NCBI GenBank assembly: GCA_043822065.1
Contig: JBDRCC010000007.1
Location: forward strand, 1-64,000
Reading direction: 5' to 3'
DNA length: 64,000 bases
From: JBDRCC01 sp043822065 [NCBI: archaeon]
Lineage (GTDB): Archaea > Undinarchaeota > CAZHTU01
In this document: in pieces, positions 1 to 64,000 of the stretch
How positions within the stretch are numbered: the first letter of the stretch is position 1
Layout: each line of letters opens with the position of its first letter
Made by a program: the position numbers and the translations under genes
Notes under the pieces: model-generated
What the model was told of the DNA's origin: nothing
What the model saw: the letters and a program-made list of their open reading frames with translations, nothing else
Database searches by the model: none

Positions 1-939
1 TTCCTCTTCAAGCTTGACGGCGGCGTCCCGAAGCCGCTTCCGCAGGACGTTGCTGGATACTTCGACTACGCCCCGCGGGACCTGGCATCCGCGATCCGGC
101 AGGAAATCGCGCTCGCACTCCAGCAGTTTGGCATAAAGGTGGAGGCAAGCCACCACGAGTGTGCTGTCGGGCAGCACGAGATTGACTTTGAATATGCCGA
201 CGCCCTGCGAACTGCAGACAACGCAGTCACATTCAAGCACACTGTCAAGTCCGTCGCTTACCAGCACGACATGTATGCGACATTCATGCCAAAGCCGATA
301 TTCGGGATTGCAGGCTCGGGGATGCACGTCCACCAGTCCCTCTTCGACAAGAAGGGCAGCAATGCGTTTTTCGACAGCAAGGACAAGTACCACCTCTCGG
401 ATGTTGCGCGCCATTTCGTCGCGGGACAGCTTGAGCATATCAAAGGAATTTCTGCAGTCCTCAGCCCAACGGTAAACTCATACAAGCGGCTTGTCCACGG
501 CTATGAGGCGCCGGTCTACATATGCTGGGCGCAGAGGAACCGCTCCGCCCTCATACGCATACCTAGATACACTCCTGGAAAAGAGAAGGCGGTCCGCGCC
601 GAGCTAAGGTGCCCGGACCCGTCTGCAAACCCGTACACTGCGTTCGCGCTCATGCTCGCCGCAGGGCTTGACGGGATAAAAAACAAGACCGAGCCGCCAG
701 CCCCTGTGGAGGAGGACGTCTACAAGTTCGACGACAGCAGGCTGAAGGAGCTTGGCATGGCGACCCTGCCGGTCGACCTCGGGCACGCGATTGAGCTGTT
801 CAAGGACAGCCGGCTTGCGAAAGACACACTCGGCCCGCACGCGTTTGACTACTACCTCGCAGGGAAGAAGGCGGAATGGCGCGAGTACAGGATGCACGTG
901 TCGGACTGGGAGGTAAACCGGTACCTCAAGCTCCTCTGA
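1..939 (+). CDS. glnA: Glutamine synthetase, C-terminal part (5' end outside window)
   Basis: ATP-dependent amination of glutamate to glutamine, the main ammonium assimilation step. The frame is open from base 1, so the N-terminal beta-grasp domain lies upstream. Visible catalytic-domain motifs in order: EASHHECAVGQHEIDF (glutamate/metal site), KPIFGIAGSGMHVHQS (ATP-binding GSGMHVHQS), NSYKRLVHGYEAP, the arginine-rich NRSALIRIP, and ELRCPDPSANPY. No adenylylation-type NLYDLP tyrosine is seen in the retained part. The stop is TGA at 937-939, and the AsnRS gene begins 38 bp later on the same strand. The family call is firm; subtype I-alpha versus others is not decided from this fragment. Confidence 0.95.
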   Translation, partial: FLFKLDGGVPKPLPQDVAGYFDYAPRDLASAIRQEIALALQQFGIKVEASHHECAVGQHEIDFEYADALRTADNAVTFKHTVKSVAYQHDMYATFMPKPIFGIAGSGMHVHQSLFDKKGSNAFFDSKDKYHLSDVARHFVAGQLEHIKGISAVLSPTVNSYKRLVHGYEAPVYICWAQRNRSALIRIPRYTPGKEKAVRAELRCPDPSANPYTAFALMLAAGLDGIKNKTEPPAPVEEDVYKFDDSRLKELGMATLPVDLGHAIELFKDSRLAKDTLGPHAFDYYLAGKKAEWREYRMHVSDWEVNRYLKLL

Positions 940-977
940 CAGCAAACTCTTTAAAGAAATCCGCGTTTAACCGTAGC

Positions 978-2267
978 ATGTTCGTACCAATCGGGGAGAT
1001 TCTCGAAGGGAAGCACACCGGCAAGAGCGTCAGCATCCGGGGCTGGGTATACCGCACTAGGAGCAGCAACAATTTCGTCTTTGCCGTAATCCGTGACTCC
1101 AGCGGAGTTATCCAGTGCACGGTCAAGAGAGAGTCATCCGCGCCGCTTTTTGTCGAAGCAAGCAAGGCGACGATAGAGTCCTCAGTCCGGCTTACCGGCA
1201 AGGTCAAGGCGGACAAGCGCGCACCCGGCGGGCACGAGCTCGAAGTCGAGACATTCGAAATAGTCGGGCTGGCAGAGCCGTTCCCAATCGAGGGCGGGGA
1301 GACTGACGAGTTCCTCCTCGACATGCGCCACCTGTGGCTCCGCTCAAGGCAGATGAACTCCGTCTTCAAGGTGCGCTCAACGGCATTTGGCTCCATCCAT
1401 GAATACCTTCGCAAGGAGGGCTACTGCGAAACACACCCGCCGATGTTTGTCTCCGGCGCCTGCGAAGGCGGTTCGACCCTGTTCGAAGTCCCGTACTTCG
1501 GCAGGAAGGCTTACCTGTCCCAGTCCTGGCAGCTGTACGCCGAGGCAATGATTACCACAGTCGAAAAGCTGTACACAATCGCACCGTCCTTCCGGGCTGA
1601 AAAATCCCGCACCCGCAAGCACCTTACTGAATTCTGGCACGCGGAAGTCGAGGCGGCGTGGGCGGACCTCAACGAGATGATGGACGTCGGTGAGGGCCTC
1701 ATTTCCCACATCTGCCAGAAAGTAGCCAAGGAGAACTCAGCTGAGCTCGAGTCGCTTGGCAGGAAAGCCCCAGACCTCAAGGCGGTCAAGCCGCCGTTCA
1801 AGCGGATACGCTACGACGAGGCGATCGACATAATCAACAAGCGCGGAGTCAAGATTGAGTGGGGTGACGACCTCGGCGTTGAGCACGAGCGCGCCATAGT
1901 CGAGGGCGAAACGAAGCCAGTTTTCATTACCCACTACCCGACGAAGGCGAAGCCGTTCTACCACAAATACGACCCGGACGACCACGATTACGTCCTTTGC
2001 TTCGACTGCATCGCGCCAGAGGGCTACGGTGAGATAATTGGCGGCGGGCAGCGCGAGGACGACCAGAATCTCCTGCTTGAGCGGATGAAAGCAGAGGGCA
2101 TAGACCCCACATCCTATGGCTGGTACCTTGACTTAAGGAAATACGGCTCCGTCCCGCACAGCGGTTTCGGCCTCGGCACTGACCGGGTCATAACCTGGAT
2201 ATCCAAGCTCGAGCACATACGCGACGCAATCCCGTTCCCGCGGACGATAAACCGCATCTACCCCTAA
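978..2267 (+). CDS. asnS: Asparaginyl-tRNA synthetase (class II)
   Basis: Charges tRNA-Asn with asparagine in the cytoplasm; 429 aa. An N-terminal OB-fold anticodon-binding domain (about residues 15-100) precedes the class II catalytic core: motif 2 FRAEKSRTRKHLTEFW at about 205-220 and motif 3 GFGLGTDR at 396-403, ending in PFPRTINRIYP. The CEGGSTLFEV segment and the PFPRT tail favour AsnRS over archaeal AspRS, but the two families are close, so non-discriminating charging cannot be excluded. The open frame extends upstream to 876 inside glnA; ATG at 978 is chosen because it starts the OB fold and leaves glnA intact. A hairpin with an A/T-rich stem follows the stop. Confidence 0.88.
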   Translation: MFVPIGEILEGKHTGKSVSIRGWVYRTRSSNNFVFAVIRDSSGVIQCTVKRESSAPLFVEASKATIESSVRLTGKVKADKRAPGGHELEVETFEIVGLAEPFPIEGGETDEFLLDMRHLWLRSRQMNSVFKVRSTAFGSIHEYLRKEGYCETHPPMFVSGACEGGSTLFEVPYFGRKAYLSQSWQLYAEAMITTVEKLYTIAPSFRAEKSRTRKHLTEFWHAEVEAAWADLNEMMDVGEGLISHICQKVAKENSAELESLGRKAPDLKAVKPPFKRIRYDEAIDIINKRGVKIEWGDDLGVEHERAIVEGETKPVFITHYPTKAKPFYHKYDPDDHDYVLCFDCIAPEGYGEIIGGGQREDDQNLLLERMKAEGIDPTSYGWYLDLRKYGSVPHSGFGLGTDRVITWISKLEHIRDAIPFPRTINRIYP

Positions 2268-2269
2268 GC

Positions 2270-2292
2270 CCTTTCTTTTAAAAAAAGAAAGG
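2270..2292 (+). terminator. Putative terminator hairpin after asnS
   Basis: A perfect 10-bp stem (CCTTTCTTTT with AAAAGAAAGG) closes on a 3-nt A loop two bases after the asnS stop. Position and symmetry suggest transcript termination or 3' end formation before tRNA-Glu. Confidence 0.5.
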
Positions 2293-2349
2293 CCTACAGT
2301 CTACCCCAAAGAAAACCTTTTTAACTCGACTGAACTAACTACAGACCAT

Positions 2350-2427
2350 GCCCCGGTGGTGTAGCCCGGCCAAGCATTCGAGCCTTTCGAGCTTGAGACA
2401 CGGATTCAAATTCCGTCCGGGGCACCA
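2350..2427 (+). tRNA. tRNA-Glu (TTC), CCA encoded
   Basis: Acceptor GCCCCGG pairs perfectly with CCGGGGC at 2417-2423. The anticodon stem CGAGC/GCTTG closes loop CTTTCGA with anticodon TTC. The T loop is TTCAAAT. The 3' CCA is present in the DNA. No intron. Confidence 0.95.
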
Positions 2428-2430
2428 GTT

Positions 2431-2907
2431 CTAAAGGTTAGCAACCAACGTGCCCACGTAATACGTTATAATAATAACCGCTATTGCAATCAGGACGTGC
2501 TCGCCGATGGTCCCTATGACTGAATGCTCGCTCTTCGTCCCGAGATAATAGCTGAACGCCGTAAGCACCACCAGCCCGTAGGCTATGCAGACAAGAACTG
2601 CAGTCGGCATTGGGAAAACAAGAAATGGCAAAGCGAACGTCAGCGTGTAAACGAGCTTTGTGAAGAACGTTGCAGTGGTTGCCTCCCAGACCTCTTTCTT
2701 CGTGTGCTTTAGCTCGGCCTCCTCCGCAACGTGGATCCCCATGGCGTCCGAGAACGCGTCTGCTATCGCTACCGCTATTATCCCGCCAATCACCGCAAGA
2801 AAAGACTGTGTGCTTGAATACAATCCGACCATAATCCCTAAGGTGGTAATCGTGCCCGAAGTCACACCGAAGCTGAACCCGACCATGCGCGAATGGTTGT
2901 TTATCAC
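2431..2907 (-). CDS. VIT1/CCC1-like small membrane protein
   Basis: 158 aa with about four to five predicted membrane helices. The N-terminal segment GFSFGVTSGTITTLGIMVGL, followed by a helix ending in DAFSDAMGIHVAEEAEL, resembles the first part of VIT1/CCC1 (DUF125) iron/manganese transporters, which carry a G-x-x-x-G helix followed by an acidic cytoplasmic stretch. It is shorter than the usual 200-plus aa of that family. It is convergent with tRNA-Glu, its stop lying 4 bp from the tRNA 3' end. A role in metal sequestration is inference; a non-transporting relative is possible. Confidence 0.55.
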   Translation of the reverse strand: MINNHSRMVGFSFGVTSGTITTLGIMVGLYSSTQSFLAVIGGIIAVAIADAFSDAMGIHVAEEAELKHTKKEVWEATTATFFTKLVYTLTFALPFLVFPMPTAVLVCIAYGLVVLTAFSYYLGTKSEHSVIGTIGEHVLIAIAVIIITYYVGTLVANL

Positions 2908-2962
2908 AGCCTACTAAACCCGCACACCTTCTTAAAATTTCTCCCAAAAGCGATAATTCAAA

Positions 2963-2975
2963 ACCTTTTTAAAGC
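2963..2975 (+). promoter_or_regulatory. Archaeal TATA promoter of the eL41-like gene
   Basis: AACCTTTTTAAAG is a BRE/TATA-like element about 50 bp upstream of the ATG at 3015. The region is otherwise non-coding and divergent from the VIT-like gene. Confidence 0.5.
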
Positions 2976-3014
2976 TAGGTGGCAATAGATAGTCACCAAC
3001 TTCTACATACCAAA

Positions 3015-3134
3015 ATGGCAAAGTGGGCTTATAAATACAAGAAGACGAAGAGAAGGAAATGCCGCTGGAAATGGCGCCGGAAGAAGCAGAGGCGCATGAA
3101 AGCGCAGCACAAGCGGCGCGTAGGCAAGTTATAA
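3015..3134 (+). CDS. rpl41e: Ribosomal protein eL41-like micro-protein (39 aa)
   Basis: A 39-codon frame encoding an extremely basic peptide that begins MAKWAYKYKK and continues with W/R/K-rich blocks (CRWKWRRKKQRRMKAQ) before ending in VGKL. Composition and the KW-R-KK-RR-MK pattern match eL41, the smallest ribosomal protein, a single helix bridging the subunits. Canonical eL41 is about 25 aa, so this one has an N-terminal extension. It has its own TATA element and a clean ATG/TAA. It is easily missed because of its length. The alternative is an unrelated basic peptide. Confidence 0.65.
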   Translation: MAKWAYKYKKTKRRKCRWKWRRKKQRRMKAQHKRRVGKL

Positions 3135-3162
3135 GTTTACTGGCATTTTGCTCTATCTCTGG

Positions 3163-3172
3163 CTTTATAAAC
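3163..3172 (+). promoter_or_regulatory. TATA box of the LAGLIDADG gene
   Basis: CTTTATAAAC lies 31 bp upstream of the ATG at 3194, the spacing expected for a leaderless archaeal transcript. Confidence 0.5.
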
Positions 3173-3193
3173 TCTTAGGTCTACCTATCAGCC

Positions 3194-3988
3194 ATGACCG
3201 ATACTCCTAATCCGGAAATAGCAGAGCTAGTTGGAGCTCATTTAGGTGATGGTTGCATCAGCATTACAAAATCTTACAGTGAATATGTTCTATGCGGAGA
3301 CCGAATCGAAGAAAGGGACTACTATGATGATTTTATAGTGCCTGTATTTAACAGACAAGTAGCTAAACCTATCCTCGGTCATGCGATTGTTCCGAAGGAT
3401 TATCCAAGTGTAGGCACCTATGGGATATACGTATTTGATAGCCGAGTTACTGATTTCTATGTTTGCGACTTAGGCATACCTTCCGGCAAAAAGGATAGGA
3501 TATCCGTGCCTAAATGTATTATTGAATCCGAGGATCCAACATTGTACAAGTCGTTGCTCCGTGGTTTGATAGATACTGACGGCTCGCTATTTTTTGAGAA
3601 AGGTTACAGTCGATGTAACTTGAAATGGAAGCGGGAGCACCACTATCGGCCCAAGATAAAAATAGGCGTAATCTCTAACATGTTAATCTCAGATGTGAAG
3701 CGAATGTTGGGCTTCTTGGGGATAGATTCACGAATAAAGAAGCCATACGCTGGCAGAAAAAATGAGGAAGTTCTACACGAGTTAATCATAGATACGCAAA
3801 ATTCTTTTTTAACTTATTGTTCAGAAATTGGCTTCAGAAACCCTAAGCATGCCACAAAACTAAATATTTGGGAAAGATATGGCTGCTGTCCGCCCCATAC
3901 GACCTTAAACCAACGAAGAAAAATACTTAAAGAAAACCGCGCTTCTTTAAACTACCTTAGTGCGCGGGAGTACCCGAGTCTGGTCTAA
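3194..3988 (+). CDS. Free-standing LAGLIDADG homing endonuclease
   Basis: 264 aa with two LAGLIDADG motifs, LVGAHLGDG at residues 12-20 and LLRGLIDTDG at 121-130; each supplies a catalytic acidic residue (D19 and D129 region). Two motifs mean a monomeric, pseudo-symmetric DNA endonuclease. No intein splice residues (N-terminal Cys/Ser, C-terminal HN) are present, so it is not an intein. Codons are visibly more A/T-ending than neighbours, a sign of recent acquisition. Its last eight codons and stop lie inside the 5' exon of the intron-bearing tRNA-Leu gene (25-bp overlap). The target site is unknown; the tRNA-Leu locus is the obvious candidate. Confidence 0.9.
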   Translation: MTDTPNPEIAELVGAHLGDGCISITKSYSEYVLCGDRIEERDYYDDFIVPVFNRQVAKPILGHAIVPKDYPSVGTYGIYVFDSRVTDFYVCDLGIPSGKKDRISVPKCIIESEDPTLYKSLLRGLIDTDGSLFFEKGYSRCNLKWKREHHYRPKIKIGVISNMLISDVKRMLGFLGIDSRIKKPYAGRKNEEVLHELIIDTQNSFLTYCSEIGFRNPKHATKLNIWERYGCCPPHTTLNQRRKILKENRASLNYLSAREYPSLV

Positions 3989-3996
3989 GGGGCAGG

Positions 3997-4028
3997 AGAG
4001 TTTTTAGGTCCGCCTATTACTCTGCCAA
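3997..4028 (+). other. tRNA-Leu intron 1 (32 nt, between positions 30 and 31)
   Basis: The central 4-bp helix GGCA/TGCC is flanked by 3-nt bulges GGA (5' strand) and AAA (3' strand), with GAGT/ACTC as the inner helix. Cleavage after the second base of each bulge joins ...CAGG to ACTTAAG, restoring the anticodon stem. The outer helix is short and includes a wobble pair, so this is a relaxed BHB at a non-canonical site. Confidence 0.75.
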
Positions 4029-4035
4029 ACTTAAG

Positions 4036-4057
4036 ATTAGCCCAAGGCTAATAAGCC
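4036..4057 (+). other. tRNA-Leu intron 2 (22 nt, canonical 37/38 site)
   Basis: A textbook BHB: outer helix CAGGA/TCCTG, central helix CTTA/TAAG, bulges AGA and CCA, and inner helix TTAGCC/GGCTAA with a CAA loop. Cleavage in the bulges leaves loop CTTAAGA. The outer helix requires prior removal or looping-out of intron 1, implying an order of splicing. Confidence 0.85.
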
Positions 4058-4114
4058 ATCCTGTGGCTTAGTGCCTCCGAGTGTTCAAATCACTCCTCCC
4101 GCACCATTTTATCA

Positions 4115-5164
4115 CTAAAAGAAAATCACTATCTCAAAGACTATAAGCACGACAATCAGCGTTTCCATAATCAGCATCAGGGCGTTTGTAATCGAAGCCC
4201 GCTCCGCGTCCCGTGCCTCGTAAAGCATGACATTTATGCTCTCTAGGTCGCCCATTTTCCTGACTATATTCCTCAGCCAGCCGTCCAGCCTGAACCTCTC
4301 GCTCGCGGCGCCGTACACCCTCGCCAGGTACCAGTCCCCGCTTATCTTTATTATGTTCGCGATGTCCTCCATCATGTCGCTTATCATTATCTTCGTCTCA
4401 GCCACGTCCTTAACCACTTTGTTTGTCTTCCCGAAGCTTGGTATAAGGCCGACGCGCTTGGTCATGCCCTTCATATCTTCGTATACCTTGAGCACTCGTT
4501 TGTCAAGTATCGTGTCGTAGGTCCGCAGGGCGATAAGCTGCACTAAGGCGACGTTTATTATGTCAACGATGTCGCCGAAGTCGCCTTCTGGGTCGAACAC
4601 GACCGCGCCCATATAGTCTATAACTGCCAGGTCGTGCTCCTCGAACGAAAGGCTGTGCCGCATACAGTCTGATATCTCCTGTTTGCTCGGCTTTTTTACC
4701 TGCCGCAGGAGCTGGGTGAACCAGACCTCTCCTCTGTCAGGCTTGCCCTTGAACAGCAAAAAAGCGTATGCCCTTACAATCTCTACATACTCATAAGCAT
4801 TTACCATCGCAGGCTCTATCTTCCTCCGCATCTGCGAGAATACCTCCTGCGCCATTTTGTGCATCTCCTCAGTCTCAAGGCGCGTAACAAGCTCCTGCGC
4901 CTCCTCATGCCGCTCTATGTCCCTCTCAAACTTGATGAGTATCTCGCCTATCGGATAAACCTCAGCAAACACCCGAAGGGTATGGCTTCCGACAGTCGTC
5001 GTGCCAAGCTCGAATACGACAGCATTCAGGCCGACATCGGTGTACTTTTTTGTCAGCGTCTTTTCAGCCACCGGCGTCTTCTTGAACTTCTTTTCCTGAA
5101 GCTGCCTGAGGTCGACTTCACCCCCCACATCAAAGACATATTCCAGTATTACTTTGCCTTGCAT
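4115..5164 (-). CDS. RMND1/DUF155-like protein with C-terminal membrane anchor
   Basis: 349 aa. The first ~200 residues are a soluble mixed alpha/beta region; EEHDLAVIDYMGAVVFDPEGDF and the following helical stretch (ALRTYDTILDKRVLKVYEDMK) resemble the DUF155 (RMD1/Sif2/RMND1) core. The C-terminus has ERFRLDGWLRNIVRKMGDL followed by a single hydrophobic helix (LMLIMETLIVVLIVFEIVIFF), which matches the family's tail anchor. Yeast and human members act in mitochondrial translation or stress; the archaeal role is unknown. It is convergent with tRNA-Leu, 8 bp away. Confidence 0.5.
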   Translation of the reverse strand: MQGKVILEYVFDVGGEVDLRQLQEKKFKKTPVAEKTLTKKYTDVGLNAVVFELGTTTVGSHTLRVFAEVYPIGEILIKFERDIERHEEAQELVTRLETEEMHKMAQEVFSQMRRKIEPAMVNAYEYVEIVRAYAFLLFKGKPDRGEVWFTQLLRQVKKPSKQEISDCMRHSLSFEEHDLAVIDYMGAVVFDPEGDFGDIVDIINVALVQLIALRTYDTILDKRVLKVYEDMKGMTKRVGLIPSFGKTNKVVKDVAETKIMISDMMEDIANIIKISGDWYLARVYGAASERFRLDGWLRNIVRKMGDLESINVMLYEARDAERASITNALMLIMETLIVVLIVFEIVIFF

Positions 5165-5239
5165 CTATCCCTCAGTATGGCGCACGCCGCGCCAGCTGAA
5201 TACATCTCCACCCTTAATAAATAACTGCCGGCAAGTAGC

Positions 5240-5776
5240 CTAATGCTCAAATATTTCCTTTTTAATCCATTTGGCCGCGGCATGCTCGGCGTCAACCACC
5301 CTCCGCTCAAGGACGTGGAGGCCTCCCCGGAACGCGCTTATCGCAACGACTGCAGAAAGCGCGAGGAATAGGATTCCTATCATGTGCGGCTGCCGGATGG
5401 AAAACGCGAAGGTAAGCGCGGTTCCTGCCGCAGGGGGGTGTTCGACATCAAAATACGCCATCAGAATGGCTGCAATGGTCACGGAGGCCGCCCCCAAAAT
5501 AACCATTTCTTCTAGCTCGGACATAAACGGGAGCATCATCCCCTCAAATCCGTAAACAATAATAAATCCAACTATCGCGGCAGTAAGGTGTCCGCCGAAG
5601 ACGCACCTGAGCCGGCTGCTCTTTGCCTTCGGCATGAAATAAATCGCAAAGACTGTGGAAGAGATGGATGCGAGGAGTATCGGCTGGTTCAGCACTCCCC
5701 GCAGGATGTAAACTATAAAGGCTATAGTGCAGAATACGGATAGCCCCTTTACCGTGGTGCCATATATGTTCCGCAT
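5240..5776 (-). CDS. HPP family integral membrane protein
   Basis: 178 aa with about four membrane helices and the family signature HPPAAGTA at residues 113-120. HPP proteins are small multi-span membrane proteins; plant and cyanobacterial members have been linked to nitrite transport, but the archaeal substrate is unknown. The ATG directly abuts the stop of the upstream 87-aa membrane protein (5777-6040), so the two form an operon. A C-terminal amphipathic stretch (VVDAEHAAAKWIKKEI) follows the last helix. Confidence 0.85.
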   Translation of the reverse strand: MRNIYGTTVKGLSVFCTIAFIVYILRGVLNQPILLASISSTVFAIYFMPKAKSSRLRCVFGGHLTAAIVGFIIVYGFEGMMLPFMSELEEMVILGAASVTIAAILMAYFDVEHPPAAGTALTFAFSIRQPHMIGILFLALSAVVAISAFRGGLHVLERRVVDAEHAAAKWIKKEIFEH

Positions 5777-6040
5777 CTACATCATGTGGTAGGCTATTGC
5801 GAAGAGGATTATCGCCAGTACCACGACTATGCCGCCGACAATCAGGGCAGACTGGCCTATCAGCGCGCCAATCGCCTTAAGGGGCATCACTGGAACTGAA
5901 GTCAGGAAGCCGCCCTTGCCGGTGCCAATCTTCTGTACTTGCATTATTCCAATGACGCCTACTGCAAGGAATATTATGCCTAGCAGCACGAGGATTATCA
6001 CTGGTGCGTCCATCCCGCGGTTTGATCTAATCATTTTCAC
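5777..6040 (-). CDS. Small two-helix membrane protein, upstream partner of HPP
   Basis: 87 aa. A short basic N-terminus (MKMIRSNRGMDAP) is followed by two hydrophobic helices (about residues 13-33 and 62-85) separated by a Gly/Pro loop. No family recognised. Its stop abuts the HPP start, so the two proteins are probably co-translated and may work together. Confidence 0.7.
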   Translation of the reverse strand: MKMIRSNRGMDAPVIILVLLGIIFLAVGVIGIMQVQKIGTGKGGFLTSVPVMPLKAIGALIGQSALIVGGIVVVLAIILFAIAYHMM

Positions 6041-6105
6041 CCTCCTTATGTGGTGCTTAAGCTAAAAACACATCTCTTTATAAATCTTTGTAGGATATAT
6101 CCCGC

Positions 6106-6855
6106 ATGAAAGAGACTGCAGTTCTTGCAGCGACCGAAGCCGGCAAAATCCTCTTTGAAAATTTCGGCAAAGTGCGCGAGACCAGGAGCAAGGGTGACCG
6201 GGACCTTGTGACAAACGTCGACCTGCTCGCCGAGAAAAAGGTCCTTGAGGTGATTAAGTCCGCCTTCCCGGACCACAGGATAATCTCAGAGGAGGCAGGC
6301 GACAGCAAAATAGATTCAGACTACACCTGGCATGTCGATCCGCTTGATGGGACGCACAACTACCTCTATGGCATCCCTTACTACGGCGTTTCCATTGGGC
6401 TCTACAAAAAAGGCAATCCGCACCTTGGCGCAATCTTCCTCCCGCACTTCAACGAGCTGTATTATGCTGAAAAGGGCAAGGGCGCTTTCCTGAACGGCAA
6501 GCCCATACACGTTTCCGACAGGCCAGCCAGCGAGTCAATCTTCAACATGGACTCCCAGTTCCCCCGCGAGCCGGAGTGGTACATATCCTCCCTTGGCAGG
6601 CTCGTCCCGAAGTTTTTCGGCTTCAGGGTCATGGGAAGCGCCGTCACGAGCCTGGCATTCGTCGCCAAGGGCACGATAGGCGCGTGGCTTACCTTCATAG
6701 CCAAGACCTGGGACGTCGCCGCAGGCAGCCTATTGGTCACCGAGGCAGGCGGGAAGGTTACGAACCTTGACGGGAAGCCTTGGGCCCCTGGCAGGTTTCC
6801 CCTCCTCGCAACCAACGGCAAAATCCACGGTGAAGTGCTTTCCCTCCTGCGATAA
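6106..6855 (+). CDS. suhB: Inositol monophosphatase / fructose-1,6-bisphosphatase family
   Basis: 249 aa, typical archaeal length. Metal-binding motifs of the Li-sensitive sugar phosphatase superfamily are all present: EE at 62-63, DPLDGTHN at 78-85, and WDVAAGSLLVTEAGG starting near 201. Archaeal homologues dephosphorylate myo-inositol-1-phosphate and often fructose-1,6-bisphosphate, serving inositol lipid or solute synthesis and gluconeogenesis. Substrate cannot be read from sequence. A TATA element (CTTTATAAAT) sits about 30 bp upstream, suggesting a leaderless transcript. Confidence 0.92.
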   Translation: MKETAVLAATEAGKILFENFGKVRETRSKGDRDLVTNVDLLAEKKVLEVIKSAFPDHRIISEEAGDSKIDSDYTWHVDPLDGTHNYLYGIPYYGVSIGLYKKGNPHLGAIFLPHFNELYYAEKGKGAFLNGKPIHVSDRPASESIFNMDSQFPREPEWYISSLGRLVPKFFGFRVMGSAVTSLAFVAKGTIGAWLTFIAKTWDVAAGSLLVTEAGGKVTNLDGKPWAPGRFPLLATNGKIHGEVLSLLR

Positions 6856-6887
6856 TATTTTATACTACCCTTTGAATTAATCAGTCC

Positions 6888-7196
6888 ATGCCAGACAGAA
6901 AGATGCCGCTCGGCAAGATTGACTTTGCCAGGCTTTACGAGATAAAGGACCAGATAGCCTACATCTCCAGGCGCGACGTTGAGGACAAGGAAGGCAGCGT
7001 CACGGGCTGGGCTGGGCTCGTCATCTACCGGGGCGGCCGGGCCGAGGTTGAATACACCTGCCCGCACTGCAGGAAGGCAGGCTACTCCACAGAAGGCATA
7101 GTCCGCGCAAAAAACGGCACGTTCACGTTCACCTGCGGAAACTGCAAGAAGAAGGTCAAGCTTCCAAAGCTGAAGTCCCTTGCAAAAGAGAAATAG
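6888..7196 (+). CDS. Small zinc-ribbon protein (102 aa)
   Basis: Soluble protein with one CPHC...CGNC zinc ribbon (CPHCRKAGYSTEG then FTCGNCKKKV) in the C-terminal half and a basic tail KLPKLKSLAKEK, suggesting nucleic-acid contact. The N-terminal half (KIDFARLYEIKDQIAYISRR) is not recognised. It lies between the inositol phosphatase and tRNA-Thr, with a TATA-like stretch just upstream. Function unknown. Confidence 0.75.
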   Translation: MPDRKMPLGKIDFARLYEIKDQIAYISRRDVEDKEGSVTGWAGLVIYRGGRAEVEYTCPHCRKAGYSTEGIVRAKNGTFTFTCGNCKKKVKLPKLKSLAKEK

Positions 7197-7205
7197 CTAT
7201 TTCGT

Positions 7206-7277
7206 GCCTCCGTAGCTCAGTGGTAGAGTGCGTCCTTGGTAAGGACGAGGTCGCGAGTTCAATCCTCGCCGGGGGCT
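7206..7277 (+). tRNA. tRNA-Thr (GGT)
   Basis: Acceptor GCCTCCG/CGGGGGC (one T-G wobble); anticodon stem CGTCC/GGACG with loop TTGGTAA, anticodon GGT; T loop TTCAATC; discriminator T. CCA not encoded. No intron. Confidence 0.95.
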
Positions 7278-7316
7278 CTCATAACAATTAAATACTTCTA
7301 AACAGAATGAATCTGC

Positions 7317-8141
7317 ATGCCACACGAAGTAATGCTCGAATTTGCGGATTTCTACTCAGACACTCTGTTCACCGAGGTCGCCGAGGAATACACGGCGCTT
7401 CGGGCTGCTGGCTTTGAGGCATACCTCCGGGCGAGGCAGTCTGAGGCGGAAGCCCAGCTCAGGGAGGCGAAAGAGCAGTATTCCGCTCACCATACGCAAG
7501 TCGAAGACGCTCTTGGCGCTAAACAAGCCCTCACGCAGCAGGTGTCGGCCGTTTTAGAGGCGCTCAACAAAAACCGCAGCTCCTGTGAGGTGAGGCGTCA
7601 CCACTTAGTCCTACTGGATACTGTCGAGGACATTGATGACACAATCAAGCAGGAGGGCACATTCTGGTACTGCAGATGCCGCATGCTCCAGGACGAGATA
7701 GCGTGGATTGACTATCTCCTCAAGCACAAGGCAGCCGTCGTCAAGAAAGGCGCACTCAGAGAAACCTCTACCGACAGTATAGTGAAAAAACTAAAGGGCA
7801 CGGAAGTGGGCTCCCACCTATTGCTCTTTAGGGACTACATTTCAAAGCTCGAAGGCGCCTTGGAAGCAGAACTCGATAATAAAACAGAAGAAAAGCTTAA
7901 AAAACAGCTCCTCAAAATCCTGCATGTCTCCCCGGCAGAGTTCGAGAATGCGACCCTGAAAGAGCAGTACAACTTCATTCTGAGGTTTTATGAGCGCCTG
8001 CTCGAGATGCAGGAGAAGGACCTTAAGAAGGCAAAGGATGCCACTGAGTTTGCCCTCTCAGTCTCATTGATGGCAGTCATTGGAAAGGAGCTCGATATGC
8101 TAGAATACACTTTGACATTAGCAATAGAGGCGATAGGCTGA
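7317..8141 (+). CDS. Coiled-coil protein of unknown function
   Basis: 274 aa, no signal peptide or membrane helix. Long helical segments dominate: residues 30-80 (EAEAQLREAKEQYSAHHTQV) and about 170-250 (LEAELDNKTEEKLKKQLLK) carry heptad-like spacing. No catalytic motif seen. It starts 40 bp after tRNA-Thr with a TATA-like TTAAATAC about 30 bp upstream. No family recognised. Confidence 0.75.
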   Translation: MPHEVMLEFADFYSDTLFTEVAEEYTALRAAGFEAYLRARQSEAEAQLREAKEQYSAHHTQVEDALGAKQALTQQVSAVLEALNKNRSSCEVRRHHLVLLDTVEDIDDTIKQEGTFWYCRCRMLQDEIAWIDYLLKHKAAVVKKGALRETSTDSIVKKLKGTEVGSHLLLFRDYISKLEGALEAELDNKTEEKLKKQLLKILHVSPAEFENATLKEQYNFILRFYERLLEMQEKDLKKAKDATEFALSVSLMAVIGKELDMLEYTLTLAIEAIG

Positions 8142-8192
8142 ACCTGTTAAAATGGCTATTCCGCGCATTTGCTACCCATCTCTCGCCGAGGT

Positions 8193-8975
8193 CTATCTCA
8201 GCTCTTTTGAGACAATCTTCTGGAACTCTTTGTCCCACTTGTTTGCCAGCTCTATGAACTCGAACCGTCTGGATATTATCCCCGGCACCGTGTCCGCGTC
8301 CCGCAGGCTCTCGAGCGACTCCCTCATTTTTTTCTTCCAGTGCTTGTTGAACTCCCCCTCAAGCTGCATATGGAGGTCCCTCGTGAAGCCGCGCGCGTCA
8401 GTGTACCTCCGCAGGCACTTCACCCCGCAGTCAAAGAACTTCTCGTTGTGCGTCATGCAGAAGCCGTAAAAATATGGGCAGATGTCGAAGTGTGCGTATG
8501 TCTTATTGTAGCCTTTCTCCCGCAACTCCTGGTAGTTGCCCTTGCAGTCATTCATTGCCAGGTTCATGAAGACAAAAAGCTTTGAGAGCGCGTAGGGCGC
8601 TATCTTCCCCTTCGTAGTAGCGGCGAAGCCCTCTGGATACCCGTCAGCATCCCTGAATCCCTTTTCCTCGTCCCGCCCGCCAAGGCAGTTCCTGACCGTC
8701 TTCATGCCAATCTCCCAGTCCCGCTCTATCTTGTAAGTCTTCCCCGCCCGGTAAGATGCGCAGCACTCAGGGCAGAATGGGACGCAGAAGTGCTTTTCGC
8801 CGTTCTCGTGCCAGGTGAACTCATACTCGTAGAACCTAATCTTTTCTAAGCTCTCCAGCGCCCTATAGCAGACTTTCCTGTTGAACTCAACAAACTTTTT
8901 CTCAAGGTATGGAATCTCTTTCGGGAAGATGACCGTCACGTTTTTCGATGCCGTTTTATTCACTCCTTCTTTCAA
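8193..8975 (-). CDS. Cys-rich soluble protein of unknown function
   Basis: 260 aa with about ten cysteines, including CVPFCPECC near residue 63, CPYFYGFC near 165 and the pair FDCGVKCLRR, spaced like metal or Fe-S ligands. The C-terminus is helical and charged. No signal peptide or membrane helix. Convergent with the coiled-coil gene (51 bp gap). No family recognised; a redox or metal-binding role is only inferred from the cysteines. Confidence 0.7.
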   Translation of the reverse strand: MKEGVNKTASKNVTVIFPKEIPYLEKKFVEFNRKVCYRALESLEKIRFYEYEFTWHENGEKHFCVPFCPECCASYRAGKTYKIERDWEIGMKTVRNCLGGRDEEKGFRDADGYPEGFAATTKGKIAPYALSKLFVFMNLAMNDCKGNYQELREKGYNKTYAHFDICPYFYGFCMTHNEKFFDCGVKCLRRYTDARGFTRDLHMQLEGEFNKHWKKKMRESLESLRDADTVPGIISRRFEFIELANKWDKEFQKIVSKELR

Positions 8976-9012
8976 GCTTTTTTAATATGCCGTGCGACCC
9001 TTTCATATAAAC

Positions 9013-10017
9013 TTAATCCTCAAAATTAACATTTGCTTTTGTTAATGTTTTCCTAATATTTTCCAATTCCTTCAGCGTCTTCTTTTTCTCGTCATTTCTA
9101 AGCTCATCCCTTTCCTTTGGGGTCTTGGGGACTCGGGTAATCTGAAAAATAAATTCTGCCACAGTCATCTTGCGTTTTGCCCGAATCGTCATCTGCTTCA
9201 CGCGCCGGTAGGAATCACTATGCCCTTTAAGGAATGCTATAACCTCGTTGCACAGATTCTCGCCAAAAAATGGCGTTACCTGGGTAAAATAGAATACGTG
9301 CAGCATGTTCTCTGCGTCAGATTGGTCGTCAGATAGGAGCGTAACCTTCTCTATGGTCCGCGAGGAAATCCACAATCCGCTGTCCTCGTTGACTTCCTTT
9401 ATGATTGACATCACCGTCTCCTTGAGGAGCAGTTCGTCCGTACCCATAAAGTACTTTCCATCAAATATAATAAAAAGGTCTATGTCGTCCCCTTCCTTGG
9501 AGTCCCCCCTCACAGTGGAGCCGCGAACACCATACATGAACACTTTTTTCAGCTCCGCCTCGCTAATCTCAAACCTGTCACAAATCCGCTCTAGCAGCAA
9601 TTTAAGAATCTTTTGCGAAATCTTCAGCCGGATGTTCGTCTCATCCTTCATCATCTCCAGTTTTTCCTCTATCAACTCGTCTACTTGTTTTTGGTTCGTG
9701 CCATAAAGCGTGAAGTACCTCCAGGCATGCCCCCTGTCCAGGAAAATTTCTAGCTTTCCCTTAGATGTGGTTGCATAGTACCTGTCCTTCGCGTATGTCC
9801 TATAATAAAGCCTGGGCAAAATCGGATGGCTGTTGGCATCTGACGGCAGTATCTCGGCGAGCCGCTCCAGCGTCACGTTAGACGTAACCAGAAGCTCCTC
9901 CGGAGTCTGCGGACTATCGTCAAGTGATTTTAGTACATACTCCGGGTCCCGCTTCCTCCGCTGGCTGGTGAAAATTTCCCATACCGACTGGCCAATGCCC
10001 CCCTTGCCGTCCGTCAT
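9013..10017 (-). CDS. Nucleotidyltransferase-fold protein (MNT-like)
   Basis: 334 aa. The middle holds a pol-beta superfamily nucleotidyltransferase signature: YGVRGSTVRGDS with GS at 166-167 and DDIDLF with the metal-binding DxD at 178/180. The N-terminal ~130 residues (AEILPSDANSHPILPRLYYR...) and helical Lys-rich C-terminus are not recognised. The codons look more A/T-rich than in neighbours, suggesting acquisition. Stand-alone nucleotidyltransferases of this kind occur as antitoxin or nucleotidylating enzymes (MntA/HepT type), but no HEPN partner is adjacent. Confidence 0.7.
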   Translation of the reverse strand: MTDGKGGIGQSVWEIFTSQRRKRDPEYVLKSLDDSPQTPEELLVTSNVTLERLAEILPSDANSHPILPRLYYRTYAKDRYYATTSKGKLEIFLDRGHAWRYFTLYGTNQKQVDELIEEKLEMMKDETNIRLKISQKILKLLLERICDRFEISEAELKKVFMYGVRGSTVRGDSKEGDDIDLFIIFDGKYFMGTDELLLKETVMSIIKEVNEDSGLWISSRTIEKVTLLSDDQSDAENMLHVFYFTQVTPFFGENLCNEVIAFLKGHSDSYRRVKQMTIRAKRKMTVAEFIFQITRVPKTPKERDELRNDEKKKTLKELENIRKTLTKANVNFED

Positions 10018-10076
10018 GGTAGCCTATTGGGCTTAGCATTATAAAAACCTATTTGCCCAATTTGCCAAATCAAAAA

Positions 10077-10086
10077 GCTTATATTC
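10077..10086 (+). promoter_or_regulatory. TATA box upstream of the acetate transporter
   Basis: GCTTATATTC lies about 40 bp before the likely start region, giving a short leader that contains GGAGGTG. Confidence 0.4.
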
Positions 10087-10117
10087 CCGTCCCCCTTTTT
10101 CCCCTAAAATCCATTCA

Positions 10118-10687
10118 TTGGAGGTGGACAAAATCGCAGACGACAAACTAGCAAATCCGGCGCCCCTCGGTCTGATGGGCTTCGGCATGACTACAGTCCT
10201 TCTGAACCTGCACAACGCCGGCTACTTCGCATTGGGCACGATGATACTCGCGATGGGTATCTTCTACGGCGGAATCGCCCAGATACTAGCTGGAATAATG
10301 GAGTTCAAGAAGGGGAACACTTTCGGGACGACGGCATTCACTTCGTACGGCCTTTTCTGGCTTACGCTTGTGGGACTGCTCGTCATGCCTGCGATGGGCT
10401 GGGGCTCTGCTCCTTCTTCGACGGCAATGGCTGCGTACCTGTTCATGTGGGGCCTGTTCACATTCTACATGTTTATCGGCACCCTTAGGCTGAGCAAGGG
10501 CCTGCAGTTCGTGTTCTTCACGTTGTTCGTCCTCTTCTGGCTGCTTGCCTTAGGCAAGGCGACCGGAAGCGCGGCGATAACCAAGTTTGCCGGATATGAG
10601 GGCATACTGTGCGGATTCAGCGCAATTTACGTTGCAGCCGCCCAGGTATTGAACGAAGTGTACGGCAAGACTGTGCTGAAAATTTAG
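10118..10687 (+). CDS. satP: Acetate/succinate transporter, GPR1/FUN34/YaaH (SatP) family
   Basis: 189 aa with six membrane helices. The family signature [19 protein letters not shown] opens helix 1, and [22 protein letters not shown] is the second conserved block; both line the channel for acetate/succinate uptake. The start is uncertain: there is no ATG; TTG (10118) and GTG (10124) are in frame, and the Shine-Dalgarno-like GGAGGTG overlaps them, pointing to AAA-ATC just after. Monocistronic, closed by a strong hairpin terminator. Confidence 0.92.
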
Positions 10688-10697
10688 AATAACTCGC

Positions 10698-10717
10698 GGC
10701 ATGGCGCAAGCCATGCC
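10698..10717. terminator. Bidirectional hairpin terminator between satP and the C45 hydrolase
   Basis: Perfect 8-bp stem GGCATGGC/GCCATGCC with a GNRA-type GCAA tetraloop, followed by CCCTTGATTTTTC. It sits between two convergent genes. Confidence 0.65.
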
Positions 10718-10729
10718 CCCTTGATTTTT

Positions 10730-11980
10730 CTACCAGCTCCAGAAGTCCTCAACTGACATCTGGCTGATAGGCATCTTTGAAATTTCCTCTAGGCTGCCCT
10801 TGCACGGCTGGCCATCAGAAACGAAAAGCTTTTTCTCAGTTACATTTACTACGATGGAGTTGAGTGAAGATACCTCATACCCTTTGTTGCATATGCTCTC
10901 CTTGCCGCAGCCGAAAATTAAGCCCCCGTGCTCGTGGTTTTTCAGCAAGTTAAAGTAATCCTCCTCGCCGTAGCCGCTAGCTATCTCATTCTGAAGAAGC
11001 TTGTGCATTGTTTTGTATCTAATGCGTGACGAAGATCCGGTGCCCCCTGCCTGGTCAAGGGCATAAGACGAATGTGGGTGGTTTGTCATCCCGATGATTT
11101 TATGGCCAGCCTGCGTGCTTTCTGGCTCCCTAAATTCAAACTTCAGGTCCCCCCGCGGAGTCTTCGTAGCCTCAATGACAACTATGCGCTTTTTGTCAGC
11201 GACTAGCATTATGTAGCTGGCTATCGTCTTCATCTCCTTATCCTGCACCTTTTTCATGGCATCATCAACACTGTCGCACTCTAAAAGCAGAATCTGCGCG
11301 ACCTGGTTTGGCATTACCGCAGAGTCCCAGACCAAGTCATCAGTTTCCCCTTTTTCGTCGTAGCACTTCCTGTCGCGCCCAAGGGGGTTATACGAGGACA
11401 GCTGGTTCCACAATACAGTCAGGCCAGGGAGGTTTATGCCCCCACTCGTCCCGGCAGAAAACTCCATGCTGACGTCGAGAGTGTCGTGTATCCCTACTCT
11501 AGAGCTTTTTCTGATAAGCCACATGTCTTTGCTCTCAGGGTAGTAGTCATTGTTTTTTCCTACAAACACCTTGCCCGTATCATCTATCACCCCAAATGCC
11601 GTGCATGCGTTCGGCGCTTCCGCCCGTTCATAAACATTCGGAAGCTTTTTTTTAAGGCTAACCTTATTGTATGTCCCTGCGACATAGCCGTAATACCTAA
11701 AGGCCGCATGCGCTTCAAAATCCGTAGTGCTTAATTCCTCGTATATGCTCTTCCCTTTCTGCCCTGCGCCAAGGAGCATCCCTCTGTGGTAGTCCCATGA
11801 GTACGGTGCCTTCTCAAGCTCGCGCATAATCTGGCCCTGCAGCGCCCTGAAACAGGGCACTAAGTGTTCCAGCGGACTCTTCGTATTTAGCACAGCTTCT
11901 ATGTTTTTCCTGTACGTCTTTCCCTGCGCTTCAGCCCGTTCAGTGGTGTTTCCGTGAAGTAATAGTGTTTTCATTGCCAT
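10730..11980 (-). CDS. Ntn-hydrolase of the C45 (acyl-CoA:6-APA acyltransferase-like) family
   Basis: 416 aa. NACTAFGVIDDTGKVFVGKNNDYY carries the candidate autocatalytic nucleophile Cys126 and the conserved G-K/R-N-N/W-D block at 141-145, as in peptidase family C45 proenzymes that self-cleave before the Cys. TSGGINLPGLTVLWNQLSS and MTNHPH are further family-like segments. C45 enzymes hydrolyse or transfer acyl groups on amides; this substrate is unknown. No signal peptide is obvious, so it is probably cytoplasmic. Followed downstream on the same strand by nothing but the satP terminator. Confidence 0.75.
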   Translation of the reverse strand: MAMKTLLLHGNTTERAEAQGKTYRKNIEAVLNTKSPLEHLVPCFRALQGQIMRELEKAPYSWDYHRGMLLGAGQKGKSIYEELSTTDFEAHAAFRYYGYVAGTYNKVSLKKKLPNVYERAEAPNACTAFGVIDDTGKVFVGKNNDYYPESKDMWLIRKSSRVGIHDTLDVSMEFSAGTSGGINLPGLTVLWNQLSSYNPLGRDRKCYDEKGETDDLVWDSAVMPNQVAQILLLECDSVDDAMKKVQDKEMKTIASYIMLVADKKRIVVIEATKTPRGDLKFEFREPESTQAGHKIIGMTNHPHSSYALDQAGGTGSSSRIRYKTMHKLLQNEIASGYGEEDYFNLLKNHEHGGLIFGCGKESICNKGYEVSSLNSIVVNVTEKKLFVSDGQPCKGSLEEISKMPISQMSVEDFWSW

Positions 11981-12014
11981 TGATCTGCATACCTTCCAAG
12001 CCTGCGTTGAGGCA

Positions 12015-12872
12015 TTACCTGTAAGCTATCAGGTTAAGTGTGAAGTCCTCGTACCGGTTCCGGTTTACTGAAGTATAGCCCTTCTCCATCTCCTTGATGA
12101 GGTGCAGCCTCAGATGCCTGTCGTCGAAGCCAAACTCCTCCATCAGGGGCTTGCAGAACATGGCGCCCATTGCGTTTATTATGTGGTCCGAATGCTCAGC
12201 CTCCTTGAGGTCCTTTATCTTGATGAGGGTGCTTTGGCAGTCTGCCAGGTTTGGGTCGTATAGGTGTATTATCTTTAGGTCCTGCCCAAGCATCACCATG
12301 TTGTGCGGACCGAAGCCAGCCTGGACGAAGCCTGCCTTCTGCATCTCAGCCAGCAGCGCCCCGATTTTGTAGTAAACCTCCTCAACTGAGCTGGACTGCT
12401 TCTGGAGGTATTTAACCAGCGGCGTGCCGTGTTCAATCAGCATGTACTTGAGCTTGTAGTCGTATGGCAGGTCCTTTATCGCAAGCTGGCTTATGCGCAG
12501 CTTGGCGTCATCGGCTTCGACTATATTCCCCCGCTCAACTTCAGTCGTGGCCTTAATTCCTATCGTGTACTTATACAAGAAGTCAGCAGGCACATTATCG
12601 CGCAAATAGCGCATGGCATTTGCAGTGCCGCGGTGGAACAGGTGGCCTACGTAGCTTTTTCCGCCGTGGTCTATCCCCTCAACTAAAAGCAGTGTTGTGT
12701 AGGTGCATAGCCTGTCGAGCTTGTTTAGCGGAGTGGAATCCTTTACCATTTGGCCGTAGTTGACCCTTGGTATGCAGCTTATCTGTATGAACTCCTTTTC
12801 GTTTATGACCGGATACCTTTCTATGAGCTTTAGGTCCTTTTTGTCGTAAAGCTCCTTGCTGAACAGTCCCAT
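12015..12872 (-). CDS. Protein-kinase-fold-like protein (remote)
   Basis: 285 aa soluble protein. KIGALLAEMQKAGFVQAGFGPHNMVMLGQDLKIIHLYDPN looks like a degenerate kinase or aminoglycoside-phosphotransferase catalytic loop (HGDxxxxN replaced by GFGPHNMV) and metal motif (D-P-N in place of DFG/DxE). YMLIEHGTPLVKYL resembles the hinge. Missing the catalytic Asp in its usual place, it may be a pseudokinase; this is inference from pattern only. Shares strand with the C45 gene, 34 bp upstream of its start. Confidence 0.4.
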   Translation of the reverse strand: MGLFSKELYDKKDLKLIERYPVINEKEFIQISCIPRVNYGQMVKDSTPLNKLDRLCTYTTLLLVEGIDHGGKSYVGHLFHRGTANAMRYLRDNVPADFLYKYTIGIKATTEVERGNIVEADDAKLRISQLAIKDLPYDYKLKYMLIEHGTPLVKYLQKQSSSVEEVYYKIGALLAEMQKAGFVQAGFGPHNMVMLGQDLKIIHLYDPNLADCQSTLIKIKDLKEAEHSDHIINAMGAMFCKPLMEEFGFDDRHLRLHLIKEMEKGYTSVNRNRYEDFTLNLIAYR

Positions 12873-12920
12873 GAATTTTTTTATGAGGGTGGTATATTTA
12901 ATCCTTTGCTTGAGCCCTAA

Positions 12921-13091
12921 TCAGAACGGCAGCAAGCTCAGAACGGCTCCGACCAGGACAAGGACTGCTACTGCAATCAGCGATACCGGAAGCGACGCAG
13001 CGAACATCGCCTTGATAAGGATTAGCGCCAGGATTATGGTAGCCATGCTTGCGATGGTTGATATCGGAGTTCCGTGCCCGCGCGTGTTCAT
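12921..13091 (-). CDS. 56-aa small membrane protein
   Basis: Reads MNTRGHGTPISTIASMATII, then two hydrophobic helices (about residues 13-32 and 35-54) ending LSLLPF. It has a perfect ATG/TGA frame and a TATA-like GATATAAACTT on the minus strand about 25-30 bp upstream. The helical hairpin is typical of small archaeal membrane proteins. No family recognised. Confidence 0.6.
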   Translation of the reverse strand: MNTRGHGTPISTIASMATIILALILIKAMFAASLPVSLIAVAVLVLVGAVLSLLPF

Positions 13092-13108
13092 GCGCGTACC
13101 TTCGCTCC

Positions 13109-13143
13109 GAAGTTTATATCATTTTCCGAAAGGTGCTTATACT
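13109..13143. promoter_or_regulatory. Divergent promoter pair
   Basis: Minus-strand TATA (ATATAAACTT, 13110-13119) faces the 56-aa protein gene; plus-strand TATA (GCTTATACTA, about 13135-13144) lies 29 bp before the ATG at 13164. Both spacings fit leaderless or near-leaderless transcripts. Confidence 0.45.
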
Positions 13144-13163
13144 ACCTTTCCCTACTCTCTGGC

Positions 13164-13589
13164 ATGAAAACCTACCGGCTCAAGGACGGCATTTTGGCAG
13201 GTCTCGCAGGAGGGCTTGTCCTGCTCGCGGTCAATTCGTTTACAGGATACTTCTCGGGCTACTTGTACGCCCTTGTGCCGATATTCTGGAAGGACATGAC
13301 TGAAGTCTGGCTCGCAGGGATGTTCTTCTACAACTTTGTCGCTGGCGTGCTCATGGGCGCAGTTTATTCAATAGTGAAAGACTCAATACCTGATGAGGGC
13401 GTCCTAAAGGGCATAAACTTTGGCTTTCTTGTCTGGCTGATAGGTCCCTTCCTGAGCCTTTACCTCACCTTCATGACCTTCGCAATCCCGACAATACTGG
13501 TGCTCATATGGGCGGTAGCAAACCTCATAACATATCCCCTGTCCGGCGCGGTAATTGCCTACGTCTTTGAGCAGCTCCAGCAGAGATAG
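13164..13589 (+). CDS. Four-helix membrane protein of unknown function
   Basis: 141 aa with about four membrane helices: residues 8-30, 42-65 (with FYNFVAGVLMG), 80-105 and 108-132. The open frame continues upstream to 13074, but MKTYRLKDGILAG at 13164 starts the first helix and sits correctly below its TATA box. Gly-rich helix packing motifs (GLAGG) resemble DUF6789/DUF1440-type proteins; the resemblance is weak. Convergent with the PiT gene, 3 bp apart. Confidence 0.7.
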   Translation: MKTYRLKDGILAGLAGGLVLLAVNSFTGYFSGYLYALVPIFWKDMTEVWLAGMFFYNFVAGVLMGAVYSIVKDSIPDEGVLKGINFGFLVWLIGPFLSLYLTFMTFAIPTILVLIWAVANLITYPLSGAVIAYVFEQLQQR

Positions 13590-13592
13590 TTG

Positions 13593-14522
13593 TTACAGCA
13601 GGTAAAGTATCATTACAGATATTATTCCAGAAACTGCGGGCGTTACTAGCCACCAGGCAGCAATCTTCCCAAATCTCCTCAGTGTCTTGAAGCCAGGCCC
13701 GTAGCCGATTCCAATCCCGCCCACGCCGCCGACAATTGCCAGGCTCAGGCTCGTCGGGATGTGGTACTGGGTGAATACGTACATCACTATCGCCGCCGCC
13801 AGCTGGGACACTGTCGCAGTTACTATCCCCAATTCGCTTATGCCGACGCCAATTGTCCGTATGACCGGCCAGCTTAGGAAGTAAATCGCTATAGCAATTG
13901 GCAGCAGGCTTACAAGGAGAACGCTCTGGTTCCCGGACGCGCCTGCGATCGAGACCAGGAAGCCGCCGGTGTTCGCCCCGAGCGTGTATGCTGCGAAAAT
14001 CGATGTCATGGTGAGCATCAGTATAGGCAGCGTGCCGGTCACGTGGTGGCTGTCGACCCTTTTTGCAAACTTGAAATAGGCATAATAAAAAATGAGGGAC
14101 AAAAAGCCGGCCATCACCGGAGTCGCGAACCATGCGAAGACCATCCATTTTATGTAGATGAGGTTGAGCGCTTCGCCCATGTAAAAAGACGCGAGCCCGA
14201 ATGACACTGCAAGGCACTGGCTTGTGGAAACCGGCATCCCGAAGTACGTCGCCAAGGCCGTCGCAACGAACGCCCCCGCAAGCGTCACTAGGATGACAAT
14301 CTCCGGCGCGCTGGTGCCGGACAAAATTCCCCCTGCAACTGCCTTGTCAAGCTTGGAGCCCTCAAGGTAAAGCCCAAGCACTACGAAAATTGCAGTTATC
14401 GCGAGCCCCTTTTTCCGCGGCAGGACCTTGCTCGCTATCGCCGTAGCTATGCAGTTGCCGCTGCTGTTTGCGCCAATGACCACTGCCATGGCAGCGGCCA
14501 AAAGAAGGAGTAGCCAGTTCAT
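13593..14522 (-). CDS. pit: PiT family inorganic phosphate transporter
   Basis: 309 aa, about ten helices, on the short side for PiT. Two inverted PiT repeats are visible: GANSSGNCIATAIASK at residues 18-33 (family GANDxxNxxGT) and GMPVSTSQCLAVSFG (family P-V-S-T-T-H), with a second copy near GANTGGFLVSIAG. It is a cation-coupled phosphate symporter. Its ATG overlaps the stop of the DUF47 gene by 4 bp (ATGA), the standard pit-DUF47 operon. Confidence 0.88.
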   Translation of the reverse strand: MNWLLLLLAAAMAVVIGANSSGNCIATAIASKVLPRKKGLAITAIFVVLGLYLEGSKLDKAVAGGILSGTSAPEIVILVTLAGAFVATALATYFGMPVSTSQCLAVSFGLASFYMGEALNLIYIKWMVFAWFATPVMAGFLSLIFYYAYFKFAKRVDSHHVTGTLPILMLTMTSIFAAYTLGANTGGFLVSIAGASGNQSVLLVSLLPIAIAIYFLSWPVIRTIGVGISELGIVTATVSQLAAAIVMYVFTQYHIPTSLSLAIVGGVGGIGIGYGPGFKTLRRFGKIAAWWLVTPAVSGIISVMILYLL

Positions 14523-15184
14523 ATTCTTGCGATTCTCATGTACGTCATGACGTGTGTCGCCGAATTGCAGCGCGCCACGACATTGGCAAGGAGCCTTATC
14601 GCGCTTATGAGCTCTATGGACAGGAAAGCATCAAGCCTGGCGTCGACAACCATCTTCAGGGTCTCGTCCTCTATTGCGTCTGCCCTGTCCTCAATTTCGC
14701 CGACCTTCTTTGCCTGCGCATCGATGTCTGAATGCCTACCTTTGAGCATTTTTATGCCCTCGTGGGTTTCTGCGGATATGTCCACTGCAAATTTTGCCAG
14801 GGAGAGCATATTGTCCTTTATTTTCTTTGGTATTTTGGAATGCATTTTCTTTAGAAGATCTAAGGTTATCCAGTAGAACTTGGCTGAAGCCTCTGCAGCG
14901 TCCGCCGCGTTCTCTATCTTCTTTGCAAGCTCAAGTGTGTCCTCCCTGAAGGATGGAACAAACGGGTTGTCGCTTACCACTATGCGGATTGCGGTCTTCG
15001 CCCCATCTGCAATGCCCTCTGCGTGTTGGGTCGCCCTCACCGCCTTCTCTATTTCGCTGAATTTTCCCACGTGGAACGCCTCTACGACCTCGTAGTGCCT
15101 TTTTATGACGTCCCTGACCGTGTCCATCTGCGTCGAAAGGAGGTCATAAACCTCCATCTCGTCAGTGTAGTTTAGCAGTCCCAT
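14519..15184 (-). CDS. DUF47/PhoU-like Pit accessory protein
   Basis: 221 aa, all helical, matching the DUF47 (TIGR00153) family, PhoU-fold proteins that regulate PiT transporters. Segments such as DTVRDVIKRHYEVVEAF and EIEDRADAIEDETLKMV give the expected three-helix repeats with acidic metal-binding E/DxxxD. ATG at 15184 is chosen over an upstream TTG at 15196. Translationally coupled to pit. Confidence 0.85.
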   Translation of the reverse strand: MGLLNYTDEMEVYDLLSTQMDTVRDVIKRHYEVVEAFHVGKFSEIEKAVRATQHAEGIADGAKTAIRIVVSDNPFVPSFREDTLELAKKIENAADAAEASAKFYWITLDLLKKMHSKIPKKIKDNMLSLAKFAVDISAETHEGIKMLKGRHSDIDAQAKKVGEIEDRADAIEDETLKMVVDARLDAFLSIELISAIRLLANVVARCNSATHVMTYMRIARI

Positions 15185-15268
15185 GCGAATCAGCAAGATA
15201 ATATCCCATTCATTATTAAACTTATGCCTACGCCAACTTTTTTAATCCCCGTTGCTTAAAACACGCCA

Positions 15269-15871
15269 ATGCAGGAGATAGTGCAGTTCCTAGTTGACAA
15301 CATTGGCAGCCTCGGCTACGGAGGCATTTTCATCCTGATGTTTCTTGAAAGCTCATTCTTCCCCTTCCCAAGCGAGGTTGTGATGATACCTGCCGGCTAC
15401 CTCGCATACAAGGGCAGCATGAACATCTACCTGGCAGTGCTTGCAGGGATACTGGGGAGCTATTTCGGGGCGATTTTCAACTATTTCCTCGCGCACCGGC
15501 TCGGGAGAAAGCTCCTCATAAAATACGGGGCGTACCTATTCATAAAGCCGGAGACACTTGAAAAGCTTGAGAAGTTTTTCGAGACCCACGGCCACATCTC
15601 GACATTCACCGGGCGGCTCCTCCCTGGCATCCGGCAGTACATTTCGCTTCCGGCAGGCCTTGCCAAGATGCCGCTCGGGATTTTTTCCGTTTACACAATC
15701 GCCGGCGCAGGGCTCTGGGTTTCAATACTGGCGGTTCTCGGCTATGTGATTGGCGGCAACGAAGCCCTGATCGTAAAATACCTGCACAGCATAACCCTTG
15801 TCATGGTGGTGCTTGTTGGGGCGCTAATCGCAGCCTATTACGTGAACTACAAGAGAAAGCAGGCAAAATAG
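15269..15871 (+). CDS. DedA/VTT-domain membrane protein
   Basis: 200 aa with about five helices. Family motifs: [19 protein letters not shown] at residues 27-45 and [20 protein letters not shown] (the conserved F/G-R-x-x-P-x-x-R). DedA proteins act in undecaprenyl/isoprenoid phosphate or phospholipid translocation in bacteria; the archaeal lipid substrate is not known. ATG is 30 bp below a TTTTTTAATC box. Confidence 0.9.
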
Positions 15872-15876
15872 CCGGC

Positions 15877-16482
15877 TTATTCCTCGGGCTCTTCGCCACC
15901 TGATTCTGGCATCCTTTTGTGTGTCAGCCTCCACGCCAATCCAAAGGCAATCCCGACAAGCAGGCCAAACAAATGGGCCCCCCTCCCTATCCCGTCATTG
16001 ATGTTCATTAGCAGATAGCTCGACACTGCCCACCCGATTACGACAATAATGAGCGGGAGCGGGACGGCAACAAAAACCACAAGCATCATCGGCCTCAAGA
16101 ATGCAAGCATTCCCATTATTCCAAAAGCCGCGGTGGAAGCTCCAACTGACGGAAGCGTTGGAAACAGGTATGCCTGCATGTACCCGCCCGCAATGCCTGA
16201 GATGAAATACAGCGACAGGAAAAGCTTCATCCCGATGTCCTTCTCAAGTATCAGCCCGAAGAAAAAAATCGCGAAAAGATTCATGAGCAGGTGCTCAAGG
16301 CTGCCGTGGACGAACATGTAGGTAACAAGCCGCCATGGCTCAGCCGATACCAGCCGCGGAACAAGCGCAAGCGCGTCGAACGTCTGCACTGGAAAAAAAA
16401 CCTGAAGAAGGAACCCCACTGAAGTAAGGGTGACTATCCACAGGGTCCCTTTGCCGATGTTTACTTTCATGCCGCCTGCCAT
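15877..16482 (-). CDS. Rhomboid family intramembrane serine protease
   Basis: 201 aa, six helices. Catalytic dyad visible: Ser116 in GASTAAFG (usual GASG) and His170 in RGAHLFGLLVGI (HxxGxxxG). The L1 loop WRLVTYMFVHGSLEHLLMN contains the conserved WR and H-x-x-x-H/N-type residues. The C-terminus is acidic (ESGGEEPEE). Convergent with dedA, 5 bp apart. Substrate unknown. Confidence 0.9.
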   Translation of the reverse strand: MAGGMKVNIGKGTLWIVTLTSVGFLLQVFFPVQTFDALALVPRLVSAEPWRLVTYMFVHGSLEHLLMNLFAIFFFGLILEKDIGMKLFLSLYFISGIAGGYMQAYLFPTLPSVGASTAAFGIMGMLAFLRPMMLVVFVAVPLPLIIVVIGWAVSSYLLMNINDGIGRGAHLFGLLVGIAFGLAWRLTHKRMPESGGEEPEE

Positions 16483-16532
16483 AAAAGATTATTGGAAAAT
16501 TACTTTAAATAGATTGTTTAAAGATGGCTCGT

Positions 16533-16609
16533 GCCGAAGTAGCTCAGCCTGGTAGAGCGCCAGACTCATAACCTGGAAGTCGAGGGTTCAAACCCCTCCT
16601 TCGGCACCA
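16533..16609 (+). tRNA. tRNA-Met (CAT), elongator-like, CCA encoded
   Basis: Acceptor GCCGAAG/CTTCGGC, anticodon loop CTCATAA (CAT), T loop TTCAAAC, encoded CCA. The anticodon stem lacks the three G-C pairs of initiators and has one A/C mismatch next to the loop. A tRNA-Ile2 identity cannot be fully excluded. Confidence 0.88.
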
Positions 16610-16613
16610 TTTT

Positions 16614-17573
16614 CTATAATCTGCCGAATGCTGATTTGTTCTCTTTCCAGTAGTCGTCCGAGAGCTTCATGTTATGGTGCGGGCGTATCTCTATCTGCCC
16701 TATCTTTGCCTTCTTGGAAATCCTCTTGAACGCGTCTACAAGCTTCCTGTCCCGTTTATAGTGCCTGTCTATGGACTCTGAGCGGTGGTCATACACCTTC
16801 GTAATGACCTTGCAGCCTGCGCCTTCCGCAAACCCGACCACTTCTGGGTAGTGGGCGCTGCCCCACATCGCAAGGAACACGTCAACTTCCTTGTGCATCT
16901 CTATGAGCTCTTTTATCCCAGCGCCTATCCTTACTGCGTCCAGGGGGGTGTACCTCAGCCAAGGGTCCTCATTAGCGTATATTGCCTCCAGCGTCTTTTT
17001 ATCGACCTTTCCAAGATTTACGTCCACAATCCACGGTGCCTCATCGCGGTAATAAATCGTGCATACTTCATCATCCGATATCTCCTCCATCTGCGGCTCT
17101 CGCAGGTCTGCGGAGACAAAATCTGCCTCCTTTGCATAGTCAATGCACGCCTCAGTTAGTACAACATCCTTTTGCCTTGTCTCCTCAGTATACAGTACCT
17201 TCGATTTGAGGATTTTGTCCCGCGCATCTCTTACATCCTCCGGGAACAGCGTTGCAGTTTTTTCCAGATACTCCACCAAAAAACGGTTCTCGACGGGCTT
17301 GTCCGTCCTCCTGCTGCCCTTTTTCCGGGTTTTCCAAACGGCTTCCTTGGACTCTATAAACTGTTGGCGCGCAGCTTCAGTTAAGCCATGCAAAAACTTT
17401 GTGTAAATCTGGGCGTAGGCATACTCCTGCTGCATCGCTCGCATGCTCCATGGGTGCAGCAGTCTCTCTTTGAGGTAAAGGGCCCGCTTCCCCCTTATGT
17501 GGCGTGCAAGGTCGTTTGGGTAAAACGGATGCTCGTGCTCATCAATTATGAAAATGAAAGTCCGTTTTCCCAT
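16614..17573 (-). CDS. Uncharacterised protein, possibly TraB/EreA-like
   Basis: 319 aa, soluble. The N-terminal strand RTFIFIIDEHEHPFYPNDLARHI and the segment VDVFLAMWGSAHYPEVVGFAEGAGCKV contain paired histidines; a G-x-x-H after a hydrophobic strand recalls the TraB/EreA/ChaN fold. Middle and C-terminus are charged and helical. The similarity is only at motif level, so function is open. Convergent with tRNA-Met, 4 bp apart. Confidence 0.5.
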   Translation of the reverse strand: MGKRTFIFIIDEHEHPFYPNDLARHIRGKRALYLKERLLHPWSMRAMQQEYAYAQIYTKFLHGLTEAARQQFIESKEAVWKTRKKGSRRTDKPVENRFLVEYLEKTATLFPEDVRDARDKILKSKVLYTEETRQKDVVLTEACIDYAKEADFVSADLREPQMEEISDDEVCTIYYRDEAPWIVDVNLGKVDKKTLEAIYANEDPWLRYTPLDAVRIGAGIKELIEMHKEVDVFLAMWGSAHYPEVVGFAEGAGCKVITKVYDHRSESIDRHYKRDRKLVDAFKRISKKAKIGQIEIRPHHNMKLSDDYWKENKSAFGRL

Positions 17574-17666
17574 ATCTACTACTTGAGCAATGAAGTATAA
17601 ATCCTTTTGTCCCCGCCTCGACTCTCCGCAAAGTTTATATGCTTCCCATAACTTCAGCAGTAGAAT

Positions 17667-18155
17667 ATGGCAGATGCTCGCTTAGTTGTGTTCGACTTCG
17701 GGTCAGGCCAGAGGCTTGAGGAGCTCTCACGGCTTGCCGAGGACAAGCAGAAATTCATCATTTCCTTTGACATGACCCGCGACACCGACTTCTGCCCGCG
17801 GAGCAAGCTCCTGATTGACTACAAGAGGTCCCAGAACCTTGACGTCTACAAGTTGAAGGACAACTTCTTCTTCGTCCACCATGATGTTACACAAATACCG
17901 GATATCCCTTGGAGAGCAGACTACGTTGTCACGCGACCCCTGAAGACGAACAACGGCGCGTTCCCCTCGAACATGCTGCGCCACCTCAAGCACGACTGCG
18001 CAGTCTTCATACGCACGGAATTTACTGGCAGTGAAAAAACCTCTGAGTACCCCAACTACGTGGGCGCCGTCAAGACCCAATTAGCCCAGCACGGCTTCAA
18101 ATTCCTGGCAAAGGGCGACTCCCTTGTAGCCATACGGGGCGACATCCGCGGATAG
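17667..18155 (+). CDS. Rossmann-fold methyltransferase-like protein
   Basis: 162 aa. The N-terminal LVVFDFGSGQRLEELSRLAE and FIISFDMTRD are a plausible SAM-binding motif I (DxGxG) plus motif II acidic residue; DYVVTRPLKTN could be motif IV. The protein is short for a complete class I methyltransferase. TATA AAGTTTATATG about 30 bp upstream supports the ATG. Target unknown. Confidence 0.45.
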   Translation: MADARLVVFDFGSGQRLEELSRLAEDKQKFIISFDMTRDTDFCPRSKLLIDYKRSQNLDVYKLKDNFFFVHHDVTQIPDIPWRADYVVTRPLKTNNGAFPSNMLRHLKHDCAVFIRTEFTGSEKTSEYPNYVGAVKTQLAQHGFKFLAKGDSLVAIRGDIRG

Positions 18156-18189
18156 TCAAGTATTTAAAATTTCACGACAATACTTAATT

Positions 18190-18888
18190 ATGCGGTGCGC
18201 GCTGTTAATCACTGCACTTCTTCTGCTTACAGCTTCAGCTTCCGCTGCCGCATCCGAATTCCTCATAGAAAAGGACCTTGGCACTTTCAAATTCATAAAG
18301 TCGTCCGAGGGGCTTGGCTTAACTGGCGAATCCTACACTGCCAGCTACCGCCACGAAATCGCCTTCCGGGGCGAAGTCCAGGAGAGCACTACCTACAAGG
18401 TAGAGGTTGAGGTGCCGAAATACCGGGACCCGCAGTCGATATTCAATGCCTCAGATGCCGCCCTCCGGCGGACCGGCTCTGTCAACTACAAGCTAGTAAT
18501 CGGCGGCTCGGACACTCTTATGTGGCCATCAGGCAATTATCTTGTCAGAATAACATACAAGCACGGCTCCTACTTCCCGTCGCGCCTCCTCAATGCGTAC
18601 AGCTCAAAGTACCCAAGCGAGGCTCCGACGCCTGAGTACATACGAAAGTTTGAGGTTCCGGAGTATAACAGCACAGACGACATCCAGTACGCGGAGGGGT
18701 GTGGGATTGTTAGTAAGCGCATCCGCGGCTATTACTGCTCAAACATGGGGCGCTTCGAACGCCAGAGGGACCCAGGCGACTTCTGCCTTGAGGGTTACGA
18801 GTGCAGGAGCACCAGATGCGTCGACCAGCTTTGCACGTCACCCTATGGGATCGTCGGGAAGCTGTTTGCGCTCGCTTCGTACCTATAG
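18190..18888 (+). CDS. Secreted protein with Cys-rich C-terminus
   Basis: 232 aa. A signal peptide (MRCALLITALLLLTASASAAA) is followed by a beta-rich region (residues 25-155) and a C-terminal cysteine-rich module with eight cysteines between about 170 and 216 (GCGIV, YYCSN, FCLEGYECRS, RCVDQLC), reminiscent of a small disulfide knot. Exported and probably surface-located. No family recognised. ATTTAAAATTTC about 25 bp upstream is the likely TATA element. Confidence 0.7.
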   Translation: MRCALLITALLLLTASASAAASEFLIEKDLGTFKFIKSSEGLGLTGESYTASYRHEIAFRGEVQESTTYKVEVEVPKYRDPQSIFNASDAALRRTGSVNYKLVIGGSDTLMWPSGNYLVRITYKHGSYFPSRLLNAYSSKYPSEAPTPEYIRKFEVPEYNSTDDIQYAEGCGIVSKRIRGYYCSNMGRFERQRDPGDFCLEGYECRSTRCVDQLCTSPYGIVGKLFALASYL

Positions 18889-18940
18889 GAAAAAACTTAA
18901 AAGCCGACCAGCCTAATCATTCCAGGCATAGCCAGCTTAT

Positions 18941-19012
18941 GCCTCGGTGGCGCAGTGGTAGCGCGGCGGTTTTGTAAACCGCAGGTCGGGAGTTCAATCC
19001 TCCCCCGGGGCT
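18941..19012 (+). tRNA. tRNA-Thr (TGT)
   Basis: Acceptor GCCTCGG/CCGGGGC (one T-G), anticodon stem GCGGT/ACCGC with loop TTTGTAA (TGT), T loop TTCAATC, discriminator T as in the other tRNA-Thr. CCA not encoded. Confidence 0.95.
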
Positions 19013-19018
19013 CTTCTT

Positions 19019-19945
19019 TTAGTATATCAGCAGGTGTATCAGGAAAGCAGCATATAACCCAAGCAGCATGATTCCGTCCCTCCGCGTGGTTTCCATCTTC
19101 TTGAGCTCCCTGATGAAGACGAGCGAGATTACGAACAGGAAAACAAGGTCGGTCCATATTGCGGCGAAGTCAATCGTTATCGGCCGTACCATCGAGGCAA
19201 AGCCAAGCCCCCAGAGTATGTTTATGTAATTCGCACCGACAATGTCGCCGAGCGACATCATAATCCTGCCTTTCATGGCCGCCATTATGCCCAGCGTCAG
19301 CTCAGGCAGGGATGTCCCGATTGCCACAATCGTCGCACCGATGAGCCACTCCGGAGTCCCCAACATCGTTGAAATATTCACTGCCGAGTTTACCGTGAAA
19401 TTCGCGCCCATCAGCACGCCGGATATGCTTACTGCAGTGAGCCCGACCTCCCGCATTACGTTTACTGTGCCGTCCGTTGCCGTCTTCTTGCTGCGTTCCC
19501 CCATTATCAGGTAAAAATTGAACAATACAACAGCCGCAAACATCGCTGCGCCGACCATCCTCCCTATCCCCCCTAAAATGGACATTATTATCAGGAGCGT
19601 AACACCGCCCAGCATGAACATCCCGTCCTTCTTCCAGAGCGTCTCGTCCCTGTGCCGTATGGGGTGTATCAGCGCAATTATGCCGATTATCAGCGCCATA
19701 TTGCAGATGTTCGAGCCAACGACATTCGCGACCGAAAGCACAGGGTGCGCCTTGTATGACGACATGACCGAAACCGCAAACTCCGGGAGGGAGGTGCCAT
19801 AAGCAACCAGCGTCATCCCTATGATGACCTCGCTTATGCCAGTGGCCCGCGCTATCCTGCTCGCCGAATCTATGAGCTTGTTTGCAAAATATACAAGGAC
19901 GCCCATGCTGGCGAAGAGTATCGCAAGCTGCGTTATTACTAGCAT
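19019..19945 (-). CDS. CaCA family Na+(K+)/Ca2+ exchanger-like protein
   Basis: 308 aa, about ten helices in two inverted halves. The alpha repeats are clear: VAYGTSLPEFAVSVMSS with VVGSNICNMALI in the first half and VAIGTSLPELTLGIMAA with IVGANYINILWGLG in the second, containing the ion-coordinating GTSLPE glutamates. The second repeat has GAN-YIN in place of GSN-IxN. Calcium or cation antiport is the family role. Divergent from the deacetylase gene with a shared 51-bp promoter region. Confidence 0.9.
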   Translation of the reverse strand: MLVITQLAILFASMGVLVYFANKLIDSASRIARATGISEVIIGMTLVAYGTSLPEFAVSVMSSYKAHPVLSVANVVGSNICNMALIIGIIALIHPIRHRDETLWKKDGMFMLGGVTLLIIMSILGGIGRMVGAAMFAAVVLFNFYLIMGERSKKTATDGTVNVMREVGLTAVSISGVLMGANFTVNSAVNISTMLGTPEWLIGATIVAIGTSLPELTLGIMAAMKGRIMMSLGDIVGANYINILWGLGFASMVRPITIDFAAIWTDLVFLFVISLVFIRELKKMETTRRDGIMLLGLYAAFLIHLLIY

Positions 19946-19996
19946 AATTTCTTGATGGTCGTGACATATATATAATCTAAGATACTTACAATTTGC

Positions 19997-20551
19997 ATGA
20001 GGCTCTGGTCCGCCGCGCTCGCATTTCTGCTGCTGGCTAGCTTCGCTTTTGCAGAGGTGAAAATCTACGTCGACGATGTCGGCGACACGCCCCAGATTGC
20101 AGAGCTAAAGCAAATTTTTCCCAAGGGCGCAGAAGTGACTTATTTTGTCATCCCTACCCGGCTGACGCTCCGGACTGCAGAACTGCTCCGCGGGGAGAGC
20201 GTAGGCGTCCACGGCTACAACCATGAGACATACGAATTTATGACTGATTACGCCAACGCAAAGACCCGGGCAGAAGTGGGGGCGGCGATACTGCAGGACT
20301 ATGGATTCAGCCCTGCCTGCTTCCGCCCACCGTTCGACGCCATAAGCCCCGAGGCGGAAAAGGCCGTTTCAGATGCAGGCCTCACCCTACTCATCCAGCC
20401 TGCAAGGGACCCGCTGTTCAACAACCCGCGCCCCATGGAGACTGCCGCCCTCATCAAGCTGAAGTACCGGGTCACGGGAAACCTTAGGCTGACAATCCAC
20501 GTCCCGCTCGACGATGCGAAGCTTGAGGCAATAAAATACATTTTCAAATAG
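19997..20551 (+). CDS. Secreted polysaccharide deacetylase-like (NodB) protein
   Basis: 184 aa with a signal peptide (LALAFLLLASFAFA-type, cut after about residue 19). NodB-like motifs: VDDVGDT (catalytic base Asp pair), VGVHGYNHETYEF (His residues of H-x-x-x-H metal site) and ACFRPPFDAI (RPP-F motif). Length is at the short end for a NodB domain. It would act on an exported or surface glycan, perhaps N-acetyl groups. TATATATAATC upstream is shared with the divergent exchanger gene. Confidence 0.75.
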   Translation: MRLWSAALAFLLLASFAFAEVKIYVDDVGDTPQIAELKQIFPKGAEVTYFVIPTRLTLRTAELLRGESVGVHGYNHETYEFMTDYANAKTRAEVGAAILQDYGFSPACFRPPFDAISPEAEKAVSDAGLTLLIQPARDPLFNNPRPMETAALIKLKYRVTGNLRLTIHVPLDDAKLEAIKYIFK

Positions 20552-20608
20552 CAAAACCCTTTCCGAAAAGAGTTAAAAGCGAGCCAGTTATTATTCACGC
20601 ACCACACG

Positions 20609-20680
20609 GGGGCCGTGGGGTAGTCTGGCGACCTTCTTTCAAAAAGAAGCGCGACCAAGAAACTCCCGGCTCAACCACGG
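20609..20680 (+). repeat. tRNA-Pro 5'-end mimic with inserted hairpin
   Basis: Bases 20609-20628 are identical to the first 20 bases of tRNA-Pro (20684-20703). They are followed by a stem CTTCTTT/AAAGAAG (enclosed by GCG/CGC) whose loop presents CAA in an anticodon-like context, then CGGCTC, which can pair with the mimic acceptor GGGCCG. No T arm is recognisable, so it is not a functional tRNA gene by sequence. Confidence 0.75.
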
Positions 20681-20683
20681 CAT

Positions 20684-20761
20684 GGGGCCGTGGGGTAGTC
20701 TGGTCTATCCTGCCGGCTTTGGGAGCCGGCGACCCCAATTCAAATTTGGGCGGCCCCACCA
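20684..20761 (+). tRNA. tRNA-Pro (TGG), CCA encoded
   Basis: Acceptor GGGGCCG/CGGCCCC perfect; anticodon stem CCGGC/GCCGG with loop TTTGGGA (TGG); T loop TTCAAAT; 3' CCA encoded. No intron. Confidence 0.95.
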
Positions 20762-20803
20762 CTAATCAAAGATTTTATATCCTAAGTGCTCTTCTACAAA
20801 AGC

Positions 20804-22204
20804 ATGCGCCGGCTGCTTTATCTCTTCACAATAATTGGGATTCTGGTAGCCCCCGCGCTCTGCGCAGACAAGTACATTTTCGTGTCAATCGAGGGCGAGC
20901 AGAGCAGGCTGGACGTCGATGAGCAGCTCGACCTTGTAGTGCAGGTCTTCAACCCAAACCACGAGGATATTAGCGTCACCCTTGAGGTGACTGGCGCGAT
21001 ATATTCCTGGGCGACCCTGAAGGACACCCGCCTTACTGTGCCGATGCTCTCTAATGCGTCCACGACCCTCTACGTCGACGCGCCATTCGACGCGCCGGCA
21101 GGCTCGTACAGCATAGGGGTGACTGCATACCTGTCAAAAGACAAGTCGCTGTCTGGGAAGGGCGGCTACACCCTTACCCTCCTCCCGCAAGAAAAGGTTT
21201 CCGTGCTTTCCTCAACTGACAAGGGCGAATACTCCCTTACCGACGAAATGTCATTCCTTGCGGAGGTCGAGAACCTCGGGAACGTCCAATACGACGACCT
21301 CACGGTGAAGGTCAGATTTTTGGGGCAGGCGGAATGGTCCACCGAAAAGAAAATATTCCTGGACTCCAAGGAGCGCAGGGCAGTCGCAATGGATGTTGAC
21401 CTCCAGAAAGTCGTCGCCGGCAAGCAAACAGTCCTGACCGAAGTATACGCTGCGGACAACTACCTCGCCAACACCACGAACCAGCTGACAATCTTCCCCA
21501 CAAAGGACATATCCAAAACAGAGAACTCGACTGCCGGCTTCTGGCGGAAAACCTACACTCTTGTAATTGAGAACCGCGGAAACACTCTCGAGGTGGTGGA
21601 CGTCAGAAAGGCATTCCTTCCGCTCGAGGCAAATTTCCTTTCATCGTCCATCGAGCCAGCAAGGGCGGGATTATTCTCTTCGACCTGGTCCATTACAGTC
21701 CTCCCTGGCGAGAAAAAAGTCCTTGAGTTCTACACCTACGGCACAGTCCTCTATATATTCGACCTAATCGCGCTCCTCGTTTTCCTTGGCTTCGGCTACC
21801 TGAGCATAATGAAAATCCAGAACCGCTCGCCTGCCGAGGTCACCAAGGGCATGGTCGCAATATACTCCAAGGGCGGGAGGATGGACCTGACCGTTTCACT
21901 CTTAATAAAGAACAAGGGCCCCCAGCGCCTCACAAACATACTCGTCACAGACTCAGTTCCGATAAGCGTCCGCGTCAGCCGGTTCAGGACGGCAAGGCCG
22001 ACGCAGATTAACGAGCGCAAGTACGAGATTGAGTACATGTGGTCAATTCACTCGCTCCAGCCGTTTGAGGAGCGCGTAATCGTCTACGACATAGGCGGCG
22101 AAGCCGTGCCCAAGACGCTCCCCCAGGCGACCGTCCGCTCGACCAACAAGCATGGCAAGACCCTCTTCCACAAGTCGAATATCGTCCGGCTCCAGCAGCC
22201 ATAG
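20804..22204 (+). CDS. Exported membrane-anchored protein with repeated Ig-like (CARDB/COG1361) domains
   Basis: 466 aa. Signal peptide MRRLLYLFTIIGILVAPALC; extracytoplasmic beta-sandwich domains at about 20-135, 135-230 and 235-315, each with the LDV/VQVFNPN and ENLGNVQYDD pattern of CARDB/COG1361 S-layer-associated repeats; one membrane helix (YIFDLIALLVFLGFGYLSIM) at about 320; then a DUF11-like region with INKGPQRLTNILVTDSVP. The frame reaches 20786, but ATG 20804 fits the signal peptide and the TTTTATAT box. Likely an S-layer or cell-surface component. Confidence 0.75.
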   Translation: MRRLLYLFTIIGILVAPALCADKYIFVSIEGEQSRLDVDEQLDLVVQVFNPNHEDISVTLEVTGAIYSWATLKDTRLTVPMLSNASTTLYVDAPFDAPAGSYSIGVTAYLSKDKSLSGKGGYTLTLLPQEKVSVLSSTDKGEYSLTDEMSFLAEVENLGNVQYDDLTVKVRFLGQAEWSTEKKIFLDSKERRAVAMDVDLQKVVAGKQTVLTEVYAADNYLANTTNQLTIFPTKDISKTENSTAGFWRKTYTLVIENRGNTLEVVDVRKAFLPLEANFLSSSIEPARAGLFSSTWSITVLPGEKKVLEFYTYGTVLYIFDLIALLVFLGFGYLSIMKIQNRSPAEVTKGMVAIYSKGGRMDLTVSLLIKNKGPQRLTNILVTDSVPISVRVSRFRTARPTQINERKYEIEYMWSIHSLQPFEERVIVYDIGGEAVPKTLPQATVRSTNKHGKTLFHKSNIVRLQQP

Positions 22205-22263
22205 CCTAACAGTAAATTTATTAAGCCATGGACTCTAACTAATCCTCACAGCTAGATTGGTTT

Positions 22264-22324
22264 GTCCCCTTGTAGCTCAATGGCAACCCTTTGCTTCGGC
22301 AAAGCGTTGGCGGAGAAGCTGAGG
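22264..22324 (+). repeat. tRNA-Tyr 5'-end mimic folded into a two-stem RNA
   Basis: Bases 22264-22283 repeat the 20 bases at 22333-22352 (the flank and 5' end of tRNA-Tyr). The downstream part forms CAAC-c-CTTTGC-TTCG-GCAAAG-c-GTTG, a hairpin with a UUCG tetraloop, and the tRNA-like 5' end (CCCTT, AGCT) can pair with AGCT-GAGGG at the 3' side. No T arm or acceptor 3' end is present. Confidence 0.75.
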
Positions 22325-22334
22325 GAAACAACGT

Positions 22335-22439
22335 CCCCTTGTAGCTCAATGGTAGAGCGTCCGGCTGTAGTCTGGTTAAGTCCGCAAGGAAAGCCATGCG
22401 GGCACCGGAAGGTTGCTGGTTCGAGTCCGGCCGAGGGGA
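22335..22439 (+). tRNA. tRNA-Tyr (GTA) with one intron
   Basis: C1-G72 acceptor CCCCTTG/CGAGGGG, the archaeal tRNA-Tyr identity pair, with discriminator A. Anticodon stem TCCGG/CCGGA, loop CTGTAG plus A after removal of the intron, anticodon GTA at 22367-22369. T arm GCTGG-TTCGAGT-CCGGC. CCA not encoded. Confidence 0.93.
22371..22403 (+). other. tRNA-Tyr intron (33 nt, 37/38 site)
   Basis: BHB geometry: central helix CTGT/GCGG (two wobbles), 3' bulge GCA, 5' bulge AGT and inner helix TGGTT/AGCCA. Removal gives a 7-nt anticodon loop. Confidence 0.8.
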
Positions 22440-22445
22440 CTCCTA
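22415..22445 (+). repeat. tRNA-Tyr 3'-end repeat, reference copy (c0)
   Basis: T arm, acceptor 3' strand and CTCCTA flank of the intact tRNA-Tyr. Five degenerate copies follow within 4 kb. Confidence 0.8.
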
Positions 22446-22517
22446 TTTATTTAAAAAATAAAGGTGCAGGAGAGCATTCCCCCGCACATCTCTTCATAAA
22501 ATCTTTACAAGCAGAAA

Positions 22518-22874
22518 TTACTTCCTAACAGTTGCGCTTACTTTTGAAGACGCTGCACCGGTTCTCCTATCTGGAGCCGTCTTGCTACCTGCAGTCCGTC
22601 TCTGCCTTCTAAAATCTTCCCGGTCATACTCTGTGGCAACTGCGTTAAATCCGCTGTTTCTCAGCTCATTGCTGGCATTCTTTCGAATCTCGTCAGAAGA
22701 ACTATCTTTATCTCCAAATCTTTTAGTTATCCTGTCCGATATCTGTCTCGCAACTTCATCGGCGCGGTCCTTAAAATCTGAAGTGCGGCGAGCTGCCTCA
22801 CGAATAGACCTCTCAATTTTCTGCCCGTTAAAGGCCTCTGTACCTCTTGAACCCCTTTTCTTAACTTTAGCCAT
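22518..22874 (-). CDS. Stand-alone ATP-cone domain protein
   Basis: 118 aa. Residues 2-85 follow the ATP-cone pattern: VKKRGSRGTEAFNGQKIERS (nucleotide-binding V-x-K-R-G and KIxxSI), IREAARR, ARQISDRI and SSDEIRKNASNEL, ending RNSGFNAVATEYDRE. ATP-cones sense ATP/dATP in ribonucleotide reductases and NrdR, but here no catalytic or zinc-ribbon partner is fused. The Arg/Ser/Lys-rich tail (residues 88-118) suggests nucleic-acid binding. Reverse to its neighbours, between tRNA-Tyr and repeat copy c1. Confidence 0.7.
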   Translation of the reverse strand: MAKVKKRGSRGTEAFNGQKIERSIREAARRTSDFKDRADEVARQISDRITKRFGDKDSSSDEIRKNASNELRNSGFNAVATEYDREDFRRQRRTAGSKTAPDRRTGAASSKVSATVRK

Positions 22875-22980
22875 TATTTTATCCCCCCATTTAAACCAAT
22901 CTTCTCATTTTATAAATTACTTGTGCATATACTTCCTATACGCTTAGGTTCACGCCCAATAGTCAAATGAAAGGTTCCGG

Positions 22981-23011
22981 GCTGGTTCAAATCCGGCCGA
23001 GGGGACTCCTA
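22981..23011 (+). repeat. tRNA-Tyr 3'-end repeat copy c1
   Basis: Matches c0 (22415-22445) at 29 of 31 positions, including the acceptor CGAGGGGA and flank CTCCTA. It lies 55 bp before the ACR3 start. Confidence 0.85.
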
Positions 23012-23065
23012 CAAAAAGAAAACTTATTTATTGAGCAAAAACTCTACTGAGCCTTAGTATAACCT

Positions 23066-24109
23066 ATGACCGAAAAACGAGAGCTTAAATTTTTCGAGAA
23101 GTACCTGACCCTCTGGGTTTCGTTGTGTATATTAGCCGGCATCCTGTTCGGGAAGTTTTTCCCGGCAGTTGCAACTTCGCTGAACGGCATCCAATATGCC
23201 AACGTATCAATACCCATAGCTGTCCTGCTGTTCTTTATGATATACCCCATAATGGTCCAGATAGACATTCGGGACGTCATAAAGGCAGGCAAAACGCCGA
23301 AGCCGGTTGCCCTCACGCTTTTCGTAAATTGGGCAATAAAGCCCTTCTCAATGGCATTCATTGCATGGCTTTTCATGAGCCGGATTTGGGCTGGTCTGAT
23401 TCCTGGGGCAATGGCGACGGAATACACCGCCGGCATGATTCTCCTTGGTGTGGCGCCCTGCACTGCAATGGTTCTCGTCTGGAGCTACCTCTCAAAGGGG
23501 AACATGGGCCATACGCTCGTCATGGTCGCAATAAACTCGCTCACGATGCTCGTTCTTTATGCGCCAATTGCGGGCTTCCTGCTCGGCCTTACAGACATAC
23601 CCGTCCCGTGGCTGACGATTGCATTATCCGTTGCCGTTTACGTTGGCGTCCCTCTATTTGCGGGATACTTCTCCAGGAAGGAGCTGTTGCGGAGGTGGGG
23701 GCTTACATGGTTTGAGGAATCTTTTGCCCCCAAGCTAAGGACAGTTTCCATAGTTGCACTCCTCATTACCCTTATCACACTGTTCAGCCTGCAGGGCGGC
23801 GTTATCCTTGCACAGCCATTCGTAATAGCTCTCATCGCAATACCTCTTTTTATCCAGACGATGTTCATTTTCGGCCTTAGCTATTGGCTGTCACAAAAAA
23901 TAGGGCTTACTTATGCCGATGCTGCCCCAACGTCCCAGATAGGTGCAAGCAACCACTTTGAGGTTGCGATTGCAATGGCAGTCATGCTTTTTGGGATAGA
24001 CTCCGGAGCGGCGCTGGCGACCGTAGTTGGAGTTTTAATCGAGGTCCCTGTTATGCTGGGTTTAGTCAAGATATGCCTTGCAACTCAGCATTGGTTTCGC
24101 TCTTCTTAA
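23066..24109 (+). CDS. acr3: ACR3-family arsenite efflux permease
   Basis: 347 aa, ten helices, full length. Hallmarks: [31 protein letters not shown] with the essential Cys132, and [19 protein letters not shown] followed by [18 protein letters not shown]. It extrudes arsenite (As(III)) driven by the proton gradient. No arsR or arsC is adjacent. Its stop is followed within 6 bp by repeat c2. Codon choice is more A/T-ending than in the ribosomal operon, consistent with transfer. Confidence 0.93.
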
Positions 24110-24114
24110 AAAGA

Positions 24115-24150
24115 GGGATTACAATTGCAGTTGAAACCCGGCAGAGGGGA
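24115..24150 (+). repeat. tRNA-Tyr 3'-end-like repeat copy c2
   Basis: GGGATTACAATTGCAGTTGA then AACCCGGCAGAGGGGA; matches c3 at 33 of 36 positions and resembles the T-arm/acceptor part of tRNA-Tyr (TGCxGTTxGA..CCGG..GAGGGGA). Followed by CCTATTTATA as after tRNA-Tyr. Begins 5 bp after the acr3 stop. Confidence 0.75.
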
Positions 24151-24182
24151 CCTATTTATATTTCTACGTTTTAACACATGCC

Positions 24183-24695
24183 ATGGCTTCCAAAATAAAA
24201 CTCTATGCCAAAGGCATTGAATCGTATCTCATCTCAACTGTAATCCTTGGCAATTTTATGATGCTCTCATGGATTGCACTGGGGACCATGGCTACCCGGT
24301 TCTTCAGCCCCCTGATTGCTCAGGCTTATCTGGCCATTGCTTTGATAATGGTCTACGTTGTCTTGCGGAAGCTCGTATGCACAAACTGCTATTACTATGG
24401 CAAGTGGTGCCCTACTGGCTGGGGAAAACTGTCTGCACGTCTATTCAAGAAAGGAAAGGTAGACGAATTTGCAAACAGCATTGGCGTAAAACTCGCCCCG
24501 GCTACATATGGGCTGTTGAGTCTGGTTCCGATTGTACTAATTATTATTTCACTATGGCAAGCCTTTACATCCTCTAAGGTTGTTGTACTGGTGCTGCTGC
24601 TTTTGGTTTCAGCTTACAGTGGCTCAATAGGCAGAAAGAAGTCCTGCGCGAACTGCAAGATGCGATTAATTTGTCCTGGCTGTGCTGTGAAGTAA
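24183..24695 (+). CDS. Cys-motif membrane protein of unknown function
   Basis: 170 aa with four predicted helices (about residues 12-33, 40-62, 103-121 and 129-145). A cytoplasmic-facing cysteine cluster CTNCYYYGKWCPTGWGK follows helix 2, and a second set (SCANCKMRLICPGC) closes the C-terminus, suggesting thiol chemistry or soft-metal binding. Sits between an arsenite pump and an MFS transporter, so arsenic or metal handling is a reasonable but unproven guess. The stop precedes repeat c3 by 4 bp. Confidence 0.65.
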   Translation: MASKIKLYAKGIESYLISTVILGNFMMLSWIALGTMATRFFSPLIAQAYLAIALIMVYVVLRKLVCTNCYYYGKWCPTGWGKLSARLFKKGKVDEFANSIGVKLAPATYGLLSLVPIVLIIISLWQAFTSSKVVVLVLLLLVSAYSGSIGRKKSCANCKMRLICPGCAVK

Positions 24696-24699
24696 TTCA

Positions 24700-24735
24700 G
24701 GGATTACACTTGCAGTTGAAATCTGGCAGAGGGGA
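24700..24735 (+). repeat. tRNA-Tyr 3'-end-like repeat copy c3
   Basis: Differs from c2 at three of 36 positions. Begins 4 bp after the stop of the Cys-motif membrane protein gene. Confidence 0.75.
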
Positions 24736-24786
24736 TGTTTCCATTTTGTACGATAAAAATATAACCTGCTCTTCTTTACCTCTATC

Positions 24787-25950
24787 ATGCCGCAGAACAG
24801 AAAGCTTGGGGGGCTTGGAAGAAACATACTTTTGCTCGCCATTGTCAGCTTCTTAGCTGATGTCAGCAGTGAGATGATAACGCCGATTCTCCCGCTGTTC
24901 ATTCTTACACTTGGCGGGACAGGCGTAGCAATTGGCCTGATAGGTGGCGTAGGGGACTCCATTGCAAGCTTCCTGAAGGTTCTGTCCGGCTACTGGTCCG
25001 ATAGAATTGGGAAGCGCAAGCCGCTGGTAGTAGCCGGATACTTTACCTCTGCCTGCGCTAAATTGTTTTTTCCATTCGCAGCGGTGTGGCAACACATACT
25101 ACTACTAAGGTCTGCCGAAAGAGTCGGCAAGGGCGTCCGCACTGCACCACGTGACGCAATAATAGCACTGTCTTCGGACAGAAAGAAACTTGGCAAGGGG
25201 TTTGGCTTTAATCGGGCAGCAGACTCTGCAGGGGCCGTAGTTGGGACTTCCCTCGCGTTCATCTTTTTTTGGTTTCTTCATTTCGATTTGCAGAAAATCT
25301 TCCTGATAGCTGCGTTTGTCGCCTTCCTGGCCTTGGTGCCGCTTCATTTTGTCAAGGAGAAAAATTCAATGCCCACTAAGTCAAACCTGAAAATTAGTCT
25401 GTCGTCCCTTCCGCCGAAACTTCAGTCGTTTATCTTTATTTCAGCCCTCTTCTCATTTGCCGATTTCACTTACATGTTCTTTATTTTAAGGGCTGGCGAG
25501 TCATTCTCTGGAACTGCAGCGGTTGCAGTGCCGATACTGCTGTATCTCCTGTTCAATATGACTTACGCTTCTTTCTCAGTCAAAACCGGTGACCTCTCTG
25601 ACAGAATAGGGAGGACGAAAGTAATACGCGCAGGTTACCTCTTGTTTGTGGCAGTTTGCATTGGTTTTGTCTTTCTTGAGTCACTGCCTTGCCTTGTGCT
25701 CCTCTTCCTCGCCTATGGCATTGTCTACGCCCTGGTGGACGGAACTCAGCGCGCATATGTCTCGGACCTCAGCAGCGAAGGACTCAAGGGGACAGCACTT
25801 GGCACATTCCACGCCGCAAACGGATTCGCAGACCTACCGAGCGGGATTATCGCAGGTGTCCTATGGCAGTACGTAAGCCACGAAGCGACATTCGTTTTCG
25901 GGGCGTTTTTCGCCCTGTGCGCTTTCATATTGTTAAGGAACCAAAATTAA
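24787..25950 (+). CDS. MFS transporter
   Basis: 387 aa, about twelve helices. MFS landmarks: LADVSSEMITPILPLFIL in helix 1, the loop 2-3 motif GYWSDRIGKRKPLV (G-x-x-x-D-R/K-x-G-R/K-R/K), and RVGKGVRTAPRDAIIA in loop 4-5, seen in drug/organo-ion exporters of the DHA type. The loop 8-9 copy GDLSDRIGRTKVI is also present. Substrate unknown; neighbours suggest arsenical or metal detoxification. The stop codon is 1 bp from repeat c4. Confidence 0.9.
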   Translation: MPQNRKLGGLGRNILLLAIVSFLADVSSEMITPILPLFILTLGGTGVAIGLIGGVGDSIASFLKVLSGYWSDRIGKRKPLVVAGYFTSACAKLFFPFAAVWQHILLLRSAERVGKGVRTAPRDAIIALSSDRKKLGKGFGFNRAADSAGAVVGTSLAFIFFWFLHFDLQKIFLIAAFVAFLALVPLHFVKEKNSMPTKSNLKISLSSLPPKLQSFIFISALFSFADFTYMFFILRAGESFSGTAAVAVPILLYLLFNMTYASFSVKTGDLSDRIGRTKVIRAGYLLFVAVCIGFVFLESLPCLVLLFLAYGIVYALVDGTQRAYVSDLSSEGLKGTALGTFHAANGFADLPSGIIAGVLWQYVSHEATFVFGAFFALCAFILLRNQN

Positions 25951-25951
25951 T

Positions 25952-25985
25952 GGAATTATAACTGTAGTTGAAACACAGCCGAGGG
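25952..25985 (+). repeat. tRNA-Tyr 3'-end-like repeat copy c4
   Basis: GGAATTATAACTGTAGTTGA then AACACAGCCGAGGG; aligns to c2 without gaps at about 26 of 34 positions. Begins 1 bp after the MFS stop. Confidence 0.65.
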
Positions 25986-26013
25986 CACGCCCCCTCTATT
26001 TGGCAATACATAA

Positions 26014-26065
26014 CCATATAAACTTCCTCTGCCAAGAAGTACTGCCCCATTATTCATCGGGGCAG
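26014..26065 (+). promoter_or_regulatory. TATA box plus 5'-terminal mRNA hairpin of CxxC gene 1
   Basis: TATA CCATATAAAC (26014-26023); 28 bp from its start begins a perfect 7-bp hairpin CTGCCCC (26042-26048) / GGGGCAG (26059-26065) with a 10-nt loop, 12 nt before the ATG. CxxC gene 2 has the same layout and spacing. Confidence 0.7.
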
Positions 26066-26077
26066 GAATAAAACATA

Positions 26078-26290
26078 ATGGCATACGAAAACAACTTCCA
26101 AGGTGGAAGTGGAAACTTTAACAGGCCGCCGCGCGAGATGCACTCCGTTGACATAAATGGCAACGAGCTCGTTTGCGCAGACTGCAAAACAACTGGTTTC
26201 CAGCTACCTTTCAAGGCAGACGGCAGCAGGCCGGTTTACTGCTCGGATTGTAACAGGAATCACAGACCACCACAGAGAGACAGGTTTTAG
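26078..26290 (+). CDS. CxxC-x18-CxxC zinc-ribbon mini-protein 1
   Basis: 70 aa. A disordered Asn/Gly/Arg-rich N-terminus (MAYENNFQGGSGNFNRPPRE) precedes one zinc ribbon: CADC-x18-CSDC, with TTGFQLPF between the knuckles, as in the CxxC-x17-CxxC small-protein family. The RGG-like head and basic tail (NRNHRPPQRDRF) suggest RNA binding. A paralogue lies at 27051-27281 with a matching promoter, 5' hairpin and 3' hairpin, so the whole transcription unit was duplicated. Confidence 0.85.
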   Translation: MAYENNFQGGSGNFNRPPREMHSVDINGNELVCADCKTTGFQLPFKADGSRPVYCSDCNRNHRPPQRDRF

Positions 26291-26302
26291 TAAATAGCGC
26301 AT

Positions 26303-26330
26303 AGAAAAATTAGCACATATTGATTTTTCT
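26303..26330 (+). terminator. 3' hairpin of CxxC gene 1
   Basis: Perfect 8-bp stem AGAAAAAT/ATTTTTCT with a 12-nt loop, starting 12 nt after the stop. The paralogous gene has a related hairpin at the same distance. Confidence 0.55.
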
Positions 26331-26381
26331 TAAAGAGATTTACTGAATAGCTACGCCTCTATAGGGGTGGGACTGAAAACA

Positions 26382-26430
26382 GATTGTACCTTTAGTTGGC
26401 CCTCAGGCGAGGGCTCAACTATTTATTTAA
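26382..26430 (+). repeat. Weak candidate repeat copy c5
   Basis: GATTGTACCTTTAGTTGG, GGCGAGGG and the flank CTATTTATTTAA echo c0-c2, including the 11-base flank after tRNA-Tyr. Strongly decayed; only suggestive. Confidence 0.35.
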
Positions 26431-26593
26431 CTCGTTCTCGAATTTTTCATACTACTCAGAGTAGACCTGCTCCGCCGGCTTTCCGCGGATGTTCCACTCC
26501 TTGCTCTTTGGGGACGAAGCGGGTGCTTATACTATTGAAGTATATTTGATTGCAGCCTCACGCATGGGGCTTCGTAAACGCTTTGTGGTTTAG

Positions 26594-26941
26594 TATCCTC
26601 ACCAGGACAATCAGCGGCAGTTCGACCCGCTCTATGAGAAATACGGCACGCCGATAATCATGATGACGCCATTCCAGAGCTGCGAGTACGGCGCAAAGCA
26701 GGACTGGTTCGAGCCGATGATGCTCCAGCCGGACGTCAAGCAGGACCTGGTTGCGCAGGCAGACATGTACGAGGCGTTCTTCTCAGCGACAATCGACGAG
26801 CCATGGTTTGCCGGGCTCATGACCTGGGGCTACTACTTTGAGGACGAGTTCAACACTAAGGAGTATGCCTCAGAAAAGTCCTCGACCGTCAGGAACAAGC
26901 CGGCGGCGCAGATTGTCAAAAAAATGGTTCGAGCAGATTGA
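26594..26941 (+). pseudogene. C-terminal remnant of a glycoside hydrolase (TIM-barrel type)
   Basis: The frame opens after an in-frame TAG at 26591 and has no start: YPHQDNQRQFDPLYEKYGTP, then IIMMTPFQSCEYGAKQDWFEP and FFSATIDEPWFAGLMTWGYY, ending RNKPAAQIVKKMVRAD. The combination E-Y-G (catalytic-strand-like), DEPWFAGLMTWGY and RNKPAA is typical of the last strands of clan A glycoside hydrolases (GH113-like). The upstream two thirds of the barrel are missing, so it is broken. Confidence 0.55.
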
Positions 26942-26982
26942 GTAATCTCCCTCCCTTCAGCCAATACATGGGGGATACAAAT

Positions 26983-27036
26983 CTATATAAACCCCTATTG
27001 ACAAATAAAACTGTCCTCACATACTGTTGAGGGCAG
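26983..27036 (+). promoter_or_regulatory. TATA box plus 5'-terminal mRNA hairpin of CxxC gene 2
   Basis: TATA CTATATAAAC (26983-26992); 28 bp from its start an 8-bp stem CTGTCCTC (27011-27018) / GAGGGCAG (27029-27036) with one G-U pair and a 10-nt loop, then GAAAAATAA before the ATG. Confidence 0.7.
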
Positions 27037-27050
27037 GAAAAATAACTAAA

Positions 27051-27281
27051 ATGGATCGTGAAAACAGATTCGGTGGACGCGGAAGAAGTAACTTTGACAG
27101 GCCTCGCGGAAATTTCGACAGGCCGGATAGGGAAATGCACACAACGTATGACGACGGCACTCCGACGGTTTGCGCAGACTGCAAAGCAACCGGCTTTGGC
27201 GTACCCTTCCAGCCAAAAAAGGACAGGGACCTCTACTGCCAAAACTGCATAAAAAACCACCAGAAGCCAAGAAGGTTCTAA
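27051..27281 (+). CDS. CxxC-x18-CxxC zinc-ribbon mini-protein 2
   Basis: 76 aa, paralogue of the 26078 gene. The N-terminus is richer in RG/FDRP repeats (FGGRGRSNFDRPRGNFDRP), an RGG-like RNA-binding tail; the ribbon is CADC-x18-CQNC with the same ATGFGVPF core, then KNHQKPRRF. ATG 27051 is preferred over an upstream ATG at 27027, which lies inside the leader hairpin. The ribbon and the leader/trailer architecture are shared with copy 1; the spacer between them (a broken hydrolase) is not. Confidence 0.85.
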   Translation: MDRENRFGGRGRSNFDRPRGNFDRPDREMHTTYDDGTPTVCADCKATGFGVPFQPKKDRDLYCQNCIKNHQKPRRF

Positions 27282-27293
27282 CAAGTAGACCCT

Positions 27294-27322
27294 AGAAAAG
27301 ATTAAACTTTTTGATTTTTTCT
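27294..27322 (+). terminator. 3' hairpin of CxxC gene 2
   Basis: AGAAAA/TTTTCT stem, starting 12 nt after the stop as in CxxC gene 1, with neighbouring TTGATTTTTTCTTAGAGCTTTACT closely matching copy 1. Confidence 0.5.
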
Positions 27323-27359
27323 TAGAGCTTTACTTAGTGTAAGATTTGCACAAATATAT

Positions 27360-27390
27360 CCCGGCAGTTTTGCCGGGTACAATTTTTTTT
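27360..27390 (+). terminator. Strong hairpin-plus-T-run terminator
   Basis: Stem CCCGGCA/TGCCGGG (7 bp) with a GTTT loop, then TAC AA and eight T residues. Lies between CxxC gene 2 and the convergent SFM1-like gene. Confidence 0.8.
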
Positions 27391-27406
27391 ATCAACAATA
27401 GGTTAG

Positions 27407-27967
27407 CTATCCCTTTTTTCTTAAATACTCAAGAAGCCCTGGCGTGAGGACCGGCTTGCCCTCGAACACAGGTATTGCGTAATCAAGGGTTATGCTCTCA
27501 TTCTCGCTGAACTCAATCTCCGGCTTGTTTGAGAGCAGTACATCCTCCAGCTTTGCCCCGTCCGCAACCTTCTTCGCCATGAAGCATGCCCCGTCGATGC
27601 TAAGCTGGTACTGGCCGATTGAGCGCGGGATTCCGTTGAGCTTGGACGTTATGAGGTCCTTTGTCCTCCCGCGGGGCATGGCGTCGCCAAGTATGCCCCC
27701 GATTACAATCTTGTCTGCAAGCTTGAAGTCATCCGGGCTGAGGAGCTTATCCGTCTGAGGGTCAAGCACGATAACCTTTTCGCCTTTCAGGAAATCTGCC
27801 GCGCTCTCCTTGCGGAAATGCCCTATTTTTCCTATGGCCCGCTGGTCTTTCTCCAGGCTGACGTTGGTGAACAGCAGCTCACCGCCGGCAATCTTCCCGC
27901 AGTGCCTGTACTCGAGCTCCATCCACTCGCTTACGCCCCGTTCGCAGTGCTCGACAATGAAAAGCAT
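27407..27967 (-). CDS. SFM1-like SPOUT methyltransferase (DUF431)
   Basis: 186 aa. Starts MLFIVEHCERGVSEWMELEY, matching the (I/V)EH-x-E-x-G-x-SEW opening of the DUF431/SFM1 family; IVIGGILGDAMPRGRTKDL is the SPOUT knot-like glycine-rich SAM loop, with PRSIGQYQLSIDGA after it. Yeast SFM1 methylates an arginine of ribosomal protein uS3; the archaeal target is not established. The frame extends to 28045, but those codons lie at or before the predicted transcription start, so ATG 27967 is preferred. Confidence 0.75.
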   Translation of the reverse strand: MLFIVEHCERGVSEWMELEYRHCGKIAGGELLFTNVSLEKDQRAIGKIGHFRKESAADFLKGEKVIVLDPQTDKLLSPDDFKLADKIVIGGILGDAMPRGRTKDLITSKLNGIPRSIGQYQLSIDGACFMAKKVADGAKLEDVLLSNKPEIEFSENESITLDYAIPVFEGKPVLTPGLLEYLRKKG

Positions 27968-28044
27968 ACTGAAATTATCTCGCCTTGGTTTAAGTCCTTG
28001 CGGGTGCGGCCGCCGCATTATGCCAAATTCCAAGCTTGGTGACA

Positions 28045-28055
28045 TTTTTATACTG
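28045..28055. promoter_or_regulatory. Overlapping bidirectional TATA element
   Basis: TTTTTATACTG reads as TATA on the plus strand (29 bp before ATG 28074, leaderless) and as GTATAAAAA on the minus strand toward the SFM1-like gene. One site may serve both genes. Confidence 0.45.
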
Positions 28056-28073
28056 CCTTGGATTCAATAGATT

Positions 28074-28721
28074 ATGGCGCTTTACAACACGACCCAGATA
28101 GCCCCGCTCATTGCGGAGAACTTCTCAACTGCTGATGCAATTGCCGCGTCGCGCCCGCTTGCAGCTTATGTTTTTGCAATAGCAATATACGCAATCTTCA
28201 TCTTCAAGTTCTACCGGTTCCTTGGACGGAAAGACGTCTTTTCCATCGACCTGGCGAAACACTCCAACACCCGATTTGCGGGCGCAAAGAAGTTCTTCAG
28301 CGTAGTTTTTTATGTACTCAAGTACCTGATACTCTTCCCGCTTGTCGTCTTCGTATGGTTTGCATTCCTCGCCCTGATGCTGATATTCCTGGCGAAGAGC
28401 GGCACAGTTGAGCAAATAATGCTAATCTCAGTTTCGCTTGTCGGCGCCGTTCGCGTCTGCGCCTACTACGACGAGGACCTATCGAAGGACTTGGCGAAGC
28501 TGCTGCCGCTGGCTCTGCTTGGCGTTTTCATCGTTGACCGGTCGTACTTCAACTTCAGCAATTCGGTACTGACCCTCTTGTCCCTTCCGGACTACTGGAA
28601 GCTCCTGAGCTACTACATGGTCTTCATAGTTTCGCTTGAGTTTGTGCTCCGGGTGCTGTCCGGCACCGCAGGCATGCTGTTTGGCCGTGGCGAAAAAAAG
28701 CAGCAAAACATAAAGGATTAA
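28074..28721 (+). CDS. Polytopic membrane protein of unknown function
   Basis: 215 aa with about five helices: residues 27-46, 79-107 (FYVLKYLILFPLVVFVWFAF), 113-130, 143-160 and 178-200. A basic cytoplasmic loop (FYRFLGRKDVFSIDLAKHSN) lies between helices 1 and 2, and the C-terminus is charged (GRGEKKQQNIKD). No family recognised. Followed 24 bp later by a second small membrane protein on the same strand. Confidence 0.75.
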   Translation: MALYNTTQIAPLIAENFSTADAIAASRPLAAYVFAIAIYAIFIFKFYRFLGRKDVFSIDLAKHSNTRFAGAKKFFSVVFYVLKYLILFPLVVFVWFAFLALMLIFLAKSGTVEQIMLISVSLVGAVRVCAYYDEDLSKDLAKLLPLALLGVFIVDRSYFNFSNSVLTLLSLPDYWKLLSYYMVFIVSLEFVLRVLSGTAGMLFGRGEKKQQNIKD

Positions 28722-28745
28722 ATATTCCAGGGACAAAGGATAGCT

Positions 28746-29051
28746 ATGGCAATCGTGCTTTTTAACTCAGTAACGTTGGCCTTTTCCGTGCCAATCTTTG
28801 CCGGAGCCGCAGCAGGCTTCATACGGGCGTTTCTCGGCTACCTCAAGGCGCGCTACAAGAACGGCGAGGCATTCGTTGCAGGGAAATTCGTCCAGCCAAT
28901 TATTTTTTCAGCAGGTGTCGGGGCCGCGATTGGGTACTATATGTCGCAGGCAGATCCTTTATTCATAGGCGCGGTCGCAATCGCAGGCAGCACGCTAATT
29001 GACTCCATCGTATGGGTTTTTGTAGGGAAGAAAAAGCCGCAGGCCGATTAG
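28746..29051 (+). CDS. Small three-helix membrane protein
   Basis: 101 aa with three hydrophobic segments (about 5-28, 49-67 and 70-92) and basic connecting loops (LKARYKNGEAF) and tail (GKKKPQAD). No family recognised. Its stop overlaps the end of the convergent lipoprotein-like gene by 4 bp. Confidence 0.7.
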   Translation: MAIVLFNSVTLAFSVPIFAGAAAGFIRAFLGYLKARYKNGEAFVAGKFVQPIIFSAGVGAAIGYYMSQADPLFIGAVAIAGSTLIDSIVWVFVGKKKPQAD

Positions 29052-29221
29052 TCAAGCAGCTTTAAGTCTTTGGCCATTCTCCAGGCGACGTACGCAGTCA
29101 CAGGATAGAGTATCGCATACGAGCCTGCGTCCATGAACCTGCTGCCTGAGCCGACATTGGTGCAGCCGGAACTGGCGAGAAGAAGAATAGGGAGGATGGT
29201 TTTTGTGGCAAGATGCCTCAT
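29048..29221 (-). CDS. Small lipoprotein-like or tail-anchored peptide (57 aa)
   Basis: MRHLATKTILPILLLASSGC is a lipobox-like signal (LASSGC), followed by TNVGSGSRFMDAGSY and a second hydrophobic stretch. ATG 29221 is chosen because the longer frame to 29290 adds a non-hydrophobic head. Expression is unproven, and it overlaps its neighbour's stop. Confidence 0.4.
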   Translation of the reverse strand: MRHLATKTILPILLLASSGCTNVGSGSRFMDAGSYAILYPVTAYVAWRMAKDLKLLD

Positions 29222-29577
29222 CCTGGTGCGTAGCCCTGTGGCTTTTACCCCAGTACTAGACGCACATTGGGACGAAAGTTTTGAAACCATCTCCCCCCAC
29301 TAGGTGTTGAAGATAGAGCATTCAACCCCTAATAACCTATCATGGTCACATCCCTTTATAGATTTTTCGTGTTTTGCTTTTTTTATTGGAATATTTGTTT
29401 AAATATTGCCTATTTTTAGAAAAAATCCATAAAAACTGATACTTTTTGAACGAATTCCAAAAAATACATACTTCCCCACCTCCGAAACTGGAAATTTTAC
29501 AGCATTGCGTTCCTGCCGCATACTGAAAAATTTTCAGCATTATAGGAAAAATATAAATACCTTTCAGCCCTCCTGAT
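29222..29577. other. Intergenic region upstream of the Lrp gene
   Basis: 356 bp without a supported gene. It holds an imperfect hairpin AGGTGTTGAA (29302-29311) / TTCAACCCCT (29321-29330), A/T-rich tracts, a perfect palindrome and the Lrp TATA box. Confidence 0.6.
29523..29537. promoter_or_regulatory. Perfect 15-bp palindrome, candidate Lrp operator
   Basis: CTGAAAAATTTTCAG lies just upstream of the TATA element AAATATAAAT (29549-29558). Lrp/AsnC regulators bind A/T-rich dyads of this size, so autoregulation (activation or roadblock) is likely. Confidence 0.6.
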
Positions 29578-30060
29578 ATGGGGATTGGCTTGAAAATTAC
29601 TGAACCTGACTTAAAACTCCTCTCCGAACTCCAGATTGACGCAAAACAGCCCCTCAAGGTGCTGTCGAAAAAGCTCAAAGTCCCAGTCTCAACTCTGCAC
29701 TCAAGGATAAGCAAGCTGGAGAAGGGGGGCGTGATACAAAAATATTCTGCTGTGCTTGACCCCCAAAAGCTGAACATGAACTTCACCGCCCTTGTGTTCT
29801 GCACCCTGCGGTTCCAAGACGCTGAGGAGAAGCCCATCACAGTCGAAAAAATCCTTGATGAGCTTAAAAAAATTCCTGAAATCCAGTCAATCTTTTTAAC
29901 CACCGGCCAGCGCGACCTCATTCTGAAGGTAAAAAGCCACAAGGTCGAGGACGTGTCCTCAATCATAGCAAAGAAAATACGCTCAATCCGCGGCATAGAG
30001 CGGAGCGAGACTTATGTCTGCTTCAACGTAGTCAAGGATTCGCTTGACCTGCCAATCTGA
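29578..30060 (+). CDS. Lrp/AsnC family transcription regulator
   Basis: 160 aa. N-terminal winged HTH (residues 8-60: DLKLLSELQIDAKQPLKVLS, VPVSTLHSRISKLEKGGVI) and C-terminal RAM/AsnC effector domain (VFCTLRF..., TTGQRDLILKVKSHKVEDVS, IRGIERSETYVCFNVVKDSL). The T-G-x-x-D motif of the ligand-binding fold is present. Leaderless by TATA spacing. The stop TGA overlaps the ATG of the Toprim gene by one base, so the two are co-translated. Confidence 0.93.
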   Translation: MGIGLKITEPDLKLLSELQIDAKQPLKVLSKKLKVPVSTLHSRISKLEKGGVIQKYSAVLDPQKLNMNFTALVFCTLRFQDAEEKPITVEKILDELKKIPEIQSIFLTTGQRDLILKVKSHKVEDVSSIIAKKIRSIRGIERSETYVCFNVVKDSLDLPI

Positions 30061-30410
30061 TGATTGAAGAGGAGCATAGGCGCGCGGTTGAAAAATTGAA
30101 AAAGCTCTCAGCCGAAGGCGTGCCGATTCTTGCCGAAGGCATTCGGGACCTGAACCGCCTGAGGGCGATTGGCGTCGAGGGCGAAATAATCCTCATCCAG
30201 GGCAAGAGCATGCCGCGGCTGGTCCATGACCTCGGCGGCCTGAAGGCGCTGATAATCCTTACGGATTTTGACCGGACAGGCGCCCAGAAGTGCTCGCGGC
30301 TCAAGACGCTGCTTGAGGGATATGGGGTTAAGGTCAACACCGACCTGCGGCTGAAGATATTCAGCACAACCTTCTCAAAGCGGGTCGAAGAGCTTCACCT
30401 GCCAGAATAA
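30060..30410 (+). CDS. Small Toprim-domain protein
   Basis: 116 aa, essentially one Toprim fold: catalytic Glu in PILAEGIRDLNRLRAIG, then GEIILIQGKS and the DxD of IILTDFDRTG. Comparable to RNase M5/DnaG-type small Toprim proteins of archaea, proposed to act in nucleic-acid cleavage or primase-like reactions. Coupled to the Lrp gene (TGATG). Its exact substrate is unknown. A 5S rRNA gene lies 1.2 kb downstream, but linkage to RNase M5 function is only suggestive. Confidence 0.88.
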   Translation: MIEEEHRRAVEKLKKLSAEGVPILAEGIRDLNRLRAIGVEGEIILIQGKSMPRLVHDLGGLKALIILTDFDRTGAQKCSRLKTLLEGYGVKVNTDLRLKIFSTTFSKRVEELHLPE

Positions 30411-30442
30411 AGTATATCAAGCGCGTTGCACAATACTCTCGC

Positions 30443-31015
30443 ATGGCAACGTATTTTCCGCTTAACCTGAAGGCATGGAGAAACGACGAGTATGGATTTA
30501 CTATCCGGATAGCCGTCCCTGCCGACTATGACGCGCTGGTAACTGCGTGGGCTGAAATCGAGGAGGGCCGGCGCTCCATTGCGCGCGTAAACATGCTCAA
30601 GGAGAGCATAGAGCGTGGCTGGGTTATAGTGGCCGAAGAACGCGGAGACATTTTTGGGTATTCAGATATAACCCCCATATATACGAAATATTCAGATTTC
30701 CCAGTCACCCACCTGGCAGTCAGCGGCGTTTCGCCGAGGGATGGCGGGAAATACCGCAAGACGGGGGTCCATGAAGTCATGAGCATTCTTAGGATTTTAG
30801 GGATACTTGGCAAGACCCAAACTGCATGTTCTTATGTGGACTCTGAGTCTCTCTTAAGCCGGCGGGAGGCCATTGCAAAAAAGCTTGGGATACCGCTTAC
30901 CATTGTTAGAGGGGAAAATAACATCACCCTGAACTACGACCTGACCTGCGACATCAAAAAAATAGAGAAAAAAATTCGTGAACACCTAACCTCCCTTAAG
31001 TGGCATGAGGCCTAA
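30443..31015 (+). CDS. GNAT-like acetyltransferase
   Basis: 190 aa. FTIRIAVPADYDALVTAWAEIEEG is the beta1-alpha1 start of a GNAT fold; GWVIVAEERGDIFGYSDITP is the beta3-beta4 region; HLAVSGVSPRDGGKYRKTGV with G-x-x-R/K-x-x-G resembles motif A. Acceptor substrate unknown. Downstream of the Toprim gene by 32 bp. Confidence 0.6.
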   Translation: MATYFPLNLKAWRNDEYGFTIRIAVPADYDALVTAWAEIEEGRRSIARVNMLKESIERGWVIVAEERGDIFGYSDITPIYTKYSDFPVTHLAVSGVSPRDGGKYRKTGVHEVMSILRILGILGKTQTACSYVDSESLLSRREAIAKKLGIPLTIVRGENNITLNYDLTCDIKKIEKKIREHLTSLKWHEA

Positions 31016-31060
31016 TCTGCAATAAATTTATTAACTGCCAGACCTATCTTGTTGTATAGG

Positions 31061-31516
31061 ATGGCGAAGCTAGAACTCAAAAAAGCACCTCAGGGTCTGC
31101 AGATGCTGCTGGGTGACATAATCAGGTCAATACCCGAGTTCGGCCACATCGACCCCTCCCGAGTCCACCTTATAGTGTCAAACTCGGACTCGCGGGCGCT
31201 TGCACTCTGCCATGAGATGTCAAGGAGGATACAGTTCGCATTAGGCGTCCCGCCGCACTACGTCATAGAGCTTGTGGAAAAACACTGGAGTGGCTTGGAC
31301 GCTGAAATGAGGGCAAAAGTCCTGATACACGAGCTATACCACATCCCAAAGACCTTTTCCGGGCATCTCAGGAGCCATGACCACAGGAAGGGCTTCGGGA
31401 GGTACTCCCGCAGGCTCGAGGAGGACCTTTACCGCGATTACCTGCACAAACACCCCCAAAAGTCCAGGGAAGAGGCGCTTGCGCTCGTCAAAACCCTCAC
31501 TTTTTCCGGTTTTTAG
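31061..31516 (+). CDS. Putative zincin metallopeptidase (phage-type family)
   Basis: 151 aa. HELYHIP at 90-96 is a HExxH zinc site, with SHDHRKGF shortly after as candidate third ligand; RAKVLIHELYHIPKTFSGHL is typical of the short Phage-Metallopep family in archaea. ATG 31061 is preferred to a TTG 12 bases upstream. TATA AATAAATTTATTA sits about 30-40 bp before the start. Role (protein turnover, regulation) unknown. Confidence 0.75.
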   Translation: MAKLELKKAPQGLQMLLGDIIRSIPEFGHIDPSRVHLIVSNSDSRALALCHEMSRRIQFALGVPPHYVIELVEKHWSGLDAEMRAKVLIHELYHIPKTFSGHLRSHDHRKGFGRYSRRLEEDLYRDYLHKHPQKSREEALALVKTLTFSGF

Positions 31517-31539
31517 CAGGAATAAGCCTAAATCCAAAC

Positions 31540-31549
31540 CTATATATAG
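31540..31549 (+). promoter_or_regulatory. TATA box of 5S rRNA
   Basis: CTATATATAG sits 30 bp before the 5S 5' end. Confidence 0.5.
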
Positions 31550-31570
31550 TATCTTATAGTGATTATCGAA

Positions 31571-31691
31571 GTTAGCGGTCATAGCAGAGGGGTCACACCT
31601 GGTCTCATTCCGAACCCAGAAGTTAAGCCCTCTAGCGATTTTGATTGTACTATCTTGCGAGAGCAGATGGGAACTCAAAGACGCCGCTAGC
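31571..31691 (+). rRNA. rrf: 5S ribosomal RNA
   Basis: About 121 nt. Conserved loops GTCACACCTGGTCTCATTCC, GAACCCAGAAGTTAAGCCC and TGGGAACTC are present, and helix I forms between GTTAGCGGT and GCCGCTAGC with wobble pairs. No 16S or 23S gene is nearby, so it is unlinked from the rRNA operon. A perfect 10-bp inverted repeat 64 bp downstream may end its transcript. Confidence 0.92.
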
Positions 31692-31754
31692 ACTTCCACA
31701 TAAGAAAGCCGGTGAGTGCCAATTGGCGAGACCCGAAAAAACAACAAATACATT

Positions 31755-31791
31755 CTAATTATAGTCCTTGCTGAGCTAGTGCTATAATTAG
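31755..31791 (+). terminator. Hairpin between 5S rRNA and tRNA-Asp
   Basis: CTAATTATAG/CTATAATTAG, a perfect 10-bp inverted repeat with a 17-nt loop. Probable terminator or processing stem. Confidence 0.55.
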
Positions 31792-31815
31792 GGGGGTCAC
31801 TCGGCTGAGGCGAAT

Positions 31816-31888
31816 GCCCGGATGGTGTAGTGGCCTAGCATAGAGCCCTGTCGAGGCTCTGACGCGGATTCAAATTCCGCTCCGGGCG
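31816..31888 (+). tRNA. tRNA-Asp (GTC)
   Basis: Acceptor GCCCGGA/TCCGGGC, anticodon stem GAGCC/GGCTC, loop CTGTCGA (GTC), T loop TTCAAAT, discriminator G. CCA not encoded. Confidence 0.95.
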
Positions 31889-31893
31889 CTCTC

Positions 31894-31967
31894 GGGCTCG
31901 TAACTCAGGTTGGCAGAGTGCTTGGCTTTTAACCAAGAAGTCGCGGGTTCAAATCCCGTCGGGCCCA
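31894..31967 (+). tRNA. tRNA-Lys (TTT)
   Basis: Acceptor GGGCTCG/CGGGCCC (one T-G), anticodon stem CTTGG/CCAAG, loop CTTTTAA (TTT), T loop TTCAAAT, discriminator A. Five bp after tRNA-Asp and 32 bp before rpoB2, so it may share its transcript. Confidence 0.95.
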
Positions 31968-31999
31968 TTCCCGTTCGCGGGCCGCAAAGAGAAAACAAG

Positions 32000-33478
32000 A
32001 TGCTGAAAAAAGAACCAAATCCCATCCTCGTGGCGTACTTTAGGAGCAACTCACTGGTTGAGCACCATGTTTCTTCGTTTAATGACTTCTTAGACCGCGG
32101 GCTCCAGAGCGTAATTGACGAAATCAAGGTAATCGAGCCGGAGCTAGAAGACTATTACATAAAGCTCGGAAAGATATTCGTCGACGAGCCGGTTTCGAAG
32201 GAGGCGGACGGAAGCACCAGGAAAATCTACCCGAATGAGGCAAGGCTCAGGGACAGGACCTATTCCGCGCCGATAACCCTTGAAATGACTGCTGTTGAGG
32301 GCGGGGAGGAGCAGGAGACCATGAAAGTGGTCATTGGCAAGCTCCCAATCATGCTCAAGTCAAAGAAGTGCCTCCTGGCCGGGATGACCGATGACGAGCT
32401 CATCCGTGTCGGGGAAGACCCGCAGGACCCGGGCGGCTACTTCATCATAAACGGGACCGAGAGGGTTTTAGTCCTTGTTGAGGACCTCGCATCAAACCGG
32501 ATTCTTGCCGAGCACAACAACACGACCAACACAAACGTCGCAAAGATATTCTCCGCGCGCGGCTGGTACAGGCGCCCCTGCACCCTTGAAGTCCGCGGCG
32601 ACTCGTCACTCAAATTCCTGTTCCCGCCCCTGGCCAAGCCGGTCCCAGTCTTCATAGTCCTGAAGGCACTCGGCCTCAAGACAGACCGCGAGCTGTTCGA
32701 CTCTGTAACGAAGGACGCTGCAGTCCAGCAGGAGCTCCTCGTTGCGAACGAGGAGGCGGCAGAAGTCGTGACCGTCTCTGATGCTCTTGACTTCATCGGC
32801 AAGCGCGTGGCAGTCGGGCAGCAGAGGGAGCAGAGGATTGAGCGCGCAGAGCAGGTCCTGGACAAGTACCTCCTCCCGCACGTCGGAATGGAGCGCGCAG
32901 ACAGGGCGGCAAAGGCATATTTCATAGGCAAGATGGTCGAGAAGCTCCTCATGTTCAATATTGGAAAGATTCCAGCAGACGACAAGGACCACTACGCAAA
33001 CAAGCGCCTCAGGCTCGCAGGCGAGCTGATGGAGGACGTATTCCGCGTCGCGTTCCGGGGGCTCGTCGCAAACGCAGTATACTCACTTGAAAAGGCAGCC
33101 CGCAGGGACCGCAAGGTCGCAATAAGGACTGCAATCCGATCATCGCTTCTGACCGAGCGCATAGGCCACGCAATGGCGACAGGCGCGTGGGTCGGAGGGC
33201 GGCAGGGAATCTCCCAGCACCTCGACAGGCTCAACCACCTATCGACGCTTTCACACCTCAGGCGCGTAAGATCGCTCCTTTCTAGGACCCAGCCGCACTT
33301 CGAGGCAAGGGACTTGCACGCAACCCACTGGGGCAAGATTTGCCCGAACGAAACTCCGGAAGGCTCAAACATCGGGCTTGTCAAAAACCTCGCGCTTCTG
33401 ACCGAGATAACAAATCAAGTGGACGAGAAGCCAATTGAAGACGCCCTCATAGAGCTTGGCGTGCGGAGGGCATGGTAA
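32000..33478 (+). CDS. rpoB2: DNA-directed RNA polymerase subunit B''
   Basis: 492 aa, the N-terminal half of the split beta-type subunit (protrusion, lobe and first part of fork). Landmarks: FNDFLDRGLQSV, PQDPGGYFIINGTERVLV, FSARGWYRRPCT-type external lobe and HATHWGKICPNETPEGSNIG, the fork-region block before the split. ATG 32000 is chosen; the frame continues back into tRNA-Lys. Stop and rpoB1 start overlap (TAATG). The B split is the pattern of most euryarchaea. Confidence 0.96.
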   Translation: MLKKEPNPILVAYFRSNSLVEHHVSSFNDFLDRGLQSVIDEIKVIEPELEDYYIKLGKIFVDEPVSKEADGSTRKIYPNEARLRDRTYSAPITLEMTAVEGGEEQETMKVVIGKLPIMLKSKKCLLAGMTDDELIRVGEDPQDPGGYFIINGTERVLVLVEDLASNRILAEHNNTTNTNVAKIFSARGWYRRPCTLEVRGDSSLKFLFPPLAKPVPVFIVLKALGLKTDRELFDSVTKDAAVQQELLVANEEAAEVVTVSDALDFIGKRVAVGQQREQRIERAEQVLDKYLLPHVGMERADRAAKAYFIGKMVEKLLMFNIGKIPADDKDHYANKRLRLAGELMEDVFRVAFRGLVANAVYSLEKAARRDRKVAIRTAIRSSLLTERIGHAMATGAWVGGRQGISQHLDRLNHLSTLSHLRRVRSLLSRTQPHFEARDLHATHWGKICPNETPEGSNIGLVKNLALLTEITNQVDEKPIEDALIELGVRRAW

Positions 33479-35280
33479 TGGCAAGCATATTCGTGAACGG
33501 CAAGTTTGTCGGACAGCACGAAAAGCCAGCCCAGCTGCTGAAGTCCGTAAAGGAACTGAGGCGCGATGGCAAGCTTCCGGGCGGAATCAGCATCGCACAC
33601 TACGCTGACCTGGACGAGATACAGATAAACACAGATGCGGGCAGGATACGGCGCCCTCTGCTTGTCGTCACCGGCGGCAAGTCGCCAATCACCCAGGAGA
33701 TAAACGACAAGCTCAAGAGCGGCCAGCTGACAATCGCAGAGCTCATAAGGCGTGGAATACTCGAGTACCTTGACGCAGAAGAAGAGGAGAACGCCTACAT
33801 CGCCCTTCACGCGAGGGACCTGACAAGCGAGCACACCCACCTTGAAATCCACCCAGAGACAATCTTCGGCATAAGCACAGGGATAATCCCTTACCTTGAG
33901 CACAACCAGGCGTCAAGGGACAACCTCGGCGCTAACATGTCCAAGCAGGCGCTCGGGATGTACGCCGCGAACTTCCACCACAGGGCAGACACCCAGCGGC
34001 ACATCCTCCATTACCCGCAGGCGCCGCTCGTGACAACCGAGATAGGCGAGGTTCTGAAGGTATGGAACAGGCCGTCCGGGCACAACGCAGTTGTGGCAGT
34101 CCTTTCCTACGAGGGCTACAACATGCAGGACGCACTCATACTCAACAAATCATCCTGTGACCGGGGATTCGCGCGCTCTACCTTCTACCGCACCTACGCG
34201 ACCGAGAAGATAAGGTATGCTGGCGGGCAGGAAGATGACATAATGACCCCTCCTGAGGACGTCTCAGGCTACAAATCGGAGCGGGCGTACCGGTTCCTTG
34301 ACGAGGACGGAATAATCACGCCAGAATGCGACATTGAGGCTGGCGACGTGCTCATTGGAAAGACCTCCCCTCCGCGGTTCCTTGAGAGCCTTGAGGAGTT
34401 CGGCGCCGCAGTCACGAAGAGGCGCGAGAGCAGCGAAGTGGTCAAGCACGGCGAGAGGGGCACGGTCGACATAGTCGTCCTGACAGAGACCGAGGACGGA
34501 AACAAGCAGGTCAAGGTAAAGCTCCGCGACCTCCGGGTCCCAGAGCTCGGTGACAAGTTTGCGTCCCGCCACGGGCAGAAGGGCACAGTGGGGCTTCTTG
34601 TAAACTCAGAGGACATGCCTTTCACAGAAAACGGCGTAGTCCCAGATGTCATAATCAACCCGCACGCCATCCCGAGCAGGATGACCGTTGCGCAGCTGCT
34701 CGAGACCATCGCCGGCAAGGTCGGCGCCATGGAGGGCAGGTACATCGACGCAACCGCGTTCTCAGGCGAGCCCGAGGCTGACCTTAGGAAGGCGCTCGAA
34801 AAGCTCGGCTTCAGGGACAACGGCAAGGAAGTCATGTACAACGGGATAACCGGCGAGAAGTACGAGGTTGAGATATTCATTGGCGTCGTCTACTACCAGA
34901 AGCTAAAGCACATGGTCGCAGACAAGATACGCGCAAGGTCAAGGGGCCCCGTGCAGGTTCTCACCCGCCAGCCTACAGAGGGCAAAGCCCGCGAGGGAGG
35001 GCTCAGGGTCGGAGAAATGGAAAAGGACTGCCTTGTCGCCCACGGCACTGCCATGCTGCTCAAGGAGCGGCTGCTCGAGGAGTCAGACAAGACGCAGGTT
35101 CCAATCTGCCTGTCATGCGGGATGACCGCGATATACGACCGGTACCGCGACATAAAATACTGCCCGCTCTGCGGAGAGGACACAAACGTCCAGCTCGTGG
35201 AGATGTCATACGCATTCAAGCTCCTCCTGGACGAGCTCAAGTCAATGTGCACGTACCCAAGGCTGGAGATAGGTGATTAG
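33478..35280 (+). CDS. rpoB1: DNA-directed RNA polymerase subunit B'
   Basis: 600 aa, C-terminal half of the beta-type subunit: hybrid-binding and wall domains (SYEGYNMQDALILNKSS, GDKFASRHGQKGTVG) and the clamp with a zinc site CLSCG...CPLCGED near the end. Starts by TAATG reinitiation at 33478 (an in-frame ATG two codons earlier also exists). Ends one base before rpoA1. Confidence 0.96.
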   Translation: MASIFVNGKFVGQHEKPAQLLKSVKELRRDGKLPGGISIAHYADLDEIQINTDAGRIRRPLLVVTGGKSPITQEINDKLKSGQLTIAELIRRGILEYLDAEEEENAYIALHARDLTSEHTHLEIHPETIFGISTGIIPYLEHNQASRDNLGANMSKQALGMYAANFHHRADTQRHILHYPQAPLVTTEIGEVLKVWNRPSGHNAVVAVLSYEGYNMQDALILNKSSCDRGFARSTFYRTYATEKIRYAGGQEDDIMTPPEDVSGYKSERAYRFLDEDGIITPECDIEAGDVLIGKTSPPRFLESLEEFGAAVTKRRESSEVVKHGERGTVDIVVLTETEDGNKQVKVKLRDLRVPELGDKFASRHGQKGTVGLLVNSEDMPFTENGVVPDVIINPHAIPSRMTVAQLLETIAGKVGAMEGRYIDATAFSGEPEADLRKALEKLGFRDNGKEVMYNGITGEKYEVEIFIGVVYYQKLKHMVADKIRARSRGPVQVLTRQPTEGKAREGGLRVGEMEKDCLVAHGTAMLLKERLLEESDKTQVPICLSCGMTAIYDRYRDIKYCPLCGEDTNVQLVEMSYAFKLLLDELKSMCTYPRLEIGD

Positions 35281-37794
35281 ATGATACGCTCTATTAGATT
35301 CTCACTGCTGAGTCCGGAGCTGCTGCGCAAGATGAGCGTCGCTAAGATTGTCACCCCTGACACCCACGACGCAGACGGCTACCCGATAAAGGGAGGGCTC
35401 ATGGACCCGAGAATGGGTGTAGTAGACCCAGGCCTCAGGTGCAGGACCTGCAGGTGCAGGATGGGCGACTGCCCAGGGCACTTCGGCCACATCGAGCTCG
35501 CAAGGCCCGTCCTCCACGTCGGATACGCAAAAAATGTTTACGAATTCCTCCGCTGCTTCTGCAGGAAGTGCGGACGGGTCCTCGTGCCTGAGAAGGAGAT
35601 AATCGAGCTGCACAAGGCGGTTGAAGAGGGCGAGGAGAAAGCCCGCATCTCTGATGCGACCCTCAAGGCAGCCCGCGACACGAAGAAATGCCCGCACTGC
35701 GGGGAAAAGCAGATTAAAATCATGTTCGAGAAGCCGACCGCGTTCTTTGAGGACAAGGACAGGCTCACCGCGACCGACATCCGCAAGCGGCTGGAGAAGA
35801 TATCGAATGAAGACCTCGAGATTCTCGGCATAAGCTCGAAGGACGCCAGGCCGGAGTGGATGATTCTGACAATTCTTCCGGTTCCGCCCGTAACTACAAG
35901 GCCGTCAATCACGCTTGAGAGCGGCGAGAGGTCTGAGGACGACCTGACCCACAAGCTTGTCGACATACTCCGGCTAAACCAGCGGCTTGCAGAGAACATC
36001 GAGGCAGGCGCACCGCAGCTCATACTTGAGGACCAGTGGGAGCTTGTCCAGTATCACGTCACTACTTATCTCGACAACGAGGTCTCCGGAATCCCGCCCG
36101 CAAGGCACAGGTCAGGACGGCCGCTGAAGACAATCGCCCAGAGGCTTAAGGGCAAAGAGGGCAGGTTCAGGTACTCGCTCGCAGGAAAGCGGGTTGACTT
36201 CTGCGCAAGGACGGTCATTTCCCCAGACCCGAACCTCAGGATTGACGAGGTAGGCGTGCCAATCCGAATCGCAAGGGAGCTCACCATACCTGAGCGCGTA
36301 ACCCAGTACAACAAGGACTTCCTTGTCAAGATAGTCAAGAACGGCGAGAATTATCCGGGTGCGAACTACGTCATCCGCGCAGACGGCAAGAGGCGCAGGA
36401 TAAACAACGAGAACTCAGAGGAGGTCTCCAAGGAAGTGGACACCGGCTTCACAGTCGAGAGGCACCTTGTCGACAATGACATAGTCCTGTTCAACCGGCA
36501 GCCCTCACTCCACCGGCTTTCAATCATGGCTCACCGCGTAAGGGTCCTCCCCGGAAACACATTCCGGCTCAACCTCTGCGTCTGTTCGCCATACAACGCC
36601 GACTTTGACGGGGACGAAATGAACCTCCACGTTCCTCAGACAGTTGAGGCCCGCGCAGAGTCGCTGATGCTCATGGGCGTGAACTACTCACTCCGCTCGC
36701 CAAGGTTCGGCGGCCCGATAATAGGCTGCATACACGACCACATAACCGGCGCATACCTTCTGACAAACGACAAGATGGTCCTCTCACGGGAGAAGGCTGC
36801 GCAGATTTTTGGAGCCTGCGGCATGGTGCTGGAGGGCGAGAAAGAAAAATACACTGGAAAGGAAATCTTCTCCATGCTCCTGCCGGACGACATGAACCTG
36901 GAGTTCAAGTCAAAGTTTGGCGAGATGGTCACAATAAAGAACGGCAAGCTCGTAAGCGGCGTGATTGATGACAAGGCAATCGGCGCATTCTCAGGGATTA
37001 TACTAGATTACATGATAACCAAGTACGGCTGTGAGTTCGTCGCCAACTTCCTCAACAAGTTTACAATAATCGCGATAGCTATTGCTGCCATGATTGGCGT
37101 TACAAACGGCCTTGACGAGGAGGACCTGCCGCCGAAGGCGCTCGAGGAGATAAAGTCATTGCTCGATGACACAGAGAAAAAGGTTTCAAAAATTGTCAGC
37201 ATGTACCACGAAGGCTCCCTGAAAATCCTGCCTGGCAAGACCCTCCAGGAGACGCTCGAACGGAAAATCATGTCCACCGTCAATAAAGGAAGGGACGCGG
37301 CAGGCAAAGTATCCGAGTCATACCTCAAGGAAAACAACCAAATCGCAATCATGGCAAGAACCGGCGCTAGGGGAAACATACTCAACATAACCCAAATGAG
37401 CGCATGCCTTGGCCAGCAGGCAGTCAGGGGCCAGAGGATAAACCGGGGATACCGCACTAGGACTCTTCCGCACTTTAGGGAGGGCGACCTCGGGCCGCGG
37501 GCGCACGGGTTCGTAAGGAGCTCATACAAGACCGGGCTTGGCCCGATTGAGTTCTTCTTCCACGCGATGGGCGGAAGGGAGTCTCTCACAGATACTGCAA
37601 TGAGGACGCCGAAGTCAGGCTACCTCCAGAGGCGGCTTATAAACGCGACCCAGGACCTTAAGGTCGAATACGACGGCACAGTCCGCGACAACAGCGGCAC
37701 AATCATCCAGTTTGAATACGGCGAAGACGGGGTCGACACAAGCAAGAGCGATCTCGGAACAGTAAAGCTCGAGAAGGTGTTTGGAACAAAATGA
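35281..37794 (+). CDS. rpoA1: DNA-directed RNA polymerase subunit A'
   Basis: 837 aa. The catalytic motif NADFDGDEM begins at residue 439 and holds the three Mg-binding aspartates. N-terminal zinc sites [17 protein letters not shown] and CRKCGR/CPHCGE are intact, with the rudder/lid region [11 protein letters not shown] before the active site. Split from A'' at the usual archaeal point; the ATGA overlap couples the two. Confidence 0.97.
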
Positions 37795-39068
37795 AGGCAG
37801 ACTTTGAGACAATAAAGGCGAGGCTTCCTCCGAAGATACTCTCCCAGGTAGAGGCGCACATAGCCGACAACAAGATTTCAGAGTCCAAGCAGGGTGACAT
37901 TTACTCAAAAGTCTACGAGCTATACAAGTCATACCGCGTCCAGCCGGGCGAAGCGGTTGGCACCATTGCTGCCCAGAGCATAGGCGAGCCTGGCACGCAG
38001 ATGATGATGCGGACGAAGCACTACGCCGGGGTCGCGATGGAAGTAACCAGGGGTCTGCCGAGGCTGATTGAGATATTCGATGCGCGCTCGATACCCTCAA
38101 CGCCGAGCATGGAAATCCACCTCGAACCGGAAATGGCGAAGAGCGAGGAAAAGGCAAAAGGGTGCGCAAACAAAATAGTCCAATCCTCAGTCAACCAGCT
38201 TGCGAAGTCAATAGAGATAGACTTTGGCCAGGCAAGGGTCGTAGTCAAGTTCGACCAGAACATGCTCAAGGAGCGGGCCATAGATGTCCTCGACACCGTC
38301 AAGCACCTCAAGAACGAGCTGAGGCACAAAATCGGGATAGAGGGCACCGAGGTTTACGTCCAGGCGAGAAAATCGTCCGCAGCGTCCCTTTATGCGCTCA
38401 GGGACAAAGTAAAGAACGCAAGGATTGCGGGCGTATCCGGAATCGAGCACGCGGTGCTCCAGGAAACCGGCGGCGAATTTATCATCTACACCAGGGGCTC
38501 AAACCTGAAGGACATACTAAACCTTGAATTCGTCTTGAAGGGCACGACAATCACAAACGACCTCTATCAGGTAGAAAAGGTCCTCGGCATTGAGGCGGCA
38601 AGGGCCACTATAATAAAAGAGGCGACCGAAACGCTTAGGGACGCGGGCTTGGTCGTCGACGCCAGGCACATCATGCTAGTCGCAGATGCCATGTGCGCAA
38701 CAGGCTCTATACAAGCTATTGGAAGGCACGGTGTTTCAGGCGATAAGGGCTCAGTCCTTGCGAGGGCAAGCTTTGAGGAGACAGTAAAGCACCTGCTACT
38801 TGCCAGCATATACGGCGAGTCAGACTATCTTAGGGGAGTCGTCGAGAACGTCATCGTCGGGCAGGTCGTCCCAGTAGGGACCGGTCTGCCGAAGCTCGTA
38901 ATGAAGTCGGGCGACGAATCAATCAAGACAATCCAGCCAGGCAGGCAAGCTCCAGCCCAGGCGCCGGCAGAGGAAGCCCCTCCTGCGGAAGAAGAAAAGC
39001 CAGAATCTGGCGAAGAAGAGCCAGAGCAAAAAGCTAAAAAAGGCAAAGGTACAAAGTCAAAGTCCTGA
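37791..39068 (+). CDS. rpoA2: DNA-directed RNA polymerase subunit A''
   Basis: 425 aa, carrying the trigger-loop/bridge-helix end ([28 protein letters not shown]) and the jaw and cleft segments ([20 protein letters not shown]). After about residue 380 a Pro/Glu/Lys-rich tail ([20 protein letters not shown], ending KGKGTKSKS) extends beyond typical A'' length. Similar acidic/basic tails appear on uS3, uL15 and eL14 in this window. Confidence 0.97.
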
Positions 39069-39073
39069 TTCAT

Positions 39074-39376
39074 ATGAACCTAGAAAACGCACTCAGAGCG
39101 GTAACGAAGACGGGAAAGGTGCAGATAGGCTCCAGGGCAGCCCTTAAAAATTCCAGGTCCGGGGCGGGCAAGCTCATAATCCTGTCGCAGAACTGCGTAA
39201 CTGAGACATTCTTCGGAGTGAAGCAGAACGCAGAGCTGACCAAGGTTCCAGTCTTCGTTTTCGAGGGTACGAGCAACGACCTGGGGACAGCATGCAAGAA
39301 GCCATTCCCGATTTCGGCTATAACCATCTTCGAGTCTGGCGATTCTGACATACTGGACCTTCTGAAGAAAAAATGA
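39074..39376 (+). CDS. rpl30e: Ribosomal protein eL30
   Basis: 100 aa, L7Ae/L30e fold: LRAVTKTGKVQIGSRAALKN, then LIILSQNC and VPVFVFEGTSNDLGTACKKP. Large-subunit protein and kink-turn RNA binder. Sits between rpoA2 and nusA as in euryarchaea; its stop overlaps the nusA ATG. Confidence 0.95.
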   Translation: MNLENALRAVTKTGKVQIGSRAALKNSRSGAGKLIILSQNCVTETFFGVKQNAELTKVPVFVFEGTSNDLGTACKKPFPISAITIFESGDSDILDLLKKK

Positions 39377-39798
39377 CGATAACCCTAGACAAGGCGACGA
39401 TTGAGTGCATAGGCCTTTTTCAGGGCATAACAACGGCAGCGGTCAGGGACTGCATCCTTGAGCCGACCCGCGCAGTCTATGTCGTCGAGGAAGGGCAGAT
39501 TGGTTCGGCAATCGGCAGGGACGGCGCAAACATCCATGCCGTCAGGTCAAGGGTCGGAAAAAGCGTCAAAGTTTACGAGTACAGCCCGGACCCAAAGAGG
39601 TTTATAGTGAACCTCCTTGACGGAGTCGAGCCGTATGAGATAACTATAAAAAACAACACGGCGTACATCACGATCTCAGCCGAGGACAAGGGGCGCGTTG
39701 TCGGAAAGGACGGAAAGAATATAAAGTCGCTCACAAAAATCCTTGAGCGCCAACACAACATAAGCAGCATAACAGTCAAGACAAAAACAGAGATATAA
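39373..39798 (+). CDS. nusA: Archaeal NusA-like KH-domain protein
   Basis: 141 aa with two KH domains: [19 protein letters not shown] (GxxG = GRDG) and [18 protein letters not shown] (GKDG). Lacks the bacterial N-terminal and S1 domains, as is normal in archaea. Thought to bind RNA in transcription elongation or termination. ATGA-coupled to eL30 and overlapping the uS12 start. Confidence 0.93.
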
Positions 39799-40235
39799 TG
39801 GCAAAGAAATCAAGAGGGCTCTTCGCAGCAAGGAAGCTTGAAAGCAGGCGGAAGAAGTTCAAAAACTCTGACAAGGACTGGAAGGTCCGGGCGCTAGGCA
39901 TTAGAATGAAGTATGCCCCCCTCAAGGGCGCGCCAATGGGCAGGGGAATAGTCATCGAGAAAGTAGGCCTTGAGGCAAAGCAGCCGAACTCCGCAATCCG
40001 CAAATGCGTAAAGATCCAGCTAATCGCCTCCGGCAGGCAGGTAACTGCGTTTGCCCCGGGCGTTGGCGCGATAAACTTCATAGATGAGCACGACGAAGTC
40101 GAAATCGATGGAATTGCCGGCGCAATGGGCAGGTCCATGGGCGACATACCGGGAGTCCGCTTCAAGGTCACAGCTGTAAACGGCGTATCCCTTAGGGAGC
40201 TCGTCAGGGGCAGGAAGGAGAAGGCCAGAAGGTAA
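39798..40235 (+). CDS. rps12: Ribosomal protein uS12
   Basis: 145 aa. Decoding-centre loop [20 protein letters not shown] and [22 protein letters not shown] are intact. Archaeal-type with an N-terminal basic helix. Overlaps nusA by 1 bp. Confidence 0.97.
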
Positions 40236-40237
40236 AG

Positions 40238-40840
40238 ATGATAGTCAAAATATTCAACAAGTGGGAAACGACCGGGATAGAGTTCAGGGACCCGGGGATA
40301 AAGGAGTATATTTCGCTTTCTGCAGTTATTGCCCCCACTTCCGGCGGAAGGCACGCAAAGACCCAGTTCTGGAAGGCCAAGATGTCAATCGTCGAGCGGC
40401 TAGTGAACAAGCTTACAGTCACCGGCCACCTGAAAGAGGGCAGGGTCCACAAGCGCACTTCAGGCAGGGACACTGGAAAGAAAATCACAAGCTACAACTC
40501 AGTCAAGGGCGCATTTGAGGCCATAGAGGCAAAGACGAAGGAGAACCCAATCCAGGTTCTAATCCGGGCGATAGAGAATGCAGCCCCCATAGAGGAGACA
40601 ACCGCGTTCAGGCAGGGCGGAATAATCGCAAGGAAAGCAGTCGACCTCGCCCCCTCGCGCAGGCTTGACCTCTCGCTTAGATTCATATCCCACGGCGCAG
40701 GCCAGAGGGCGTTCAGATCCAAGGCCACCCTCTCCGAGGCGCTCGCCGCAGAGCTAATCTCCGCAGCAAACAACGATAACAAGACCTATTCAATACAAAA
40801 GAAAGAAGAGACCGAGCGCGTTGCAGTAGGCGCAAGGTAG
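40238..40840 (+). CDS. rps7: Ribosomal protein uS7
   Basis: 200 aa. Conserved RLVNKLTVTGHLKEGR-type N-terminus, the IEETTAFRQGG hairpin and LDLSLRFISHGAGQRAFRS. Binds the 16S 3' major domain. Last gene before the separate EF-2 promoter. Confidence 0.96.
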   Translation: MIVKIFNKWETTGIEFRDPGIKEYISLSAVIAPTSGGRHAKTQFWKAKMSIVERLVNKLTVTGHLKEGRVHKRTSGRDTGKKITSYNSVKGAFEAIEAKTKENPIQVLIRAIENAAPIEETTAFRQGGIIARKAVDLAPSRRLDLSLRFISHGAGQRAFRSKATLSEALAAELISAANNDNKTYSIQKKEETERVAVGAR

Positions 40841-40905
40841 GGCTAATTCCGTCCGACTAAATCTTTAAAAACTAAACCCCCATATCTATCGTTGCCTTCG
40901 AGAAA

Positions 40906-40915
40906 CTATATAAAG
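40906..40915 (+). promoter_or_regulatory. Promoter of the EF-2/EF-1A/uS10 unit
   Basis: CTATATAAAG lies 64 bp before the EF-2 ATG, giving a leader of about 40 nt that contains CCTGGTTTAGCAGG, a small hairpin. Confidence 0.55.
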
Positions 40916-40978
40916 AAGGGGAAATAATCTGTCGAATATCCTGGTTTAGCAGGCTATTTTAGGTTATACCGGAATACA

Positions 40979-43159
40979 ATGGGACGACGTGAACAAATGA
41001 TTGCGGACGCGGCGAAAATGAGCCGCGACCCGCTGCACATAAGGAACATTGGGATAGTGGCACACATCGACCACGGCAAGACCACCTTATCTGATTCGCT
41101 CATAGCGGGTGCAGGCCTGATGTCCGAGGGGCTTGCGGGCAGGCAGCTCGTCATGGACTCATATGACCTCGAGCAGCAGAGGGGAATCACAATATTCGCC
41201 GGCGTGGCATCCATGGTCCACGAGTTTAAGGGCCAGAAATACCTTGTAAACCTCGCCGACACCCCCGGGCACGTCGACTTTGGCGCTGAAGTAGTCAGGT
41301 CGATGCGGGCAGTCGACGGAGTCATTGTAGTCGCATGCGCGGTCGAAGGCGTGATGCCGCAGACCGAAACCGTCATCCGCCAGGCTCTCGAAGAGAGGGC
41401 AAGGCCGCTCCTTTTCATAAACAAAGTTGACCGGCTCCTGAACGAGCTCAAGCTCACTCCGGAGGAGCTCCAGAACCGGTTCCTGAAGACAATCAACGAG
41501 GTCAACAAGCTTATCCGGAGCATGGCTCCAGACGACCTCAAGGAGAAATGGCAGGTCAACGTAAACGATGGCTCCGTCGCGTTCGGCTCGGCTTACCACA
41601 CCTGGGCGCTGAACGTCCCGGTAATGAAAGAGAAGAAAATCACATTCAAGGACATAATCGACACTTACTCCAAGCACGGCTCAAACCTCGAAGCCGCCGC
41701 CGAGGAGCTGTCCAAAAAGGCCCCATCCTACCAGGTTCTCCTTGACATGGTCGTAACGCATCTTCCAAATCCACTCGTCGCCCAGAAGTACCGGATTCCA
41801 AAAATCTGGAGCGGGGACATATCCTCTGAACTCGGGAAGAGCCTTGTAAACTGCAATGCAGACGGCCCGCTCGCATTCATGGTAACGAAAGTCAATGTCG
41901 ACCCGCAGGCTGGCGAGGTCGCCACAGGGCGCCTTTTTTCAGGGACTATCAAGCCTGGAATGGACATAAAATATGTCACTGGGAAGTCAACAGGCAGGAC
42001 CCAGCAGATAAGCCTCATGATTGCAAACGAGAGGTACAACGTCGATGAGGTCTCAGCAGGCAACCTCGTAACCGTATCAGGCCTCAAGAATGCAATCTCC
42101 GGCGAGACCATCTGCGAGGTAGGCACCGAGATGGAGCCGTTCGAGTCCATCCACCTCTCTGAGCCGGTCATTTCCAAGGCCGTCGAAGCGAAGAACACGA
42201 AGGACCTGCCAAAGCTCATCCAAGTCTTAAGGGACCTTGAGAAAGAGGACCCCTCAATGAAGATTCAGATAAATGACGAGACCGGCGAGCACATAATCTC
42301 CGGCATGGGGGAGCTCCACCTCGAAATCATCGAGCACAGGATAACAAAGGACAGGGGCGTCCAGATTATCACCTCCCCTCCAATCGTCGTTTACCGGGAG
42401 ACTGTCGCAAAGGGCGCAGGCCCGATTGAGGGCAAGTCCCCGAACAAGCACAACAAATTCCTTATCGAGGTCATGCCCGTCGAGGAGAGCATAATAAAAG
42501 CCATTGACTCCGGCGAGCTGGACCTCACCCGGCTCAAGGGCAAGGAGCTCGCTACCTCCCTGATACAGTTCGGGATGGAGAGGGACGAGGCAAAGAGGGT
42601 TAAGGCGATACACGGGACCAACATACTCGTAGACGCGTCGAAGGGAGTTCAGAACCTCTTTGAGACAATGGAGCTGGTAGTCCAGGCATTTGAGGAGGCA
42701 ATGGACTCAGGTCCGCTTGCAAGGGAGAAAGCGGCACGAGTTAAGGTAAGGCTTACCGATGCGTCCCTCCACGAGGACACAATCCACAGGGGTCCGGGGC
42801 AGGTAATCCCGGCAGTAAAGGACGCTATATACTCAGCAATGCTGCAGGCAGCTGCCGGCCTCATAGAGCCGAAGCAGAAGATTTATATCCGCGTCCCGCA
42901 GGACTACATGGGTGCGGTTACCCGCGAGCTGCAGTCTAGGCGCGGGCAGATACTTGACATGAACCAGGAAGGGGATTTATCGATCATTGAAGCTAAGGCC
43001 CCAGTTGCCGAGATGCTCGGATTCGCGTCAGCGATCCGCTCGGCGGCAGAGGGCAGGGTTCTTTGGAGCACTGAAAACGCAGGTTTTGAGCTGCTTCCGA
43101 GAGAGCTTCAAGATGACGTTGTCCGGAAAATCCGGCAGCGTAAAGGTATAGGAGGTTAA
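40979..43159 (+). CDS. fusA: Translation elongation factor aEF-2
   Basis: 726 aa, GTPase for ribosomal translocation. G1 AHIDHGKT at 28-35, G3 [10 protein letters not shown]4 NKVD; domains II-V follow. The diphthamide loop [15 protein letters not shown] retains the modifiable His (within HRG). It has its own promoter and is followed 5 bp later by EF-1A with the Shine-Dalgarno GGAGGT between. Start ATG 40979 also begins the family sequence MGRREQMI. Confidence 0.97.
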
Positions 43160-43164
43160 GACAC

Positions 43165-44445
43165 ATGGCGACCAACAAGCCACACATGAACTTGGTCTTC
43201 ATCGGACACGTAGACCACGGGAAATCCACCACAGTCGGGAGGATTCTCTTCGAAAAGGGAGTCATCTCAGAACAGGTGATTAAGAAATACGAAGACGAGG
43301 CTGCGAAGTCCGGTAAGGCAACGTTCAAGTTCGCGTGGGTAATGGATGCTATGAAAGAGGAACGTGAGCGGGGTCTTACAATAGACATCGCGCACAGGAG
43401 ATTCGACACGGACAAGTACTACTTTACCGTCATCGACGCTCCCGGCCACAGGGATTTCGTGAAGAACATGATCACGGGCACCTCGCAGGCCGACGCAGCT
43501 GTCCTTGTCATCGCCGCAAACGACGGTGTCATGGAACAGACGAAGGAGCACGCATGGCTCGCCAGGACTCTTGGGATACAGCAGCTGATAGTTGCTATGA
43601 ACAAGATGGACACGGTGAACTTTGACGAAAAGGTGTACAACGACCGCAAGAAGGAAATAGAGAGCCTCCTCAAACCGATTGGCTACAAGATGGAGAATGT
43701 CCCCGTCGTGCCGATAGCCAGCTATGCAACAGCCGAGAACCTTACTCAGAAGGCTGGCGCAAAGATGGGCTGGTACAAGGGTCCATCCATCATTGAGGCG
43801 CTCGATGCGCTTAAGGAGCCGCCCAAGGCGACAGACAAGCCGCTCAGGCTGCCCCTCCAGGACGTCTACTCCATAACCGGAGTCGGCACAGTCCCGGTAG
43901 GCAGGGTTGAGACCGGCGTAATCAAGCCCGGCATGAAGATTGCCTTCGAGCCGGCGGGCGTGACTGGCGAGGTCAAGACCGTGGAAATGCACCACGAGCA
44001 GCTCTCGCAGGCAGGTCCGGGCGACAACGTAGGCTTCAACGTAAGGGGCGTCGGCAAAGACGACATCCGCAGAGGAGACGTCGTCGGGCCGGCAGAAAAC
44101 CCGCCAACGGTTGTAGAGGAGTTTACGGCGCAGATAGTTGTTTTAAAGCACCCGTCTGCAATAACCGTAGGCTACACTCCTGTGTTCCACGCACACACGA
44201 CACAGTGCGCGTGCACCTTTACTGAACTGACAAAGAAAATTGACCCGAAGAGCGGCCAAGCGGTTGCGGAGAACCCGGACTTCATAAAGACCGGCGACGC
44301 TGCAATCGTCAAGCTGAAGCCATTACAGCCACTCGTGCTGGAAAAGGCTTCTGACTTCCCGCCACTCGGAAGGTTTGCAGTCAGGGATTCGGGTGCAACT
44401 GTCGCAGCCGGTGTTGTGCTGGACATAGTCCCGAAGAAGAAATAG
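43165..44445 (+). CDS. tuf: Translation elongation factor aEF-1A
   Basis: 426 aa, delivers aminoacyl-tRNA. G1 GHVDHGKST at 12-20, G3 [10 protein letters not shown]4 NKMD; domain 2 begins [14 protein letters not shown] and domain 3 holds [13 protein letters not shown] Shine-Dalgarno GGAGG (43151-43155) precedes the ATG. Full length. A stem-loop follows before uS10. Confidence 0.98.
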
Positions 44446-44455
44446 GAAATAGCAT

Positions 44456-44484
44456 CCAGAAGCAGCCATAAGGCTGCTTCCTGG
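44456..44484 (+). terminator. Stem-loop between tuf and rps10
   Basis: AAGCAGCC/GGCTGCTT, perfect 8 bp with an ATAA loop, extended by CCAG/CTGG past a bulge. A partial terminator or processing site could lower uS10 relative to EF-1A. Confidence 0.55.
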
Positions 44485-44499
44485 AACATTTAGAAGAAC

Positions 44500-44808
44500 A
44501 TGTCAACAGCTCGAATAAGGCTGATAAGCACGAACCTGGACAGCTTAGCCAGCATTTGTGCCGAAATCGGCGACATAGCGAAGCGGACATCGACCAAACT
44601 GAAGGGTCCAATCCCACTTCCGACAAAGAAGATGCGGGTTACCACGCGCAAGTCTGTTTCAGGCGACGGCACGGCAACTTTTGACCGCTGGGAAATGCGA
44701 ATCCACAAGCGGCTCATAGACATCGAGACTACCGAGCGCGCCATGAGGCAGATAATGCGCATTCAGGTTCCGGAAGACGTCCAGATTGAGATAGAAGTCC
44801 CGACTTAG
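44500..44808 (+). CDS. rps10: Ribosomal protein uS10
   Basis: 102 aa. Segment [20 protein letters not shown] and the C-terminal [14 protein letters not shown] are family signatures. Small-subunit head protein, placed after EF-1A as in other archaea. Confidence 0.97.
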
Positions 44809-44858
44809 GGAGTAGTTTCTCGATAATTATTAAACCGAGCCAGCAATAGCTTTTTTTG

Positions 44859-45638
44859 ATGAAGACATCCATCCTAATTACCAACGACGACGGCCCGAAC
44901 TCGCCCTTTCTCGCCCCCCTTGCGAGCGAACTATCCTCGCTTGGCAACATTACAGTCTGCGTTCCCGCGGTCCAGCAGTCCGCAATAGGCACCGCGTTCT
45001 CCGCCCAGTACCCAATCTCCTACTATGAGGAGCAGCTCAACGGCGGCAAGATGTACATCGTCTCAGGCTCGCCAATCGACTGTTTCAGGATGGCGTACCA
45101 CAACCTCGTCGGAAAGCGCCCGGACATTGTCGTCAGCGGGATAAACCTCGGGGAGAACCTTTCCTTGATTTCAACAGCATCTTCCGGCACCCTTGGCGTC
45201 GTCAGCTATGCGGCAATGCACGGAATCTCGGGAATCGCATTCAGCCAGGAGGTCAGGCTCGAGGCCCTGAAGTACCACCGCGGCAGCATAGACCTTCCTG
45301 CGTCAATCCCCTCCAAACTGGCAAAGCGGATGGTGTCTGCCATTCTTAAGAAGGGAATGCCGGAGGGCGCCGACTTCCTGAACGTTAATTTTCCAGCCGG
45401 CGTGAAAATGTCAACCCCAATAAAGATAACGCCCTTATCTAAAGCATACTACAAGGACGCGTTGGATCCGAGGAAGGACCCCCACGGCAGGCTTTACTAC
45501 TGGAACGCAGGCAAGCCAGTGCTCAAGGGCGCCAAAGGGACGGACACATATGAGCTGAAAAGCGGATTTGTCTCGGTTACGCCAATAGCCCTGCCACACA
45601 GCCCGAAAACTCAGCTTCTTCCAGATTTTTTTAGGTAA
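44859..45638 (+). CDS. surE: 5'/3'-nucleotidase SurE
   Basis: 259 aa. Catalytic N-terminal block ILITNDDGPNSP (TNDDG at 8-12), SGSPIDCFRMAY and DIVVSGINLGENL complete the metal site. Dephosphorylates nucleoside monophosphates and possibly polyphosphate. TATA-like AATTATTAAACC lies 25-30 bp upstream of ATG 44859 (an in-frame TTG precedes it), so leaderless expression is likely. Confidence 0.93.
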   Translation: MKTSILITNDDGPNSPFLAPLASELSSLGNITVCVPAVQQSAIGTAFSAQYPISYYEEQLNGGKMYIVSGSPIDCFRMAYHNLVGKRPDIVVSGINLGENLSLISTASSGTLGVVSYAAMHGISGIAFSQEVRLEALKYHRGSIDLPASIPSKLAKRMVSAILKKGMPEGADFLNVNFPAGVKMSTPIKITPLSKAYYKDALDPRKDPHGRLYYWNAGKPVLKGAKGTDTYELKSGFVSVTPIALPHSPKTQLLPDFFR

Positions 45639-45709
45639 ACGCCGGAAAATATCCCCTGCGCGCCTATGAGTTAATGATTTAAATCACCTGCACATTTATT
45701 GCACTCCTA

Positions 45710-46246
45710 ATGCCGTTAAGCAACAACCAGATACTTGGCGTAGTCATATCGGTTGTAGTATTCACCCTCGTTGCCCATACCTTCTACCCGCGGCTTTTTC
45801 TTTTCACTGCTTTTGTCGCCCTTGGGCTGATAAGCAAGTACTATAAGGCGCTTTACGCAGTCTCCTTCCTCATAGTTGACCTGACTGACCTTTTTGTTTA
45901 CCTGACATTCTACAAGCTGGGGCCAAGCTACGCTTTCATGATTGCCCCAATATTCGCCTACACCTATCTTGCGATGGGATGGGCTGGAAACGAGGGGCCG
46001 ACCGACGCAACCGCCAGGCTAATCGGAATACTCATCTCAACCCTCCTCCTGTTCCAGCTTGGGGTGATGTTTCCGCCCATGATGGCGATAGTGATATACG
46101 TCACAGTCGCAGGCTTCATCTGGGGGATGCTGCAGATGCTGGTTTTTCACATACCCAATCCCATATACTTCCCCATCGCCCTATGCCGGGGCGTCCTTTA
46201 CTACAAGCTCCTTCCATATTTTATGCCCCTCCTCGGGTTAGGCTAA
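45710..46246 (+). CDS. Polytopic membrane protein, tandem paralogue A
   Basis: 178 aa, about six helices. Colinear with the next gene: both begin MPLS-N/K-N/K, share GLISKYYKA, AVSFLI-DLTD, FYKLG-YAF, GNEGPTD, a late Pro-rich motif (IPNPIYFPIALCRG) and PLLGLG. No known family. The GNEGPTD loop and conserved helix-1 K/YY suggest function at a membrane-cytoplasm interface. Own TATA-like box (GATTTAAATC) precedes it. Confidence 0.75.
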   Translation: MPLSNNQILGVVISVVVFTLVAHTFYPRLFLFTAFVALGLISKYYKALYAVSFLIVDLTDLFVYLTFYKLGPSYAFMIAPIFAYTYLAMGWAGNEGPTDATARLIGILISTLLLFQLGVMFPPMMAIVIYVTVAGFIWGMLQMLVFHIPNPIYFPIALCRGVLYYKLLPYFMPLLGLG

Positions 46247-46293
46247 AACCCCGAAAGTTAAGGATTTAAAGCGGACCGTACTCTAGTGGATAG

Positions 46294-46842
46294 ATGCCGC
46301 TCAGCAAAAACAAGATAGTGGGGGCTGCCATAACTCTTAGCCTATTGACCGTACTAACCAACACCTACTATCCAAAGCTTTTCTACTTCCTGGTGTTCGC
46401 AAGCATCGGCCTCATCTCGAAGTACTACAAGGCGGTTTACGCAGTCTCTTTCCTGATAATCGACCTGACGGATTTTTTTGTAATCCTCGCCTTCTACAAG
46501 CTCGGCTCTACCTACGCGTTCGCGCTCGTGCCGATTTTTGCCTATTTTTACCTTGTAACTGGATTGTACGGCAATGAGGGCCCAACGGACTGCACCTCTA
46601 GATTCATAGGGCATTTGCTCAACACCCTCCTGTTGTTTTACACTGCCGCCGTGTACCCTCCTGCGACTGTCTTTTTCATCTATATACTATTGGCCGGCCT
46701 AATCTGGGGTACAAACCAGATGCTGATGTTCCACATAATAAACCCAGTCTACTACCCCATAGCTATCTGCCGCGCAGCGCTCTACTGGCGGGTTCTGCCA
46801 TACCTCCTTCCGCTTATCGGTTTAGCGACTATCCCCCCTTAG
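46294..46842 (+). CDS. Polytopic membrane protein, tandem paralogue B
   Basis: 182 aa, the second copy of the tandem pair, starting MPLSKNKIVG and ending LPLIGLATIPP. Shares all conserved blocks with copy A (GLISKYYKA, VSFLIIDLTD, GNEGPTDCT, INPVYYPIAICRA). Preceded by GATTTAAAGC, another TATA-like box at similar spacing. Divergence is spread along the length, so the duplication is not recent. Function unknown. Confidence 0.75.
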   Translation: MPLSKNKIVGAAITLSLLTVLTNTYYPKLFYFLVFASIGLISKYYKAVYAVSFLIIDLTDFFVILAFYKLGSTYAFALVPIFAYFYLVTGLYGNEGPTDCTSRFIGHLLNTLLLFYTAAVYPPATVFFIYILLAGLIWGTNQMLMFHIINPVYYPIAICRAALYWRVLPYLLPLIGLATIPP

Positions 46843-46891
46843 CCCCGCAACTGCATAAAGCATATAAAGATTTCCCGGCTATACTCCGGAT

Positions 46892-47476
46892 ATGAAACTC
46901 AGTGAAAGGTTGGCACATTACCTTCCGAACGACTGGAAGATATACGCGTTCACAGCCGTGGCTCTCCTCTCGCTTGGGCTATACTTCGTAATACTCGGGC
47001 TTATACAGTTTGCAGGCACGCTAAAGCTCATTTTCCTTTTCATCTCGCTCACAATCCTCATCATAATAATGCGGTTTCCCGAGAGGATATCCGAAGTGGG
47101 CGGGACGGACATAGAGCTCGTCCTGATAGCATTCATGGGCGCATTCTACGGCCCGACAATAGGCGGGGCGTTCGGCTTCCTGTCGACCGCAGTTTCCGAA
47201 TACTTCACTGCGAACACGCCGCAGTACCGGATAGCCGAGACTATAGCACACACGATAGTCGGGATAGTCGCCGGGCTTTGGCTCACCCTGACTCCAGAGA
47301 ACTACATGTTCGTCCTGATGGTTTTTGTCGTCGTTTCCCATGTAATCTCCCGCCCGATTTGCATCGCAATCGGCTGCCCGTTTGTCCCTCAGGTCGGCTA
47401 CATGTTCGTCAACATCCTCTGGTCCTACGTCATAATCCGCCAGTTCGGGCTTTACCTCTTCAGCATATTCGCGTGA
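46892..47476 (+). CDS. Membrane protein, ECF-S-component-like
   Basis: 194 aa, five to six helices. ELVLIAFMGAFYGPTIGGAFGFLS resembles the glycine-rich helix 1-2 block of ECF transporter substrate-binding (S) components or related vitamin transporters; no A or T components are adjacent. Possibly linked to the two upstream membrane paralogues. Followed by the OB-domain gene. Confidence 0.5.
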   Translation: MKLSERLAHYLPNDWKIYAFTAVALLSLGLYFVILGLIQFAGTLKLIFLFISLTILIIIMRFPERISEVGGTDIELVLIAFMGAFYGPTIGGAFGFLSTAVSEYFTANTPQYRIAETIAHTIVGIVAGLWLTLTPENYMFVLMVFVVVSHVISRPICIAIGCPFVPQVGYMFVNILWSYVIIRQFGLYLFSIFA

Positions 47477-47481
47477 GCCAA

Positions 47482-47811
47482 ATGGAAACAATAAGCTACT
47501 CAGACTTCAAAAAAATGGAGCTCAGGGTAGGGAAAATCCTCCTGGTCTCCCGCGTCGAGGGCGCAGACAAGCTCTACAAACTGAAGGTAGACATAGGCCG
47601 GGGTGAGCCAATATCGCTGGTCACCGGGCTTGTGCCATACTACTCTGAAGACAAGCTCCTTGGGAAAGAGATTGTAGTTCTCGTCAACCTAGAGCCGAAG
47701 AAGCTCAAGGGCGAAGTGTCCAACGGAATGCTCCTATGCGCCGAGGACGGCGGCAAGGTCGCGCTGCTGAAGCCCGACTTTGGCGTCTCACCCGGCTCAG
47801 TTGTGGACTGA
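47482..47811 (+). CDS. tRNA-binding OB-fold protein (MetRS C-terminal/CsaA type)
   Basis: 109 aa. YSDFKKMELRVGKILLVSRV with GADKLYKLKVDIG, then LVTGLV and VLVNLEPKKLKGEVSNGMLL are the EMAPII/Arc1p/CsaA tRNA-binding domain signature. In archaea such stand-alone domains act as trans-acting MetRS partners. ATG 47482 is used; the upstream frame is inside the membrane gene. Overlaps nothing; 43 bp before tRNA-Ser. Confidence 0.88.
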   Translation: METISYSDFKKMELRVGKILLVSRVEGADKLYKLKVDIGRGEPISLVTGLVPYYSEDKLLGKEIVVLVNLEPKKLKGEVSNGMLLCAEDGGKVALLKPDFGVSPGSVVD

Positions 47812-47854
47812 GAAAAGTTTTAAACAAACACCCACTATACTTTAACTACCTCAT

Positions 47855-47942
47855 GCCGAGGTGGCAGAATCTGGCTAATGCGCTGGTCTTGAGAACCAGT
47901 GGGCCTTTCGGGTCCGTATGAGTTCAAATCTCATCCTCGGCG
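47855..47942 (+). tRNA. tRNA-Ser (TGA)
   Basis: Type II tRNA: acceptor GCCGAGG/CCTCGGC, anticodon stem CTGGT/ACCAG, loop CTTGAGA (TGA), long variable arm GGGCC-TTTC-GGGTCC, T loop TTCAAAT, discriminator G. CCA not encoded. Confidence 0.95.
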
Positions 47943-47998
47943 CTTTTCATTCAGAATCAATCCTAAGGTATATATATCGCGCGCATTTACACAGGGGC

Positions 47999-48574
47999 AT
48001 GGGGATACTAAAAGAGGCGCGTTTTGAAAAATCACTTCATGAGACGGAAAAAATACTGTACGCCATTGTACCGTCGCTTTTGAGCAGTCCACACATATGG
48101 TTGGGCGTTTTCCTGTTCTTCTACGGCATACTCTTAGGTTCTTTTATTTCAGGAGCAGGCATCTTCTTTCTCATTCTCAGTATCCTGATGATACAATGGG
48201 GATATGTCAAAATAAAAAGGACAACATACTACATCACAAACGTGCGGGTAGTTATGGAGTTGCCATTTTTTAATTATCACGTGATGGACATAACCTACGA
48301 CAAAATCACAGATGTCCAAGCACGCCAAAGCTTTTTAGAGCGCATCCTTGACTATGGTCACGTAATCATCAACACAGCAGGCACCCCTCTTTCTGAACTC
48401 AAGATTATGGGGGTTAGAAACTATGCTGAGCTGGGTGAGGCGATAAATGGCTGCCGCGCAAAAAAATCCACAACAACGGAAGAATCCCCCTTGGCTATCC
48501 TAAAGAAAAGGTTTGCCAGAGGCGAGATAAATGAAGACGAATTTTTGAAAAAGAAGCGACTCTTGGCAGAATAG
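47999..48574 (+). CDS. Membrane protein with bacterial-PH domain and C-terminal SHOCT
   Basis: 191 aa. Two helices at about 37-70 (LLSSPHIWLGVFLFFYGILL, GAGIFFLILSILMI) precede a PH-like (bPH2) domain (TTYYITNVRVVME...ITDVQARQSFLERILDYGHV). The tail SPLAILKKRFARGEINEDEF is a SHOCT oligomerisation motif. Start 47999 follows a TATATATA box; the longer frame would enter tRNA-Ser. Probably a membrane-associated structural protein. Confidence 0.8.
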   Translation: MGILKEARFEKSLHETEKILYAIVPSLLSSPHIWLGVFLFFYGILLGSFISGAGIFFLILSILMIQWGYVKIKRTTYYITNVRVVMELPFFNYHVMDITYDKITDVQARQSFLERILDYGHVIINTAGTPLSELKIMGVRNYAELGEAINGCRAKKSTTTEESPLAILKKRFARGEINEDEFLKKKRLLAE

Positions 48575-48695
48575 GACATCCTATGTGCTTTTTATTCCAA
48601 AGAAACAAAAACCCGTTTCCTTGGCACCTCTTTTTACGCGGTTTAGTTGAAACCTAAATAAAAGAATAAGAACTAGATGTTCTTTACTCACAAAT

Positions 48696-49343
48696 ATGTG
48701 GCCGTTCAAGAAGGACAAGAAAACCGAAATAGAAAAACGGAAGAAGACGCTCGAAAAGAAAAAGGCGAAAATTGACAAGAAAAAGAAGGACGCTGCCGAA
48801 AAGTCAAAAACGCCGAAGGTAAAGGGCGGCAAAGAGCCCCCTGCTGCAAAGATGGGGGGCGTCGCCGACCGGCTTGAGCGCGGGCTTGAGCAGCTCGAGA
48901 AGCTTGGCGAGGAGGAATATTACCAGCCGGACTCCAAGCCATACGAGTTCCGGTTTGGTCAGGGGATTGTCAACCTTAATGTGCGCGGCAAGACGCTAGC
49001 CGACCTGTTCGAGAACGCAGCCGAAGCCATGTTTGGCGTAATGGTCGACCTCAACCAGATCGAGGCTGTGGACTCTAAGACCGTTGAAGTCGAGTCGGCG
49101 TATCCTGCGGACATGCTGAAGGCGTGGCTCGACAGCCTGCTATTCCACTACGGCGTGGACTATCTTATCTTCAGCGACTTTGATGTCAAAATAACCGGCA
49201 ACAAGCTTACTGGAACGGCTACCGGCGAGGAGCTTGACAGCAAAATGCATGAAAAGAAATGCGAGGTCAAAAACATACTCAAGGACGTGCAAATCGAGCA
49301 AAAAAGGAACGGTTTTGAGGCGAAATTGTCCCTCGAAATATAA
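48696..49343 (+). CDS. Archease-domain protein with Lys-rich N-terminal extension
   Basis: 215 aa. Residues ~83-215 follow the archease fold: LADLFENAAEAMFGVMVDLN, LKAWLDSLLFHYGVDYLIFS, FDVKITG..., GEELDSKMHEKKCEVKN and the last strands. Archease is the RtcB (tRNA ligase) activator needed after BHB splicing. Two oddities: a ~75-residue KKDKKTEIEKRKKTLEKKKA-type N-terminal arm, and the region where archeases carry HTAD reads FRFGQGIVNLNVRG, lacking the conserved Asp. It may be a divergent or altered-activity member. Confidence 0.7.
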   Translation: MWPFKKDKKTEIEKRKKTLEKKKAKIDKKKKDAAEKSKTPKVKGGKEPPAAKMGGVADRLERGLEQLEKLGEEEYYQPDSKPYEFRFGQGIVNLNVRGKTLADLFENAAEAMFGVMVDLNQIEAVDSKTVEVESAYPADMLKAWLDSLLFHYGVDYLIFSDFDVKITGNKLTGTATGEELDSKMHEKKCEVKNILKDVQIEQKRNGFEAKLSLEI

Positions 49344-49364
49344 TTGCCGCCCCTCGATGAAAAC

Positions 49365-49374
49365 CTTTATAAAT
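49365..49374 (+). promoter_or_regulatory. Promoter of the large ribosomal protein operon
   Basis: CTTTATAAAT sits 83 bp before the uL3 ATG, leaving a ~50-nt leader with CCCTCGAGGG and AATCGA/TCGATT inverted repeats. Confidence 0.55.
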
Positions 49375-49447
49375 GAGGGCACTAAATATGTTGTCACCCT
49401 CGAGGGAATCGAGCGGTTTTTTCGATTTATCATATCGAGAATAGACT

Positions 49448-50440
49448 ATGACTAGATGGAAGGGTAAGCCCCGTGCGGGCTCTCGTGCATACAGCCCTAG
49501 GAAGAGGGCAGCATCGCAGTCAGCTCGCGTTAGGTCCTGGCCCGTTTCTGTGAAGTCCGAGAAGCCAGTTTTCCTTGCCGGCTTTGCAGGCTACAAGGCA
49601 GGGATGACCCACTGCTTTGCCATCGACAATCGAAAGGATTCCCATTCGTCCGGCAAAGAAATCATGCTCTCCTGCACAGTCCTTGAAACCCCACCTCTTG
49701 TTCTCTTCGGCGCCCGTGCGTACAAGAAAACCCCATACGGCCTTGTCATACTCTCTGAAACCTACTCAAGTGATAACAGCAAATACGTCCTCGCCCGCGT
49801 CCGGCCTGGCAAGCCAAATGCAAACTTCGCCCAGGAGTCCGCAGGCGCATACGATATACGTGCACTTCTCCACACCCAGCCTTACAAGCTGAAGGGCGTC
49901 CCGAAAAAGGTGCCGGAAGTAATAGAGCTCGGGCTTCTCGGCTCGAACGAGGAGAAGCTCAAGTTCATCCAGGAAAAGCTCGGCAAGGAAGTGCCAGTCT
50001 CTGAGGTCCTAAGCCCAGGGCAGTTTATCGATGCCCTTGCAGTGACGAAAGGCAAGGGATTCCAGGGCAGGATAAAGCGGTTCGGCGTAAAGATGATGAA
50101 GCGCAAGCAGGCATCGCTGAAGACCAGGCGCTCAGGCACCATCGGCGGAAGGCAGACTGGAACAAGGTGGCAGGTACCGATGCCAGGCCAGATGGGCTAC
50201 CACCAGAGGTGCGAATACAACAAAAAGCTCATACTCGTCGGGAGCGAGCCCATAACCCCGAAGGGCGGGTTCATACGCTACGGCGAAGTAGTCGGGGATT
50301 ACGTCCTTGTCGAAGGCTCAGTCCCAGGCCCGACGAAGCGGCTCATCACCATCCGGCACGCGCTCAGGTCGTCGCCAACTTACGCTCCAAAGCCAATCGA
50401 AATAACCTATATCAGCAGGGAGTCAAAGCAGGGAGCATAG
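49448..50440 (+). CDS. rpl3: Ribosomal protein uL3
   Basis: 330 aa, archaeal/eukaryal type with N-terminal PRAGSRAYSPRKRA. GFAGYKAGMTH and KGFQGRIKRFGVKMMKRKQA, then RWQVPMPGQMGYHQRCEYNK are signatures reaching the peptidyl transferase centre. First gene of the operon. Confidence 0.97.
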   Translation: MTRWKGKPRAGSRAYSPRKRAASQSARVRSWPVSVKSEKPVFLAGFAGYKAGMTHCFAIDNRKDSHSSGKEIMLSCTVLETPPLVLFGARAYKKTPYGLVILSETYSSDNSKYVLARVRPGKPNANFAQESAGAYDIRALLHTQPYKLKGVPKKVPEVIELGLLGSNEEKLKFIQEKLGKEVPVSEVLSPGQFIDALAVTKGKGFQGRIKRFGVKMMKRKQASLKTRRSGTIGGRQTGTRWQVPMPGQMGYHQRCEYNKKLILVGSEPITPKGGFIRYGEVVGDYVLVEGSVPGPTKRLITIRHALRSSPTYAPKPIEITYISRESKQGA

Positions 50441-50441
50441 A

Positions 50442-51266
50442 ATGAAAGCAGCAGTATATTCCAAATCGGGTGCGAAGACAAAAGACATAGAGCTCCCGCG
50501 GGTTTTCAATACCGAATACCGCCCAGACCTGATAAAGCGCGCGCATCTCGCATTCATGTCCAACACCTACCAGCCGAAGGGCGCTGACCCAATGGCTGGC
50601 AAGAGGAACACTGCCGAAAACTGGGGCAAGGGCGGAGGCATCTCGAGGGTTAGGCGCATCAAGGCAGGCCCAATGCGGAAAGGGCGCGGGTCAAAGCGCT
50701 ACCGTGCGAAGTTCGGAAGCTTCCACGCAGCCGGCAGGGCGGCGTTCTCGCCATGCAACGTCGGCGGATACAGGGCGCACCCCCCTAAGGTCGCCAAGAT
50801 TCTCACTCTCAAGATAAACTCAAAAGAAAAGGCGTATGCAGTCAGGTCCGCAATTGCAGCCACTGCGCAGAAAGACGTTGTTTCCTCAAGGGGGCACGAC
50901 ATTGAAAAGCTCAAGTCGCTCCCGCTGGTTGTCGAGGACGATTTCTCAAAGATTTCAAAATCAAAGGATGCCGTCTTGGCGCTTGCAGCACTTGGCATTA
51001 TCGGAGATGTCGAAAAGTCAAAGCCAAAGAAGGTACGGGCCGGCCGCGGAAAGATGCGCGGCAGGAGATACCGCGAGAGGAAGGGCCCGCTTTTCGTGCT
51101 TGCATCAAACTCCCCTGCCTCCAAGGCGCTGAAGAACCTCGCAGGCTCAGACGTAGCCACAGCAAAATCAGTCAACATTGAGCAGCTCTCCCCTGGTGCG
51201 CACGGCGCGCGGCTAGTGGTCTGGACTGAGCAGGCGATAAAGGAAATTGGCGAGAGGTTCAAATGA
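50442..51266 (+). CDS. rpl4: Ribosomal protein uL4
   Basis: 274 aa, including the exit-tunnel loop region (SRVRRIKAGPMRKGRGSKRY) and GRAAFSPCNVGGYRAHPPKV. One bp after uL3 stop; its end overlaps uL23. Confidence 0.96.
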   Translation: MKAAVYSKSGAKTKDIELPRVFNTEYRPDLIKRAHLAFMSNTYQPKGADPMAGKRNTAENWGKGGGISRVRRIKAGPMRKGRGSKRYRAKFGSFHAAGRAAFSPCNVGGYRAHPPKVAKILTLKINSKEKAYAVRSAIAATAQKDVVSSRGHDIEKLKSLPLVVEDDFSKISKSKDAVLALAALGIIGDVEKSKPKKVRAGRGKMRGRRYRERKGPLFVLASNSPASKALKNLAGSDVATAKSVNIEQLSPGAHGARLVVWTEQAIKEIGERFK

Positions 51267-51520
51267 AGCCATACGACGTACTAATCAAGCCGCTGGTAAC
51301 TGAAAGGGCAATCGACCAGATTGAGAAGCAGAACAAGCTGCACTTCCTTGTGAAGTCCTCTGCCACCAAGAAGGATATCGCGGCGGCCGTTGAGAGCCTT
51401 TACAAGGTCAAGGTCCACTCAGTAAACGTACAGATAAAGTTTGGCATCAAGAAGGCATACGTCCGCCTTGCGCCGGAGAATTCCGCCGCAGATGTGGCAG
51501 CCAAGCTAGGGATAGTATAA
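51263..51520 (+). CDS. rpl23: Ribosomal protein uL23
   Basis: 85 aa. KPLVTERAIDQIEKQNKLHF and VKVHSVNVQIKFGIKKAYVRL. Located at the tunnel exit, a docking site for SRP and SecY. ATGA overlap with uL4; TAATG with uL2. Confidence 0.96.
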   Translation: MKPYDVLIKPLVTERAIDQIEKQNKLHFLVKSSATKKDIAAAVESLYKVKVHSVNVQIKFGIKKAYVRLAPENSAADVAAKLGIV

Positions 51521-52215
51521 TGGGAAAACGAATCATCTCTCAGAGGCGCGGGAAGGGAAGCCCAGCATACAGGTTCCCAAGCCACCGCAGCAAGGGCATG
51601 ATAGCCCTCGCACCCCTCTCTAACCAGGATGCGTTCGTCGTCGAGGACATTTTCCACAACCAGGCGCATTCGACCCCGCTCGCAAGAATCGTGTCACAAA
51701 GCGGGTTCAAGACGCTCATACCTGCCGCAGAGGGAATGTACGTCGGGCAGAAGCTCGTTGGCGTCCAGCCGGGCGTTCCGATGACGATGCGGGACATACC
51801 TGTCGGCAAAAACGTATACAACATCGAGCTCAGCCCTGGCGACGGCGGAAAGCTCATGCGGAGCAGCGGGACCTCTGCACGGTTCGTCGCAATAGAAGGC
51901 AAGACTGCAGTCCTCCGCCTTCCGTCAGGCAAATTCAAGAACATTTCGCTCAACTGCCGCGCAATAATCGGCACAGCCGCTGGCGGCGGCAGGCGCGACA
52001 AGCCGCTGGTCAGGGCAGGCAACGCATACTATAAATACAAAGCAAGGAACAAGCTCTGGCCGAGGACTTCTGCGCTGCACATGAATGCAGTCGACCACCC
52101 ATTCGGTGGAGGCAGGCACCCGCACACAGGCAAGCCTGAGACGACTTCAAAGAATGCGCCTCCGGGACGGAAAGTAGGATACATCGGCGCCAGGCGGACG
52201 GGACACAAACGATAA
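51520..52215 (+). CDS. rpl2: Ribosomal protein uL2
   Basis: 231 aa. MGKRIISQRRGKGSPAYR start and the C-terminal ALHMNAVDHPFGGGRHPHTG with the conserved histidines near the peptidyl transferase centre. TAATG with uS19. Confidence 0.97.
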   Translation: MGKRIISQRRGKGSPAYRFPSHRSKGMIALAPLSNQDAFVVEDIFHNQAHSTPLARIVSQSGFKTLIPAAEGMYVGQKLVGVQPGVPMTMRDIPVGKNVYNIELSPGDGGKLMRSSGTSARFVAIEGKTAVLRLPSGKFKNISLNCRAIIGTAAGGGRRDKPLVRAGNAYYKYKARNKLWPRTSALHMNAVDHPFGGGRHPHTGKPETTSKNAPPGRKVGYIGARRTGHKR

Positions 52216-52592
52216 TGGCAAAGGAATTCACATACCGCGGAAAGACACTTGCAGAGCTCCAGTCCATGGATATCTCTGAATTTGCAAAGCTCGCGGACTC
52301 GCGCGCACGCAGGCGCCTGCTTGCGATGCCCGAGGTGGACAAGAAGCTCCTTAGGAAGATCCGCAAGGCATCAAAGCCGGTACGGACGCACCTTCGGGAT
52401 ATGGTAGTTGTCCCAGAGATGGTCGGCAAGGTACTCATGATTTACAACGGGAAAAGCTTCGAGCGGGTCGATATCCAGCCTGACATGGTTGGGCACCGCC
52501 TCGGCGAGTTTTCCATGACGCGGCCAAGGGTCAAACACTCGGCTCCGGGCATAGGCGCAACTAGGAGCAGCAAATACGTCTCACTCAAATGA
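52215..52592 (+). CDS. rps19: Ribosomal protein uS19
   Basis: 125 aa. THLRDMVVVPEMVGKVLMIYNG and LGEFSMTRPRVKHSAPGIGA are characteristic. Head protein of the small subunit. Overlaps uL22 by ATGA. Confidence 0.96.
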   Translation: MAKEFTYRGKTLAELQSMDISEFAKLADSRARRRLLAMPEVDKKLLRKIRKASKPVRTHLRDMVVVPEMVGKVLMIYNGKSFERVDIQPDMVGHRLGEFSMTRPRVKHSAPGIGATRSSKYVSLK

Positions 52593-53005
52593 AACTGAAA
52601 TACTGCTGTCAGACAAAGGGCGCGAAGGCGATGGGCAGGGACCTTCAGATTTCACCCAAACGGTCATACGAGGTTGCAAGGATGATCCGCGGGAAGAAGC
52701 TCGAAACCGCTAAGCGCGAGCTTGAGCTTGTCGTTGCAAAAAAGATGGCAGTCCCGCACGTCAGGTACAAGCGGAAGACCGGCCACAAGACAGGCATGAT
52801 GGCTGGCAGGTACCCGGTTAAGACTGCTGCAGAATTCCTTAAGGTGCTCAAGAATGCAGAATCAAACGCCAAAGACCTGAACAAGGACAAGCTCGTGGTA
52901 AGCCACATATCCGTCCACAAGGCGAGAATCATGTACGGGCGCAAGAAAGGCTCGCCCTACAACAAGAAAACATCGCATATACAGGTGGTATTGACTGAGG
53001 CATAA
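52589..53005 (+). CDS. rpl22: Ribosomal protein uL22
   Basis: 138 aa, archaeal type: LQISPKRSYEVARMIRGKKL, HVRYKRKTGHKTG (tunnel hairpin) and SHISVHKARIMYGRKKG. TAATG with uS3. Confidence 0.95.
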   Translation: MKLKYCCQTKGAKAMGRDLQISPKRSYEVARMIRGKKLETAKRELELVVAKKMAVPHVRYKRKTGHKTGMMAGRYPVKTAAEFLKVLKNAESNAKDLNKDKLVVSHISVHKARIMYGRKKGSPYNKKTSHIQVVLTEA

Positions 53006-53895
53006 TGGCGATAGAACGACATTTTATTGACGAGAACGTGAAGAAGCTTGTGGTCAAGAAGTTCACTGAGAAGAAGCTCGAGAGGGTCGGCTGCGGCAAC
53101 GTCATGATATACCGCACCCCGCTCGGAATGCGGGTCACCATATTCGCAGAAAAGCCAGGTCTTGTCATAGGTAGGAAAGGCAAGAGCGTACAGGAGCTAA
53201 CAGACATATTCCGCGAAGACTTCAAGCTGGAGAATCCGCAGATAGAGGTTCAGCAGATAGAAATTCCTGAACACAACGCCAACCTGATGGCTCAGAGGGT
53301 CGCCTCAGCGCTTGAGCGCGGAATAGCCTTCAGGCGCGCCGCCTACTCCGTGATAAGGCGCGTAATGGCATCCGGCGCCCTTGGAATCGAAGTCATAATA
53401 TCTGGCAAGCTAAGCGGCGAAAGGGCGAAGTCAGCCAAGTTCAAGGAAGGCTTCATACTTCACACCGGCGAGATATGCGACCGGGTTGTCCTGAAGGGCT
53501 ACGCCGTCGCTAGGCTGAAGCCAGGTATCCAGGGCGTACGCGTCAAGATAGTCCCGCCTGGCGTATCAGCCAAAAGCATAATCGAAAAACCGCTTCCGTC
53601 TGAGGTGCAGAAGCCGGCGGCAGAAGAGCCCGCAGCAAAGGCGCCCGCCGAGGCGTCAGCTGAGGCGCCAGAGGGAAAAGCGGCTGAACCCAAGGCGGAA
53701 GAGAAAAAAGCGCCGAAAGCCGCAGAAAGCAAGGACGCGAAGAAAGCGCCAGCTTCAGAGGAGAAATCCGAGACGACGCCAAAAGCAAAGGCTGAGAAGA
53801 AATCCAAAGAAGCGCCCGCAGCCGAGAAAAAAGTGTCAAAGGAAAAAGAGAAAAAGGCTCCGGCGAAACAAGAAACGAAGGAGTCAAAGTCCTAA
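53005..53895 (+). CDS. rps3: Ribosomal protein uS3 with long low-complexity tail
   Basis: 296 aa. KH domain with GLVIGRKGKSVQELTDIF, then the C-terminal uS3 domain (RRAAYSVIRRVMASGALGIE, GEICDRVVLKGYAVARL). From about residue 195 a ~100-residue tail rich in Ala, Glu, Lys and Pro (AAEEPAAKAPAEASAEAPEG, KAEKKSKEAPAAEKK) is added; most archaeal uS3 end near residue 200-230. The tail is probably disordered and surface-exposed at the mRNA entry side. 1 bp from uL29. Confidence 0.96.
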   Translation: MAIERHFIDENVKKLVVKKFTEKKLERVGCGNVMIYRTPLGMRVTIFAEKPGLVIGRKGKSVQELTDIFREDFKLENPQIEVQQIEIPEHNANLMAQRVASALERGIAFRRAAYSVIRRVMASGALGIEVIISGKLSGERAKSAKFKEGFILHTGEICDRVVLKGYAVARLKPGIQGVRVKIVPPGVSAKSIIEKPLPSEVQKPAAEEPAAKAPAEASAEAPEGKAAEPKAEEKKAPKAAESKDAKKAPASEEKSETTPKAKAEKKSKEAPAAEKKVSKEKEKKAPAKQETKESKS

Positions 53896-53896
53896 A

Positions 53897-54094
53897 ATGG
53901 CAATACTCAGGTCCAAAGAGATCCGGCAAATGAAGCCTGCGGAAGTTTCCGCGAAGCTTGACGAGCTGAAGCAGACGCTCATGGAAGAGCGGTCTAAGCT
54001 CACAGCCGTCGGCGCCGCTGACAACCCCGGGAAACTAAGGGAAATCAGAAGGACAATAGCTAGGGCAGAAACCATCCGGAGAGAATCCAAGTAA
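53897..54094 (+). CDS. rpl29: Ribosomal protein uL29
   Basis: 65 aa, two-helix hairpin: [20 protein letters not shown], then [16 protein letters not shown]. Starts [10 protein letters not shown]. Overlaps aIF1 by TAATG. Confidence 0.93.
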
Positions 54095-54402
54095 TGCCGG
54101 AAATCTGTCAGGTCTGCGGTCTGCCAAAGGAACTCTGCATCTGCCAGGAGCTGGCAAGGGAAAAGCAGAGAATCAAGGTCTATGTCCTGAAAAGGAAGTA
54201 CGGGAAGCTCATGACCGTCGTCGAAGGCTTCGACGAAAAGGAGATAGATGCAAAAGAGCTCACAAAAGGGCTGAAGGCGAAATGCGCCTGCGGCGGGACC
54301 TTCAAGGAAGGCCACGTCGAGCTCCAAGGCGACCACAGGAACAAGGTGAAAAACCACCTCGTATCGCTCGGGTTTTCCGAGTCAATGGTCGAAGTGAGAT
54401 GA
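54094..54402 (+). CDS. Translation initiation factor aIF1 (SUI1/YciH)
   Basis: 102 aa. N-terminal knuckle [14 protein letters not shown] is typical of archaeal aIF1, followed by the SUI1 fold [39 protein letters not shown]. Controls start-site fidelity. Encoded between uL29 and Rpp29, the archaeal arrangement. Confidence 0.94.
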
Positions 54403-54662
54403 GGTCGAAGGAAAACCTCCACCAGCACGAGCTCATAGGGCTCAAGGTGGAAGTTGCCGAGTCCTCTAATACGGCCCTCATGGGGCTGAAGGGAACGGTC
54501 GCGGACGAGACGAGAAACATGCTCGTCGTTGATTCCGGCGGGATGAAAAAAGTCCCGAAAGCCGACTGCACCTTCCGGTTCCCGGAGTACGGGGTCAGCA
54601 TCGAGGGAAAAATCCTCGTCGCGCGCCCTGAAGACAGGATAAAGAAAAGGTTCGAAAAATGA
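54399..54662 (+). CDS. rnp1: RNase P protein component 1 (Rpp29/Pop4)
   Basis: 87 aa. [20 protein letters not shown] and [37 protein letters not shown] are the Sm-like barrel signature of Rpp29. Part of the RNase P holoenzyme for tRNA 5' maturation. Start 54399 overlaps the aIF1 stop (ATGA). Short relative to some homologues but complete. Confidence 0.92.
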
Positions 54663-54961
54663 CAGAAACAAAGAAAGCGGAAAAAAAGAAGGAAACTCCC
54701 AGCGTGGGCTATGCAACCCGCGGTTCGCAGTTCCAGGGGATAGTCGTCAGCACAAAGATGCAGAAGACCGCGACCGTCAGAATCGAGCACGTCCGCAAGA
54801 TCCAGAAATACGACCGGCTTGAGAAGAGGAGCAAGAAAGTAGCCGCCCACAACCCAGAGTCAATAAATGCAAAGCAGGGCGACCTCGTCCTAATCCAGGA
54901 GTGCAGGCCGATAAGCAAGACAAAATCATTCATAATCACAAAGGTGGTATCGCATGGTTAA
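54659..54961 (+). CDS. rps17: Ribosomal protein uS17
   Basis: 100 aa. [20 protein letters not shown] and [19 protein letters not shown]. Overlaps both neighbours (ATGA with Rpp29; 8 bp with uL14). Confidence 0.95.
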
Positions 54962-55376
54962 GCGGGTCTCGAAGGTCCACGCAAAGCCAATTGCAGTGGC
55001 GCCGAAATACCTGCCGATAGGTGCACGGCTCGTCTGCGCCGATAACTCCGGCGCAAGGATTGTGGAGATAATCTCCGTCCACGGCCACAAAGGTCGTCAC
55101 AGGAGAATAGCGTCGGCTGGTGTCGGCGACATGGTAAACTGCACAGTAAAGAAGGGGAATCAGGACCTCAGGGGAGAGGTTTTCCAGGCGATAGTCATCC
55201 GCCAGAAAAAGGAATACAAGCGCGTGGACGGCACAAGAATCAAGTTCGAGGACAACGCCGCAGTACTAACTACTGCGGACGGAGACCTTAAGGGCACAGA
55301 GATAAAAGGCCCGGTGGCCAAAGAGGCGGCAACTAAGTGGCCGGGCATATCCGGCGCAGGAGCACTGCTCGCATGA
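54954..55376 (+). CDS. rpl14: Ribosomal protein uL14
   Basis: 140 aa. [17 protein letters not shown] and [41 protein letters not shown]-terminal extension of about 20 residues before the universal core. Preceded by Shine-Dalgarno-like AAGGTGG inside uS17. Confidence 0.96.
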
Positions 55377-55708
55377 AGTCAAAACAGCCGAGAAAGCAGA
55401 GGTTTGCGCTGTTCAACGCGCCTCTGCACCTAAAGCAAAAAAAGCTCACTGCCCCGCTGAGCAAGGAGCTCAGGAAAACGAAGAAAAAGCGCTCCCTTCG
55501 GGTAAGGCGCGGCGACGAAGTCCAGGTATTGCGCGGAGCAAGCCGCAAGCGGCGCGGCGAGGTGCAATTCGTTGACTGCAAGAGGGGCAAGATATTCGTC
55601 AAGAATATCACCAAGAAAAAGACCGACTCTTCCGAGGTAATGGTCTCGCTTGAGCCGTCAAATGTCATGATAGTGAAACTCAATGAAGACGACAAACGGA
55701 GGTTTTAA
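55373..55708 (+). CDS. rpl24: Ribosomal protein uL24
   Basis: 111 aa. [19 protein letters not shown] start, then KOW motif [20 protein letters not shown]. Frame extends into uL14; ATG 55373 is chosen as it overlaps the uL14 stop (ATGA). Confidence 0.95.
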
Positions 55709-56388
55709 TGCACCTTAAGAGAACCTGTTCGCCAACATTTTGGCCCATAATACGGAAGCAGAAAACATGGGCGGTCAGGCCGGCTTCTCGCGGATTCATG
55801 CTTAACGAGTCTATGCCTCTGCTCCTGGTAATCCGGGATGTCCTTGGCGAGACAAAGACGCTTAGGGAGACAAAGAAGCTCCTTAACCAGGGTGTTGTCA
55901 CAGTCAACGGCAAGGACCGGACGGATTACCGGTTCCCGGTAGGCCTCTTTGACATAATACACATAACGCCGATTAAAAAAACTTACATCGTCGTCCCGTC
56001 CAAGAAAGGAATTGGGATAAAGGAGACTAAGCCGGCAAGCTCAGCTCTCATGAAGATAACGAACAAGGTAGCAAACGGCAAGGACGCTTACCAGTACACG
56101 TTCCACAATGGGATGACCATTAACCTGAACAAGAGCTACAAGATAGGCGACTCGCTCGTCATCGGCTTCGACGGAAAGGTCCAGGGCTCTTTTGAGATGA
56201 AAGAAGGCACCTACGCAGTAATCACTGGCGGAAGGCGGCGCGGCGCCCAGGGAAAAATTACGTCAATAACCCTACCTGCCTTCACCGGCTCTAAAATGGT
56301 TGCAATAGAGGGCGAGGGCGGCTCGTACATCACAAAATATGATTATGTCTTCCCATGCGGAAAGGCAAAGCCGGAGGTTGACTTATGA
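55708..56388 (+). CDS. rps4e: Ribosomal protein eS4
   Basis: 226 aa. [20 protein letters not shown] start, S4 domain (TLRETKKLLNQGVVTVNGK) and a C-terminal KOW (GTYAVITGGRRRGAQGKITS). TAATG with uL24. Confidence 0.96.
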   Translation: MHLKRTCSPTFWPIIRKQKTWAVRPASRGFMLNESMPLLLVIRDVLGETKTLRETKKLLNQGVVTVNGKDRTDYRFPVGLFDIIHITPIKKTYIVVPSKKGIGIKETKPASSALMKITNKVANGKDAYQYTFHNGMTINLNKSYKIGDSLVIGFDGKVQGSFEMKEGTYAVITGGRRRGAQGKITSITLPAFTGSKMVAIEGEGGSYITKYDYVFPCGKAKPEVDL

Positions 56389-56897
56389 ACAAGATGGCTG
56401 AGCCTAAGATAGACAAGATATGCCTGAACATGGGCGTAGGGGAGAGCGGGGAGCCGCTGACCAAGGCCATGAAGGTTCTCACAGACCTTACTGGAAAGAA
56501 CCCAGTGAAGACATTCGCAAAGGCGACCGTGCCCGGCTTTGGCGTAAGGCAGAATCAGGAAATAGGCTGCAAGGTCACGCTACGGAACGAAGCCGCAGAG
56601 AACTTCCTTAGGAAAGCATTCAAGACTGTCGGGAACAAGCTTTCTCCAAAGTGCTTCGACAAGAACGGGAACTTTTCATTCGGCGTCTCTGAGCACATAG
56701 AACTTGAGGGAATGCGCTACGACCCGAAGATTGGGATATTCGGGTTTGACGTCGCCGTCAACCTCATCCGCCCCGGCTACCGCATTGCAAAGCGGAAGAA
56801 ATCCAAATCAAAGATTGGGAACAAGCACAAGCTGACTCCCGCAGACTCAATGGAATACGTAAAAAACAAATTCGGGGTGACTATCGGTGGCAAATAG
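56385..56897 (+). CDS. rpl5: Ribosomal protein uL5
   Basis: 170 aa. KICLNMGVGESGEPLTKAM, PGFGVRQNQEIGCKVTLR and IGIFGFDVAVNLIRPGYR. Binds 5S rRNA. ATGA overlap with eS4 and an 11-bp overlap with uS14. Confidence 0.96.
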   Translation: MNKMAEPKIDKICLNMGVGESGEPLTKAMKVLTDLTGKNPVKTFAKATVPGFGVRQNQEIGCKVTLRNEAAENFLRKAFKTVGNKLSPKCFDKNGNFSFGVSEHIELEGMRYDPKIGIFGFDVAVNLIRPGYRIAKRKKSKSKIGNKHKLTPADSMEYVKNKFGVTIGGK

Positions 56898-57033
56898 GAC
56901 ATGCGGCAAAGCCGTCAGGTGCTGCAGGATATGCGGCACAAGCGAGCGGCTGATTCGCTCATATGGGCTTTACATATGCGGACGTTGCTTCAGGGAGGTA
57001 GCAAGGGACGTCGGCTTCAAGAAATACTCCTAA
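56887..57033 (+). CDS. rps14: Ribosomal protein uS14, zinc type (48 aa, GTG start)
   Basis: Reads MANRTCGKAVRCCRICGTSE and continues to ICGRCFREVARDVGFKKYS, with the four-cysteine zinc ribbon CRICG...ICGRC of archaeal uS14. GTG start at 56887 lies inside the last codons of uL5 in another frame (11-bp overlap). It sits exactly where uS14 is expected, between uL5 and uS8. Confidence 0.93.
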   Translation: MANRTCGKAVRCCRICGTSERLIRSYGLYICGRCFREVARDVGFKKYS

Positions 57034-57034
57034 A

Positions 57035-57412
57035 ATGAGACACGACCTACTCGCGGACGCAATGTCTGCAATAAAAAACGCGGAAAGAATGGGAATGCAT
57101 GAGCTTAAGGTTCCCTCTAGCAACCTTCTGAAAGACGTTCTTGGCGTCTTCAAGAAGGAAGGTTACATCGAGGACTACTCCTCGGAGGGCGCATACTCCC
57201 TTAAGGTCAAGCTTGCGAAGAAAATAACTGACTGCGGAGTCATAAAGCCGCGGTACTCAATAAACAAGAACACATACACCAAGTGGGAGAAGCGGTACCT
57301 TCCGTCGAGGGACTTCGGCATACTTGTCCTGTCGACACCGAAGGGCGTCATGACGCACCGCGAAGCCAAGGACAAGAACCAGGGGGGTGTCTTGCTCTCG
57401 TTCGTATACTAA
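57035..57412 (+). CDS. rps8: Ribosomal protein uS8
   Basis: 125 aa. LLADAMSAIKNAERMGMHEL and the C-terminal STPKGVMTHREAKDKNQGGV. Starts one base after the uS14 stop. Confidence 0.96.
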   Translation: MRHDLLADAMSAIKNAERMGMHELKVPSSNLLKDVLGVFKKEGYIEDYSSEGAYSLKVKLAKKITDCGVIKPRYSINKNTYTKWEKRYLPSRDFGILVLSTPKGVMTHREAKDKNQGGVLLSFVY

Positions 57413-57413
57413 C

Positions 57414-57941
57414 ATGAAATCCACAATAAAAATCCCTGACGGCGTTCAGGTAAGCGTTCAGCGAAAGAAGGTAACCGTCAAGGGCAAGAAGGGCGAGCTC
57501 ACTAGGCAGTTTGTATGCCCCACCATAAAGATTGAAGTCGCCGGAGACCAGGTCATCGTCACCTGCGAGTCTGCCAGGAAAGCAAAAAAGGCAACTGTCG
57601 GCACAATAGCTGCGCACGTAAAAAACATGATAATCGGCGTAACCAATGGGTACAAGTACTCGCTTCGCGCAGTTTATGCGCACTTCCCTATGGTGTGCAA
57701 GGTCCAGGGAAGCAAGTTCCTGATTGACAACTTCCTCGGCGAGAAATATCCGCGGAAGACAAATGTGCCGGCGGGCGTAGAAATCAAGATCAGCGGCCAG
57801 GACCTAACCGTCCTCGGCTTAAACAAAGAGGCAGTCGGAATTGCCGCTTCAAGGATAGAGCAGCTGACAAAGCTCAAGACGAGGGACAGGCGGGTTTTCC
57901 AGGACGGAATCTATCTCACAAAGAGGGAGTTGGCAGAATGA
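57414..57941 (+). CDS. rpl6: Ribosomal protein uL6
   Basis: 175 aa, duplicated domain: KITIPDG-type start (IKIPDGVQVSVQRKKVTVKG), GVTNGYKYSLRAVYAHFPM, then RRVFQDGIYLT. ATG 57414 chosen; longer frame is within uS8. Confidence 0.95.
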   Translation: MKSTIKIPDGVQVSVQRKKVTVKGKKGELTRQFVCPTIKIEVAGDQVIVTCESARKAKKATVGTIAAHVKNMIIGVTNGYKYSLRAVYAHFPMVCKVQGSKFLIDNFLGEKYPRKTNVPAGVEIKISGQDLTVLGLNKEAVGIAASRIEQLTKLKTRDRRVFQDGIYLTKRELAE

Positions 57942-58294
57942 CGTTACTAGAGCTAAGGAAAAAGATTCAGGCAAGACGGAGCTATACGTGCAAGCGGGGC
58001 CACTGGAAGAAGTACGGCACCGGCTGGAACAAGCCGAAAGGAATCCACTCAAAGCTCAGGCAGCACTGGAAGAGCAGGGGCAAATACCCCTCAACCGGAG
58101 ACGGCTCGCCGGCAGAGGTCAGGGGCCTTAACCCGAAAGGCTTCAACGACGTCCGAATATCAAACCCCGCACAGCTGCAGGCTCTAAATCCAAAGACTGA
58201 CGCAGTCCTGATTGCGTCCTCGGTCGGCTTCAAAAAGCGCCAGATCATACTCAAGAAGGCTGACGAGCTCAAGCTGGAGGTTTCAAACAGATGA
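57938..58294 (+). CDS. rpl32e: Ribosomal protein eL32
   Basis: 118 aa. WKKYGTGWNKPKGIHSKLRQ, KGFNDVRISNPAQLQAL and AVLIASSVGFKKRQIILKKA. ATGA overlaps on both sides. Confidence 0.95.
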   Translation: MTLLELRKKIQARRSYTCKRGHWKKYGTGWNKPKGIHSKLRQHWKSRGKYPSTGDGSPAEVRGLNPKGFNDVRISNPAQLQALNPKTDAVLIASSVGFKKRQIILKKADELKLEVSNR

Positions 58295-58713
58295 AGACCC
58301 AGAAACGGCTTGCGGCATCGCTGCTCAAATGCGGCGTAAAGAGGATACGGGTAAACCCAGCGGACGAGGAAGTCCAGATGGCCCTTACCCGCGATGACAT
58401 CCGCGCAGCAATCGCTAGGAAGGCAATATACAAAGTCAAATCAAACCAGCAGTCCCGCGTCAGGGCAAGAAAAATAAAGCTCGCAAGGAAAAAAGGCAGG
58501 TCCTCTGGCCACGGCAGGCGCAAAGGGCCAGCCGGCGCAAGGGAGCCGTCCAAACAGCAGTGGGTCAGGCGCATACGCGCAATACGGGACGAGCTGAGGA
58601 AGATGAAGGCCGAGGGCAAGATAACGCCGCACGAGTACAGGCGGCTCTTCAGGCTTTCAAAGGCAGGCGTCATCCATCACAGGGCTCACGCCAGGAGCAT
58701 GGGGGGTAAATAA
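58291..58713 (+). CDS. rpl19e: Ribosomal protein eL19
   Basis: 140 aa. KTQKRLAASLLKCGVKRIRV, RKKGRSSGHGRRKGPAGARE and KMKAEGKITPHEYRRLFRLS, shorter than eukaryal versions. TAATG with uL18. Confidence 0.95.
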   Translation: MKTQKRLAASLLKCGVKRIRVNPADEEVQMALTRDDIRAAIARKAIYKVKSNQQSRVRARKIKLARKKGRSSGHGRRKGPAGAREPSKQQWVRRIRAIRDELRKMKAEGKITPHEYRRLFRLSKAGVIHHRAHARSMGGK

Positions 58714-59279
58714 TGGCACAAGGTCCAAGGTACAGGGTAATGTTCAGGAGAAGGCGCAAGGGCAAGACAGACTACACTGCGCGGCTGGGTATGCTTAGGG
58801 GCAACCTCCCGCGATTCGTTGTACGGTCCACGAACAGCAGGATACTCTGCCAGCTAGTTGACTACTCAAAAGAAGGCGACAAGACGACCGCATCCGTTGG
58901 AAGCGACGCCCTGAAGCAGTACGGCTGGAAGGCCGGCGGCGCAAACACATCCGCAGCCTACCTCACTGGCCTCCTGCTGGGAAAGAAGTCCGGCGCCAAG
59001 AAAGCCATACTTGACATCGGGTTGAGCACTTCCGTCAAGGGCGCAAAGGTGTACGCCGCTGCAAAAGGGCTTCAGGACGCAGGCGTCGAAATAGCCATAG
59101 GCGACGTAGTCCCGGACGAATCAAGAATAAGCGGCACTCATGTTCAGGAATATGCAAAATCGCTTCCTGAGGAGGAGCGCAAGAAGCGTTTCTCGCTTTA
59201 CTACAAAAACAGCATAGACCCGACTAAGCTCGTTGACCATTTCAACGCAGTCAAGGTCAAGATAGAAGGTGCAAAATGA
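58713..59279 (+). CDS. rpl18: Ribosomal protein uL18
   Basis: 188 aa. RRRRKGKTDYTARLGMLRGN, PRFVVRSTNSRILCQLVDYS and AYLTGLLLGKKSGAKKAILD. 5S rRNA-binding. Confidence 0.95.
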   Translation: MAQGPRYRVMFRRRRKGKTDYTARLGMLRGNLPRFVVRSTNSRILCQLVDYSKEGDKTTASVGSDALKQYGWKAGGANTSAAYLTGLLLGKKSGAKKAILDIGLSTSVKGAKVYAAAKGLQDAGVEIAIGDVVPDESRISGTHVQEYAKSLPEEERKKRFSLYYKNSIDPTKLVDHFNAVKVKIEGAK

Positions 59280-59950
59280 GGCGCAGACGCTCAAATATGC
59301 AAAAAAGAGGCCCCAGAAAAGACGACGTGGCTGTCGAGTGGATACCAAAAACTGCCCTCGGAAAGCTTGTCAAGGCAGGTGAAATAACCTCTGTCGATGA
59401 GATATTCAAGAAGGGAATCAAGATACGTGAGGCTGAAATAGTCGACCACCTGATCCCAGACATGGAGGAGAGCGTCGTCGGCATTGGAATGGCGTCCAGG
59501 CCTTTTAAGATGGTCCAGAGGATGACTGACTCTGGCAGAAGGAGCAACTTCCTAGTGATCGTCATAGTCGGCAACGGCAACGGGTATGTTGGCCTTGGCC
59601 AGGGAAGGGCAAGAGAATACGGTCCTGCCCTCAGAAAGGCAATACGCAACGCAAAGCTCAATCTCATACACGTTCCTCGCGGCTGCGGCTCATGGGAATG
59701 CGGCTGCGGCGGGGGGCATTCCCTCCCTGTCGGCGTGTGGGGCAAGTCCGGCTCAATACGAATCCACCTCAAGGCGGCGCCAAAAGGGCTCGGCCTTGCG
59801 GCGAACAAGACAAGCTGCATCCTGCTCAAGCTCGCAGGCGTATCTGACATTTGGTCACAATGCCTTGGGCACACAAAATCGCGGGTCAACATGGCGAAAG
59901 CGACCTTCGACGCGCTTAACAACCTAAACAAGGTGAAGAACCTAAAATGA
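59276..59950 (+). CDS. rps5: Ribosomal protein uS5
   Basis: 224 aa. dsRBD-like core GRRSNFLVIVIVGNGNGYVG and the archaeal insert CGCGGGHSLPVGVWGKSGS. Decoding accuracy protein. ATGA on both ends. Confidence 0.96.
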   Translation: MRRRRSNMQKRGPRKDDVAVEWIPKTALGKLVKAGEITSVDEIFKKGIKIREAEIVDHLIPDMEESVVGIGMASRPFKMVQRMTDSGRRSNFLVIVIVGNGNGYVGLGQGRAREYGPALRKAIRNAKLNLIHVPRGCGSWECGCGGGHSLPVGVWGKSGSIRIHLKAAPKGLGLAANKTSCILLKLAGVSDIWSQCLGHTKSRVNMAKATFDALNNLNKVKNLK

Positions 59951-60384
59951 AGCTGGCAATCGTAAGGATACGGAAGGGGGAGCCGAATCCCACTGCCAGG
60001 ACGACCCTTGAATGCATGAAGCTGACGCGGATTAACAACTGCATAATAATACCTGACACCAAGATTTACCTTGGCATGCTTCAGGCGATAAAGGACTACG
60101 TCACATGGGGTCCCGTGTCCGAAGACGGCATGATGGCGATACTCCCCAGGGCAAAGCCGGTCGGCATGACTCTTGAGGAATATCTCAAGAAAAACAAAAA
60201 GTCACTAAAGGACATTTCTTCTGCACTCCTCACGGACAAGTCCCTCAAGGAGCTCGGGCTCTCGCAGACAATAGGCCTTCACCCCCCGCGGGGCGGGCAC
60301 AAGTCAGTCAAGCGGGCGTACCCAAAGGGCGCGCTTGGCAACAGGAAGGACGCGATAAACAAGCTTCTCGTGAGGATGAGATAA
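59947..60384 (+). CDS. rpl30: Ribosomal protein uL30
   Basis: 145 aa, archaeal long form: RIRKGEPNPTARTTLECMKL, RINNCIIIPDTKIYLGML, GLHPPRGGHKSVKRAYPKG. 12 bp before uL15. Confidence 0.95.
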   Translation: MKLAIVRIRKGEPNPTARTTLECMKLTRINNCIIIPDTKIYLGMLQAIKDYVTWGPVSEDGMMAILPRAKPVGMTLEEYLKKNKKSLKDISSALLTDKSLKELGLSQTIGLHPPRGGHKSVKRAYPKGALGNRKDAINKLLVRMR

Positions 60385-60396
60385 TTAGAGGTTGAA

Positions 60397-60897
60397 ATGA
60401 CAGTAAAAATACGCTGCAAAAACATAAGGTTCAGGGGATACAGCACCCACGGGTGGGGCCACAAGAAGAAGCACCGCGGAGCCGGAAGCAGGGGCGGTCG
60501 CGGAAGGGCAGGCCTCCACAAGCACAAGTTCGTATACGCACTGGTCAATGGCTTGTTCCACAACGGCAGGCTGGCTGAATTCGGCTTCAAGTCAAAGCCA
60601 GCCCGTGAGGCGGTCCGTGTGATAAACCTGTTCCAGATTGAGGAGCTCGCCAAGGGAAGGCGGGAAGTCGACATCTCAGAGTACGGCTACGCGAAGGTCC
60701 TTGGCCGCGGCAGGCTTACAAAGCCGCTCACAATCAAGGCGGAATACTTCTCCGCGTCTGCAGTTGAAAAAATAAAGGCGGCAGGCGGAAAGGCAGTCGG
60801 CGCAGTCCAGGAAGAGGCGCCGGAGGAAGCCCTGCCTAAAGAGGAAAAGAAGGAAGAGAAGAAGGAATCCAAGCCTAAGGATAAAAAAGTTAAATAG
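60397..60897 (+). CDS. rpl15: Ribosomal protein uL15
   Basis: 166 aa. HGWGHKKKHRGAGSRGGRG start, INLFQIEELAKG and the GYAKVLGRGRLTKPLTIKA core, plus a Glu/Lys tail (EEALPKEEKKEEKKESKPKD) of about 25 residues. Shine-Dalgarno GAGGTTG precedes the ATG. Confidence 0.95.
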   Translation: MTVKIRCKNIRFRGYSTHGWGHKKKHRGAGSRGGRGRAGLHKHKFVYALVNGLFHNGRLAEFGFKSKPAREAVRVINLFQIEELAKGRREVDISEYGYAKVLGRGRLTKPLTIKAEYFSASAVEKIKAAGGKAVGAVQEEAPEEALPKEEKKEEKKESKPKDKKVK

Positions 60898-60917
60898 GTT
60901 AACACATCCTACTCAAC

Positions 60918-62312
60918 ATGGGTATTTTAGATTATCTTCCAAAAGTCTCCGAGCCAAAGCGGAGCCTGACCTTCAAGGAGAAGATGAAGTGGACCGGGAT
61001 AATACTTATCCTCTACTTTATACTTGCGGAGGTTACCCTCTGGGGAATTGACCCGACCGCCACAGACTACTTTGAGTCCCTGAGGGCAATAATGGCCGGG
61101 CGGTTCGACTCAATAATCACCCTAGGCATAGGCCCAATCGTGATGGGCTCAATAGTGCTCCAGCTGCTTGCAGGGGCGAAGGTTCTGGAATTCGACCAAT
61201 CAACCTCGGAAGGCAGGGCGCTTTTCCAGGGGACCCAGAAGATTTTCGTCATTGGATTCATAATTTTTGAGGGCTTGGTCTTGGTCCTTTCCGGCCAGGT
61301 GCCGGCGGACCGGGCCCTTGGGGGAATCGCAGTCCCTGCCCTGATATTCCAGATAATGCTCGGCGCCACCCTCATCATGTTTATGGATGAGGTCTGCAGC
61401 AAATGGGGCTTCGGCTCGGGCGTCGGGCTGTTCATCGCGGCAGGCGTCTGCCAGCAGATATTCGTTGGCTCCCTGAACTGGATACCTGCCCACGCCGGCG
61501 AGGCAATACCGGGAGCCATACCATTCGCGCTTACTGCCCTGCGGGAGGGCCAGAGCTTCATGAACGTCTTTGTACGGTCTGGTGCGGGCGACCTCCTTGC
61601 GATATTCTCAACAGTTCTAGTCCTAATAGTCTCCATATACTCACAGGCAATGAAGGTCGAGCTTCCACTCGCCTACGGGAACATCCGCGGAATCGGCAGG
61701 AAATTCCCACTCCCATTCGTCTACGCGAGCAACATGCCCGTCATATTCACCGCCGCACTGCTTGCCAACATCCAGATATGGTTCGGCCTGCTGAACCGCG
61801 CAGGAGTCATCTCCCGCGCAACAATGGAGAAAATCCTGTTCTACCTGCTTCCGCACAGCAATTTTGGCGACCTTCTCGTCCTGCACATCGCCAAGGGCGG
61901 CGGAGTGCTTGGCGCCAGCAACATTATGGCTGCAGTTACCTATACAATCCTTATGGTCGTAGGCTCAATAGTATTCGCTTTCCTTTGGGTAAGCATGAGC
62001 AACATGGATGCAAAGTCCCTTGCTGAGAGGCTCACATCATCCGGCCTGCACAGGCCAGGCTTCCGCAAGGACCCGCGCGTCACAGAGAAAATCCTAGACC
62101 GCTTTGTGCCCCACATAACCCTGCTCGGAGGCGCCTTCGTCGGGCTTCTCGCGGCAGGCGCAACCCTGACCGGCGCTTTTGGAGGTGGCACTGGAGTCCT
62201 CCTTACTGCAGGAATAGTCTACAAGCTCTACGAGGACATAGCAAGCCAGCAGGCAATGGAGTCGCAGCCGTTGCTGAGGAAATTCATGGGCGAAACGTCC
62301 TTTGGAATATAA
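60918..62312 (+). CDS. secY: Protein translocase subunit SecY (Sec61-alpha)
   Basis: 464 aa with ten helices. Conserved blocks include GIGPIVMGSIVLQLLAGAKV (helix 2b), WGFGSGVGLFIAAGVCQQIF, YASNMPVIFTAALLANIQIW and the cytoplasmic loop RPGFRKDPRVTEKILDR. Forms the membrane pore for signal-peptide proteins such as the exported ones in this window. Directly after uL15 as in all archaea, but adk is not found next to it. Confidence 0.97.
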   Translation: MGILDYLPKVSEPKRSLTFKEKMKWTGIILILYFILAEVTLWGIDPTATDYFESLRAIMAGRFDSIITLGIGPIVMGSIVLQLLAGAKVLEFDQSTSEGRALFQGTQKIFVIGFIIFEGLVLVLSGQVPADRALGGIAVPALIFQIMLGATLIMFMDEVCSKWGFGSGVGLFIAAGVCQQIFVGSLNWIPAHAGEAIPGAIPFALTALREGQSFMNVFVRSGAGDLLAIFSTVLVLIVSIYSQAMKVELPLAYGNIRGIGRKFPLPFVYASNMPVIFTAALLANIQIWFGLLNRAGVISRATMEKILFYLLPHSNFGDLLVLHIAKGGGVLGASNIMAAVTYTILMVVGSIVFAFLWVSMSNMDAKSLAERLTSSGLHRPGFRKDPRVTEKILDRFVPHITLLGGAFVGLLAAGATLTGAFGGGTGVLLTAGIVYKLYEDIASQQAMESQPLLRKFMGETSFGI

Positions 62313-62313
62313 A

Positions 62314-62790
62314 ATGGGCATAGTATACACCATACTGAATCCTGTCCTGTCCCCCGTCCTCAGCCTTGGGACTATCTGGGCGATACTCACCCTTTCGATA
62401 ATAATCAACCTGATTTCGACATTACTCACCAAGGCCATGGTTGACACCAGGCGGATGAAGGAAATACAGGAGGAGCTCAAGAAATACCGCTCAAAGACAC
62501 TTGCCGCAGCCAAGTCTGGGGAGAAAGCCCAGGACAGTGCAGAGGAGCAGGCAAGGCTCATGGAGATGCAGCAGGAGATGATGAAGCTGCAGTTCCCGAT
62601 GTTCTTCACCATGATACCCATCCTGATAGTGTTCGTCTGGATGCGCGACGCGTTTATTGCAACTGGCGAAGTCATAACCCTGCCGTACACACTTCCAATC
62701 TGGGGCAACACCCTCGGCTGGATAGGGTGGTACATACTATGCTCGCTTCCCATGTCTTTGGTTATACGAAAGGGCCTGAGGGTGGCCTGA
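62314..62790 (+). CDS. EMC3/TMCO1/DUF106 family membrane insertase
   Basis: 158 aa. Three helices (about 17-40, 93-110 and 126-145) around a long cytoplasmic coiled coil (KEIQEELKKYRSKTLAAAKS ... EMQQEMMKLQFPMFF), the Oxa1-superfamily arrangement of archaeal Ylp-type insertases. Assists membrane protein insertion next to SecY. ATG 62314 follows the secY stop by 1 bp. Confidence 0.88.
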   Translation: MGIVYTILNPVLSPVLSLGTIWAILTLSIIINLISTLLTKAMVDTRRMKEIQEELKKYRSKTLAAAKSGEKAQDSAEEQARLMEMQQEMMKLQFPMFFTMIPILIVFVWMRDAFIATGEVITLPYTLPIWGNTLGWIGWYILCSLPMSLVIRKGLRVA

Positions 62791-62835
62791 TGGCGGCACT
62801 ACCGTGCGCAACTGCAAACCCAGGAGTGATTTGAG

Positions 62836-63366
62836 ATGCGGATTGCACTTTCCGGCCCGCCTGGCTCAGGGAAAACAACGGTCGGCGAGATTATTGCCAA
62901 GCGGCTAAGCCTAAAATTTATTCCGGCAAGCCAGATATTCAGGGAAATGGCCAAGGAGCAGGGGATGCCGATAGAGCAATTCAACAAGTTCTGCGAGACC
63001 GACAAGGCGTTCGACAAGAAAATGGACGCGTCCCAGAAGAAGTACATGCTACAGGACAACGTTGTCATCGACAGCCGGCTCTCGGCGCACTTCATCACGA
63101 ACGCAGACTTCAAGGTCCACATCCGCGCTGACCTGAAGGAGCGTGCAAGGCGCGTTGCCGGGCGGGACAAAATGCCGCCAGCCGAGGCTGAAAAGAAGAT
63201 AACTGCCCGTGAGGCCAGCGAGCGCGCAAGGTACACGGAATACTACGGCATCGACATAACTGACCTGTCCATATACGACATAGTCCTAAATTCCACAAAA
63301 TGGACCGCTGACGAGGTTGCTGACATCATAGTAACAGCCATCAGACAGAAGGAGGTAAAAAAATGA
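62836..63366 (+). CDS. cmk: Cytidylate kinase (CMP/dCMP kinase)
   Basis: 176 aa. P-loop GPPGSGKTT at 7-15, KFIPASQIFREMA acceptor region, VVIDSRLSAHFITNADFKVH and LID-like RAREASERARYTEYYGID. Phosphorylates CMP. The 45-bp gap before it has no eL34, which often lies nearby. ATGA overlap with eL14. Confidence 0.92.
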   Translation: MRIALSGPPGSGKTTVGEIIAKRLSLKFIPASQIFREMAKEQGMPIEQFNKFCETDKAFDKKMDASQKKYMLQDNVVIDSRLSAHFITNADFKVHIRADLKERARRVAGRDKMPPAEAEKKITAREASERARYTEYYGIDITDLSIYDIVLNSTKWTADEVADIIVTAIRQKEVKK

Positions 63367-63719
63367 TTGTTGGACAGGTTTGCATAAAGAAAAAAGGCCA
63401 CGACGCCGGTCGCGAGTGCGTCATAATTGAGCTAAAGGAGAAGGAGAACCGCGCCCTAGTAACCGGCCCGAAGGCAGTTACCGGTGTCAGGCGCAGGTAT
63501 GTCAACCTCGCCCACCTAACGCCCACCCAAAAGGCGCTCCAGATTAAGGCGAACGCCTCAGACAGCGAAATAGCGGCGCTCCTCGGCAGGAAGATAACTG
63601 AGCACCCAAAAAAGGAAACGCCAGTAAAAACGGAAGAGAAAAAAGAGGCGCATCCGAAGAAGGCAGAGGCAAAGCCCAAAGCAAAGCCGAAGGCTAAGCA
63701 CAAGGCAAAGAAGAAATAA
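63363..63719 (+). CDS. rpl14e: Ribosomal protein eL14 with extended basic tail
   Basis: 118 aa. KOW-like N-terminus VGQVCIKKKGHDAGRECVI, VTGPKAVTGVRRRYVNLAHL. Beyond about residue 80 a Lys/Ala/Pro tail (KKAEAKPKAKPKAKHKAKKK) is appended. Shine-Dalgarno GGAGGT precedes the ATG. Confidence 0.9.
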   Translation: MIVGQVCIKKKGHDAGRECVIIELKEKENRALVTGPKAVTGVRRRYVNLAHLTPTQKALQIKANASDSEIAALLGRKITEHPKKETPVKTEEKKEAHPKKAEAKPKAKPKAKHKAKKK

Positions 63720-63721
63720 TT

Positions 63722-64000
63722 ATGGAATGGCAAGTCAAGTCGGAAGCTGAGACCAATCCAGCCTATGGCTGCCTTCCCTCAAAGCGCCCTATAGTGGAAT
63801 ACCTCCGAAACGGGATTATCAACGTTGACAAGGTTGCAGGGCCCACATCCAGGCAGGTTGCGGACTGGGTCAAAAACATCTTTGGCGCCTCAAAGACGGG
63901 GCATTCCGGGACCCTCGACCCAAACGTTACCGGGGTGTTCGTCGTCGCTCTTGACAATGCAACCAAGGCGATACATGTCCTCCTCCACTCCCCTAAGGAA
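63722..64000 (+). CDS. cbf5: tRNA/rRNA pseudouridine synthase Cbf5 (3' end outside window)
   Basis: First 93 aa. DKVAGPTSRQVADWVKNIFG and the catalytic loop KTGHSGTLDPNVTGV with Asp66, the TruB/dyskerin nucleophile. Core of H/ACA RNPs and also modifies tRNA position 55. Starts 2 bp after eL14, as in other archaea. Confidence 0.95.
   Translation, partial: MEWQVKSEAETNPAYGCLPSKRPIVEYLRNGIINVDKVAGPTSRQVADWVKNIFGASKTGHSGTLDPNVTGVFVVALDNATKAIHVLLHSPKE

What the first reader, a model, noticed from the sequence alone, without database searches (positions are those of the whole stretch)
22335..26430. Chain of gene segments bounded by degenerate tRNA-Tyr 3'-end repeats
After tRNA-Tyr, copies of its T-arm/acceptor end recur at 22981 (29 of 31 bases identical to 22415-22445), 24115, 24700 (c2 and c3 differ at 3 of 36), 25952 and more weakly 26382. 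Segments between them mostly hold one gene each: ATP-cone protein, ACR3, Cys-motif membrane protein, MFS, CxxC protein. For three consecutive genes the repeat begins 5, 4 and 1 bp after the stop codon. This looks like gene cassettes each carrying a tRNA-derived recombination site at the 3' end, or successive insertions at one tRNA gene leaving att remnants. No integrase is in the window. An alternative is tRNA-like 3'-UTR elements used for transcript 3' processing.
Basis: partly seen in the sequence, partly recalled or inferred. Interest (0 to 1): 0.82.

Follow-up and report, generated by a model that had tools for sequence, protein, structure and literature searches.

The report
Single-gene cassettes stacked on tRNA ends
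In an obscure group of small-genome archaea, short DNA pieces and single genes insert at the ends of tRNA genes, often leaving a stub copy of the tRNA end, and the reported window looks like an old stack of such insertions; the enzyme that does it is unknown.

Summary
The chain is real. Downstream of tRNA-Tyr, four degenerate copies of the tRNA 3' end (c1-c4) pass leave-one-out profile searches; the fifth (c5) does not. The segments hold one gene each: ATP-cone, ACR3, a Cys-motif membrane protein, MFS, a zinc finger.

The six nearest relatives found (an unnamed phylum, sister to the window) show the process in fresh form. Of 175 tRNAs, 18 carry a copy of their own 3' end (mostly T-loop to nt 73) beyond an insert, and 8 a copy of their own 5' end upstream. 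Empty and occupied sites differ between close genomes. One ~96-bp family was found only at tRNA 3' ends (11 matches; 8 followed by a repeat of that tRNA's own end), which fits a target-site duplication, not a fixed att site. One relative has an intact single-gene cassette at tRNA-Glu, its stop codon 5 bp before the repeat; the site is empty in two relatives.

Tyrosine recombinase, Cas1, reverse transcriptase and Y1 transposase were each found in 0 of 6 genomes. Best reading: serial insertion by an unidentified tRNA-end-directed integration system. The window's own empty site was not seen.

The parts
22335..22439 (+). tRNA-Tyr (GTA) with intron, intact target gene (c0)
   Evidence: Rfam; ARAGORN with introns
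22264..22283 (+). exact 20-bp copy of the tRNA-Tyr 5' end (from -2 into the D-loop), followed by a 49-bp insert: a 5'-side insertion
20609..20628 (+). exact 20-bp copy of the tRNA-Pro 5' end, followed by a 55-bp insert before tRNA-Pro (20684): a second 5'-side insertion
22444..22980 (-). segment 1: ATP-cone protein gene (22518-22874, minus), GC3 0.403 against a median of 0.686 for 30 window genes
22981..23011 (+). copy c1; exact direct repeat TCCGGCCGAGGGGACTCCTA starting at tRNA nt 60
23012..24113 (+). segment 2: ACR3 arsenite efflux gene 23066-24109 (TIGR00832, 383 bits against cut-off 282.8)
24114..24150 (+). copy c2: shared element end (GGATTACAATTGCAGTTGAAA) plus tRNA-derived CCCGGCAGAGGGGA, 4 nt after the ACR3 stop
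24151..24698 (+). segment 3: Cys-motif membrane protein gene 24183-24695, no family at the thresholds used
24699..24735 (+). copy c3, 92% identical to c2, 3 nt after the stop
24736..25950 (+). segment 4: MFS transporter gene 24787-25950 (PF07690)
25951..25987 (+). copy c4, 76% identical to c2, directly after the stop
25988..26376 (+). segment 5: treble-clef zinc-finger protein gene 26078-26290 (PF23477)
26377..26430 (+). copy c5 (doubtful): fails leave-one-out, but shares the tRNA flank CTATTTATTTAA; possible oldest stub with the original flank

Best explanation
The chain is a stack of serial insertions at the 3' end of tRNA-Tyr, made by a DNA-integration process directed to tRNA gene ends that has been recently active in the nearest related phylum. 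Shown in relatives: an insert lies at or just past the tRNA 3' end, leaves the tRNA intact on its upstream side, and in 18 of 175 tRNAs (window included) is followed by a direct repeat of that tRNA's own end, from the T-loop (start at nt 56-61 in 15 of 18) to nt 73 plus 0-14 bp of flank (16 of 18); these 18 inserts are 20-115 bp, or 551 and 869 bp with a gene. A mirror version at 5' ends duplicates nt 1 into the D-arm or D-loop. Inferred: an unidentified integrase makes a staggered cut, just after the conserved GTTC of the T-loop on one strand and just beyond the tRNA 3' end on the other, joins a short DNA, and gap repair makes the repeat. Because the intact tRNA is restored it can be hit again, so the newest cassette sits next to the tRNA and older stubs decay with distance. 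In the window three of the four + strand cassettes (ACR3, membrane protein, MFS) share a ~20-nt end right after the stop codon (GGATTACAMTTGCAGTTGAAA in c2 and c3, diverged in c4), so one element end seems to have carried different single genes. The enzyme is probably supplied by an extrachromosomal element or belongs to a family not tested here.
For: Counts: of 175 tRNAs in seven genomes (window included) 18 have an exact copy (11 nt or more) of their own 3' end within 1.2 kb downstream and 8 of their own 5' end within 200 nt upstream; random placement gives 36 of 8750 and 9 of 8750. Empty and occupied sites: G131 against G089 tRNA-Thr(tgt), G069 against G089 tRNA-Lys(ctt); tRNA-Glu(ctc) empty in G131 and G069, 761 bp longer in G089. 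Indels of 40 bp or more within 60 bp of tRNA ends: 6 of 10, 16 of 27 and 7 of 19 in three genome pairs, where 2-3% of aligned bases lie there. Same element at different tRNAs, each with that tRNA's own repeat: G110 family, 5 of 5 strong copies; G089/G131 96-bp family, 11 matches at tRNA 3' ends, 7 with an exact own repeat and 1 with one mismatch. Gene cassettes: G089 tRNA-Glu, stop 5 bp before the repeat; G110 tRNA-Val, 869 bp to a 24-bp repeat. Decay gradient 14, 12, 12, 10, 8 of 14 in the window. GC3 of the ATP-cone, membrane and MFS genes is below all of 30 other window genes.
Against: No enzyme found. The window has no close relative, so no empty tRNA-Tyr site was seen for this chain. c5 fails leave-one-out and c3/c4 match the tRNA only through c2. 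The exact element end of c2/c3 is in none of the 292 loci held. The cassette genes are not in 1.64 Mb of relatives except a distant MFS (24%) and a zinc-finger homologue (42%), but neither are the two chromosomal neighbours I tested, so this says little. Of seven gene-sized inserts looked at in relatives only two (G089 Glu, G110 Val) have a right-hand repeat; G131 Leu(gag), G089 Leu(taa), G131 Val(cac), G069 Met and G069 Thr do not. The Val(cac) difference is at least partly a deletion in G069, which still holds the tail of the gene, and the 2-kb difference at tRNA-Asn may be a deletion too; the direction of most indels was not determined. Three of the 11 members of the 96-bp family lack a seen repeat: Leu(gag), Leu(tag), and one beside a masked stretch. 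Repeat length varies (11-30 bp in 16 of 18, 47 and 101 in two), untypical of one transposase. The insert folds are mostly no better than shuffles (z -2.1 to 0.0 in 15 inserts). The zinc-finger paralogue outside the chain also has low GC3 (0.553).
Confidence: 0.74

Rival explanations
1. Classical tyrosine-recombinase integration: small integrase-less (CIME- or satellite-like) elements mobilised in trans and accreted at tRNA att sites; the repeats are attR remnants.
For: tRNA 3' ends are a usual att site (recalled; also PMC9897764 passages); serial accretion is known in bacteria (CIMEs, recalled; search listing); direct repeats flank segments.
Against: PF00589 in 0 of 6 related genomes, control 14 of 14; the genomes may be incomplete. 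One element family has target-specific repeats at Tyr, Thr, Arg, Ala and Lys, another at Arg, Phe, Ile, Val, Thr, Glu and Pro, which a fixed attP cannot give.
Confidence: 0.13
2. Casposon-like (Cas1) transposition of non-autonomous elements into tRNA ends.
For: Casposase of A. boonei duplicates 14-15 bp, prefers a site at the tRNA-Pro 3' end and reads the motif TCAAATC (PMC6614799, passages read); repeats here mostly begin in the T-loop, where that motif lies, and 13 of 18 are 16-24 bp.
Against: Cas1 (PF01867) in 0 of 6 genomes, control 9 of 14. No terminal inverted repeats in five 96-bp family members. In A. boonei the motif lies 8 bp outside the duplication; here the repeat edge falls within it.
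Confidence: 0.07
3. tRNA-like 3'-UTR elements used for mRNA 3' processing or termination.
For: Three consecutive genes end 0-4 nt before the repeat; own promoters could follow each repeat (by eye only).
Against: c2-c4 have no intact T-stem (by eye); copies exist with non-coding inserts, with minus-strand genes (ATP-cone, G110 Val) and at tRNA 5' ends; differences between close genomes concentrate at tRNA ends.
Confidence: 0.03
4. Assembly or binning artefacts at tRNA repeats of metagenome genomes.
For: The relatives are unnamed and fragmented into many contigs; G131 has 7049 N bases.
Against: Different families in different genomes; the tRNA-Pro(tgg) insert is in both G131 and G089; graded decay of copies in the window; other archaea screened the same way show 3 of 162 3' copies and 0 of 162 5' copies.
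Confidence: 0.03

Closest known systems
Casposons and Cas1-solo (casposase) integration (PMC6614799, passages)
   Same: Insertion at a tRNA 3' end, short target-site duplication, T-loop motif in the target
   Different: No Cas1 found in six genomes (PolB was not tested), no terminal inverted repeats in the main family, inserts of 20-870 bp, both tRNA ends used, many different tRNAs, repeat edge inside the T-loop
Integron cassette arrays and CALINs, including archaeal ones (PMC9668308, passages)
   Same: Tandem single-gene segments in mostly one orientation, each ended by a degenerate related repeat, no integrase found alongside
   Different: Repeats derive from the tRNA target; attC core motifs are absent from c1-c4; the array is anchored to a tRNA gene, not to attI
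CIME / ICE accretion at tRNA genes and tycheposons (recalled; listings)
   Same: Accretion of cargo at a tRNA gene with partial tRNA copies
   Different: Those elements are kilobases long and depend on known recombinases (recalled); here single genes or mini-inserts and no PF00589 in six genomes
Integrated elements leaving partial tRNA genes in Thermococcaceae (PMC9897764, passages)
   Same: Partial tRNA duplication by integration
   Different: There ~9-23 kb of viral DNA per event
MITEs (recalled; listings)
   Same: Short non-coding dispersed elements with target-site duplication, differing between close genomes
   Different: No terminal inverted repeats in the main family; found only at tRNA ends

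Membership tests
Casposon | Cas1-solo integrase gene | tested here: not met
   PF01867 in 0 of 6 related genomes; the window's genome is not held
Casposon | terminal inverted repeats | tested here: not met
   Five 96-bp members: 38 to 498 of 500 shuffles reach the observed score. Their 51- and 66-bp derivatives: 36 and 17 of 500. The unrelated 42- and 47-bp inserts, hairpin-like, do score high: 0 and 3 of 500
Casposon | 14-15 bp target-site duplication at a tRNA 3' end | tested here: inconclusive
   Repeats at tRNA 3' ends, but 16-24 bp in 13 of 18 and variable
Integron / CALIN | attC core motifs RYYYAAC and GTTRRRY (motifs recalled) | tested here: not met
   neither motif in c1-c4; only RYYYAAC in c5
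Integron / CALIN | tandem single-gene cassettes ended by related repeats | tested here: met
tRNA-targeted element of a tyrosine recombinase (ICE, CIME, SSV type) | tyrosine recombinase in the element or genome | tested here: not met
   PF00589 in 0 of 6 related genomes, control 14 of 14; window genome not held
tRNA-targeted element of a tyrosine recombinase (ICE, CIME, SSV type) | fixed attP shared by copies of one element | tested here: not met
   copies carry the repeat of their own tRNA: 5 of 5 in G110, 8 of 11 in the 96-bp family, none seen in the other 3
Retroelement (target-primed) | reverse transcriptase | tested here: not met
   PF00078 in 0 of 6 genomes, control 3 of 14
IS200/IS605 | Y1 transposase | tested here: not met
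   PF01797 in 0 of 6 genomes, control 5 of 14
DDE transposase or serine recombinase element | matching enzyme gene | not tested
any integrase-driven system | circular or linear free intermediate | not testable with these tools
   needs reads or cells

The most novel reading that the evidence does not exclude
This archaeal lineage runs an undescribed tRNA-end integration system, with an unknown enzyme family, that reads the T-loop or D-loop region of many different tRNA genes and loads short DNA and whole single genes next to them, making tRNA genes a distributed, integron-like capture platform without tyrosine recombinase or Cas1.
Probability: 0.4. Interest if true: 0.9.

Novelty: new variant of a known kind. 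Interest (0 to 1): 0.74.

Why it matters
It would show how small-genome archaea in which no recombinase of the usual kinds was found still gain genes one at a time, and it gives a defined target (T-loop to nt 73), defined products (empty and occupied sites) and candidate strains in which to look for the enzyme. The arsenite exporter in the window shows that useful cargo may be caught this way.

Tried and rejected
Whole genome of the window: not held. Plasmid records: no near match of 20700-28800. Viral contigs: one phage-like contig with a tRNA-Ile for the tRNA-end pattern, none for the c2/c3 pattern, for the membrane protein or for a 21-nt pattern of the 96-bp element. 36 other archaeal genomes have no match to the membrane protein; without a positive control this shows little. 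The repeat at 4078-4110 flagged by BLAST is by eye the 3' end of an intron-containing tRNA that ARAGORN missed, so not a remnant. Terminal hairpins as a hallmark: seen by eye, but folding energies are mostly no better than shuffles, so dropped. Four large differences and the G131 Leu(gag) insert were opened in search of an integrase; by eye none was recognised, and those proteins were not searched against families. A protein fragment of the G110 Val insert reached no Pfam cut-off.

Eight literature searches in the held library listed no paper that, by title or abstract start, describes this; subscription papers are missing from it. Seen: passages of PMC6614799, PMC9897764 and PMC9668308; other papers only as search listings; tycheposons, CIMEs, MITEs and the attC motifs mostly recalled.
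Full report
OBSERVATION. The tRNA-Tyr gene (22335-22439, intron-bearing) is followed by degenerate copies of its 3' end. c1 is 29 of 31 identical; c2, c3 and c4 form one 37-nt family (92% and 76%). Against 300 first-order Markov sequences of 4.5 kb (maximum score 27), c1 (53), c2 (32) and c5 (28) stand out by their match to the tRNA; c3 and c4 (18 each) do not by themselves. Leave-one-out profiles over the 64-kb window recover c0-c4 (E 4e-8 to 2e-5; best non-copy hit 0.09) but not c5 (E 2.6). c2-c4 share ~20 nt before the tRNA-derived part (GGATTACAMTTGCAGTTGAAA in c2 and c3) that the tRNA lacks. Identity to tRNA nt 60-73 falls with distance: 14, 12, 12, 10, 8 of 14 (2 of 120 orders are non-increasing; the last two values are near background).

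SEGMENTS. ATP-cone (minus), ACR3 (TIGR00832, 383 bits), a Cys-motif membrane protein without family, MFS, and a treble-clef zinc finger. GC3 of the ATP-cone, membrane and MFS genes (0.40, 0.51, 0.55) lies below all of 30 other window genes (0.565-0.755); ACR3 and the zinc finger (0.58, 0.59) are near the bottom; the zinc-finger paralogue outside the chain is low too (0.553).

WHERE THE WINDOW SITS. No genome is held for it. RNA polymerase and elongation-factor genes have the same order; ARAGORN shows tRNA-Asp and tRNA-Lys before them in four of the six, one of the two in the others. In a RpoB'+RpoA' tree with nine other archaeal loci (five of 14 chosen were dropped for missing a gene) the window is sister to the six with support 1.0, on a long branch. 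Membership in that phylum is likely but not shown.

THE SAME PROCESS IN RELATIVES. I scanned tRNAs for exact copies of their own ends. Among 175 tRNAs, 18 have a copy (11 nt or more) of their 3' end reaching the tRNA's last base within 1.2 kb downstream, and 8 a copy of their 5' end starting at nt 1 within 200 nt upstream (window tRNA-Pro and tRNA-Tyr among them, 20 bp each). Random placement gives 36 of 8750 and 9 of 8750. In a first set of 126 tRNAs, 9 and 9 had own matches of 11 nt or more within 400 nt, against 28 of 3705 and 23 of 3741 permuted pairs. In 15 of 18 cases the 3' repeat starts at nt 56-61, in the T-loop. Other archaea: 2 of 127 and 0 of 127, 1 of 35 and 0 of 35; the one is by eye a second whole tRNA-Ser. 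Fisher test 18/175 against 3/162: p 0.0013.

INSERTIONS ARE RECENT AND REPEATED. Between G131 and G089 (~94% identical), 8 of 25 comparable tRNA loci differ by 40 bp or more right at the tRNA 3' end and 2 of 25 at the 5' end (my count from the table). Of indels of 40 bp or more in fetched, aligned sequence, 6 of 10 (G131-G089; 23 more dropped for N), 16 of 27 (G089-G069) and 7 of 19 (G131-G069; 30 dropped for N) lie within 60 bp of tRNA ends, which hold 2-3% of aligned bases (the pairs share events and are not independent; stretches were chosen around tRNAs; direction of change mostly not determined). Some are probably deletions: at Val(cac) G069 keeps the tail of the gene. Sequence-level empty sites: tRNA-Thr(tgt) and tRNA-Lys(ctt), tRNA-Glu(ctc).

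ONE ELEMENT, MANY tRNAs, OWN REPEAT. In G110 a ~90-bp family has five strong copies genome-wide, all beside tRNAs and all with an own repeat of 11-15 nt: upstream of Tyr, Thr, Arg and Ala, downstream and reversed at Lys; two weak hits (E 0.06 and 0.7) were set aside. In G089/G131 a ~96-bp family has 11 matches in the six genomes (E up to 0.01): ten beside an intact tRNA 3' end and one beside a masked stretch that begins with what reads as the 5' half of a tRNA-Ser. Seven are followed by an exact repeat of their own tRNA, one by a repeat with one mismatch (G089 Pro(tgg)), two by none (Leu(gag), Leu(tag)), one is masked. This argues for duplication of the target on insertion, against a fixed attP.

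GENE-CARRYING CASES. At G089 tRNA-Glu(ctc): tRNA - 51-bp mini-insert - copy - ~680-bp cassette with an intact glutamine-amidotransferase gene (GMP synthase subunit A-like, 148.9 bits, below the cut-off of 198) - third copy starting 5 bp after the stop codon; empty in G131 and G069; cassette GC 0.299 against 0.418. At G110 tRNA-Val(cac): 869 bp with what looks like a broken minus-strand gene, and a 24-bp repeat. Without a right-hand repeat: G069 Met (a complete + strand endonuclease/exonuclease/phosphatase-like gene, not at this place in G131 or G089), G089 Leu(taa) (cupin-like), G069 Thr (truncated ABC ATPase), G131 Leu(gag) and G131 Val(cac). So two of seven gene-sized inserts keep the full anatomy of the window chain; the others may have lost it or arisen otherwise.

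MECHANISM. Shown in relatives: target position, repeat from the target, stacking, single-gene cargo, recent change. Inferred: a staggered cut after GTTC of the T-loop and beyond nt 73, insertion, gap repair. In 8 of 17 cases GTTC also occurs in the last 16 nt before the repeat (3.2% in random 16-mers of the same inserts), as if the element end mimics the target. No enzyme: PF00589, PF01867, PF00078 and PF01797 in 0 of 6 genomes each; completeness of these genomes was not told.

LIMITS. The window chain lacks its own empty-site comparison. c5 is doubtful. Repeat length varies more than for known transposases. DDE and serine enzymes were not tested.

VERDICT.

Noticed in passing
window 20609-20703 and 22264-22352: Exact 20-bp copies of the 5' ends of tRNA-Pro and tRNA-Tyr lie 75 and 69 bp upstream, with 55- and 49-bp inserts between.
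   Followed up: yes
window 3964-4106: Probable intron-containing class II tRNA (Leu or Ser) with encoded CCA, not listed by ARAGORN or by Rfam at gathering score; judged by eye.
   Followed up: no
window 26003-26328 and 26990-27319: Two paralogous zinc-finger genes with similar leader and trailer, ~1 kb apart; one inside the chain, one outside it. A homologue lies downstream of tRNA-Asn in G069, G089 and G131.
   Followed up: partly
window 26660-26941: Fragment resembling the C-terminal part of glycoside hydrolase family 113 (E 6e-4, below cut-off), perhaps a decayed gene just beyond c5.
   Followed up: no
L219 11433-11507 (G089 contig C35, tRNA-Pro(ggg) at 46433-46507, minus) and its downstream side: Exact head-to-tail repeat of an 84-bp unit (66-bp insert plus 18-bp tRNA end), giving a 101-bp exact repeat: amplification of a mini-insert.
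   Followed up: partly
L210 2366-2441 (G089 contig C24, downstream of tRNA-Val(cac)): A 76-bp insert that seems to contain the 3' end of a different tRNA (GGTTCAAATCCTCAGCCGTGGCGC).
   Followed up: no
genomes G110, G150, G047, G131, G069, G089: No match to PF00589 (E up to 0.001), so not even an XerA-like recombinase was found; completeness of the genomes is unknown.
   Followed up: no
L161 (G110 contig C5, tRNA-Lys(ttt)): tRNA - element - 3'-end copy - second, partial element: a stack of two mini-inserts at one tRNA.
   Followed up: partly
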